From Arenimonas fontis (GTDB lineage Bacteria; Pseudomonadota; Gammaproteobacteria; Xanthomonadales; Xanthomonadaceae), in assembly GCF_008386465.1 (NCBI RefSeq), contig NZ_VUOD01000014.1:1-41087 (forward strand): 41,087 nucleotides of DNA. Direction: 5' to 3'. The notes beneath the pieces are model-generated. The model did not search any database and was not told where the DNA came from. It worked only from the letters and a program-made list of their open reading frames with translations. Shown in pieces: positions 1 to 41,087 of this stretch (the stretch's first letter is position 1; each line of letters starts with the position of its first letter). Both the position numbers and the translations under genes were made by a program.

Positions 1-72
1 ATCGAAGTCCGCGCCCGTCACCTGCCACGGCGGAGAGACCCCCAAGGCAGCCTCAAACAGCTTGTCAGTCAT
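1..72 (-). CDS. ISL3-family transposase, N-terminal fragment cut by window edge
   Basis: The minus strand opens with ATG at 72 and stays open to the window edge, giving about 24 residues. The stretch LFEAALGVSPPWQV followed by TGADFD matches the very conserved start of ISL3-family DDE transposases, which begin with a short helix and a PPW motif before the zinc-finger DNA-binding domain. The rest of the gene lies outside the window, so it cannot be told whether the element is intact. It is one of three different insertion-sequence families within 2 kb. The identification rests on a short stretch but the motif is distinctive. Confidence 0.6.
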   Translation of the reverse strand, partial: MTDKLFEAALGVSPPWQVTGADFD

Positions 73-102
73 ACCCGATCCCGTACCTGCTCAGGTCCAG
101 CT

Positions 103-128
103 TACCCACTCGAAATTGAAAAGAGGCT
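103..128 (-). repeat. Possible terminal inverted repeat of the ISL3 element
   Basis: About 30-55 bases upstream of the transposase start, the minus strand reads roughly GCCTCTTTTCAATTTCGAG. This resembles ISL3-family ends, which often begin GGCTCTT. The opposite end and the 8-bp target duplication are outside the window, so the boundary is a guess. Between this point and the outer-membrane-protein remnant (129-271) I see no gene. Confidence 0.3.
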
Positions 129-271
129 GTTTCGTTTGAGGCCGTTTCGGACCTCGTGTTCACTATGGTCAGACCAGGAGATCCTGAAGACGTGGAAGCC
201 CACGGGACTTGGTTCAAATAGCGGCGTGAGGGACCTGATCGGGCGTCGACGACGTCCGCGGTATCTTTCGC

Positions 272-298
272 TCAAAATTTGTAGTTGACTCCAGAGTT
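272..298 (-). pseudogene. Possible 3' remnant of a beta-barrel outer-membrane protein gene
   Basis: Immediately where IS3 orfB loses similarity, one minus-strand frame reads NSGVNYKF and then a stop (TGA at 274-272). A terminal GVxYxF ending in Phe is the typical last beta-strand signal of TonB-dependent receptors and other barrel proteins, recognised by the Bam machinery. The simplest reading is that an IS3 copy sat in or beside such a gene and a deletion removed everything between orfB and the last codons. Eight codons are too few to be certain, and chance is possible. Confidence 0.35.
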
Positions 299-866
299 AG
301 CACGTTGTCGGTACGCAGGACCTGCGGCAGGCCGTGGTCGCGCTTGAGCTGCTCGAAGATGCGGACCAGGCGCGTGGACGAGATCGAGGTGTCGACCTCG
401 ATGTGCAGCGCCTCGCGGTTGAAGTCGTCGACCACGTTGAAGGTCCGGAAGCGGCGGCCACACGCCAGCGCGTCGGCCATGAAATCCGCTGACCAGACGG
501 CATCGGGCAGCAGGGGAACGTAGAGCGGTACGCGTTCGCGCTTGGGCAGCCGCTGCTTGGCCTTGCGGCGCAGATTGAGCTTCATCGCCTTGTACACTCG
601 GTAGATTCGCTTGTGGTTCCAGTCCGGACGCGCACGGCGCAGGACCTTGCAACACTTCCAGAAGCCGCGGCTCGGGCGATTCTCGACCACCTCGGCCAGG
701 GCCGCGATGATCTCGGCATCCCGTACCGTCCAGTGCACCGGCGGCTGGTACCACGCTGCCCGCGACAACCCAACGCAATCACAGGACCGGCTCAGGGGCC
801 GCGTGTGCACCTCGACCAGGTACCGCACGGCCTCGCGCTTCTGCTCCGGCCCTACAGTTTTTTTGC
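298..866 (-). pseudogene. IS3 orfB (DDE transposase), C-terminally truncated
   Basis: The frame downstream of the orfA slippage site encodes an HTH_21-like segment (PSRGFWKCCKVLRR, then HKRIYRVYKAMKLNLRRK) and the start of the rve integrase core. The first catalytic Asp is visible in VWSADFMAD and the second in VLRTDN. After LRTDN the sequence departs from the family, and the expected GPEF and the DDE-motif Glu are absent. The fragment is about 190 residues against roughly 270-290 in complete orfB proteins. It is translated only by -1 frameshifting from orfA and must be catalytically dead. Confidence 0.8.
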
Positions 867-1118
867 GATCAGATCCTTCATCGCGGCGTTGTCGAGCGCC
901 AGCTCGGCGTACATCCGCTTGAGCCTGGCGTTCTCCGCTTCCAGGTCCTTGACACGCCGCAGCTCGGAGGCCTCCAGGCCGCCGTACTTCGACTTCCACT
1001 TGTAGTAGGTCGGAACGCTGATGCCGGCCTGCCGGCAGATGTCCTTGACCGGCACGCCGGCGTCGGCCTGCTTGAGGATCGAGACGATCTGGGTCTCGGT
1101 GAAACGGGACTTCTTCAT
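852..1118 (-). CDS. IS3-family transposase orfA (HTH protein)
   Basis: This 88-residue protein is a complete IS3 orfA. It has an HTH_8-type DNA-binding region near residues 5-50 (FTETQIVSILKQADAG, then DICRQAGISVPTYYKWKSKYGG) and a leucine-zipper-like helix at about 55-85 (LEAENARLKRMYAELAL). The zipper mediates multimerisation and binding of the element's ends. Near the stop codon the coding strand has a run of seven A residues (858-864, reading GCA AAA AAA CTG), a typical A-rich slippery site for -1 frameshifting into orfB. The GGAGG-like sequence upstream of ATG 1118 fits a ribosome binding site. The partner orfB is truncated. Confidence 0.85.
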   Translation of the reverse strand: MKKSRFTETQIVSILKQADAGVPVKDICRQAGISVPTYYKWKSKYGGLEASELRRVKDLEAENARLKRMYAELALDNAAMKDLIAKKL

Positions 1119-1186
1119 GGAACCTCCTGGCTGGGGAAAACATGCCAGAAAGTTCTACTTATGGGGTGTCTGCGGATCGGGGAAGC

Positions 1187-1408
1187 TTACGCCGAACTCG
1201 GCAGTGGCGGCAGTTCGTCGCGGACGGGTTCGCCTTGTCGCTGTGCTTGTTCGTAGTCCAGGATGTCGGCGAGGCGGTAGCGCACCACTTTCGATAGCTT
1301 GATGTACCGGGGTCCACGGTTCTCGCTGCGCCAGCGCTGCAAAGTCTTGATGCTGATGGCCCATCGTTGGGCCAGCTCGATTTCGGTGAAGGCGGGGTCG
1401 TTCGACAT
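1187..1408 (-). CDS. AlpA/excisionase-like helix-turn-helix protein
   Basis: The 73-residue product begins with FTEIELAQRWAISIKTLQRW and continues GPRYIKLSKVVRYRLADILDYE. This is the HTH_17/AlpA fold: a winged helix of the MerR superfamily ending with the xxVRYRxxDxxxxE signature. Such proteins act as excisionases or as regulators of integrase genes on prophages and integrative elements. The start at 1408 is preceded by a GGAG ribosome binding site. No integrase or attachment site is visible nearby; the truncated IS3 element lies immediately downstream. It is probably the remains of an integrated element, and its target cannot be read from the sequence. Confidence 0.75.
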   Translation of the reverse strand: MSNDPAFTEIELAQRWAISIKTLQRWRSENRGPRYIKLSKVVRYRLADILDYEQAQRQGEPVRDELPPLPSSA

Positions 1409-1657
1409 GGTCTGCTCCGCTCGGGCTGCGGCAGACCATTACGGCGCTGTTCGCGCAACCAGCCAAGGCGACATGGCCGGTGTGGCCGCGTGCGGGCGAG
1501 TTCAGGGCGATCGGGAAGGTCGAGGAAACCCGGGTGAATCAGCGGGGCGCCTACTCGCCTCGAATTGATTGCAATACCGCCGCGCGTCGTCGAGGGTCTC
1601 TCAATACCCGGACATGGTGGGCTTCCTTTTCGTTAGCCTTCCGCCACCACTTTTCAG
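1409..1657. other. Non-coding stretch upstream of the AlpA-like gene
   Basis: No frame on either strand gives a recognisable protein. On the minus strand a very short ATG TCC GGG TAT TGA reading frame lies near 1615 but has no support. The stretch presumably contains the AlpA-like gene's promoter, which I could not assign. Confidence 0.4.
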
Positions 1658-1690
1658 CGCCCAACCGGCTCCGGTTGGGCGTTTTCGTTT
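1658..1690 (+). terminator. Strong hairpin with T-rich tail
   Basis: CGCCCAACCGG (1658-1668) and CCGGTTGGGCG (1671-1681) form a perfect 11-bp inverted repeat around CT, followed on the plus strand by TTTTCGTTT. This is a good intrinsic terminator for plus-strand transcription. The A-rich left flank is weaker for the opposite direction. No intact plus-strand gene ends here, so it may be left over from a lost gene. Confidence 0.6.
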
Positions 1691-1829
1691 GTGGAATCCG
1701 CGACTCCGCCGCAGTGCGGGGTTCAGGCAGACCGCCTCGCGAGCCTCCCAACACATCTTTTCGGCCAGCCACGTCCACGGCCTGATCGTGATGCGCTGCA
1801 GCGCCGTCGAGCCGGTGCTCCGCCGCATT

Positions 1830-1990
1830 GCCAATCTCGCAGACTACCCGCAGAAAGCCGTGTTCCAGCGTCCTGCAGCATAGGTATTCGTCGAACTCCT
1901 CGCGCACGTGCTCAGGCAGCGCGCGGGTGCCGTGGGAATGCTCGATCTCGCCGACGATCTGCCGAACCAATGCAATGGCGGCCGCGGACA
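1830..1990 (-). pseudogene. IS91-like transposase, N-terminal remnant
   Basis: A minus-strand frame contains LPEHVREEFDEYLCC followed by RTLEHGFLRVVCE (about 1830-1915). This matches the N-terminal zinc-binding region of IS91/IS801-type HUH transposases, in which EF-x2-YL-x-CG-x-L-x-HGF-x-RV-x-C precedes the CGH and CKRRGFCPSC segments. Those later cysteine motifs and the HUH/Y2 catalytic core do not follow in any frame, so only a decayed fragment of roughly 50 residues remains. The frame runs on to 1551 without further similarity. Confidence is limited by the short match. Confidence 0.5.
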
Positions 1991-2093
1991 GGCCCGACGA
2001 TGGACGAGAACGGTTCGGGCAGCACAGACTCCGCCAGCCCCGCATCGCGGGGCCTTCGTCGTTCCGGCAATGGCGAAAAACAGGCGCCGGTGA

Positions 2094-2927
2094 TCAACCC
2101 TCTTCGCGGAAGAGTTCGACGGCCTCGGTCGGACCGTCCAGGCGGAACCGGGTGGAGTAGCTTACCCCCGAGGAGGAAAGCATCGTCGGGGATTCCCCCT
2201 CCAGCACCCAGGGCTGGGGCACGAAGGGGACGTCGATCACCGGCTTCCAGAAGCTCATGCCTCCAGAGCGGTCCTGTACCTGGAACGTGACGGGCACGAT
2301 GCAACGACCCTGGCAGCCGCTGACGGTCCAGTGCTTCGCCGCGCGCTCGGAAGCCTGGGCGAATTCGGAAAAGGCGGAGCGCACGGTGCCGGGCTTTATG
2401 CCCTTCGCGCGGGCGTAGAGCACGCCGCCGCGGGTGGCAGCGCGGTTCACCCGGCCAGATTCGTCGGTTTCGACGAGCACTTCCACCCGTCCCCCCAAGC
2501 CCCGCCTGAGCAGCGATTCGGGGTAGGGCGGCGGATACATCCCCCAACTCTGCCCGCCCTCCTCCGGCACCGAGGCCGACGGCGACGGCGGATCGATGAA
2601 CTGCACCTTGGTAATGCCGGCGGAAACCAGCGACGTTCCGCTGACGTCCATGTACAGGTCGAGTTGCATGTGGCCGAGCGCACGCACCCGTTGCCCGTCG
2701 ATCTCGATGGGCTGGAAGGTCCAGCCACGGATGGCGTTTTCGTAAAGGCCGCGAAGTGGTGGCTTCAGGGCCTCCGGCAGGCTGACCTCGCTGACCCGGC
2801 CATCGGGTTCGACGGTGAATATGCCGTACGCCTGGGCCTCGAAACGCTGGGTCACCGGGCGGGCATCGGCGGAAGAAACGGCAAGGGTGGCCAGCAGGCC
2901 GGCCAGTACAAGCAGGTGTCCTCTCAT
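2094..2927 (-). CDS. Secreted protein with TonB C-terminal-like domain
   Basis: The 277-residue protein starts at ATG 2927, where a signal peptide MRGHLLVLAGLLATLAVSSA is visible; an in-frame upstream extension has no such signal. Residues about 130-210 contain PPPYPESLLRRGLGGRVEV followed by LVETDESGRV, the classic TonB_C pattern (PxYPxxAxxxGxxGxV). An N-terminal stretch (GIFTVEPDGRVSEVSLPEAL, then AIRGWTFQPIEIDGQ) resembles a second, diverged TonB_C repeat. There is no long Pro-rich spacer and no ExbB/ExbD neighbour, so it is probably not the main TonB. It may be a periplasmic or anchored accessory protein. It lies 114 bp downstream of dabA on the same strand. Confidence 0.7.
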   Translation of the reverse strand: MRGHLLVLAGLLATLAVSSADARPVTQRFEAQAYGIFTVEPDGRVSEVSLPEALKPPLRGLYENAIRGWTFQPIEIDGQRVRALGHMQLDLYMDVSGTSLVSAGITKVQFIDPPSPSASVPEEGGQSWGMYPPPYPESLLRRGLGGRVEVLVETDESGRVNRAATRGGVLYARAKGIKPGTVRSAFSEFAQASERAAKHWTVSGCQGRCIVPVTFQVQDRSGGMSFWKPVIDVPFVPQPWVLEGESPTMLSSSGVSYSTRFRLDGPTEAVELFREEG

Positions 2928-3041
2928 CGGACTGTGCTCACTGCACGGAGGGAGCCCGGAACTTAGCGGACGGCCGGAAATGTGGCAAGCAAACCCCGGC
3001 ACCGCCAGCTCACGTCGGTCCTGCGCTGGAGTCCGGCCCGC

Positions 3042-5468
3042 CTAATCCCCGCGCATCCTCTCCCAGCCGGAGTTTCCGCCGTAGCGCCAGGCCATGCGTC
3101 CGTGGTCGTCCAGGGCGAACAGGTGCAGCCAGCGGTTGTCGAACAGCGCGCGCACTTCCGGATGGCGGTCCAGCACCGCCGTTATCGCCTCGCGCGGCGC
3201 TTCCAGCAGGACGGACATTCGCAGGGGTTCATGCACGAGCCGCTCGCCGTCGTGCACCGATTGCCAGGGAAGCCCCCCGCGCAGCAGCCCTCCGTTGCCT
3301 TCGACGACACCGATGCCCCCGATGACGTTGTGGAGCAGCTTGTTGCCGGCGCCAAAGACGTCCGGCGCAACGGCAGAACCGTAGTACTGCAGACTGATCC
3401 AGCTGGCGACGACCACGGGCGCCGTCAGGATCAGTTCCAGTACGGCGAAGTCCTCGTCCCTGCGCCACTGGTAGTCGTGAAGGAAGATGCGCCCCTGAAG
3501 GTCGCGTCCTTCGGTGCGATACCGTGGCGCGGCGATGAAGGCCTGACAGCCGGCGAGCGCCCATTCCGGTCGCACCTCGGCCCAGTCGCGGGCACGACGG
3601 GCGATGTCGCCCGCCCCGGAAGCGCGCGGCAGGCGCCGCGCACGCTCGGCGCGCGCCAGGGCTCCGGCGGCGAGCAGCCAGGATCTGGCCTGCCGCAGGT
3701 CCTGCACATGCGATCGGGCGGAATGGTCGTCGTCGAACAAGGTCACGGCATCGGTGGTGGTGTCGTGCAGCGCGCCGAGGAAGAGGGTGTCGTCCGGCAC
3801 GGCTATTCCCCTGCCGGCCAGGGCGGCGCGTACGTCAGTGTCGTTGAGCAGACCGGCAAGCAGGCGCGCGTTCACCTCACCCGAGTAGCCGCCACAGGCA
3901 CCGCATTGCAGCGCGCTGGCATGCGGGTTGTTGACGACGCCGGCTCCGTGCCCGGCCAGCAGAACCAGGCGAGCAAAACCGTCGGTCAGCGACATCGCCC
4001 TGAGCACCCGCTCCGCCATGTCCACCCGTGTCCCCAGGTCGGGAACCGGATGATCGAAACGCGGAGGCGGCTCGGCAGGAGCCCGGTTTCCCGCCAGCCG
4101 CAGCCCGTCACGCAGCAGCTTCCCCACGTAAACCGGCCCCATCGCCTCCACGAAGGCGAAGGAAGAAATGGCGGCCAGCTTGAACCGCCCCCACGCGCGC
4201 CTGGCGCGGGCCGCGATTCGCGCCGCCAGATCCGCGGCCTCCACGTCCGGCGTCGGTTTCCCCGAGCAGGTGGTCAAACCCGGCTTGAGCAACACCGGCA
4301 GGCGTGACTCGACCACATCCGAGGCGAACCGGCGGTGGGCGATGCCCAAGCCGAAGAATCCGGCGAACCCCAGGGTCTGGATGCCGGCGTCCAGCCCTTC
4401 CAGGGCGCGGCGAAAGACTTCCGAACGCACGTCGATGCAGAACGCGACCTGCAGGGCCGGGCGCCTACCCGACGGGGCCGCCGGGGCCGACGGGGAGCCG
4501 GCCAGGACCTCCTGCAGCCGCCGTTGCGCCGAGCGCTCGGCTGCCTCTTGCAGCGTCGCGTCGATCTCGTCATCCGCACTCGGCGCCAGCGGCCGCGCGT
4601 ACGCCGCCACCGCGGCCCGCCACCGGGGCAGGATGGCCGGCTGGTACCTTTCCAGCAAGGCCGTCTCCCAGGTCAGGCGGATGGCCAACAGGTCGGTCAC
4701 GGTCGCGTCCGTCCCGCCGGCCAGCTCCGCCTGCCAGAGACGATGGCGTGCAAGCTGCGCCCATCCGCCCAGGCTCATCAACAGACGGTGGAAATAGCCC
4801 ACCAGCGCCGCTTCGCCCAGGCCCAGCCGCTCCACCGCCGCCAGCGTGCCCGCCTCCGGACTTTCCGGCCAGGCTTCCACGCTAGAGGCGAAACCCTTGA
4901 GACCGGCGATCTCCGGCGTCAGGTCGTGCATGGCAACCGATCGCCACGTCGCGTAGGCGCCGCGTGCCCGCGGCATCGCCCAAAGCGCCTGCCCCTGGTC
5001 GAAATAGCTCGCGGCGAAATGTCCCACGCGCTCGTCGATCAGCCCAGGCCAATCCACGCCCGAGATGTCGGCGGCCAGCTCGGCGACGGTGGGCAAGGCC
5101 ACGGGGGCGGGTCTTTCGCCCGCCGCTGCCTGCCTGAGGGATTCCACGGTCAGCGGCGACGTGCTGCGCGGCGTCGCCGCAATGGCGGCCGCGAGGTCCG
5201 CCTCGGTGATCTGTCCGCTGCGGATCCGCTCGGCGTACCACGCCCTCGGCATCGTCAGGGCAATGCCCGCCACACGCGCCAACCTAGCCGCCGCCGACGG
5301 CAGCGCTTCCCCGGCCTGGCCCAGAAAAGGATTGACCGCGACGCTCGAGGCCAGCGGCCACAGCGGCGGTATGGATCGCACGGCCTGCTCGACCGCCCGG
5401 GCGACGGTCTGCGCATCCGCCATCGGCGCCGGCGTCGCAATCATGGTCATGGGAACATCCTGGCTCAT
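3042..5468 (-). CDS. dabA: Inorganic carbon accumulation subunit DabA (DUF2309)
   Basis: This 808-residue protein is the cytoplasmic, beta-carbonic-anhydrase-like subunit of the DAB system, which couples a cation gradient to one-way CO2 hydration and so accumulates bicarbonate. The zinc and catalytic residues are all present: Cys344 and Asp346 in FCIDVRSE, His507 in [11 protein letters not shown], and Cys522 in [12 protein letters not shown]. The His-Cys spacing of 15 equals that of the Halothiobacillus protein. The ATG overlaps the dabB stop as ATGA, so the two are translationally coupled. The same frame stays open upstream across dabB, but that extension is not real. The gene ends at TAG 3044-3042. 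Confidence 0.93.
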
Positions 5469-7048
5469 TGCCGCGTCCGCCGAACCCGCCAGCCGCCGAG
5501 CAATCGATCGACTGCGGCGTTGACGTACAAGCCGTTCGAAAGGTGGACGCGCAGGCCGGCCGCGGCCGGGTGCGCGGTCCAAAGCGGGAATAGCGCCTGT
5601 GCGATCGCCACCAGCCCGAAGCTCAGCACTGCAAGCGCCATCAGCGCCCATTCGAGCCGGCCAGGCGCGGGCGTTGCCGGCAAGGTGCCCGCGGTCGCCC
5701 ATTCGGCGATGGACTGCAGGGAAAAGTAGCCGATCGCGGCCGCTGTCGAGTACAGCGCGGTCCTGCGCGTGAGCAGACGTGGCGCGGCGTCGGCGAAGCC
5801 CTGCGCCAGCAGGTATGCGACTCCGAAGATGAGGATGGCGCCGAGGGCGAATGCCTGGGGCGATTTTTGCCCGAGGCCGAACGTGAGTCCGAAGCCCGTG
5901 CCGATCGCTGCGTAAAGCGCCAGCGCGACGAGGAACGCCCGCGCCACCGCCGCCCCGTCCGGAACCGCGATCGGCCCGGGGCGCCTGATCGCCGCCACCT
6001 GTTCCACCGCGCCACCCGACGCCAGGAACGCATGTGCCTTGTACAGGGAGTGCGCCAGGATGTGCAGCAAGGCCAGCGGAAACAGCGCCAGCCCGCACTG
6101 CAGGAGCATGAAGCCCATCTGCGCGACCGTCGACCACGCCAGCGATGTCTTCACCGCCGGCTGGGTCAGCATGACCAGCGCTCCGAACAGTGCGGTGAAG
6201 CCGCCCAGCATCGCCAGGACCGCCAACACGCCAGGCGCGGCCACCATCAGGTCGGCAAAGCGGATGAGCAGGAAGCCGCCGGCGTTGATCACCCCGGCGT
6301 GCAGCAGGGCCGAAACCGGCGTCGGCGCCTCCATCACCTCCGTCAGCCAGCCGTGGGTGGGAAACTGGGCGGACTTGAGCAGTGCCGCCACGGCCAGCAG
6401 GGCGGCGGCGGCAAACGCGAGCCGGCCCATTTCGCCCGCGCGCACCTCGGCATTGATCGTGGCGATGTCCGTGGTGCCGTAGCCGATGCCCAGCAACAGC
6501 ATCGCCAGGACCAGCGCGGCCGAGCCGAGGCCGGAAAACAGGGCCTTCTTTCGTGCCGCCCTCCGCGCCGCCGCCCGCTCCGGATAGAACAGCAACAACC
6601 GATGCAGGCACAGGCTGGTCGCAATCCACGCGCCGGCGAGCTGCACGAGGTTGCCGGCCTGGACCAGCATCAGGACCGCGCCGATCGCCGTGCAAAGCCA
6701 GCCCGCGAAAGCACCCTGGCGGGATTCGCCGTCGAGATAGCCACGCGCGTAGCGGACCACGATCCAGCCGACGAAGGAAACCAGCAGAAGCATGGCAGCG
6801 CTTACCACGTCGAGCCGGGACGATATCCCGATCCCGGCCAGCGCCAGCAGGGGGCTGGTGCCGGGACCGCGGTGGAGCAGCAGGCCAAGGGCGGCCAGCG
6901 CGACGATGAGGGCGGCAAGCGCCGCGCCCTCTGCCAGGACGGGCACCAGGCGCGGGCGCCGTCCCGGCCGCAGGAAGGCCAGGGCAGCGGCCAGCAGCAG
7001 CGGCACCGGTGCCAGCAGCGGGAACAGGTAAGGGATGGAATCGGTCAC
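5465..7048 (-). CDS. dabB: Inorganic carbon accumulation membrane subunit DabB
   Basis: The 527-residue product is a polytopic membrane protein of the proton-conducting NuoL/MrpA family (PF00361). Hydrophobic helices run through most of its length. It keeps the family's functional core: a Lys in [14 protein letters not shown] and the [20 protein letters not shown] segment with its conserved His. In DAB systems DabB supplies the cation-driven coupling for DabA, and the adjacent dabA makes that assignment much stronger than NuoL or MrpA; no other complex I or Mrp gene is present. dabB is first in the operon and divergent from a LysR gene 101 bp away. Confidence 0.92.
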
Positions 7049-7125
7049 CGGGGATGGGGCTGTATGGAAGCCGCGCGCAGGATAGCCTCGGCCCGGACCG
7101 CTGAAAAATTCATTGTTTTTGCCAT

Positions 7126-7148
7126 ATCGTTTGGTTATATAGAACGAT
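7126..7148. promoter_or_regulatory. LysR-type operator dyad between dabB and lysR
   Basis: ATCGTT (7126-7131) and AACGAT (7143-7148) form a perfect 6-bp inverted repeat separated by 11 bases, which is exactly the T-N11-A LysR box. The dyad is in an AT-rich island in otherwise GC-rich DNA and ends one base before the lysR start codon. It would suit autoregulation of lysR and control of the divergent dabBA operon. No second half-site pair was identified. Confidence 0.6.
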
Positions 7149-7149
7149 C

Positions 7150-8058
7150 ATGGCAGCCATCAACTACAACCATCTGCGCTACTTCTGGGCGGTCGCCCAT
7201 GACGGCAACCTGACCCGCACGGCCAAGCGGCTCAACCTCACGCAATCGGCACTGTCTGTCCAGATCCGCAAGCTCGAGGGGCGATTGGGCCATGCGCTGT
7301 TCGAGCGTCGCGGCCGCCACCTGCACCTGACCGAGGCTGGCCGGATCGTGCTCGACCATGCCGACGCGATCTTCGCGACCGGGGACGAGCTCCTGGCTAC
7401 CCTGAGCCATGCGGGCTCGACGCGAAAGGCGCTGCGTGTGGGGGCGCTGGCGACGCTCTCCCGCAACTTCCTCATCACCTTCCTGCGCCCCGTCCTCGGC
7501 CGCACCGACATCGAGCTCATCCTGCGGTCGGGCAGCACTGCCGAGCTTCTGCAGTCACTCGAGGCGCTCAGCCTCGACGTCGTGCTGGTAAACCGCCCTC
7601 CCCCGCACGATGCCCTGACGCCCTTCGTCGCCCACCGCCTGGCCGAGCAGCCGGTCAGCCTGGTCGGCACCCCGACGCGCCTGGGCGGAAAGGGCGGCGG
7701 GCTTGCCGAGCGGCTGCGCACCCATCCGATCATCGTGCCGACGGCCGACAGCGGCGTGAGGACCGGATTCGATGCCCTGGCCGACCGCCTGGGAGTGCGC
7801 CCGCAGATCGCCGCCGAGGTCGAGGACATGGCAATGATGCGCCTGTTGGCCCGCAACGACGTCGGACTTGCGGTACTGCCGCCGATCGTCGTCCGGGACG
7901 AAATCGCCGCCGGCTTGCTGGTGGAAACCGATCAGCTGCCGAACATCGCGGAGACCTTCTACGCCGTCACGGTCGAGCGGCGTTTCCCGAACCCGCTGCT
8001 GCGGCCGCTTCTGCACGCCGACCTCGACGACGGTAGCGGAAGCGACGGCGGCGCGTAG
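7150..8058 (+). CDS. LysR-family transcriptional regulator, probably of dabBA
   Basis: This 302-residue protein has a standard LysR winged helix at residues about 5-65 (YFWAVAHDGNLTRTAKRLNL, then TQSALSVQIRKLEGRLGHAL). An effector-binding domain of the periplasmic-binding-protein type follows from about residue 90. The start at 7150 gives the usual MxxINYNHLRYFW opening also seen in NhaR-like members. It is transcribed away from dabB with a T-N11-A dyad in between, which suggests it regulates the carbon-uptake operon, as LysR/CbbR-like proteins do for other CO2 genes. Its effector is unknown. Confidence 0.88.
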   Translation: MAAINYNHLRYFWAVAHDGNLTRTAKRLNLTQSALSVQIRKLEGRLGHALFERRGRHLHLTEAGRIVLDHADAIFATGDELLATLSHAGSTRKALRVGALATLSRNFLITFLRPVLGRTDIELILRSGSTAELLQSLEALSLDVVLVNRPPPHDALTPFVAHRLAEQPVSLVGTPTRLGGKGGGLAERLRTHPIIVPTADSGVRTGFDALADRLGVRPQIAAEVEDMAMMRLLARNDVGLAVLPPIVVRDEIAAGLLVETDQLPNIAETFYAVTVERRFPNPLLRPLLHADLDDGSGSDGGA

Positions 8059-8226
8059 GGCCGGCCCCGGGCGACCGGCCTTCCTTCCCGCGTCCACGGC
8101 AAGGGCGACGGGCCTTCGGTACGCCGACGCCGCCGCGACATCGGGGAGTCGCCGGCGGGTCCTGTCGCCTCCAGGGTCGGCCTGCTATGCTCGGCCGGCT
8201 CCATTCGCCGCCGTATCCAAGCCGCC

Positions 8227-8691
8227 ATGTGCCGATTCCGACTGCTCCTTCCGCTGCTTTCCGCCCTGCTTCTGGTCGCCTGCGCCGGCGGCCCGCCAAA
8301 GCGGATCTTTCCGCCCCAGGTCAGCCTGCACGAGCTGAAGGTCGAGGCCGACGGGCAATGGACGGCACAACTGCGGATCCGGAACTTCAGCACCGTGCCG
8401 ATGCACTTCAACCGCCTGAGCGCCACGCTGAGCATCGGCGCCGAGGTGGCCGGCCGAATCGAGGTGGACCCCGGTCTGGGCGTCGGCCCGGGTTCCTCCG
8501 AACTGGTCAGCCACCGCTTCAGCCCTTCGCCCGCCGCCCGCGCGGTGCTGGACCAGGCCCTGGCCCAGCGGCGCGGGCTGCGCTACCGGCTGGAAGGCCG
8601 GATCACCAGCAAGGATCCGGGCACCGACGACCCCTTCGACTACCAGAGCGCGCTGGACCCGGTGCCCGGGCTGAGCGGCGTGCTGCGCTGA
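8227..8691 (+). CDS. Lipoprotein with LEA14/WHy-like domain
   Basis: The 154-residue product has a short hydrophobic signal and the lipobox LVAC at residues 16-19, so it should be lipidated at Cys19 and exported. The mature part has features of the LEA-2/WHy beta-sandwich: VSLHELKVEADGQWTAQL, then RIRNFSTVPMHFNRLSATL, in which a conserved Asn-Phe motif is followed by a turn and a strand. Such lipoproteins are common in Xanthomonadales, but their role is not established. It lies 16 bp upstream of an acyl-CoA dehydrogenase gene and may be cotranscribed with it. Confidence 0.7.
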   Translation: MCRFRLLLPLLSALLLVACAGGPPKRIFPPQVSLHELKVEADGQWTAQLRIRNFSTVPMHFNRLSATLSIGAEVAGRIEVDPGLGVGPGSSELVSHRFSPSPAARAVLDQALAQRRGLRYRLEGRITSKDPGTDDPFDYQSALDPVPGLSGVLR

Positions 8692-8707
8692 CCCAGGGAA
8701 TACCGGC

Positions 8708-10498
8708 ATGAACAGCTACAAGGCCCCCTTGCGGGACATCCGTTTCGCCCTGTTCGACGTCATCGGCGCCGACCGGCTCTATGCCCGCCTCGGCATCGAA
8801 ACCGCCAGCCGCGACCTGGTGGACGCCGTGCTGGAGGAAGCCGCCCGCTTCACCGAAACCGTGCTGGCGCCGCTCAATGCCGCTGGCGACGAGCACGGCT
8901 GCGGGTTCGACCCGGCCAGCGGCGAGGTGCGCACGCCGCCCGGCTTCCGCGACGCCTACGCCCAGTACGTCGAGGCCGGCTGGGCCGGCCTGACCGCGCC
9001 CGAGGCCATGGGCGGACAGGCACTGCCCGAGAGCCTCGGCGCCGCGGTCAAGGAGATGATCGACGCCGCCTGCCTGAGCTGGGGCAACTATCCCCTGCTC
9101 TCGCACGGCGCTACCGAGCTGCTCAAGCAGTACGGCGAGGACTGGCAGAAGGAAGCCTTCCTGCGCCCGATCGTCGAAGGCCGCTGGACCGGCACCATGT
9201 GCCTGACCGAACCGCACTGCGGCTCCGACCTTGGCCTGCTGAAAACCAAGGCGGAGCCGCAGGCCGACGGCAGCTACACCGTCACCGGCACCAAGATCTT
9301 CATCACCGGCGGCGAACACGACCTGGCCGACAACATCGTCCATCTCGTGCTGGCCCGCCTGCCCGACGCTCCGCCGGGCACCAAGGGCATCTCGCTGTTC
9401 ATCGTGCCCAAGTTCAAGGTCGGCAGGGACGGCCGGGCCGGCGAGCGCAATGCCGTGCGCTGCGGCTCGATCGAACACAAGATGGGCATCCACGGCTCCG
9501 TCACCTGCGTGATGAACTTCGACGGCGCCCAGGGCTGGCTGATCGGCCAGCCCAACAAGGGGCTCAATGCCATGTTCACCATGATGAACACGGCGCGTCT
9601 GGCGGTGGGCATCCAGGGGCTGGCCCTGGCCGACCGCGCCTGGCAGAACGCCCTGGCCTACAGCCGCGAGCGCCTGCAGGGCCGCGCCGCCGGCGGCCCC
9701 AGGTACCCCGACAAGCCGGCCGACCCGCTGATCGTGCACCCGGACATCCGGCGCATGCTGCTGACCTGCAAGGCGCTGGTGGAAGGCGGGCGCATGCTGG
9801 CCCTGCACGCCGCTACCCAGGTGGACATCGCCGAACGCTCGCAGGACCGGGAAGAGCGCGAGCGTGCCGAGGCGCTGCTCGGCTTCCTCACCCCGATCAC
9901 CAAGGGCATGCTGACCGAGTGGGGCAACGAATGCGCCTACCACGCCCTGCAGTGCTTCGGCGGCCATGGCTACATCCGCGAATGGGGCATGGAACAGCTG
10001 GCGCGCGACGCCCGCATCACCACCATCTACGAAGGCACCACCGGCATCCAGGCGCTCGATCTGCTCGGCCGCAAGACCCTGCAGCAACAGGCCGCCGGCC
10101 TGCAGCTGTTCCTGGGCATGGTGCGGGAGTTCTGCAAGGAGAACTCGGAGAACGCCGCCCTGGCCGAGTTCGTGCTGCCGCTGGCCGAGGCGGCCAGGCA
10201 GTGGGGCGAGCTGACCATGGAACTGGGCCAGAAGGCGTCGGCCAGCGGCGAGGAGCTGGGCGCGGCGGCGGTGGACTACCTGTTCTATTCCGGCTACGTC
10301 GCCCTGGCCTACTGGTGGGCGCGCGCCGTGGCCGCCGCCGAGGCCGGCGATCACCCGGCCGGTTTCAAGGCCGCCAAGCGCGAGACAGCACGGTTCTACT
10401 TCGGCCGGCTGCTGCCGCGCACCCAGGCCCATGCCGCTGCCATCCGCAGTGGCGCGGGCAACCTGATGGACCTGGAGCCCGGGCTGTTCGACAGCTGA
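8708..10498 (+). CDS. Acyl-CoA dehydrogenase, large (about 600-residue) type
   Basis: The 596-residue flavoprotein belongs to the long acyl-CoA dehydrogenase group that has an extra C-terminal domain (FadE5/DmdC-like). The FAD- and substrate-binding loop appears as CLTEPHCGSDLGLL with GTKIFITGGEHD. The likely catalytic Glu is in TIYEGTTGIQALDLLGRK, and CFGGHGYIREWGMEQLARD is the usual C-terminal flavin-contacting segment. It catalyses alpha,beta-dehydrogenation of an acyl-CoA in beta-oxidation or a related route and passes electrons to ETF. Substrate length cannot be told from sequence. Start 8708 follows a CAGGGAA ribosome binding site. Confidence 0.88.
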   Translation: MNSYKAPLRDIRFALFDVIGADRLYARLGIETASRDLVDAVLEEAARFTETVLAPLNAAGDEHGCGFDPASGEVRTPPGFRDAYAQYVEAGWAGLTAPEAMGGQALPESLGAAVKEMIDAACLSWGNYPLLSHGATELLKQYGEDWQKEAFLRPIVEGRWTGTMCLTEPHCGSDLGLLKTKAEPQADGSYTVTGTKIFITGGEHDLADNIVHLVLARLPDAPPGTKGISLFIVPKFKVGRDGRAGERNAVRCGSIEHKMGIHGSVTCVMNFDGAQGWLIGQPNKGLNAMFTMMNTARLAVGIQGLALADRAWQNALAYSRERLQGRAAGGPRYPDKPADPLIVHPDIRRMLLTCKALVEGGRMLALHAATQVDIAERSQDREERERAEALLGFLTPITKGMLTEWGNECAYHALQCFGGHGYIREWGMEQLARDARITTIYEGTTGIQALDLLGRKTLQQQAAGLQLFLGMVREFCKENSENAALAEFVLPLAEAARQWGELTMELGQKASASGEELGAAAVDYLFYSGYVALAYWWARAVAAAEAGDHPAGFKAAKRETARFYFGRLLPRTQAHAAAIRSGAGNLMDLEPGLFDS

Positions 10499-10509
10499 GC
10501 GGGAACGCC

Positions 10510-10547
10510 ACCCCGCACGGGTTGCGCGACCCTGCACGGGTTGCGCG
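10510..10547. repeat. 19-bp tandem duplication
   Basis: Two adjacent 19-bp copies (ACCCCGCACGGGTTGCGCG and ACCCTGCACGGGTTGCGCG) differ at one base. Each copy contains a short CCCxGCACGGG hairpin. It lies just after the acyl-CoA dehydrogenase stop codon. Confidence 0.7.
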
Positions 10548-10574
10548 GGAACCGCGCGGTGGACCTCGCAAACA

Positions 10575-10599
10575 GGAAACCCGCCGTGAGGCGGGTTCC
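10575..10599. terminator. Bidirectional terminator between acyl-CoA dehydrogenase and tRNA-Pro
   Basis: AACCCGCC and GGCGGGTT pair across GTGA, with flanking GGA/TCC extending the stem past one bulged A. The minus strand continues TTTCCTGTTT, serving tRNA-Pro; the plus strand continues CCTTCGTTT, serving the acyl-CoA dehydrogenase gene. Confidence 0.7.
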
Positions 10600-10612
10600 T
10601 TCGTTTCCGGAT

Positions 10613-10689
10613 TGGTCGGGACGGTGAGATTCGAACTCACGACCCCTAGCACCCCATGCTAGTGCGCTACCAGGCTGCGCTACGCCCCG
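10613..10689 (-). tRNA. tRNA-Pro (GGG)
   Basis: The minus strand folds as a complete 77-nt tRNA. The acceptor arms CGGGGCG and CGTCCCG pair, with an A discriminator and an encoded CCA. The anticodon stem CTAGC/GCTAG closes a seven-base loop ATGGGGT with anticodon GGG, and the T-arm carries GTTCGAATC. It follows the MerR gene at the end of the thrS-pheT-ihfA cluster. Confidence 0.96.
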
Positions 10690-10724
10690 ATCGGAATGCC
10701 CCGGCGGCTGGCGCCGGGCCCGGC

Positions 10725-10730
10725 ATTATA
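10725..10730 (-). promoter_or_regulatory. Possible -10 box for tRNA-Pro
   Basis: The minus strand carries a consensus TATAAT within GCGTATATAATGCC, about 35 bases upstream of tRNA-Pro. It comes right after an imperfect GC-rich hairpin downstream of the MerR gene. No good -35 box is visible at 16-18 bp, so this may be a weak or GC-discriminator-controlled stable-RNA promoter. Confidence 0.45.
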
Positions 10731-10765
10731 TACGCGGCGCCCCCGTTTGGGGCGGCCGCGTTGCC

Positions 10766-11122
10766 TCAACGCTTCAGCAGCTGCAACAGGTCCTCGAGTT
10801 CCATGCGCACCTGCTTGACCACCTGGGCGGTCAGGCTGGACTCGACCTTGCCGGCCTCGCCTTCCAGGCGCTGGCGGGCGCCGGAAATGGTGTAGCCCTG
10901 TTCGTACAGCAGGGCACGGATCTGCCGGATCGTCAGCACGTCGTGACGCTGGTAGTAGCGCCGGTTGCCGCGCCGCTTCACCGGCTTGAGGCTGGAGAAT
11001 TCCGTTTCCCAGTAACGCAGCACGTGCGGCTTGACGTCGCACAGCTCGCTGACCTCACCGATGGTGAAGTAGCGCTTGGCCGGGATCGGCGGGAGTTCGC
11101 GGTTACTGCCTGGATCCAGCAT
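10766..11122 (-). CDS. MerR-family transcriptional regulator
   Basis: This 118-residue protein has a MerR winged helix at residues about 17-85: [20 protein letters not shown], then [20 protein letters not shown], then [20 protein letters not shown] helical dimerisation tail follows. It has no Cys-rich metal-binding loop, so it is not a metal sensor; it resembles the short MerR proteins regularly found directly downstream of ihfA in gammaproteobacteria. Its first codons overlap the end of ihfA by 20 bp, indicating cotranscription and translational coupling. Its target genes are unknown. Confidence 0.85.
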
Positions 11123-11402
11123 AGGCTTCCACCCGCTCCTTCAGCTTCTGGCCTGGACGGAAGGTCACCACCGTGCGGGCGGAGATCGGAATCTCCTCGC
11201 CGGTCTTGGGATTGCGGCCCGGGCGCTGGTTCTTCCGGCGCAAATCGAAGTTGCCGAAGCCGGACAGCTTGACCTGCTGCCCACGCTCCAGCGCCTCCCT
11301 CAACACATCGAAGAAGGAGTCCACGAATTCCTTGGCCTCGCGTTTGTTCAGACCGACCTCTTCGAACAGACGCTCGGCCATTTCGGCCTTGGTCAGTGCC
11401 AT
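11103..11402 (-). CDS. ihfA: Integration host factor subunit alpha
   Basis: The 99-residue protein is IHF-alpha, which pairs with IHF-beta to bend DNA sharply at specific sites in recombination, replication and transcription. [15 protein letters not shown] at the N-terminus and the DNA-intercalating beta-arm region with [19 protein letters not shown] (residues about 58-76, containing the arm-tip Pro) are diagnostic. The start at 11402 gives the family's standard length; a longer in-frame start at 11435 adds a non-homologous stretch. It lies 34 bp after pheT, the classic position for himA/ihfA. Confidence 0.95.
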
Positions 11403-11436
11403 ATCCGCCCCTGTAAACCGCCGTTTCCGGCGCAAA

Positions 11437-13809
11437 TCATGACCTCAAGCGCGCTCCGCAGTCCCTGGCCAGCGCCTCGAGGGCGCCGGCGACGGCCTGA
11501 TCGGCGTCGCGGTCCGTCAGGGTGCGTGAAACGTCTTGGAGAATCAAGCCCATAGCCAGACTCTTTGAACCGGGCTCTAGGCCGGGGCCGACGTAGCGGT
11601 CGAACAGCACCACCTCGCGCAGCTGCGGGCCCAGGGCGGCCTTCAGGCTGTTCTCCAGGGCCGCCCAGGGGGTACTTTCCGGGACGACGAGCGCGATGTC
11701 CCGGCGGACGGACGGGAAGCGGGACAGGGTTCCGGCCTGCGGCAGGGCCCGGGCCGCCAGGGCCTCCAGGTCCAGCTCGAAGCCGACCACTTCGCCGTCC
11801 AGGTCCAGGGCTTTGGCCAGGGCCGGATGCAGATGGCCCAACCAGCCGATCTCCCGGCCGTCGCGCCAGACCGAGGCGCTGCGACCGGGATGGCCGAACG
11901 GGCGGGCATCGGGCCGGAACTCCGCCCGGGTGCCGGCCAGGGCCAGAAGGGATTCGACCACGCCCTTGACGTCGTGGAAGTCCACCGTCCGCTCGGCCTG
12001 GCCCCACTGCTCGGGGAGGTCCGGGCCGCAGGCCACGGCCGCCACGCGGGCGGTTTCCACCAGTCCCTCGTCGGACCGGCGAAACACCCGCCCCAGCTCG
12101 AACAGGCGCACCCGGCGCTGCTGGCGGGCGCGGTTGCGGCCCAGGGCGGCCACCAGACCGGGCAACAGGGTCGTGCGCATCACGGCCAGGTCGGCGCTCA
12201 GCGGGTTGGCGAGGGCGACGGCGTCCTCGGCCAGTCCCCAGGTTTCAAGCAGGCCGGCGTCGACGAAGGCGTAATTGACCGCCTCCTGGAAATCGCGCGC
12301 CACCAGCTGCCGGCGCAGGAGCGCCTCCTCCACCCGGGTTTCGCTGGGAACCGCCAAGCGGCTGGCGCCGGCCGGCAGCCTGGTCGGGATGGCATCGTAG
12401 CCATGGATGCGGGCGATCTCCTCGACCAGGTCTTCCTCGATGGCGATGTCGAAGCGGCGGCTGGGCGGCAGCACCGACCAGCCCTCCTCCGTGGCGCTGA
12501 CCCGCATGCCCAGGGCACGCAGGATGCGCTCGACCTCGGCGTCGGCCACGGCCAGACCGAGTACGCGACGCAGGCGCTGGCGACGCAGCGGCACGGCCGC
12601 CGGTGCCGGCAGGTGTTCCGGCAGCACCGCCTCGGTGAGCGGGCCGGCCCGGCCGCCCATGATCTGCATGGCCAGGGCGGTGGCGCGCTCCACCGCATGC
12701 CGCGGCAGTTCCGGATCCACGCCCCTCTCGAAGCGGTGGCCGGCATCGGTATGCATGCCCAGGCGGCGGGCGCGGCCGATGATGGCGCTGGGCGCCCAGT
12801 GCGCGGCCTCGAAGAAGACGCGGGTCGTGGCGTCGGTGACGCGGGTGTCCCAGCCGCCCATTACGCCGCCCAGGGCCGCCGGGCGATCGTTGTCGGTGAC
12901 CAACAGAAAGGACGGATCCAGCTCGACCTCGCGCTCGTCCAGCAGCTTCAGGCGTTCGCCGGCGCGGGCGTGGCGGACGATGACCGGGCCGCCACTGAGG
13001 GTGTCGGCATCGAAGGCATGCAGGGGCTGGCCCAGCTCCAGCATCACGTAGTTGGTGATGTCCACCAGAGGGCTGATCGGGCGCAGGCCGGCGCGGCGCA
13101 GGCGCTCGGCCATCCACAGCGGCGTGCGCGCGTTCGGATCCAGGCCATCGACGACACGACCGCAGAAACGCGGGCAATCGGCACCGGCTTGCAGGCGTAC
13201 CTCGAGGCGGGCGTCGCTGCTCACCGGCGCCTCCGGGATTTCCATCGGATTGACCTGCACGCCGAAGGCGGCGGCCACATCGAAGGCGATGCCGCGCACG
13301 CCGAAACAGTCGGCGCGGTTGGGGGTGAGCTTGAGCTCGATGCTGGCGTCGGGCAGGCCCAGGTATTCGGCCAGCGGCTGGCCCACCGGCGCGTCGGCCG
13401 GCAGTTCCAGCAGGCCGGAGGCATCGGCGTCCACACCCAGTTCTTTTGCCGAGCAGAGCATGCCCTGCGACTCGACGCCGCGCAGCTTGGCCGCCTTGAT
13501 GGCGATGCCGCCCGGCAGTTTGGCGCCAATGGTGGCCAGCGGTGCCTTCAGGCCGGCGCGGGCATTGGGCGCGCCGCAGACGATCTGCACGCTGCCGGCC
13601 CCGGTGGCGACCTGGCAGACCTGCAGGCGATCGGCCTCGGGATGCTTTTCGCAGGACAGGATCTCGGCCACGACCACGCCGTCCAGGCCCTCGCCCAGCA
13701 CGGTCAGTTCCTCGACCTCCAGACCGATGGCGGTCAGGCGCGCGGCCAGCTCCTCGCGGGAGGCCTCGATGGTGACGTGCTCGCGCAGCCAACTCTCGGG
13801 GAATTTCAT
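11437..13809 (-). CDS. pheT: Phenylalanyl-tRNA synthetase beta subunit
   Basis: This 790-residue protein is the beta chain of the heterotetrameric PheRS. Its length matches the bacterial family (about 790-795). The domain order is visible. First comes the tRNA-binding EMAP/OB domain at about 40-150 ([20 protein letters not shown]). The B3/B4 editing region follows, with [16 protein letters not shown] and the [12 protein letters not shown] segment. B5 contains FRRVLG-like sequence, and the C-terminal FDX-ACB domain ends near [17 protein letters not shown]. It binds tRNA-Phe and hydrolyses mischarged Tyr-tRNA-Phe. It is 16 bp downstream of pheS and upstream of ihfA. Confidence 0.97.
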
Positions 13810-13825
13810 CGCTGCCCTCCCTGGC

Positions 13826-15299
<1,474 letters not shown>

Positions 15300-15310
15300 G
15301 ACTTATCTCC

Positions 15311-15514
15311 TCAGAGGTACGGCAGCATGCGGTCCAGACGGCCGGCATCCTCGGCGCGGACGTGGTTCGTCTGCCGCAGGTTGCGCTTCCGCTTGGTCGC
15401 CTTCTTGGTGAGGATGTGGCTACGGTTGGCGTGGCCGGCCTTGTACTTGCCGGAAGCGGTCTTCCGGAAGCGCTTGGCGGCCGCCCGATTGGTCTTGATC
15501 TTGATCTTGGCCAT
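15311..15514 (-). CDS. rpmI: 50S ribosomal protein L35
   Basis: This 67-residue, very basic protein starts [20 protein letters not shown] and ends near the expected MLPYL. It contains the L35 signature [17 protein letters not shown]35 is a small 50S protein that is usually translationally coupled to L20. Start 15514 has a GGGACGA-type ribosome binding site. The unusually long 294-bp space upstream, after infC, likely carries regulatory RNA. Confidence 0.97.
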
Positions 15515-15808
15515 GGTCGTCCCTTGAGGGTCTGTTCGTTACTGGCCCGGGCGGTGGCCGACGCCACGCTTTCCATCCTGCCCTGACCGGCTTGTAAGCC
15601 GCTGTATCCGAAGGGATTTGCGGCTGGTCCATAGCGGTTTTCGCCCGGATGACCGGGCCCGGGAACCGTACCGGGAGCCCGCCGGAAGGCCGGCGGGCCG
15701 CGGATTATGCAACAGAATCCGCCACTTGGGTAGCCACGACGGTACCGGGCGGTGCTCGCCGGCCCGGCCGCGGCTCAGCCCGGACAGGGGCATGGGCCCG
15801 GCCGCGGC
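15515..15808 (-). promoter_or_regulatory. infC-rpmI intergenic RNA, candidate L20 leader
   Basis: This 294-bp space holds no gene. On the minus strand AGCCGC and GCGGCT (15597-15625) close an irregular helix with an inner ATCC/GGAT stem, a CTTC loop and an A-rich internal loop; that general shape is found in L20-binding leader RNAs. A 9-bp GCCCGCCGG/CCGGCGGGC hairpin with CCTT loop lies at 15677-15698. L20 is known to bind leader RNA between infC and rpmI in related bacteria, but a pseudoknot was not demonstrated by eye. Confidence 0.4.
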
Positions 15809-15811
15809 TCA
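15761..15811. repeat. 17-bp direct repeat spanning the infC stop codon
   Basis: GGCCCGGCCGCGGCTCA occurs at 15761-15777 and again at 15795-15811. The second copy contains the infC stop codon (TCA on the plus strand, TGA in the gene). The two copies are offset by 34 bp. Confidence 0.75.
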
Positions 15812-16336
15812 CTTCTTCTTCGGGGCGATCATCATGATCATCTGCCGGCCCTCCAGGCGGGGGCGTTGCTCGATGATCACCTCGTCGCCCAGGTCGGCCT
15901 CGATGCGCCGGGCCATCTCCAGGCCGAGCTCCTGATGGGCCATCTCGCGACCGCGGAAGCGGATATTGACCTTGACCTTGTCGCCCTCCTCGAGGAAGCG
16001 GCGGAGGTTGCGCATCTTGATGTTGTAGTCGCCGTCGTCGGTGGTCGGGCGGAACTTCAGTTCCTTGATCTCGACCACCTTCTGCTTCTTCCTGGCCGCG
16101 CTGGCCTTCTTCTGCTGCTCGAACATGAACTTGCCGAAGTCCATGATGCGGCAGACCGGCGGGTCGGCGTTCGGCTGTATCTCGACCAGGTCCAGCCCGG
16201 CGTCCTCGGCCAGGGCCAGGGCCTCGTCGCGCGACAGGATGCCGACCATCTCGCCGTCGGAACCGATCACCCGCACGCGGGGGACGCGGATTTCCTGGTT
16301 CCTGCGGTTACGCTTTTCAGTGGCTGTGGTGTTGAT
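15809..16336 (-). CDS. infC: Translation initiation factor IF-3
   Basis: IF-3 binds the 30S subunit, prevents premature 50S joining and checks start-codon and initiator-tRNA pairing. The frame continues upstream of the first ATG (16276) with conserved IF-3 residues ([17 protein letters not shown]), so the true start is further out. ATC at 16336 is the best candidate. It gives 175 residues, beginning [15 protein letters not shown] after fMet, with AGGA nine bases upstream. Non-AUG starts are a known IF-3 autoregulatory device. The C-terminal domain ([12 protein letters not shown], then [18 protein letters not shown]) is complete. It lies 38 bp after thrS. Confidence 0.93.
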
Positions 16337-16374
16337 TCGCGTGATTCCTGGTGGTTGCCTTGTTCCGGCCGCGC

Positions 16375-18282
16375 TCAGGCGGCCGGGCCGTTCTCCGCCT
16401 GCAGGCGGTCGATGAAGTCCTGTACCGGCATGGAACCCAGGTCCTCGCCCGACCGGGTGCGCACCGAGATGTGGCCGTTGTCCCGTTCGCGGTCGCCGGC
16501 CACGAGCAGGTACGGCACCTTCTGCAGCGTGTGCTCGCGGATTTTATAGCCGATCTTCTCGTTCCGCAAATCTGCTGCAACCCGGAAGCCTTGATTCGCA
16601 AGGGTTTTCCGTACCGACTCGACGTACTCGGCCTGGGCGTCGGTGATGTTCAGCACCACCGCCTGCACCGGTGCCAGCCAGACCGGGAAGGCGCCGGCGT
16701 AGTTCTCGATCAGGATGCCGATGAAGCGCTCCAGCGAGCCTACGATGGCGCGGTGCAGCATCACCGGATGCCGGCGCTGGCTGTGCTCGTCCACGTACTC
16801 GGCGCCCAGCCGGGCCGGCATCATGAAGTCCACCTGCATGGTGCCCAGCTGCCAGGTGCGGCCGATGGCGTCCTTGAGGTGGTACTCGATCTTGGGGCCG
16901 TAGAAGGCACCCTCGCCGGGCAGTTCCTCCCACTGTACGCCGGCGGCCCGCAGGGCCGAGCGCAGGGCTTCCTCGGCCCGGTCCCAGGTCGCATCGTCGC
17001 CCAGACGCGAGTCCGGGCGCAGGGCGATCTTGATCATCGGCTCGCCGAAGCCGAAGTCCCGGTAGACCTGCAGGGCCTGGCGGTGGAAGGCCGTGACTTC
17101 GGCCTCGACCTGGTCGGGAGTACAGAAGATGTGGCCGTCATCCTGGGTGAAGCCGCGCACCCGCAGAATGCCGTGCAGGGCGCCGGAAGGCTCGTTGCGG
17201 TGGCAGGCGCCGAACTCGCCGTAGCGGATCGGCAGGTCGCGGTAGCTGTGCAGGCCGGCGTTGTAGACCTGGACGTGGCCCGGGCAGTTCATCGGCTTCA
17301 CCGCATAGGTCCGCTTCTCGGACTCGGTGAAGAACATGTTGTCCTTGTAGTTGTCCCAGTGGCCCGAGGCCTTCCACAACGAGACGTCGAGGATCTGCGG
17401 GCAGCGCACTTCCTGGTAGCCGCTGTCGCGGTAGACCTTGCGCATGTACTGCTCGACCACCTGCCAGACCGCCCAGCCCTTCGGGTGCCAGAACACCAGG
17501 CCCGGGCCCTCCTCCTGCAGGTGGAACAGGTCCAGCTGCCTGGCGATGCGCCGATGGTCGCGCTTTTCGGCTTCCTCGATGCGGGTCAGGTAGGCCTTGA
17601 GGTCCTTGTCGTTGGCCCAGGCGGTGCCGTAGATGCGGCTGAGCATCCGGTTGTTGTGGTCGCCGCGCCAATAGGCGCCGGCCACCTTCGTCAGCTTGAA
17701 AGCGCGCAGCCTGTCGGTGGAGGGCACGTGCGGGCCGCGGCACAGGTCGGTGAACTCGCCCTGGCTGTACAGCGACAGCTCCTCGTCGGCCGGGATGGCC
17801 TGGATGATCTCGGCCTTGTAGTGCTCGCCCAGGCCCTTGAAGAAAGCCACGGCCTCGTCGCGCGACTTGACGCTGCGGCTGACCGGCAGGGCTTCCTTGA
17901 CGATCTTGTGCATCTCGGCCTCGATGGCCGGCAGGTCCTCGGGCGTGAACGGCCGCTCGTAGGCGAAGTCGTAGTAGAACCCGTCCTCGATCACCGGGCC
18001 GATGGTCACCTGCGTGCCCGGGTACAGCCGCTGCACGGCCTGGGCCAGCAGGTGGGCGGTGGAATGGCGCAGCAGGTCCAGGGCCTCGGGGCTCTTGTCG
18101 GTGACGATCTCCAGGCGGGCGTCGCGCTCGATGCGGTGGCTGGCATCCACCAGCTTGCCGTCCACCTTGCCGGCGAGGGCGGCCTTGGCCAGGCCGGGGC
18201 CGATCGAGGCGGCGACCTCGGCGACGGAGACGGGATGTTCGAAGGAGCGTTGGCTGCCGTCGGGAAGGGTGATGTTGATCAT
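16375..18282 (-). CDS. thrS: Threonyl-tRNA synthetase
   Basis: The 635-residue class II synthetase charges tRNA-Thr. It shows a TGS domain (residues 1-62), the editing/SAD domain with the [14 protein letters not shown] metal-site motif, the catalytic core with [20 protein letters not shown] (Cys zinc ligand) and motif 2 in [15 protein letters not shown], and a C-terminal anticodon-binding domain ([17 protein letters not shown]). Length matches the family. No clear Shine-Dalgarno sequence precedes ATG 18282. The 165-bp leader upstream contains a Thr-codon leader peptide and an intrinsic terminator, so transcription attenuation is likely. Confidence 0.98.
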
Positions 18283-18326
18283 GGGTTTGCTGGGGTGGCG
18301 ATGGGTGCGGGCTGGCCGCAGGCAAC

Positions 18327-18348
18327 AAAAAAGGGCGCCAGGCGCCCT
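18327..18348 (-). terminator. thrS leader terminator (attenuator)
   Basis: On the minus strand AGGGCGC and GCGCCCT pair around CTG (18332-18348) and are followed by six T residues, ending about 44 bases before the thrS ATG. Its GCCTGGC segment (18343-18337) is complementary to GCCAGGC at 18367-18361, which could act as a competing antiterminator strand. Confidence 0.75.
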
Positions 18349-18360
18349 CGCGGATGCGAA

Positions 18361-18367
18361 GCCTGGC
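18361..18367 (-). promoter_or_regulatory. Possible antiterminator strand of thrS leader
   Basis: GCCAGGC on the minus strand can pair over 7 bp with GCCTGGC inside the downstream terminator. It starts seven bases after the leader-peptide stop codon, where a ribosome finishing the peptide would cover it. A ribosome stalled at the Thr codons would leave it free. Confidence 0.5.
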
Positions 18368-18373
18368 CGTGTC

Positions 18374-18397
18374 CTAGCTGGGCGTGGTAGTGCTCAT
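18374..18397 (-). CDS. thrS leader peptide, MSTTTPS
   Basis: ATG AGC ACT ACC ACG CCC AGC TAG encodes a seven-residue peptide with three consecutive threonine codons, between a sigma70-like promoter and an intrinsic terminator upstream of thrS. This is the usual logic of ribosome-mediated attenuation, in which shortage of charged tRNA-Thr stalls the ribosome and lets transcription continue. The three Thr codons are all different, which argues against a simple repeat. The ribosome binding site is weak (GTCGAG about 10 bases upstream). Such a short frame could arise by chance, but its position and composition make function likely. Confidence 0.65.
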
Positions 18398-18454
18398 GTC
18401 GCACGCTCGACGCCGGTTTCCCGGGGCCACCTCGTTCAAGCGGTTTCGCGACCA

Positions 18455-18483
18455 AACTTAGGGCCGGGGCCGCCGGAAGTCAA
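18455..18483 (-). promoter_or_regulatory. Sigma70-like promoter of the thrS leader
   Basis: TTGACT (18483-18478) and TAAGTT (18460-18455) on the minus strand are separated by exactly 17 bp. Transcription would start near 18448, about 50 bases upstream of the leader peptide. The AT-richer boxes stand out in a GC-rich background. Confidence 0.6.
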
Positions 18484-18513
18484 TCGCGCCGGGCGGCGCG
18501 GCCCGGAAACGCG

Positions 18514-18535
18514 GAAGCCGCCCGGAGGCGGCTTC
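18514..18535 (-). terminator. Terminator of tRNA-Val
   Basis: GAAGCCGCC and GGCGGCTTC form a 9-bp stem with a TCCG loop on the minus strand, 37 bases after tRNA-Val. It is followed by CGCGTTTCC, a poor T-tract, so termination may be incomplete. Confidence 0.5.
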
Positions 18536-18572
18536 GGAATCCGGTCTTCGGCCCATCCCGCGGATGCCGGGA

Positions 18573-18647
18573 TGGTGGGCGGTACAGGGTTCGAACCTGT
18601 GACCCCTACCATGTCAAGGTAGTGCTCTACCGCTGAGCTAACCGCCC
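18573..18647 (-). tRNA. tRNA-Val (GAC)
   Basis: The minus strand gives a complete 75-nt tRNA. Acceptor arms GGGCGGT and ACCGCCC pair, with A discriminator and encoded CCA. The D-arm is TTAGCTCAGCGGTAGAG. The anticodon stem CTACC/GGTAG closes loop TTGACAT with anticodon GAC, and the T-arm contains GGTTCGAACC. It lies between uvrB and the thrS promoter. Confidence 0.96.
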
Positions 18648-18718
18648 GAAGGGGCGCGAAGTATAGCAATGGGTCCGAAGCCGGGACAACGGCGGGCTGC
18701 CAGCCGGCCCGGCCGGCT

Positions 18719-20737
<2,019 letters not shown>

Positions 20738-20766
20738 GGCGTCTCGCGAATTCCGGGCAAGCAGGC

Positions 20767-20772
20767 AGTATA
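20767..20772 (-). promoter_or_regulatory. Possible -10 box of uvrB
   Basis: TATACT on the minus strand, 30 bases upstream of the uvrB start, is a near-consensus -10 element. No convincing -35 box is seen at the right distance. Confidence 0.35.
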
Positions 20773-20879
20773 GCCACGCACGGAGGACAGGTTCGGTCCC
20801 CTACCCGGGCATGCAGCACCGGCCGACGGCGGCGGTGGGGCGCCACGCGCCAGCCTGTGGCCATGCAGGTCACGGAGCC

Positions 20880-21425
20880 ATGCCGATGCGATGCCACCAC
20901 CACGGTTTCACCCTGGCCGAGCTGGTCGTCACCGTGGCCGTGCTCGGCATCACCCTCGGTCTGGCCCTGCCCTCGCTGGCCCTGTTGCGGGAACGCGCCC
21001 AGGCACTGGATGCCCTGCATGGCCTGACTGCGTCCCTGGTCATGGCACGGATGGCGGCGGTGACCCGCGGCCGACCCGTGAGTGTCTGCCCAAGTGCCGA
21101 GGGCCTGCGCTGCCGCACCGACCTGGTCTGGGACGAGGGTTGGCTGGTGTTCGTTGATGCGAACCGCAGCGGACAACCGGCGGGGCCCGAGGCCGTGCTC
21201 CGGCACGTCCAGCGCCGGCCCGGGGAGCCGCCGATACGGGCAACACCCGGGCGGCACCGGGTTCGTTACCAGCCGAGCGGCATGGCCGGGGGCAACAACA
21301 TCAGCCTCAGCGTGTGCCGACGCGGCGATACCCGCCTGATCGGACGGGTGGTGGTCAACCTGGCAGGCCGCGTCCGCAGCGAAAGCGGCCTGGGCCGGGA
21401 TCTGCCCTGCCCCTTCCAGCCCTGA
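20880..21425 (+). CDS. Lone GspH/FimT-type pseudopilin
   Basis: The 181-residue product has a type III prepilin leader: MPMRCHHHG, then FTLAELVVTVAVLGITLGLAL, with the conserved Gly(-1) cleavage site and Glu(+5). The C-terminal part matches the GspH/FimT family (RGRPVSVCPS, then WDEGWLVFVDANRSG, with the usual Cys pair). Such proteins act as minor pilins in type IV pilus priming or DNA uptake. Start 20880 is chosen because it has a GGAG ribosome binding site and puts the leader at normal length; the longer frame from 20811 does not. It stands alone, divergent from uvrB and some 6.6 kb from the pilin operon's own fimT. Confidence 0.82.
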   Translation: MPMRCHHHGFTLAELVVTVAVLGITLGLALPSLALLRERAQALDALHGLTASLVMARMAAVTRGRPVSVCPSAEGLRCRTDLVWDEGWLVFVDANRSGQPAGPEAVLRHVQRRPGEPPIRATPGRHRVRYQPSGMAGGNNISLSVCRRGDTRLIGRVVVNLAGRVRSESGLGRDLPCPFQP

Positions 21426-21455
21426 AACACCGACGAAACCCCGCCTGATCAGGAC

Positions 21456-21483
21456 TTGACCCCGGGGGGTGGTGGTTTAAAAT
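21456..21483 (+). promoter_or_regulatory. Sigma70 promoter of tRNA-Asn
   Basis: TTGACC (21456-21461) and TAAAAT (21478-21483) are separated by 16 bp and sit 10 bases upstream of tRNA-Asn. The GC-rich discriminator GCGCGTCCCC is typical of stringently controlled stable-RNA promoters. Confidence 0.75.
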
Positions 21484-21493
21484 GCGCGTCCCC

Positions 21494-21570
21494 GCCCGAA
21501 TAGCTCAGCCGGTTAGAGCACTTGACTGTTAATCAGGGGGTCGTTGGTTCGAGTCCAACTTCGGGCGCCA
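21494..21570 (+). tRNA. tRNA-Asn (GTT)
   Basis: The plus strand gives a 77-nt tRNA. Acceptor arms GCCCGAA and TTCGGGC pair, with G discriminator and encoded CCA. The D-arm is TAGCTCAGCCGGTTAGAG. The anticodon stem TTGAC... closes loop TGTTAAT with anticodon GTT, and the T-arm carries GGTTCGAGTCC. It has its own promoter and terminator. Confidence 0.96.
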
Positions 21571-21583
21571 GATGTCTGAGATG

Positions 21584-21613
21584 AAAAGGGCCCGCAGCGA
21601 TGCGGGCCCTTTT
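21584..21613. terminator. Bidirectional terminator between tRNA-Asn and pilE
   Basis: AAAAGGGCCCGCA and TGCGGGCCCTTTT form a perfect 13-bp stem around GCGA, with A and T tracts at both ends. It can end tRNA-Asn on the plus strand and the pilin operon on the minus strand. Confidence 0.85.
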
Positions 21614-21643
21614 CCTTGCCTCGGTGAACCTTGCCTCGGTGAA
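21614..21643. repeat. 15-bp tandem duplication after pilE
   Basis: CCTTGCCTCGGTGAA occurs twice, back to back, between the terminator and the pilE stop codon. The copies are identical. Confidence 0.8.
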
Positions 21644-21651
21644 CCGATCGC

Positions 21652-22065
21652 CTACCAGCACTCGCTGGCATCGGCGGCGGTACCCGATTCGGTCCGAGCT
21701 CCCCTCTGGTCCAGGCCGATCGTGCCGCACTTGGTGTCGCGCAGCTGCGCGCCCTGCGGGGTTGCCTGGATCGTGTAGGTGCTGGCCGTGACGCCCGAAA
21801 GGGCAAAGGTGTAGAAGGGCGCGAGATCCGCCTGACAGGCGGTACCGGCCGGCAAGGCGGCGCCCGTGTAGGTCAACTCTGTCGTGTAGTAGCGCTCCAT
21901 GAACTGGCTGAGCTCGATCAGGCACCCCGCCGCGGCAGCCCTGCGCGAATTGGTGGTGTGGTTGATGTAGGCCGGGTAGGCGATCGCGGCCAGTATGGCC
22001 AGGATCGCCACCACGATCATCAACTCGATCAGGGTGAAACCGCGGCTCTGCTTGCTGCTGCTCAT
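21652..22065 (-). CDS. pilE: Type IV pilus minor pilin PilE
   Basis: The 137-residue prepilin has leader MSSSKQSRG followed by [20 protein letters not shown], with Gly(-1), Phe(+1) and Glu(+5). The globular part begins [20 protein letters not shown] and includes Cys residues near [11 protein letters not shown] and at the C-terminus ([10 protein letters not shown]), as in PilE/ComP-like minor pilins. It is last in the fimT-pilV-pilW-pilX-pilY1-pilE operon, directly after pilY1 with a 3-bp gap. Together with those proteins it should prime assembly of type IV pili. A bidirectional terminator follows. Confidence 0.9.
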
Positions 22066-22068
22066 CGC

Positions 22069-25000
22069 TCAGTCTCCGAAGATCTCTCGCCAGGACGTGC
22101 GGCGCGGTTGCCCCACCCCGGTCGCGCCCGGCGCGGCCGGCACTTCTTCGCAGGTACCGTCGGAACCGCAGACCAGCACCAGATCCTCGATCTGGCTCGA
22201 TTCGGTCGGCATGCCGATACCCAGGTCGATGGAACCGATCGGCAGGGTATTGCCGTCGCCATCGGTAATGGTGTCGTCCGCGCCGGTGCCGGAACCGTCC
22301 ACGTCGAAGAAGGAAGCGGAGCCACCACCCTCCGAACCCTCTGCGCTGGTGCCGGTGAACATGTCTATGGCATTCAGGTAGCCGCCGCCGCCGGCTTCGC
22401 AGCCGTCGCCGGCCGAGGGTATGACGCTGGACACGAAGGCTGCCCGGCCGCTGACCCGGGCGCCGCTGACCACGCGCTCGCCCGGTGTCGGTTCGTCCAG
22501 ATCCACGTACCAGCCCATCGAGCCATCCGGCAACTCGGAGAACTCCTCGAAGGCCCGCACAGGACGGCCGTCGGCATTCGTGCCGACGATGGCGATCTCG
22601 CGGGCGGTCAGGTCGTCACGGCCAATGGCCGCGTCATCGTCAATGATGCCGTACCAGGTCTGGATGTCGGTCGAAGAAAGGTCGCTGATGGTGATCAGCT
22701 TGCCGGTACCGAAGGTGAGCCAGATCTTGTTCGTCCCCGGTTCCCGCGCCAGGGCGATACCGCCGGTGATCGGCTGCCGGTCGCCGTTGGCGTCGGTTGC
22801 GACGAACAGGGGGCCGCCGACGTCGGCATCCACACCCCAACTGTTGGGATTGTTGGAGGTGAAGTCGAACTTCCAGACATTGCCCCTCAGGTCGCCGGCG
22901 TAGATGTAATCCGCCTTGCCGTCGCCATCGAGGTCGGCCGCGCGCGGCGAAGCCAACCCGTTGCCGCCCGAGCTGTCGGCGACGATCTTCGCCAGCTGGT
23001 TGCCGTTGGTGACGTTGTAGACGTACAACGTGGCGCTGCCGTTGGCGCTGTCTATGCCGTTGGGGACGATGGCCAGGACGACGTCGTTGTTGCCGCGCAC
23101 GATCAGCGGCAAGCCCGTGACGTAACCCATGTCGGCGTCGGTCGTGGCCGTGTGATCCCAAAGCACGTGGCTGTTGGTGAACCGGCTGTTGGCGTTGTTG
23201 TGCCTGACGTCGCTTACGTCGAGCGCGAAGGCGCCCTTGCCGCCACGCCCCAGGGTGCCGACCAGATAGTTCTTGCCGGACTGCACCCGGTAGCTGGACA
23301 CCGTCACCGGACCGTCCACGAAGAAGCCGTGGGTGTAGGCCGGATCGCTGAGCGTGGCAAGCTTGGCGAAGTTCACGCCCGCCGGCACGTACGAGAACAG
23401 GACGTTGCCGTTGAGCGCATCTATGCCGTGCAGCATGCCGTCGTTGGCGCCGACGTAGATGGTTTCGGTATCGCGGATGTAGAAGGGCGAGGAGTTGATG
23501 ATGTCGCCCAGGACCGTGGTGCGGTTGCGCAGCACTCCGCCGCGGGCCAGTTCCAGGGACTGGTCGCCCTTGATGTAGGCGGCGTTGTTCGCGCCGGTGA
23601 CGGGCGCCGGCCCGGTCGAACGGGTCAGCAGGGTGCTCTGGGCGGCGGTCGGGAAGGCCGCGCCGCCGCCCGCCCCGGAGGTATCCCAGGTGCGCACGAC
23701 CCGGTTGTGGAAGTCGTTGCCGGACTGGTTGTCGGCATAGGTGGCGGCGATGCGGTCGGTCACGCGCCAATCGGGCGTGCTGGCGATGCCGCCCGAGCGG
23801 GTCACGCTGTAGGCCGACAACTCGCCGGTCCAGGACCCGGTCCGGTAGGTGGCCTGGAAGGCCCGGGTGTCGGACTGGAAGGTGGTGCTGTTGGTGGCGA
23901 CGTTGGAGCCGGAGGCCAGGCGCGACTGGATCTGGCCCAGGACGGCGGTCAGGGAGTCGCGGAACTGCTCCGCGCTGGTGGCGGCGATGAACTCGCCATG
24001 GCCGTTGACCGCGGCATGCAGCAGATCGTCGATGCGCTCGGCGTTCTCGGCATCGGTCGGATCGGGCCAGTCAACATCGTTACCGTTACGGCGCGGACGG
24101 CCGTCCTGCAGCACCTGGGCCACCGAGCCCTGGTCGAGGGTGCCCTTCAGGCCGATCGAGATGCCGAAGGTGACCATGTGCTGCCAGAACGCCGGGTTCT
24201 GCGCGCCGGGCGGGACGATGTTGTCCAGGTCCGGCCGCAGGTCGGTCTTCCAGTACTTCATCGCCACGTCTGCCAGGGTATTGCTGTAGTTGGTGCTGCT
24301 GCCGGTGTCCTGGTAGGGGTGGGACCGGCTGTACCTGACCGCCGTGGTATCGTCTTCGGGGTTGTAGATCGCCGAGCCGCTCGTGCCGTCCTGGTCACCG
24401 ATGGAACGCGAGCCGATGCTGCCGTTCCAGAAGCCGTCGGTGGTCAGGATGGCGAAGTTCTGCCTGCACGCCAACTGGTCGCCGGCGCTGGCCGGGCCGT
24501 ATGGCCCGGTGGCGGAAGAGTCGCTGAAATACTCGCCGACATCGTAAAGCGAGGCCCGCAACGGCGTGTTGCTTCTTCCGAGAGCGCCGAAAAGACGTCC
24601 GAACCAGGTGCCGCGTGAGCTCCCCTCGAAGATGCCGTCATTGCCGTCATCGACGGGGATGTTGAAGGTGTTCCGGTTGTGGATTGTGCGGAAACCGACC
24701 CGGACGTTGTTGCCCAGCTGCGCGAAGGCGGCGCTGGCGCCCGACTTGGCCACCTTCATGCGGGTACGGTGGTAGGAGAACCAGGTGGCGTAGTTGGTGA
24801 ATTCGTCGGCCTCGCTGCGGCCACTCGGCGTGGCATAGGTGCAGCCACCCCAGCCGTAACTGCTGCTCGACACCGGCGCGCAACCGAAATCGCCCTGGGA
24901 AACCATCGCCGTGACGGTCAGCGACACGTTGTTGAAGGTGGAATCTGCGAAGACCCGAACACGGTACGACCCGGGCTGGGGGTTGGACACATCGCAGGTT

Positions 25001-25875
25001 TCGTTGCTGCTGTTACCGGTCGCGCTGCAAACGGTATCCCAGCTGTTCCAGCCGGTCTGACGCTGGATGTAGATGTCCGCATCGGGATCATTGCCGACCG
25101 TCTGCGCCCTCAGCAGAACCGTGTCCGCAGGAACGGTGAACGTGTAATAGAGGTTGTTGTTGTTGTTCAGGTCGATATCGTTGTCGCTGACCAGCACGTT
25201 GGCGACCGGCGGGAAATCGCCGTAGCCGCCGCCAAGCACCAGCTCGCTGCGGACCATCCTGGGCACCCCACCGATCATGCGGATCTGGTAGCGGTAGTAA
25301 TTGCGGGTCTCGCGCAGATAGGTGCTGCCGGTCTGGCTCGTATCCTTGGGCACGTAGAAGGTCTGAACCCCGCCGCACACCGTGGTGTTGGAGCCGTTGC
25401 GGTCATAGGTCTCGCAGCTTCCCGTGTCGGTCAGGTCGATGGTGTCGCTTTCGCCGCCATGACCGCTTCCGGCATGGTTGAAGGAGCCGTACACGGCCTG
25501 CAGCGTAGTGCCGCCCGTCATCTGGCTGCCGTCAGTGGTAACCCAGGGGTCGTAATCCGCTGCCGGATCGTAGTAGATGGTGTTGCTCGTATAGGTGAAG
25601 TCTGTGATGGTGTTGCCGGCGCAGCCGCCGCTGTTGTTGCGCCGGCACACGGACGACAGGTCCGGATTGGGCATGTCCTCGAAGGACATCGAGCCGGAAT
25701 CGTCGAGGATGAACATGATGTTCGGTTCGATGTTCCCGGCGCCCGTCTGCAAGGGAAAATCCGGGAAGCTCTGCGCCAGGGCCGAACTGACCGGCAGCGC
25801 CAGCAGGGTGGCGCCGAAGGCGAGGGCGGCTGCCAAGGCCTGCTTGCGGACGGAGCGGTTACGCTTGCTGTTCAT
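22069..25875 (-). CDS. pilY1: Type IV pilus tip adhesin PilY1 with inserted PPC-like domain
   Basis: The 1268-residue protein has a signal peptide (cleavage likely after SALA, residue 34). A von Willebrand A-like N-terminal part has MIDAS motif DDSGS (58-62), and the PilY1 beta-propeller has GANDGMLHGIDALNG (about 808) and the calcium loop DLDGDGKAD (about 977). Residues about 222-323 (NNNLYYTFTVPADTVLLRAQ to YRVRVFADSTFNNVSLTVTA) look like a PPC domain, usually seen at the C-terminus of secreted peptidases. PilY1 primes pilus assembly and acts in adhesion and surface sensing. ATG 25875 is chosen for the signal peptide; the open frame beyond it is not coding. It sits between pilX and pilE. 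Confidence 0.92.
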   Translation of the reverse strand: MNSKRNRSVRKQALAAALAFGATLLALPVSSALAQSFPDFPLQTGAGNIEPNIMFILDDSGSMSFEDMPNPDLSSVCRRNNSGGCAGNTITDFTYTSNTIYYDPAADYDPWVTTDGSQMTGGTTLQAVYGSFNHAGSGHGGESDTIDLTDTGSCETYDRNGSNTTVCGGVQTFYVPKDTSQTGSTYLRETRNYYRYQIRMIGGVPRMVRSELVLGGGYGDFPPVANVLVSDNDIDLNNNNNLYYTFTVPADTVLLRAQTVGNDPDADIYIQRQTGWNSWDTVCSATGNSSNETCDVSNPQPGSYRVRVFADSTFNNVSLTVTAMVSQGDFGCAPVSSSSYGWGGCTYATPSGRSEADEFTNYATWFSYHRTRMKVAKSGASAAFAQLGNNVRVGFRTIHNRNTFNIPVDDGNDGIFEGSSRGTWFGRLFGALGRSNTPLRASLYDVGEYFSDSSATGPYGPASAGDQLACRQNFAILTTDGFWNGSIGSRSIGDQDGTSGSAIYNPEDDTTAVRYSRSHPYQDTGSSTNYSNTLADVAMKYWKTDLRPDLDNIVPPGAQNPAFWQHMVTFGISIGLKGTLDQGSVAQVLQDGRPRRNGNDVDWPDPTDAENAERIDDLLHAAVNGHGEFIAATSAEQFRDSLTAVLGQIQSRLASGSNVATNSTTFQSDTRAFQATYRTGSWTGELSAYSVTRSGGIASTPDWRVTDRIAATYADNQSGNDFHNRVVRTWDTSGAGGGAAFPTAAQSTLLTRSTGPAPVTGANNAAYIKGDQSLELARGGVLRNRTTVLGDIINSSPFYIRDTETIYVGANDGMLHGIDALNGNVLFSYVPAGVNFAKLATLSDPAYTHGFFVDGPVTVSSYRVQSGKNYLVGTLGRGGKGAFALDVSDVRHNNANSRFTNSHVLWDHTATTDADMGYVTGLPLIVRGNNDVVLAIVPNGIDSANGSATLYVYNVTNGNQLAKIVADSSGGNGLASPRAADLDGDGKADYIYAGDLRGNVWKFDFTSNNPNSWGVDADVGGPLFVATDANGDRQPITGGIALAREPGTNKIWLTFGTGKLITISDLSSTDIQTWYGIIDDDAAIGRDDLTAREIAIVGTNADGRPVRAFEEFSELPDGSMGWYVDLDEPTPGERVVSGARVSGRAAFVSSVIPSAGDGCEAGGGGYLNAIDMFTGTSAEGSEGGGSASFFDVDGSGTGADDTITDGDGNTLPIGSIDLGIGMPTESSQIEDLVLVCGSDGTCEEVPAAPGATGVGQPRRTSWREIFGD

Positions 25876-25892
25876 GGAAGTACCCACCTGCC

Positions 25893-26453
25893 TTACGGCA
25901 CCTGGTAGCCGGATTGGAGCACCACCTCGGCGCCATCTCCCAGGCGCGCGTAGGCGGTGATGCGGTAGTTCTGGGCATTGGAGCTGCCGCCGCCGCAGCC
26001 GGGGGCGGACATGTCGATGTCGCTGGTGCACCCCGCCGAGGGCGCATTGCCCTCGCCCATGTCCTCGATCACGTAGCGGGCGACGAGGTTGAATTCGGTG
26101 TCCTGGAGCTCCTGGCCGGAAACGCGGTAGCCGGCGCCGGCGGTCGTCCAGAAGGTCGGCGACTCCCAGGGCGGCGTAGCGGTGGGCGCCACCATCGCGC
26201 AAACACCGTCCACGCAACCGGAAGCCGGGATGGGCGGCCTGGATGCCGCCACCACCTCCGCCTCCCGGAGCACCGCCTCCGCGAACTGGAAGGCCTTGGC
26301 GCGGGCGTTGGCATTGCCGCTCATGCGCTCCTGCATCACCGTGCCCCTCATGGCCGCCAGTCCGAGCACGGTGACGACGAGCAACAGAAGCAAGACCACG
26401 ATCAGGGCGACGCCGGACTGCCGGCCAGCCGCGGCATGGTTCATTCGGCTCAC
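25893..26453 (-). CDS. pilX: Type IV pilus minor pilin PilX
   Basis: The 186-residue protein begins with a short basic stretch and SGVALIVVLLLLLVVTVLGL, the PilX N-terminal pattern in which the usual Phe-Thr-Leu of prepilins is replaced and no Glu(+5) is present. The segment MRGTVMQERMSGN that follows is the PilX_N signature. The start is a GTG at 26453 overlapping the pilW stop (GTGA), which indicates translational coupling; an ATG three codons later is possible. PilX forms part of the priming complex with PilV, PilW and PilY1. Confidence 0.88.
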   Translation of the reverse strand: MSRMNHAAAGRQSGVALIVVLLLLLVVTVLGLAAMRGTVMQERMSGNANARAKAFQFAEAVLREAEVVAASRPPIPASGCVDGVCAMVAPTATPPWESPTFWTTAGAGYRVSGQELQDTEFNLVARYVIEDMGEGNAPSAGCTSDIDMSAPGCGGGSSNAQNYRITAYARLGDGAEVVLQSGYQVP

Positions 26454-27559
26454 AGTACCGCCTCCCGGTTGCGCAGCTGCACCACGTGGGTCAGGGTCCT
26501 GCCCAGGACCTGGCCGTCGGTGCCCTGGATCTCGCTTGCGGTAAGCGCGCCTTCGGTGCCCACCATGTCCAGTCGAATGCGGACGGCCACCACCTGTCCC
26601 CAGTCGGCGACCCCGGCCGGAGCGGTGTAGGTGTTCTCGCCGGCTTCCAGGTAGGTCACCGTCAGGTCCTCGATCCCTTCGACGACTTCATAGACCTCGT
26701 GCAGGGTATCCGGCGTGTTGGTATTCGAGCGGTTGGAGATGGTTGCCCGGTAGAGGGACCGGCCGCCACGGGCATTGTTGCCGACGTACCAGCGCACCGA
26801 ACCCACCCTGGCCACGTAGGCAGGCCCGCGCCCGAAGCCGTCGCACTGGGCGCTGGGCGTGGCACCGGGGACGAAGCAGTAGCCGAAGGCGCCGCTGGCA
26901 CCGGTCCCGGTGCAGGGATTTTCGTACTGGAACTCCTGGGCACAGTTGAGGCTGGTGCCGCTGTTGTGCTGGATCTGGTTGGAGCTCGGCAACGCGGTGA
27001 CCTGAAAGATGAACGAATAGTCCATGTTGCAGATCACCAGAATGTCGTCCTCCTGTATGTCGCCCTGGTTGGTCACCTGGACCACCGCGCTGGGCTGGGC
27101 GTGGTCCACGACCCGGATCCCGCCGCCCAGGGCGGAATTGATCTCGACGGCATCGGTACCGGCGACGCGCTGGCCGACGCCGGTGCCGAACACGCCCATG
27201 CCCGCCACCGTTCCCGGCATGGCGTCGGCTCCGGAATAACCGCGGATCCCGTCGCCCCAGTTGGCCCACCAGTCATTGCCGCCGGAAGTCATCTGGTTGA
27301 TCACGGGCGCCGACGCCGAACAGGGGTTGCCGCCCGCCTCACGGATATCGCGCGACATGAGCTCGAAACCGACCCTGATGCCTTCCTGGATACGGTTGAC
27401 CGTCTCGGAGGCGTTGTAGACGCGCTTGTTGGAGATGAACACGCCACCCGCGGCCGCCACCACCAGCAGGCCGATCAGCAGTGCGATCATCAGCTCGATC
27501 AGGGAGAAGCCGGCCTGGACGGCCCGCGTGATCGTCGGTTGCTTGCGATGGATGCGCAT
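26450..27559 (-). CDS. pilW: Type IV pilus minor pilin PilW
   Basis: The 369-residue prepilin has leader MRIHRKQPTITRAVQAG followed by FSLIELMIALLIGLLVVAAA, with Gly(-1), Phe(+1) and Glu(+5). The sequence after the helix (SETVNRIQEGIRVGFELMSR, then DIREAGGNPC) is the conserved PilW pattern. The long C-terminal domain is typical for PilW. It belongs to the pilV-pilW-pilX-pilY1 block, overlaps pilX by 4 bp and follows pilV by 2 bp. Confidence 0.9.
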   Translation of the reverse strand: MRIHRKQPTITRAVQAGFSLIELMIALLIGLLVVAAAGGVFISNKRVYNASETVNRIQEGIRVGFELMSRDIREAGGNPCSASAPVINQMTSGGNDWWANWGDGIRGYSGADAMPGTVAGMGVFGTGVGQRVAGTDAVEINSALGGGIRVVDHAQPSAVVQVTNQGDIQEDDILVICNMDYSFIFQVTALPSSNQIQHNSGTSLNCAQEFQYENPCTGTGASGAFGYCFVPGATPSAQCDGFGRGPAYVARVGSVRWYVGNNARGGRSLYRATISNRSNTNTPDTLHEVYEVVEGIEDLTVTYLEAGENTYTAPAGVADWGQVVAVRIRLDMVGTEGALTASEIQGTDGQVLGRTLTHVVQLRNREAVL

Positions 27560-27561
27560 GG

Positions 27562-28014
27562 TCAGAGCCTGGTCCTGGTACTGATTTCCTGTTCGGCGCT
27601 GCCGCCGGTGGCGCGCTCGTCATTCCAACGGATATCCACGGCGCAATCGTTGGCGTTGCAGGCGATGCGGGCACAGGCGGTCGGGCCCACGCTCTGCTGC
27701 AGCTGGGCGATCCAGAGCGCCCGGTCGGCGTTGACCCGGGTACTAGTGTCGGCCGGCGGCGAGCACCGATAGCCCTCGTTGTAGCGGCCGGCGAGCGCGT
27801 CATCCCGGTTGGCCCGCATCATGTCCAGGATGGCGTAGCTCTGGATGATGGCGGCCGTCCGTTCGGAGGCGCTCTGGGTGTTCTTCAGGGTGAGCGATTG
27901 CAGGGCGGCAATGCCGAGCAGGCCGATGGCCAGCACCAGCACCGCCACCAGCACCTCGATCAGGCTGGTGCCGCGCTGGCGGCCGACTCCGGGGGTGTGG
28001 TCGAGACGGTTCAT
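27562..28014 (-). CDS. pilV: Type IV pilus minor pilin PilV
   Basis: The 150-residue prepilin carries leader MNRLDHTPGVGRQRG, then TSLIEVLVAVLVLAIGLLGI, the usual PilV form with Thr at +1 and Glu at +5. A helix with QSLTLKNTQSASERTAAII follows and matches the PilV family. It is second in the operon, 8 bp after fimT. PilV, with PilW, PilX and FimT, makes the minor-pilin priming complex at the pilus tip. Confidence 0.9.
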   Translation of the reverse strand: MNRLDHTPGVGRQRGTSLIEVLVAVLVLAIGLLGIAALQSLTLKNTQSASERTAAIIQSYAILDMMRANRDDALAGRYNEGYRCSPPADTSTRVNADRALWIAQLQQSVGPTACARIACNANDCAVDIRWNDERATGGSAEQEISTRTRL

Positions 28015-28022
28015 CGGCTACC

Positions 28023-28595
28023 TCAGTCCTGGACCTGTGCGGACGCGCAGCCGGCACCGCCGTCGCGCACTTCGACGCTGACCCGGCTGACGGCGATCTG
28101 CACGTCGCGGGTGTTCTCCGCCTGGGTGACCCGGCTGGAGCAGACCGACAGCACGCCGCTGGTATCGTTGCCGCCGCCGACCCGTACCAGGCCGTTCGGG
28201 TTGAAGGCGATCTGGCTATTGGCGGCGACGTTGGCGCTGCCGGTGATCGAGATGCCGCTGCCGGTGACCAGGAACTCGCGCACCACCTCGTTGCTCGAGG
28301 GCACCCTGACGATGGTGCGCATCCAGTTGCTGCCGCTGCAGGCGGCCCCGTCCAGCGTCGGACAGAGCACGACCTGGCGGTTGCGGCGGATGGCCTCGGC
28401 GCGGGCCAGCTGCACGGCCGCGACCAGCTCGTTGGCCGCGGCGGTCAGGCGGTTGCGCTGGATGATGCCCTGGAAGCTGGGCACGGCCAGCCCCAGCACC
28501 ACCGCCAGCACGGCCACCGTGACCAGCAATTCGATCAGGGTGAAGCCCCCGGAGCGGGAAGCACCCGAGCAACCGGGTTCGACGACGGACGACAT
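28023..28595 (-). CDS. fimT: Type IV pilus minor pilin FimT/FimU (GspH family)
   Basis: The 190-residue prepilin has a leader ending in SGG, then FTLIELLVTVAVLAVVLGLA, with Gly(-1) and Glu(+5). The globular part is GspH/FimT-like (ARAEAIRRNRQVVLCPTLDG, with Cys in NGLVRVGGG... and CSS regions). It is the first gene of the minor-pilin operon, in the position of fimU/fimT in Pseudomonas and Xanthomonas. An AlgZ/FimS-like kinase is divergent from it across 166 bp, which may reflect regulation. Confidence 0.88.
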   Translation of the reverse strand: MSSVVEPGCSGASRSGGFTLIELLVTVAVLAVVLGLAVPSFQGIIQRNRLTAAANELVAAVQLARAEAIRRNRQVVLCPTLDGAACSGSNWMRTIVRVPSSNEVVREFLVTGSGISITGSANVAANSQIAFNPNGLVRVGGGNDTSGVLSVCSSRVTQAENTRDVQIAVSRVSVEVRDGGAGCASAQVQD

Positions 28596-28761
28596 GGTCC
28601 CCTCCCATCAGGCCATTGCCGGCAACTTAGGCCGGTCCGACCGGGGAATGCCACGGCAGGCCGACGAGCGGCCGGGACGCCGGGCCAGGCGGTAGGCACC
28701 GGCGTCCGATACCGGCATTTGCGGGCATCATGTCGGCGCCGTCCGACACCAGGGACCTTGC

Positions 28762-29796
28762 ATGCCGCCCTCCCCCCTCCATGCTGCCGCCCGCCCGCTG
28801 GACGTGCTCTGGCAGGCCCGGGCCCTGCTCTGGATCATGCTCGGCGGGGAGGGCCTGGCGGCCGTGCTGGCCCTGGCCCCCGGCCTTCCGGAAGATCGCT
28901 GGGTGTATTTCGGCCTCGCCTCGCTGTGGATCCAGTGGACCAGCCTGCTCACTCTCGGCGTGCTGTATCTGGCCCGGCGGCGATTGAATCGCCTGCCACC
29001 GCAGAGGGTCGCCGCCGTCGCCCTGGCGGTCGGCCTGGCCGTGTGCTGGCTGCTGACCCTGCTGATCAGCCTGATGCTGGGCCCCGGAGACCCGGCCCGG
29101 CCGGTTGACTGGGTAGACCTGGGCCTGCAGGTGTCGGGCATCACCCTGACCGTGGGCCTGCTGGGGCTGGCCGCCTTCGACAACCATTGGCGTGGCCGCC
29201 TGGCCGCGGTCCGGGCCAAGCAGGCCGAACTGGAGGCCTTGCAGGCCCGCATCCGGCCGCATTTCCTGTTCAACACGCTCAACACGGGAGCGGCGCTGGT
29301 TCATGCCAGACCGGGCGAGGCGGAACGCCTGCTGCTGGATCTGTCGGACCTGTTCCGCGCGGCCCTGGCCGGGCCCGGCGAGTTGCCGCTGGAAGACGAG
29401 CTGGGGCTGGCCCGGCGTTATCTGGAAATCGAAGCCCTGCGATTCGGGCCGCGCCTGCAGGTGGCCTGGCAGCTGCCCGAGCCGCTGCCACCGGTGCGGG
29501 TGCCGACGCTGTCCATCCAGCCGCTGGTCGAGAACGCCATCCGCCACGGCATCGAGCCCTCGCCGCAGGGCGGGCGCCTGGACATCGAGGTCGAGCAGGA
29601 CGCGGCCGAGGTCCGGATCATGGTGCGCAACGACCTGCCCGCCCCCGGCACGCGGCCGGCGCCCGGCCACCAGGTCGGCCTGGCCTCGGCGCGCGAGCGC
29701 GTCGAGGCCCTGAGCGGCGGCCAGGGCCGGCTGGAGACGCGGGTGGAGGACGGGCGCTACGTCGCCGTCATCCGCCTGCCGCGGACGGCCGCCTAG
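28762..29796 (+). CDS. AlgZ/FimS-like LytS-type sensor histidine kinase
   Basis: The 344-residue protein has about four membrane segments in residues 20-150, then the His_kinase (PF06580) H-box QARIRPHFLFNTLNT with His167 and the ATPase N-box LVENAIRHG (Asn258). The G-box is shortened, as usual in this family. In Pseudomonas the orthologous FimS/AlgZ works with AlgR to switch on the fimU-pilVWXY1E operon. Here the gene is divergent from just that operon, but no LytTR response regulator follows; ppnN overlaps its 3' end by 4 bp on the other strand. The start at 28762 is supported by an AGGGACC ribosome binding site. Confidence 0.85.
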   Translation: MPPSPLHAAARPLDVLWQARALLWIMLGGEGLAAVLALAPGLPEDRWVYFGLASLWIQWTSLLTLGVLYLARRRLNRLPPQRVAAVALAVGLAVCWLLTLLISLMLGPGDPARPVDWVDLGLQVSGITLTVGLLGLAAFDNHWRGRLAAVRAKQAELEALQARIRPHFLFNTLNTGAALVHARPGEAERLLLDLSDLFRAALAGPGELPLEDELGLARRYLEIEALRFGPRLQVAWQLPEPLPPVRVPTLSIQPLVENAIRHGIEPSPQGGRLDIEVEQDAAEVRIMVRNDLPAPGTRPAPGHQVGLASARERVEALSGGQGRLETRVEDGRYVAVIRLPRTAA

Positions 29797-31172
29797 CCGA
29801 CCACCCGGTAGCAGGGTTCGTAGCGGCCGGAGATCTTCATGCGCCGCTGCTCCACGAAGGCGGCCAGCAGCTGGTCGAGGGCGCGCATGATGTCCTTGTC
29901 GCCATCGATCTGGAACGGCCCGTGCTTCTCGATCTGCCGCATGCCGATTTCCTTGACGTTGCCGGCGACTATGCCGGAGAAGGCCCGGCGCAGGTCGGCC
30001 GCCAGCAGGTGCAGCGGCTGGTCGCGGTGCAGGTTCAGCGCGCCCATGGCGGCATGGGTCGGCTCGAACGGCTGCTGGAACTCGAAGGGCACGTGCAGCG
30101 ACCAGTTGAAGAAGAAGGCGTCCTTGCCGTCCAGCCGGTGCTCGCGCACCTTGCGCAGGCCTTCCTTCATCAGCCGGGCCACCCTGGCAGGGTCGTCCAC
30201 GACGATCTGGTAGCGGCTGGTCGCCGCCTCGCCCAGGCTGAGGCGCAGGAACTGGTCTATCTGCTCGAAGTAGGCCGCCGATTCGGCCGGGCCGGTCAGG
30301 ATCAGCGGGAAAGGCAGAGTCTCGTTCTCGGGGTGCAGCAGCAGGCCGAGCAGGTAGAGGATCTCTTCGGCCGTGCCGACGCCGCCCGGGAACACGATGA
30401 TGCCATGACCGAGCCGGACGAAGGCCTCCAGGCGCTTCTCGATGTCCGGCATGATCACCAGGTGGTTGACTATCGGGTTGGGCGACTCGGCGGCAATGAT
30501 GCCTGGCTCGGTGATGCCGATGTAGCGTGGCTTCCAGTGCCGCTGCTTGGCATGGGCGATGGTGGCGCCCTTCATCGGCCCCTTCATGGCGCCCGGGCCG
30601 CAGCCGGTGCAGATGTCCAGGCCGCGCAGGCCCAGCTCGTAGCCCACCTTCTTGGTGTACAGGTACTCGGCGCGGTTGATCGAATGGCCGCCCCAGCAAA
30701 CCACCAGGTTCGGATCCTGGAAGGACTTCATTACCCTGGCGTTGCGCAGGATTTCGAACACGGCTTCGGTGATGCCAACGCCGGTGCCCAGGTCGAAACG
30801 CGGACTGGCGGCGATCTCGTTGGCGTTGTAGACGATGTCGCGGACCACCGCGAACAGGTTCTCGGCGATGCCGCGGATGATCTCACCGTCCACGAAGGCG
30901 GTGGCCGGGGCGTTGCGCAGCTCGATCTTGATGCCGCGGTCCTGCTGCTGCACCTCGATGGCGAAATCCGGGTACCGCTGCGAAGCCTCGCGCGGGTCGT
31001 CGGAATCACTGCCGGTGGTCAGCACCGCCAGGGCGCAGCGGCGCAACAGTTCGCCCAGGCCGCCCTGACTGGCATCGCGCAGGCGGGCCACTTCGACCCG
31101 CGACAGGATGTCCAGGCCGCCGCGGGGGGAGATGCGTGCATTGACCGTGGCATCGGTGGAGGGATGGTCCAT
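29793..31172 (-). CDS. ppnN: Nucleotide 5'-monophosphate nucleosidase PpnN
   Basis: The 459-residue protein is a PpnN/YgdH orthologue, a Rossmann-fold (LOG-like) nucleosidase that cleaves purine and pyrimidine monophosphates and is activated by (p)ppGpp in E. coli. Signature segments are CWGGHSINRAEYLYTKKVG, CTGCGPGAMKGPMKGATIA and VFPGGVGTAEEILYLLGLL, the last being the PGGxGTxxE motif. Length equals the family's (about 450-460). It helps balance nucleotide pools during stress. It is convergent with the histidine kinase gene, with a 4-bp stop-codon overlap. Confidence 0.95.
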   Translation of the reverse strand: MDHPSTDATVNARISPRGGLDILSRVEVARLRDASQGGLGELLRRCALAVLTTGSDSDDPREASQRYPDFAIEVQQQDRGIKIELRNAPATAFVDGEIIRGIAENLFAVVRDIVYNANEIAASPRFDLGTGVGITEAVFEILRNARVMKSFQDPNLVVCWGGHSINRAEYLYTKKVGYELGLRGLDICTGCGPGAMKGPMKGATIAHAKQRHWKPRYIGITEPGIIAAESPNPIVNHLVIMPDIEKRLEAFVRLGHGIIVFPGGVGTAEEILYLLGLLLHPENETLPFPLILTGPAESAAYFEQIDQFLRLSLGEAATSRYQIVVDDPARVARLMKEGLRKVREHRLDGKDAFFFNWSLHVPFEFQQPFEPTHAAMGALNLHRDQPLHLLAADLRRAFSGIVAGNVKEIGMRQIEKHGPFQIDGDKDIMRALDQLLAAFVEQRRMKISGRYEPCYRVVG

Positions 31173-31232
31173 CTTCGGGTTTCCGTGCTTGCTCTCAATG
31201 TGTCTCGGCCGCCCACTGTAGCGGAAAAGAAA

Positions 31233-31256
31233 ACGGCCGGCGTTGCCGCCGGCCGT
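31233..31256. terminator. Terminator downstream of the Oar-like receptor gene
   Basis: ACGGCCGGC and GCCGGCCGT pair across a 6-base loop. On the minus strand the stem is followed by TTTCTTTTCC, serving the receptor gene that ends at 31283. Confidence 0.75.
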
Positions 31257-31282
31257 TCTGGACCTGAAACCCCGCTCCGGCT

Positions 31283-34200
31283 TCAGAACCGGTAGCGGAA
31301 GCCCACCTGAACCGACCAGCGGGACTCGCCGGCGTTGTCACGAACGAAGGTGCCGTCGGGCGTGTTGAACCGGTACACGTACTTGCCGGTAACCGGATCG
31401 ATGCCGCCGTACTCGACGATACCCCGGTTCAGGGGGAAACCGACCTCTTCGATGCGGCCCCAGTCGTCGTTGATCAGGTTGCCGACGTTCAGGACGTCCA
31501 GCCAGATCTCCGACTTGTGGCCTTCGAAAAAGCCCGGCAGCTCCTGGGATATACGCACGTCGAAAGTGTTCACCCAAGGCGCGCGCTCGCCGTTACGCTC
31601 CGCCACCCGGCCGCGGTACCTGGCCAGTTCCGGATTGGCATCGAGGTAGGCGAAGAAAGCCGCTTCCTCGGCCGCCGAACCGAACAGGACGTCGCCAGGG
31701 CCAGTCGGCACGTACAGCAGATCGTTGCCGAAGATGCCGTCGCCGTTGGCATCGTTGTCGAAGGTGTAGCTGAACGGCTTGCCGGAACGGCCCTCGAAGA
31801 AGACCGAGAACTCGGTCTTGTAGTTGTCGAAGAAGAAATGCCGGTAGGTCATCGCCGCGGTGAAGCGGTCGCGGACCGTGTAGTTCGAACGGGATGCCAC
31901 TTCCTCGTTGGGGTTGAAGATGGCCCGGCCGTTCCAGTTGGAGATGGCGCGGCTGGAGGTCAACGGGCTCACTTCAGTGGCGTTGTTGAACGAGTAGCCG
32001 ACCTGCCAGAACAGGTTGCTGTCGTTGGTGAACGGCTTGGTCAGCGAAACCGTCAGGCTCTGGCCGTTGCCCTTGCCAGTGGGACGGGCGAGGACCACGT
32101 CGCGATAGGCGGAATCGCGATTGGCGCGGTTCAGCACTCCGCTGCCGCTCGGGTTGGAACCGAACTGGGTCCAGTTGGCGGGATCGTAACCGGCGGCGTT
32201 CCAGTACATCAGACGGCCATCCGGCCCGACGCCGGTGGGCGCGCCCAGATTCAGGTGCTCGTAGAAGATCGCCTGTTCCACCTCGGTGAACAGCAGTTCG
32301 GCGGTGGCGACCAGCCCCCAGAAGGGGAGCTCGTGGTCGAATGCCAGGTTCGCCTTCCACACCGACGGCTGCTCCAGGTCCGGATGGATCAGGTCGACGT
32401 CGGCCGCCGGGGGAACCGAGACCGGGGTCGGCTGGTTGTCGGGATCTGGCTCGAAGACGCCCACGCCCAGACGGTCCTCGTACACGGCGATGGTGAGGCC
32501 GTTATTCGTGTAGGGGTTGGCCAGCCACACGTTGGCGGCGGAGCCCTGGAACAGGCCGAAACCGCCGCGCAACTGGGTCGGACGCTCGGTGTCGAACGTG
32601 TAGTTGAAGCCGAAGCGCGGCTGGATCAACTCATTGCCGTCGATGGTGGCGGTGTTGTCGTAACCAAAGGTGGAAAGCACGTCGGCGTTGAACGGCGGAC
32701 GATCGTCCACGGACGGCACGTCCAGGCGCAGGCCGAACTGCAGCGTCAGGTTGTAGTTGACCGACCAGGTGTCCTGAACGAACAAACCGAGGTTGTCGAG
32801 GGTGAAGTCCGCGGCGGCGTCGTTGACGTTGCCCGTCGTCGAGGTGCGGTACAGGTAACTGTCGTAGGCGCCGGTCTCGAAGTCGGCCAGGCTGGTGAAG
32901 CGGTAGTTGCCCAGCGACGACTCCAGGAACAGGTTGAAGATGTCGTTGGACTCGTAGTCGGCGCCGAATTTCACCTGATGGTCACCGATGAACCAATCGG
33001 CAGCGAAATAGGCGTTGAAAGTTTCGGTCTGCAGCAGATTCGCGTGACGGAACTGCTCGGTGCCGCCGGCGATTTCAGCGGGCCCGAGATCGATGATGAC
33101 CTGCGGCAGGCGGGAGAAGGTCTGCGGCGCGGACTCGTACTCGCGGTAACTCAGCTTGACCTCGGTCGACAGGTTGTCACTCCAGTCGCTGTACAGCTGG
33201 GCGACATAGGTATCGAAAGTCTTGACCTGGTCGTACCAGTGGCTGGAAAGGGAGAACTCGTCGCTGTCGAGGTTCGGCGTGATCAGCTGGTTCTGCTCCA
33301 CCGAGGTGTAGCGGAAGCTGGCGCGGTGGTTTTCGTTGATGTTCCAGTCGAACTTGACCAGGACGTTCTCGGTTTCGTTCTTGAGATCGCCGATGCTCGT
33401 TCCGCCGATGTCGAAGCCCCAGACATCGCGGGCGATACGCTGGGCCTCGGCCACGTCGGCGGAGGTCAGGCCGCTGATCGGGTTCGAGCAGGCCACGTCG
33501 GACGGGCAGAAGTCGGGACGCGGCGAGGAGCGGGTGAACTTCTCGTAGTTCAGGAAGAAGAACAGCGTGTCCTTGATCAGCGGGCCGCCGAAGGTTCCAC
33601 CGTAGGTCTCTTCGTCAATGAACCCGTTGAACTCGTTGCCGTCCGGGTCGTCGCCGACCATGTCGGAATCGCGATAGATGTAATACAGCGAACCACTGAA
33701 CTCGTTGGTGCCCGACTTGGTTACGGCGTTGATGTTGGCGCCGGTGTACCTGGTCTGGGTGACGTCGTAGTTCGCGACGTTGACCTGGACCGCCTCGATG
33801 GTGTCGATCGAGATCGGCTGCCGTTCCGTCGGCAGGTTGTTCGATTCCAGGCCGAAGGTATCGTTGGTGGTGACGCCGTCGATGGTGATCGAGTTGTACC
33901 GGGTGTTCTGGCCGCCGGCGGAGATCTCGCCGCGCTCCTTGTCGGTCTGGGAGATGCGTGGATCCAGACGGACGTAGTCCTGGAGGTCGCGGCGGATGGA
34001 CGGGAAGCCTTCCAGCTGGTCGGAGGTGAGGTCGGTGCCGGTGCCGAACTTGGTCGGGCTGAACACGGTGGAGCCCAGCTCCCCGGTCACCGTGATGGCC
34101 TCGAGTTCGGTGGCCTGGGCCGCGGCCAGGTCCACGTTCACCGAGGAGGATTCGCCCAGTACCAGGTACACGTTCTCCTGCACCTCGCTCTGGAAGCCGT

Positions 34201-34468
34201 CGCGGATCACGGTGACGGTATACGGGCCGCCCACGCGCAGGCCGCGGGCGCTGTAACGGCCGCTGGCATCGGTGGTGGCGCGGGAGGTGGTACCCGAGGG
34301 AGTGTGGACGATGATCACCTCGGCGCCGGCGATCGGCTGACCCTGTTCGGAGGTCACGACGCCGCCGAGGGCAGCGGAGGTCTGCTGCGCGAAGGCCGGA
34401 GCGGCGGCCAGCGCGAAGGCCAGGCCGAGGGAAAGCTTCGAAAGCCGTACCCGGTTGCGATTGGTCAT
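31283..34468 (-). CDS. Oar-like TonB-dependent receptor with carboxypeptidase-like N-terminal domain
   Basis: The 1061-residue outer-membrane protein starts with a signal peptide ending AAAPAFA (about residue 24). Next comes a CnaB/carboxypeptidase-regulatory domain at about 28-110 (GGVVTSEQGQPIAGAEVIIV, then GTTSRATTDASGRYSARGL). The plug follows (GQNTRYNSITIDGVTTND), then a long beta-barrel ending VGFRYRF. This is the Oar family (myxobacterial Oar and Xanthomonadales homologues), not a siderophore receptor with a clear ligand. An upstream in-frame extension to 34603 is unsupported. It appears to be a single-gene unit; the ligand is unknown. Confidence 0.92.
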   Translation of the reverse strand: MTNRNRVRLSKLSLGLAFALAAAPAFAQQTSAALGGVVTSEQGQPIAGAEVIIVHTPSGTTSRATTDASGRYSARGLRVGGPYTVTVIRDGFQSEVQENVYLVLGESSSVNVDLAAAQATELEAITVTGELGSTVFSPTKFGTGTDLTSDQLEGFPSIRRDLQDYVRLDPRISQTDKERGEISAGGQNTRYNSITIDGVTTNDTFGLESNNLPTERQPISIDTIEAVQVNVANYDVTQTRYTGANINAVTKSGTNEFSGSLYYIYRDSDMVGDDPDGNEFNGFIDEETYGGTFGGPLIKDTLFFFLNYEKFTRSSPRPDFCPSDVACSNPISGLTSADVAEAQRIARDVWGFDIGGTSIGDLKNETENVLVKFDWNINENHRASFRYTSVEQNQLITPNLDSDEFSLSSHWYDQVKTFDTYVAQLYSDWSDNLSTEVKLSYREYESAPQTFSRLPQVIIDLGPAEIAGGTEQFRHANLLQTETFNAYFAADWFIGDHQVKFGADYESNDIFNLFLESSLGNYRFTSLADFETGAYDSYLYRTSTTGNVNDAAADFTLDNLGLFVQDTWSVNYNLTLQFGLRLDVPSVDDRPPFNADVLSTFGYDNTATIDGNELIQPRFGFNYTFDTERPTQLRGGFGLFQGSAANVWLANPYTNNGLTIAVYEDRLGVGVFEPDPDNQPTPVSVPPAADVDLIHPDLEQPSVWKANLAFDHELPFWGLVATAELLFTEVEQAIFYEHLNLGAPTGVGPDGRLMYWNAAGYDPANWTQFGSNPSGSGVLNRANRDSAYRDVVLARPTGKGNGQSLTVSLTKPFTNDSNLFWQVGYSFNNATEVSPLTSSRAISNWNGRAIFNPNEEVASRSNYTVRDRFTAAMTYRHFFFDNYKTEFSVFFEGRSGKPFSYTFDNDANGDGIFGNDLLYVPTGPGDVLFGSAAEEAAFFAYLDANPELARYRGRVAERNGERAPWVNTFDVRISQELPGFFEGHKSEIWLDVLNVGNLINDDWGRIEEVGFPLNRGIVEYGGIDPVTGKYVYRFNTPDGTFVRDNAGESRWSVQVGFRYRF

Positions 34469-34605
34469 GGTGTGAACCCTGGTTTTGGGATGACGAGAAG
34501 AATCCTGATGACGCGGCTTCCAGCCGCCGCACCCGTTCGGGCGGGTGTCGTGGTTCCTTGATATCTGCCGGCGGGATGCCCCCTGCTGCCCGGTCAATAA
34601 CAAGA

Positions 34606-34635
34606 GTTTAACACGGTAATCCGGTTACTTGTCAT
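34606..34635 (-). promoter_or_regulatory. Candidate promoter of the Oar-like receptor gene
   Basis: ATGACA (34635-34630) and TTAAAC (34611-34606) on the minus strand are spaced by 18 bp in an AT-rich pocket within the 245-bp gap upstream of the receptor. The leader would be about 130 bases long. Confidence 0.4.
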
Positions 34636-34713
34636 TCATGTGACAGCGCCGGGACCCCTGAAGACCCGGCCGCCAGCGCCCCTCCCGGCGCCTTGGGCGG
34701 CCACGCCGGACGC

Positions 34714-35301
34714 TCAGGCCGCCAGGTAGGCCTTGACGCCATCGAGCAGCATCTGCACCGAAATGGCCACCAACAGCATACCCATGAGCCGTTCGACCGC
34801 CACCAGCACCCGCTTGCCCAGCACCTTGTACAGGTAGGTCGCGGAGAACAGGATGGCCGCCGTGGCCGCCCAGGCCAGAACCAGGGCCAGGCTCCAGTCC
34901 AGCATCCGGCCGGGGTACTGGCTGCCCAGAAGCATCACCGCCGCCATCCCGGAAGGACCCGCCACCAGGGGGATGGCCAAGGGCACGATGAAGGGCTCGC
35001 CCTCCGGGGCGTCGCCGAACAGCCCTTCCGGACTGGGGAAGATCATCCGCAGGCCGATCAGGAACAGCACGATGCCGCCGGCGATGGCCACCGACTGCTG
35101 GCGCAGGTGCATCAGCTCCAGTACGTGCCTGCCCACCCACAGGAAAACGAACAGCACCACCAGGGCGATCAGCAGTTCGCGCGCCAGCACCACCCGTCGG
35201 CGCCTGGCCGGCAAGGGCTTGAGCAGGCCCAGGAACACCGGGATGTTGCCCAGGGGATCCAGGATCAGGAACAGCAGCAGGGCCGCCGAGAGCGTGGTCA
35301 T
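34714..35301 (-). CDS. MarC-family integral membrane protein
   Basis: The 195-residue protein has about six hydrophobic helices and the MarC/YhgN pattern: LFLILDPLGNIPVFLGLL near the start, ELLIALVVLFVFLWVG, and GGIVLFLIGLRMIF. Despite the name, MarC is not involved in multiple antibiotic resistance and its transport substrate is unknown. The ATG at 35301 overlaps the stop of the SDR gene (ATGA), so it is the last gene of a coupled grxD-SDR-marC operon. A longer start within the SDR gene is not needed. Confidence 0.85.
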   Translation of the reverse strand: MTTLSAALLLFLILDPLGNIPVFLGLLKPLPARRRRVVLARELLIALVVLFVFLWVGRHVLELMHLRQQSVAIAGGIVLFLIGLRMIFPSPEGLFGDAPEGEPFIVPLAIPLVAGPSGMAAVMLLGSQYPGRMLDWSLALVLAWAATAAILFSATYLYKVLGKRVLVAVERLMGMLLVAISVQMLLDGVKAYLAA

Positions 35302-36056
35302 GCCGGCACCCGCGGCGTCCAGACCCGGCCACGGAAAGCGGCGCCGGCCGGGGAAAGCAGATGCACGCAGGCCGGGGCATAGGCCGCCGGCGCGGGTACC
35401 CGCAGCCGGGCTTCGTCGGCATAGGCGCGCGCGCGCAGGTCGGTGCGCATCGGCCCGGGCTCCAGCCCGCTGACCCGGACGCTGCCGGTGTCGGTCTCGG
35501 CGCTGAGCTGGCGGACCAAGGCGGCCAGGGCCTGCTTGGCCAGGCCGTACGCGCCCCAGTAGGCCCCGCCTACCCTGGCCGGGTCGTCGGTGACGAAGAC
35601 GACGGCACTGTCGGACTCCTTCTCCAGATGCGGCAGGCAGGCCTGGGTCAGCAGCCAGGGCGCGCTCAGGTTCACATGCAGGCAACGCACGAAGGCCTCC
35701 GGATCGACGGTGGCCAGAGGTGCCAGACCGGTGAACTCGGCCGCGCAGTGCAGCAGGCCGTGCAGGCCGCCCAGCTCGCCCGCGACCCTGGCCGCAAGCT
35801 CGGCGAAGTCGGCAGGGTCGGCGCCGGCCAGGTCCATCGGATAGATGGCCGGCTCCGGCCCCAGGGTCTTGAGCGCGTCATAGACCCGATTGAGCTTGGG
35901 CACGCGCCGGCCCAGCAGCACGACGGTGGCGCCGGCGCGGGCGCAGGCCTTTGCTGCCTCCGCGCCCAAGCCGCCGTGGGCGCCGGTGACGACCACCACC
36001 CGCCCGGCCAGGGCATCGGCGGCGACCTCCGGCGGCGGCGCGTGGGTCGCGCTCAT
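35298..36056 (-). CDS. Short-chain dehydrogenase/reductase, YciK-like
   Basis: The 252-residue enzyme has the Rossmann glycine motif TGAHGGLG (residues about 24-31), the catalytic YGLAK (YxxxK) preceded by [20 protein letters not shown], and the NLSAPWLL region. It resembles the YciK-type SDR of gammaproteobacteria; the substrate is unknown. The start at 36056 overlaps the grxD stop as ATGA, and the stop overlaps marC in the same way, so all three genes are coupled. The Ser of the usual catalytic triad is not obvious (TDDPA in its place), which is also true of some YciK proteins. Confidence 0.82.
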
Positions 36057-36376
36057 GCGCCCTTCTGCGCCTCGGCGACCATGCGGGCCAGCTCGCCGCT
36101 CTCGTACAGTTCGACGGTGATGTCGCAGCCCCCGATCAGCTCGCCGTTGATGAACAGCTGCGGGAAGGTGGGCCAATCGGAATAGCGCGGCAGGTTGGCG
36201 CGGACCTCCGGGTCCTCCAGCACGTTGACGGTGTGGTAGCCGACGGCGCCGGCTGCCTTCAGGGCCTGTACCGCGCGGCTGGAAAAGCCGCACATCGGAA
36301 ACTGCGGCGTACCTTTCATGAAAAGCACGATGGGATGGGACTCGACCACCGTCTTGATGCGGTCCATGACGCTCAT
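36053..36376 (-). CDS. grxD: Monothiol glutaredoxin GrxD
   Basis: The 107-residue protein is a CGFS-type glutaredoxin: [20 protein letters not shown] with the active-site Cys at 29, then [19 protein letters not shown] for glutathione binding. Monothiol glutaredoxins carry and transfer [2Fe-2S] clusters in iron-sulphur protein maturation and iron sensing. It is the first gene of a three-gene coupled operon with SDR and marC, divergent from sodB across 111 bp. Length is typical (about 105-115). Confidence 0.95.
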
Positions 36377-36487
36377 GCGAAGCTCCGTTGCGTGGGCGCC
36401 CGTCCGGGCCGGGGCGCGATGGGGCTAGAATTATACGGCTCGGGCGCCGCCCGAAGGCGCCATCAACGGAACGAACCGGAGACAGCC

Positions 36488-37066
36488 ATGGCCATCGAAC
36501 TGCCCGCCCTGCCCTACGACCGCACTGCCCTGGAGCCGCACATCTCGGCCGAGACCATCGATTACCACTACGGCAAGCACCACCAGGCCTACGTCACCAA
36601 CCTCAACAACCAGATCAAGGGCACCGAGTTCGAGAACCTCGATCTGGAAGCCATCGTCCGCAAGGCCCAGGGAGGCATGTTCAACAACGCCGCCCAGGTC
36701 TGGAACCACACCTTCTACTGGAACTGCCTAAAGCCGGGCGGCGGCGGCGAACCGGGCGGCAAGCTCGCCGACGCCATCAACAAGGCGTTCGGCTCCTTCG
36801 CGGCCTTCAAGGAACAGTTCACCCAGACCGCGGTCACCACATTCGGCTCCGGCTGGGCCTGGCTGGTGCAGCGCCCGGACGGTGCCCTGGCGCTGGTCAG
36901 CACGCCCAACGCCGCCACGCCGATCACCGGCAACGACAAGCCCCTGCTGACCTGCGACGTGTGGGAGCACGCCTATTACATCGATTACCGCAATGCCCGG
37001 CCGAAGTACGTCGAGGCGTTCTGGAACCTGGTGAACTGGGACTTCGTCGAGAGCCAGATGGCCTGA
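36488..37066 (+). CDS. sodB: Iron superoxide dismutase
   Basis: The 192-residue enzyme converts superoxide to hydrogen peroxide and oxygen in the cytoplasm. Metal ligands are His27 (YHYGKHH), His74 in QVWNHTFYW, and Asp157 and His161 in [12 protein letters not shown]. The Gln in [15 protein letters not shown] identifies an Fe rather than Mn enzyme. The start at 36488 follows GGAGACA. Its stop codon overlaps the start of an ABC ATPase gene (TGATG). The upstream AT-rich GCTAGAATTATACGG probably contains the -10 box. Confidence 0.97.
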
Positions 37067-38118
37067 TGCCCACTCCCGGGCTCCTGCTCGAAGCCGACCG
37101 GCTGTCCTGCGACTACGCGGGGCGGCCGGCCGTCCGCGAGTTGAGCCTGGACCTGCGGCCGGGCGAGCTGGGCTGCCTGCTCGGACCCAGCGGCTGCGGC
37201 AAGACCACCCTGCTGCGGGCCATCGCCGGCCTGCATCCGCCTGCGTCCGGCGCCCTGCGCCTGCGCGGCCGCGACGCCCTCCCGCTGCCGCCCGAGCAGC
37301 GCGGGCTGGGCTTCGTTTTCCAGGATCTGGCGCTGTTCCCGCATCTTAGCGTGGCGGGCAACGTCGGCTTCGGCCTGCACCGGCTGCAGCCGGCTGCACG
37401 CCGCGAACGCGTCGCCGCAACCCTGGCCCTGCTCGGCCTGGACGGTCTGGGCGGCCGTTACCCGCACGAGCTGTCCGGCGGCCAGCAACAACGCGTCGCC
37501 CTTGCCCGCTCGCTGGCGCCGCGCCCCGACCTGCTGCTGCTGGACGAGCCCTTCTCCAGCCTGGACGCCGACCTGCGCGGTCGGCTGCGCGACGAACTGC
37601 GCATTCTGCTCAAACAGCTGGGCATCGCCGCCCTGCTGGTCACCCACGACCAGGAAGAGGCCTTCGCCTTCGCCGACCGGGTCGGGGTGATGCAGGGCGG
37701 TCGGCTGCTGCAATGGGCCCCCGGCTTCGAGCTCTATCACCGGCCGGCCACCCCGTTCGTGGCCTCCTTCGTCGGCGAGGGCCGGCTGCTGCCGGCACGG
37801 GTGGCGGCCAACCGCCGCCTGCGCACTCCGCTTGGCGAACTCGATCTGCCGGCAGGCCTGGAATGCGCCGAAGGTAGCCGCGTACAGGTGCTTCTGCGAC
37901 CCGACGATCTGGTGCTGAGCGAACACGAAGGCATCGAGGCGGAGGTCGGCGCGGTCGCCTTCCGCGGAGCGGAGTCGCTGCACACGCTGGTGCTGGCCGA
38001 CGGTACCGCATTGGCGGCGCTGTTTCCCAGCCACCAGCAGAAACGCGTGGGCGAGCGGGTCCGGGTCCGACCGGACCTGGCGCACGTCGTGGTATTCCCC
38101 GCAGCCGCGGACGGCTGA
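37066..38118 (+). CDS. Orphan FbpC-like ABC transporter ATPase
   Basis: The 350-residue ATPase has Walker A GPSGCGKTT (residues about 45-53), Q-loop FVFQDLALFPHLS, signature LSGGQQQRVALAR, Walker B LLLLDEPFSSLD and switch His in THDQEE. A C-terminal TOBE-like domain begins near residue 240. It is closest in style to Fe(III)/sulfate/polyamine importer ATPases such as FbpC. No permease or binding protein is adjacent; purK is convergent one base after its end. Its start overlaps the sodB stop (TGATG), so the pair is translationally coupled. It may work with a permease encoded elsewhere. Confidence 0.88.
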   Translation: MPTPGLLLEADRLSCDYAGRPAVRELSLDLRPGELGCLLGPSGCGKTTLLRAIAGLHPPASGALRLRGRDALPLPPEQRGLGFVFQDLALFPHLSVAGNVGFGLHRLQPAARRERVAATLALLGLDGLGGRYPHELSGGQQQRVALARSLAPRPDLLLLDEPFSSLDADLRGRLRDELRILLKQLGIAALLVTHDQEEAFAFADRVGVMQGGRLLQWAPGFELYHRPATPFVASFVGEGRLLPARVAANRRLRTPLGELDLPAGLECAEGSRVQVLLRPDDLVLSEHEGIEAEVGAVAFRGAESLHTLVLADGTALAALFPSHQQKRVGERVRVRPDLAHVVVFPAAADG

Positions 38119-38119
38119 T

Positions 38120-39265
38120 TCAGGCTCCGCGCAGGCGCGCGGCCACCGGCGCCACCTGGGCTTGCCGGCCCAGGGCCCGACCCACGCGCTCCAGCGCTGC
38201 CGCCAGTTCCTGCGGATCGTCGGCGCGCAGCGTGGCATGACCGACCTTGCGGCCGGCCCGCGGGGACTTGCCGTAGTCGTGCCAGTGTCCGCCGGGCTCG
38301 GCCAGCACCGGCGCTGCCGGTGGCAACTCGCCGATCCAGTTGAGCATGCAGCTGTGACCTAGCGGCCGCACCTCGCCCAGGGGCAGGCCCAGTACCGCGC
38401 GCAGATGGTTCTGGAACTGGGAGGTCTCGGCACCCTCGATGGTCCAGTGCCCGGAGTTGTGCACGCGTGGCGCCATCTCGTTGGCCAGCAGCACGCCGTC
38501 ACGCAGGAACAGCTCCAGGGCGAAAACGCCGACATAGTCCAGGGCCGCGGCCACCTTGCCCGCCGCCTCCAGGGCCTGGCGCTGCAGGCCGGGCTCGGCG
38601 CTTGCCGGCGCCAGGCTGGCCGAGAGAATGCCGTCCACATGCCAGTTCTCGGTCAGCGGCCAGGCGCGCAATTCACCCTCCCGACTGCGCACCGCCACCA
38701 CCGACAGTTCGCGCTGGAAGGCCACGAAACCCTCGAGGATCAGGCCGACCGTACCGGCCTGCGCGCCCAGCGCCGCCCAGGCCGCGTCGGCGTCCGCGGG
38801 CCCGCGCAGGCGGAACTGGCCCTTGCCGTCGTAGCCCAGGCGACGGGTCTTGAGGATGCAGGGTGTGCCGATGGCGGCCAGGGCCGCGTCCAGCGTTTCG
38901 CGCGAATCCACCGCGGCAAACGGCGGCACCGGAATGCCCAGGTCGCGGAACAGGGTTTTTTCCGCCATCCGGTCCTGGGCCACCGCCAGCGCGCGCGGAC
39001 TGGGGAACACCGGCACCCGCTCCGCCAACCAGCCGGCGCTTTCGGCCGGTACGTTCTCGAAATCGAAGGTGACCACGTCCACGCGCGCGGCGAATTCGGC
39101 CAGGGCGGCCTGGTCGCGGTAGTCCGCCTGCAGCAGGGGGGCGAACTGGGCGGCGCAGGCGTCGGCCACCGAGTCCAGCACCAGGAAGCGCAGGCCCAGC
39201 GGCGCACCGGAAAGCGCCAGCATGCGGGCCAGCTGCCCGCCCCCCAGGATGCCGACGGTGGTCAC
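38120..39265 (-). CDS. purK: N5-carboxyaminoimidazole ribonucleotide synthase PurK
   Basis: The 381-residue ATP-grasp enzyme makes N5-CAIR from AIR, bicarbonate and ATP in purine synthesis. It shows the N-terminal [17 protein letters not shown], the ATP-grasp motifs [15 protein letters not shown] and [20 protein letters not shown], and the substrate-binding [18 protein letters not shown]. It starts with GTG at 39265 overlapping the purE stop (GTGA), so it is coupled to purE. Length is typical. It is convergent with the ABC ATPase gene. Confidence 0.96.
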
Positions 39266-39768
39266 GGCTGCCGCGGGTCCGGCTTGTCCAGCACCTCGGC
39301 GGTCTGCCGGGCGCGGAAGTCGTCCAGGGCCCGGCGGATGCCGGCGTGCTCGGCTGCCAGCAGGGCGGCGGCGAACAGGCCGGCGTTGGCGGCGCCGGCC
39401 GCGCCGATGGCAAAGGTGGCCACCGGCACGCCGGCCGGCATCTGCACGATGGAAAGCAGGGAGTCCAGGCCGTTGAGCGCCTTGCTCTGCACCGGCACGC
39501 CCAGCACCGGCAGCGACGTCATGGCCGCCAGCATGCCGGGCAGATGGGCCGCCCCGCCGGCGCCGGCGATGATGGCGCGCAGGCCACGCTCGCGGGCGGT
39601 CCTCGCGTACTGCACCAGCAAATCAGGGGTGCGGTGCGCCGACACCACCCGCACTTCGTGCGGCACGCCGAGCTGGTCCAGCCGGGAAACGGCATGCTGC
39701 ATCGTCTCCCAGTCGGAACGGGAACCCATGACTACCCCGACCAGCGGGGCGGAGGCGGCTTGGTTCAT
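39262..39768 (-). CDS. purE: N5-carboxyaminoimidazole ribonucleotide mutase PurE
   Basis: The 168-residue class I PurE converts N5-CAIR to CAIR. The substrate loop [15 protein letters not shown] and the catalytic His in VVSAHRTPD are conserved, with [18 protein letters not shown] following. ATG 39768 (MNQAAS...) is preferred over a TTG six codons earlier because it fits family length. It is the first gene of the purE-purK operon and divergent from a Trm112-like gene 62 bp away. Confidence 0.96.
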
Positions 39769-39830
39769 GGCGGTCGCCTGCGGCAAAAGGCTATTCTAGA
39801 CGGCATTCCCGCCCACGGACACCAAGCCCC

Positions 39831-40097
39831 ATGGACCGCAAGCTGCTCGACATCCTCTGCTGCCCGACCAGCCGCCAGCCGCTGGCGCTGCTCAGCGGCG
39901 CCGAGCGCGACGCCATCAATGCCGCCATTGCCGCCGGCGGCATCCGGCGTGCCGATGGCAGCCCCCAGACCGAGCCGCTGGCCGAGGGCCTGATCACCCG
40001 CGACCGCCGCACCGTCTACCGGATCGACGACGGCATCCCGGTGCTGCTGGCCGACGAGGCGCTGGACACGGCCCAGGTGGACGGCTTCCCGCGCTGA
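39831..40097 (+). CDS. Trm112-like protein (YcaR family, long form)
   Basis: The 88-residue protein starts MDRKLLDILCCPTSRQPLAL and contains the YRIDDGIPVLLADEALD core of the Trm112/UPF0434 family. The E. coli relative YcaR is about 60 residues with a Cys-rich zinc site; here only the first Cys pair region is left and an insert of about 25 residues separates the two halves, a form I associate with Xanthomonadales. Trm112 proteins activate methyltransferases in other organisms; the partner in this group is unknown. Its stop overlaps the nadC start (TGATG). Confidence 0.8.
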   Translation: MDRKLLDILCCPTSRQPLALLSGAERDAINAAIAAGGIRRADGSPQTEPLAEGLITRDRRTVYRIDDGIPVLLADEALDTAQVDGFPR

Positions 40098-40963
40098 TGG
40101 CGAGTCGCCCACCTCCCTCGCCACCCCCGGCCGAGACGGTGGCGGCGGATGTCGCCCGTGCCCTGGCCGAGGATCTGGGCCCGGGCGATGCCACCGCCGA
40201 GCTGCTGCCCGACCGACCGGCGATCGCCCATGTCATCGCCAGGGAGCCGGGCGTGATCGCCGGCCGTCCCTGGTTCGACGCCTGCTTCCGTAGCCTCGAC
40301 CCTGGAGTGGAGATCCACTGGCGGGTGGACGAAGGCCAGGCGGTCGGCGCCGGCGCGGTGCTGGTAGAACTGTCGGGACGCGCCCGGGCCCTGGTCAGCG
40401 CCGAGCGGCCGGCGCTGAACTTCCTACAGACCCTCAGCGGCACCGCCACTGCCACCGCCGATTGCGTGGCCCGGGTGGCCGGCAGCCGGACCCGCATCCT
40501 GGACACGCGCAAGACCCTGCCCGGACTGCGCCAGGCACAGAAGTACGCTGTGCGCTGCGGAGGCGGCGCCAACCACCGGATGGGTCTGTACGACGCGGTG
40601 ATGCTCAAGGAAAACCACATCCATGCCGCCGGTTCGATCGCAGCGGCTGCGGCCGCGGCCCGTGCCCGGCACCCGGCACTGCCGCTGATCATCGAAGTGG
40701 AAACGCTGGACGAACTGGACCAGGCCCTGGCCACCGGCTGCGACCGCATCCTCGTGGACGAGTTCTCCGACCGGGATCTGCGCGAAGCCCTGCGCCGGGC
40801 AGCCGGGCGGATTCCACTGGAGGTTTCGGGCGGCGTCACCGCGGAACGCCTGACGGCGCTGGCGGCGATCGGGGTGGACTACGTCTCCATCGGCGCGCTG
40901 ACCAAACATGTCCGCGCCCTGGACCTCTCGCTCCGCTTCGGTCCGCCGCCCTCCGACCCCTGA
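40097..40963 (+). CDS. nadC: Quinolinate phosphoribosyltransferase (nicotinate-nucleotide pyrophosphorylase)
   Basis: The 288-residue enzyme turns quinolinate and PRPP into nicotinate mononucleotide, the last de novo step before NAD assembly. Key segments are ALNFLQTLSGTATATADCV, ILDTRKTLPGLRQAQKYAVR with the catalytic Arg/Lys, GGGANHRMGLYDAVMLKENH, and the phosphate-binding LEVSGGVTAERL and DYVSIGALTKHV. The start overlaps the preceding Trm112-like stop. The stop codon at 40961-40963 is the first TGA of the tandem repeat array that follows. Confidence 0.96.
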   Translation: MASRPPPSPPPAETVAADVARALAEDLGPGDATAELLPDRPAIAHVIAREPGVIAGRPWFDACFRSLDPGVEIHWRVDEGQAVGAGAVLVELSGRARALVSAERPALNFLQTLSGTATATADCVARVAGSRTRILDTRKTLPGLRQAQKYAVRCGGGANHRMGLYDAVMLKENHIHAAGSIAAAAAAARARHPALPLIIEVETLDELDQALATGCDRILVDEFSDRDLREALRRAAGRIPLEVSGGVTAERLTALAAIGVDYVSIGALTKHVRALDLSLRFGPPPSDP

Positions 40964-41087
40964 TCTGACCCTTTGATCTGACCCTTTGATCTGACCCTTT
41001 GATCTGACCCTTTGATCTGACCCTTTGATCTGACCCTTTGATCTGACCCTTTGATCTGACCCTTTGATCTGACCCTTTGATCTGACC
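40961..41087. repeat. 13-bp tandem repeat array, running off the window
   Basis: TGATCTGACCCTT is repeated head to tail nine times plus a partial tenth copy, with no mismatches, beginning exactly on the nadC stop codon and continuing past the window edge. The complementary strand reads GGGTCAGATCA with A-rich spacers. Similar GGGTCAGA motifs flank IS200/RAYT-like elements in proteobacteria. There are no spacers, so it is not a CRISPR array. Confidence 0.92.

Follow-up and report, generated by a model that had tools for sequence, protein, structure and literature searches.

The window analysed here, a stretch of 41,087 nucleotides from Arenimonas fontis, carries on its minus strand the gene whose regulation is at issue, thrS for threonine--tRNA ligase (16375..18282; TIGR00418, 715.7 bits), followed by infC (15809..16276, in a frame listed from GTG); a tRNA-Val gene (18573-18647) lies upstream of the thrS leader. 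The leader itself, likewise on the minus strand, begins with a -35 element TTGACT (18483-18478) and a -10 element TAAGTT (18460-18455), separated by a spacer of 17 bases. There follow a Shine-Dalgarno-like GAGGTGG (18433-18427), a hairpin with a GAAA loop and an internal C-C mismatch (18428-18409), and the leader frame ATG AGC ACT ACC ACG CCC AGC TAG (18397-18374), which encodes MSTTTPS and whose seven codons include three consecutive threonine codons, ACT ACC ACG. Bases 7-13 past the leader stop are GCCAGGC (18367-18361), the candidate 5' strand of an antiterminator, and its partner GCCTGGC (18343-18337) overlaps an intrinsic terminator (18349-18327) made up of a stem with a 3-base loop, GGGCGC(CTG)GCGCCC (18347-18333), and six T (18332-18327). 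The terminator ends 44 bases ahead of the thrS ATG (18282). The original prediction had named the promoter, the peptide, the 7-nt strand able to pair with the terminator and the terminator itself, and all four are present in the sequence where they had been placed, with the proviso that the -10 element is poor by consensus (3 of 6 bases).

General-purpose scans add little to this picture. A consensus scan of the window found the terminator (1, with 0.4 expected from shuffles) and missed the promoter, and whole-leader folding, an uninformative measure here, was no more stable than that of shuffles (z 0.65). Rfam 15 at gathering thresholds returned no family at the window leader, nor at 16 relatives; at a lax threshold the window gave nothing but a microRNA match that fell well short of its cut-off. 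In particular, no covariance model for a T-box or any other Rfam leader, including the thrABC Thr_leader RF00506, matched the window, or the 16 relatives at gathering thresholds.

Two neighbouring sites deserve mention in their own right. At the expected start of infC, between 16277 and 16345 on the minus strand, none of ATG, GTG and TTG is present; since an ATC codon stands there after AGGA, the sequence suggests an unusual start codon, as is typical of infC, and the true start probably lies further up than the listed GTG. Between rplT and pheS, in turn, a strong hairpin ACGGGGAAGG/CCTTCCCCGT is followed by TTCGTTTTC (14860-14896, minus strand), and no obvious Phe leader peptide was seen at this site.

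Threonine codons ahead of thrS

Short frames of this kind do arise at random: when the 218-base leader was shuffled 20000 times by mononucleotides, 87 of the shuffles held a short ATG frame with at least three threonine codons, which, taken by itself, speaks for coincidence. None of the 20000, however, combined such a frame with a terminator after it, and conservation was found across families, so that a fortuitous three-threonine frame beside a terminator is hardly credible as an explanation.

For the wider comparison, 249 regions upstream of thrS were assembled, of which 243 remained after removal of duplicates and of those bearing N. The set joins the loci of related stretches (the best 80 of 587 kept; L093 came without a thrS start) to 140 regions that mostly come from genomes sampled evenly across the window's order (145 genomes with thrS, G138 left out). 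Enrichment was measured as the best count of each amino acid in any ATG frame of 5-16 codons within the last 220 bases. All leader-frame searches took ATG starts only, and L168, and perhaps L166, look GTG-started. Dinucleotide shuffles served for amino-acid enrichment and operator similarity, and mononucleotide shuffles for duplex energies, the split-site hairpin, the promoter test and the chance-frame test.

Measured in this way, threonine stands out. The mean best threonine count over the 243 regions was 1.67 as against 0.29 in the shuffles (z 37.6), the next amino acids being serine (z 8.7) and arginine (z 8.5), and at least two threonines were reached in 59.7% of regions as against 5.9% in shuffles. 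In other words, codons of the regulatory amino acid are concentrated in a short frame ahead of the gene, as in an attenuator.

The local family of leaders shares the start motif GNGYGACATG, which is blind to the codons that follow and occurs in 97 of the 243 regions, among them those of Xanthomonas, Stenotrophomonas, Luteimonas, Pseudoxanthomonas, Rhodanobacter, Dyella and Luteibacter. All 97 have a threonine codon in third place and 83 have one in fourth place, where ACC, ACG, ACT and ACA are all used, and a stop follows after 6-12 codons. Codon 3 is ACT in 92 of the 97, from which it follows that a constraint at the nucleotide level acts as well. An intrinsic terminator stands between frame and gene in the window and was detected in 81 of the 97 motif-bearing regions, with 16 lacking one. 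The promoter test took 79 of the 97 regions: the pattern TTGACN-16/18-TANNNT recurs in 40 of these 79 relatives as against 0.06% of mononucleotide shuffles, and the distance from the end of the -10 element to the leader ATG is mostly 54-62 bases. What is more, when 61 relatives were searched genome-wide, GNGTGYGACATGNNNACNNS matched exactly once in 30 of the 37 genomes of family f1; 29 of these 30 single matches lie just upstream of thrS by coordinates, and the remaining one (G016) sits approximately 100 bases from a contig end. The 24 genomes outside f1 yielded 10 matches, 8 of them away from thrS and 2 at it, and a reversed control matched twice in the 61 genomes.

Probable start modes of the leader frame

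The leader ATG of the window has no directly adjacent Shine-Dalgarno sequence; GAGGTGG lies farther up, with the hairpin in between. Five consensus pairs of this hairpin, placed around the internal mismatch, are kept in 87-92 of 93 sequences, counts that stand without a null control, and one pair is GC in 68 and CG in 17 of the 93. Taken one at a time, the sequences have only a small folding advantage over shuffles (mean z -1.26). For comparison, three of the four f11 loci (L113, L114, L161) carry GAGGTGGCAC directly before the leader ATG. The simplest reading is that GAGGTGG and ATG belong to one split ribosome-binding site, GAGGTGG being its upstream half, and that the hairpin between them shortens the distance. 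A small stem that RNAalifold proposed over the start codon was set aside as uninformative, its three inner pairs being invariant.

Frames with at least two threonine codons are found in most families of the order, namely in 49 of 53 loci of f1, 23 of 24 of f12, 4 of 4 of both f11 and f4, 5 of 6 of f3, 3 of 3 of f2, 16 of 22 of f7, 1 of 1 of both f6 and f10, 11 of 24 of f8, 2 of 24 of f9 and 0 of 1 of f5. On inspection, only 6 of the 11 flagged f8 frames (MKTTT or MITTT) are convincing, the f8 genus g41 has no leader, and the two f9 frames overlap tRNA genes and were discarded. No candidate leader was present at L130 (f1), L156 (f12), 20 of the 24 f9 loci or the single f5 locus.

In these other families the threonine frame is kept and the sequence around it is not, and three modes of starting can be told apart: a plain Shine-Dalgarno sequence, one split from the AUG by a hairpin as in the window, and an apparently leaderless start. 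In three of the four f11 loci the codon after the leader ATG is AGC, CGC or CGT and the next one is ACT; all nine loci of f2 and f3 have ATG ACG CGA, then ACC in six, after a different hairpin. Family f7, part of f4 and the f8 genus g18 have frames such as MKTTTIN or MNIWTRTTV, and 19 of 27 such frames start 6-7 bases past a TANNNT box; among the other 8 are several for which the search had picked an in-frame ATG farther down. Transcripts with an ATG 6-7 bases past the -10 box would probably be leaderless, to judge by this spacing. Loci of this type are L116, L118, L120, L121, L126, L174, L181, L182, L189, L190, L194, L196, L203, L205, L206, L219, L223, L248 and L250. A relative within f7, L188, has a long inverted repeat past its -10 box and no threonine frame.

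Farther afield, betaproteobacterial and similar loci (L066, L067, L068, L082, L094, L251) have frames that start MTPRT, MAPRT or MSPRT and contain CCGCGAAC, mostly followed by a GC-rich terminator. A sample of the class, comprising 90 of 136 genomes with thrS ranked by the similarity of their ThrRS to that of L068 and reduced to 87 by the removal of 3 that could not be oriented, gave flagged threonine frames at 18 of 87 loci. On inspection only L251 (MTPRT...) looks real, and the other flags were rejected as tRNA genes, an operator read as a frame, or chance.

Predicted pairing between the post-stop linker and the terminator

A usable terminator was present in 118 of 139 leader-bearing regions. 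Duplex energies between linker and terminator were on average more favourable than in shuffles (mean z -1.12), with p 0.05 reached in 19% of the 118 loci, a test that is weak in GC-rich RNA. Given this weakness at single loci, a permutation test specific to the loop was added, in which the post-stop linker of each locus was scored against its own terminator loop or those of other loci (114 of the 118 loci). Linkers paired with their own loops scored 13.5, as against 8.55 +/- 0.48 for permuted loops, a value reached in 0 of 5000 permutations. A less redundant set of 23 loci gave much the same result (13.8 vs 9.1 +/- 0.96, 0 of 5000). Permuted within families, the signal was clear in f1 (42 loci) and f7 (0 of 5000 each) and in f8 (90 of 5000), weak in f3 (458 of 5000), f4 (414 of 5000) and the named loci (273 of 5000), and not significant in f12 alone (1549 of 5000) or f11 (1253 of 5000). 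For f12, inspection suggests that the post-stop strand has the 5' arm as its partner, with CGCCTT facing AAGGGCG. The compensatory pairs include GCCAGGC/GCCTGGC, CCCAAG/CTTGGG, CCGCGAGG/CCTCGTGG, CACTTAAA/TTTGAGTG and GCAAAGCG/CGCTTTGC. The co-variation thus points to an antiterminator that would exclude the terminator and that has undergone compensatory change.

These data bear on a rival view, namely that the leader frame merely couples translation and that the hairpin is an ordinary, unregulated terminator of the tRNA-Val gene or of the intergenic region. The position of tRNA-Val upstream agrees with it, as does the fact that several thrS genes in other lineages, on inspection, also come after a tRNA. 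That said, a promoter-like sequence is conserved between the tRNA and the leader, and an ordinary terminator would predict neither the threonine codons nor a strand that co-varies with the terminator loop, for which reasons we consider this view very improbable.

How a translating ribosome might decide between the two structures was addressed with a folding model of transcripts cut short of the point at which the terminator could close. For the window, the predicted pairing probability of the antiterminator was 0.96 in the free RNA, 0.05 when a ribosome occupied the stop and 0.99 when it occupied the threonine codons; the f1 means were 0.63, 0.14 and 0.75, respectively. From stop to stall, predicted pairing rises by more than 0.2 in 65 of 114 loci and goes in the wrong direction in 5 of 114. 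In the window and in f1, then, a stop-bound ribosome is predicted to hide the antiterminator and a stalled one to free it. In f7 and f8 the model gave similar pairing at the stop and in the stalled state (0.64 vs 0.60 and 0.82 vs 0.74), which means that simple occlusion at the stop codon fails in these leaderless families. It also follows from the value of 0.96 that a leader left untranslated should read through. The original prediction had held that a ribosome at the stop would cover the antiterminator, and had called for a comparison with related genomes: the model agrees on the former, and in the relatives the threonine codons, the stop, the terminator and the antiterminator pairing are kept, the last with compensatory change.

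Proposed sensing at thrS and its relation to known systems

In E. coli, thrS is a textbook case of translational autorepression by the synthetase. One may therefore ask whether the conserved RNA is a ThrRS-binding site, comparable to the E. coli operator, which controls the terminator or the leader frame, the threonine codons being incidental. The hairpin that splits the ribosome-binding site of the leader recalls the E. coli arrangement, in which, according to an excerpt of PMC3858243, the ribosome-binding site of thrS is interrupted by a ThrRS-bound hairpin; what is more, bases near the leader ATG are conserved beyond coding need. Against this, none of the 167 loci of the order has the CACCACTG or CGCCACTG end of an anticodon-arm-like hairpin immediately ahead of thrS, their last 60 bases being free of C[AG]CCACTG. 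Local alignment of the leaders to 55 operator-like sequences (one noise entry, L291, included) gave a mean z of only 1.74 for two leader types and of -0.15 for f7, which leaves a derivation of the leader hairpin from a relocated operator unsupported, and threonine frames persist in families without the split-site hairpin. Taken together, we judge a ThrRS-binding site to be improbable as the basis of control, and the absence of the operator-like hairpin end from all 167 loci agrees with the suggestion that the mechanism would differ from that of E. coli.

Operator-like hairpins are in evidence elsewhere. Among the 87 class loci, which come from other Gammaproteobacteria with the ThrRS most like that of L068, 37 carry the looser 3'-end pattern [CG][AG]CCACT. 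Immediately ahead of thrS, many of L253-L340 (the class sample) and of L055-L108 show a sharp operator-like hairpin of approximately the form GTGGCC-NNYCGTAN-GGYCACCACTG, in which the position resembling an anticodon reads CGT, GGT or AGT. Two loci of this type, L074 and L085, were scanned with Rfam, and in neither did the hairpin match a family.

The window contains the parts of the leader, and their conservation and co-variation are evident in its relatives; from these we infer that the promoter is active, that the frame is translated, that ribosomes stall, that transcription terminates and that the system responds to threonine. On this basis we are confident, short of certainty, that the leader is a ribosome-mediated transcription attenuator that senses the charging of threonine tRNA, a reading supported by conservation and by folding. 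RNA polymerase would start approximately 50 bases ahead of the leader frame, and a ribosome would load and translate MSTTTPS. With ample Thr-tRNA, the ribosome at the stop codon would cover the first bases of GCCAGGC, the terminator GGGCGC/GCGCCC with its six U would form, and transcription would stop ahead of thrS. With Thr-tRNA scarce, the ribosome would stall on ACT ACC ACG, and GCCAGGC, left free, would pair with GCCUGGC of the terminator, so that RNA polymerase would enter thrS. Most likely, then, low levels of charged threonine tRNA turn thrS up in Arenimonas fontis and in many relatives. Gene order makes the proposed effects on infC, rpmI and rplT plausible, and the expression of these genes may in this way be tied to threonine supply.

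Since the 167 loci of the order show no such operator and the group carries a co-varying candidate threonine attenuator, thrS appears to have switched its sensor from free enzyme to tRNA charging in a large group neighbouring E. coli. The leader sequences can be tested in many genera, Xanthomonas, Stenotrophomonas, Luteimonas, Rhodanobacter and Dyella among them, and they provide a natural series of start modes for one kind of leader peptide. A more far-reaching joint reading, which we regard as speculative and, taken as a whole, rather unlikely, is that Lysobacterales and sister families, and separately or by descent Burkholderiales, replaced ThrRS autorepression at thrS by leader-peptide sensing, that the hairpin splitting the ribosome-binding site perhaps adds a further input (ThrRS, temperature or S1) which governs the frequency of leader translation, and that the leaderless forms use a geometry other than stop-codon occlusion.

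Leader-peptide attenuators of Proteobacteria are known from trp, his, thrABC and pheST, the last being a synthetase operon as well, and Vitreschak 2004 is reportedly the reference for them. The thrS leader resembles these systems in its short frame rich in regulatory codons, its antiterminator and its intrinsic terminator before the gene; it differs in that the gene is thrS, that peptides of the local family are 6-12 codons long and that the ribosome-binding site is split by a hairpin. Lopatovskaya 2010 is said to treat attenuation of aminoacyl-tRNA operons and may hold an earlier prediction; the matches listed in our literature search included no threonine leader peptide at thrS in Pseudomonadota. 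In Bacillus, thrS has a T-box leader, whose RNA binds tRNA directly. There a terminator before thrS answers threonine supply, as the one in the window would; the direct binding of tRNA sets the T-box apart, and no Rfam T-box matches the window leader; an excerpt of PMC3997798 mentions the Bacillus terminator. With the E. coli operator the window system shares the control of thrS and the hairpin-interrupted ribosome-binding site (excerpt of PMC3858243), whereas the operator acts on thrS translation via ThrRS and the window system would act at a terminator. Naville and Gautheret 2010, in an excerpt, name E. coli threonyl-tRNA synthetase as an example of self-regulation, and a word search of the main text of that paper (PMC2965389) did not find 'thrS'; nor did word searches of PMC4833913, PMC2659441 and PMC1262725, or of the Xanthomonas small-RNA papers PMC3039613 and PMC2996969. 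The leader peptides of f7 and f8 are predicted to be leaderless like the attenuator peptide peTrpL of rnTrpL in Sinorhizobium meliloti, as described in an excerpt of PMC10117765; that system concerns Trp and trpE, and the window leader itself is not leaderless. Finally, a threonine-dependent leader peptide, thrL, has been proposed upstream of thrS in Streptomyces lividans TK24, a member of the Actinobacteria. As far as the excerpt of PMC8079986 goes, it has 18 residues with two threonines, is leaderless and is reported without a U-rich terminator, and, unlike at the window leader, no co-varying antiterminator is described. To the extent that these excerpts allow, the thrS leader can thus be placed as a new member of the leader-peptide attenuators, the closest system among the matches listed being the thrL proposed in S. 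lividans.
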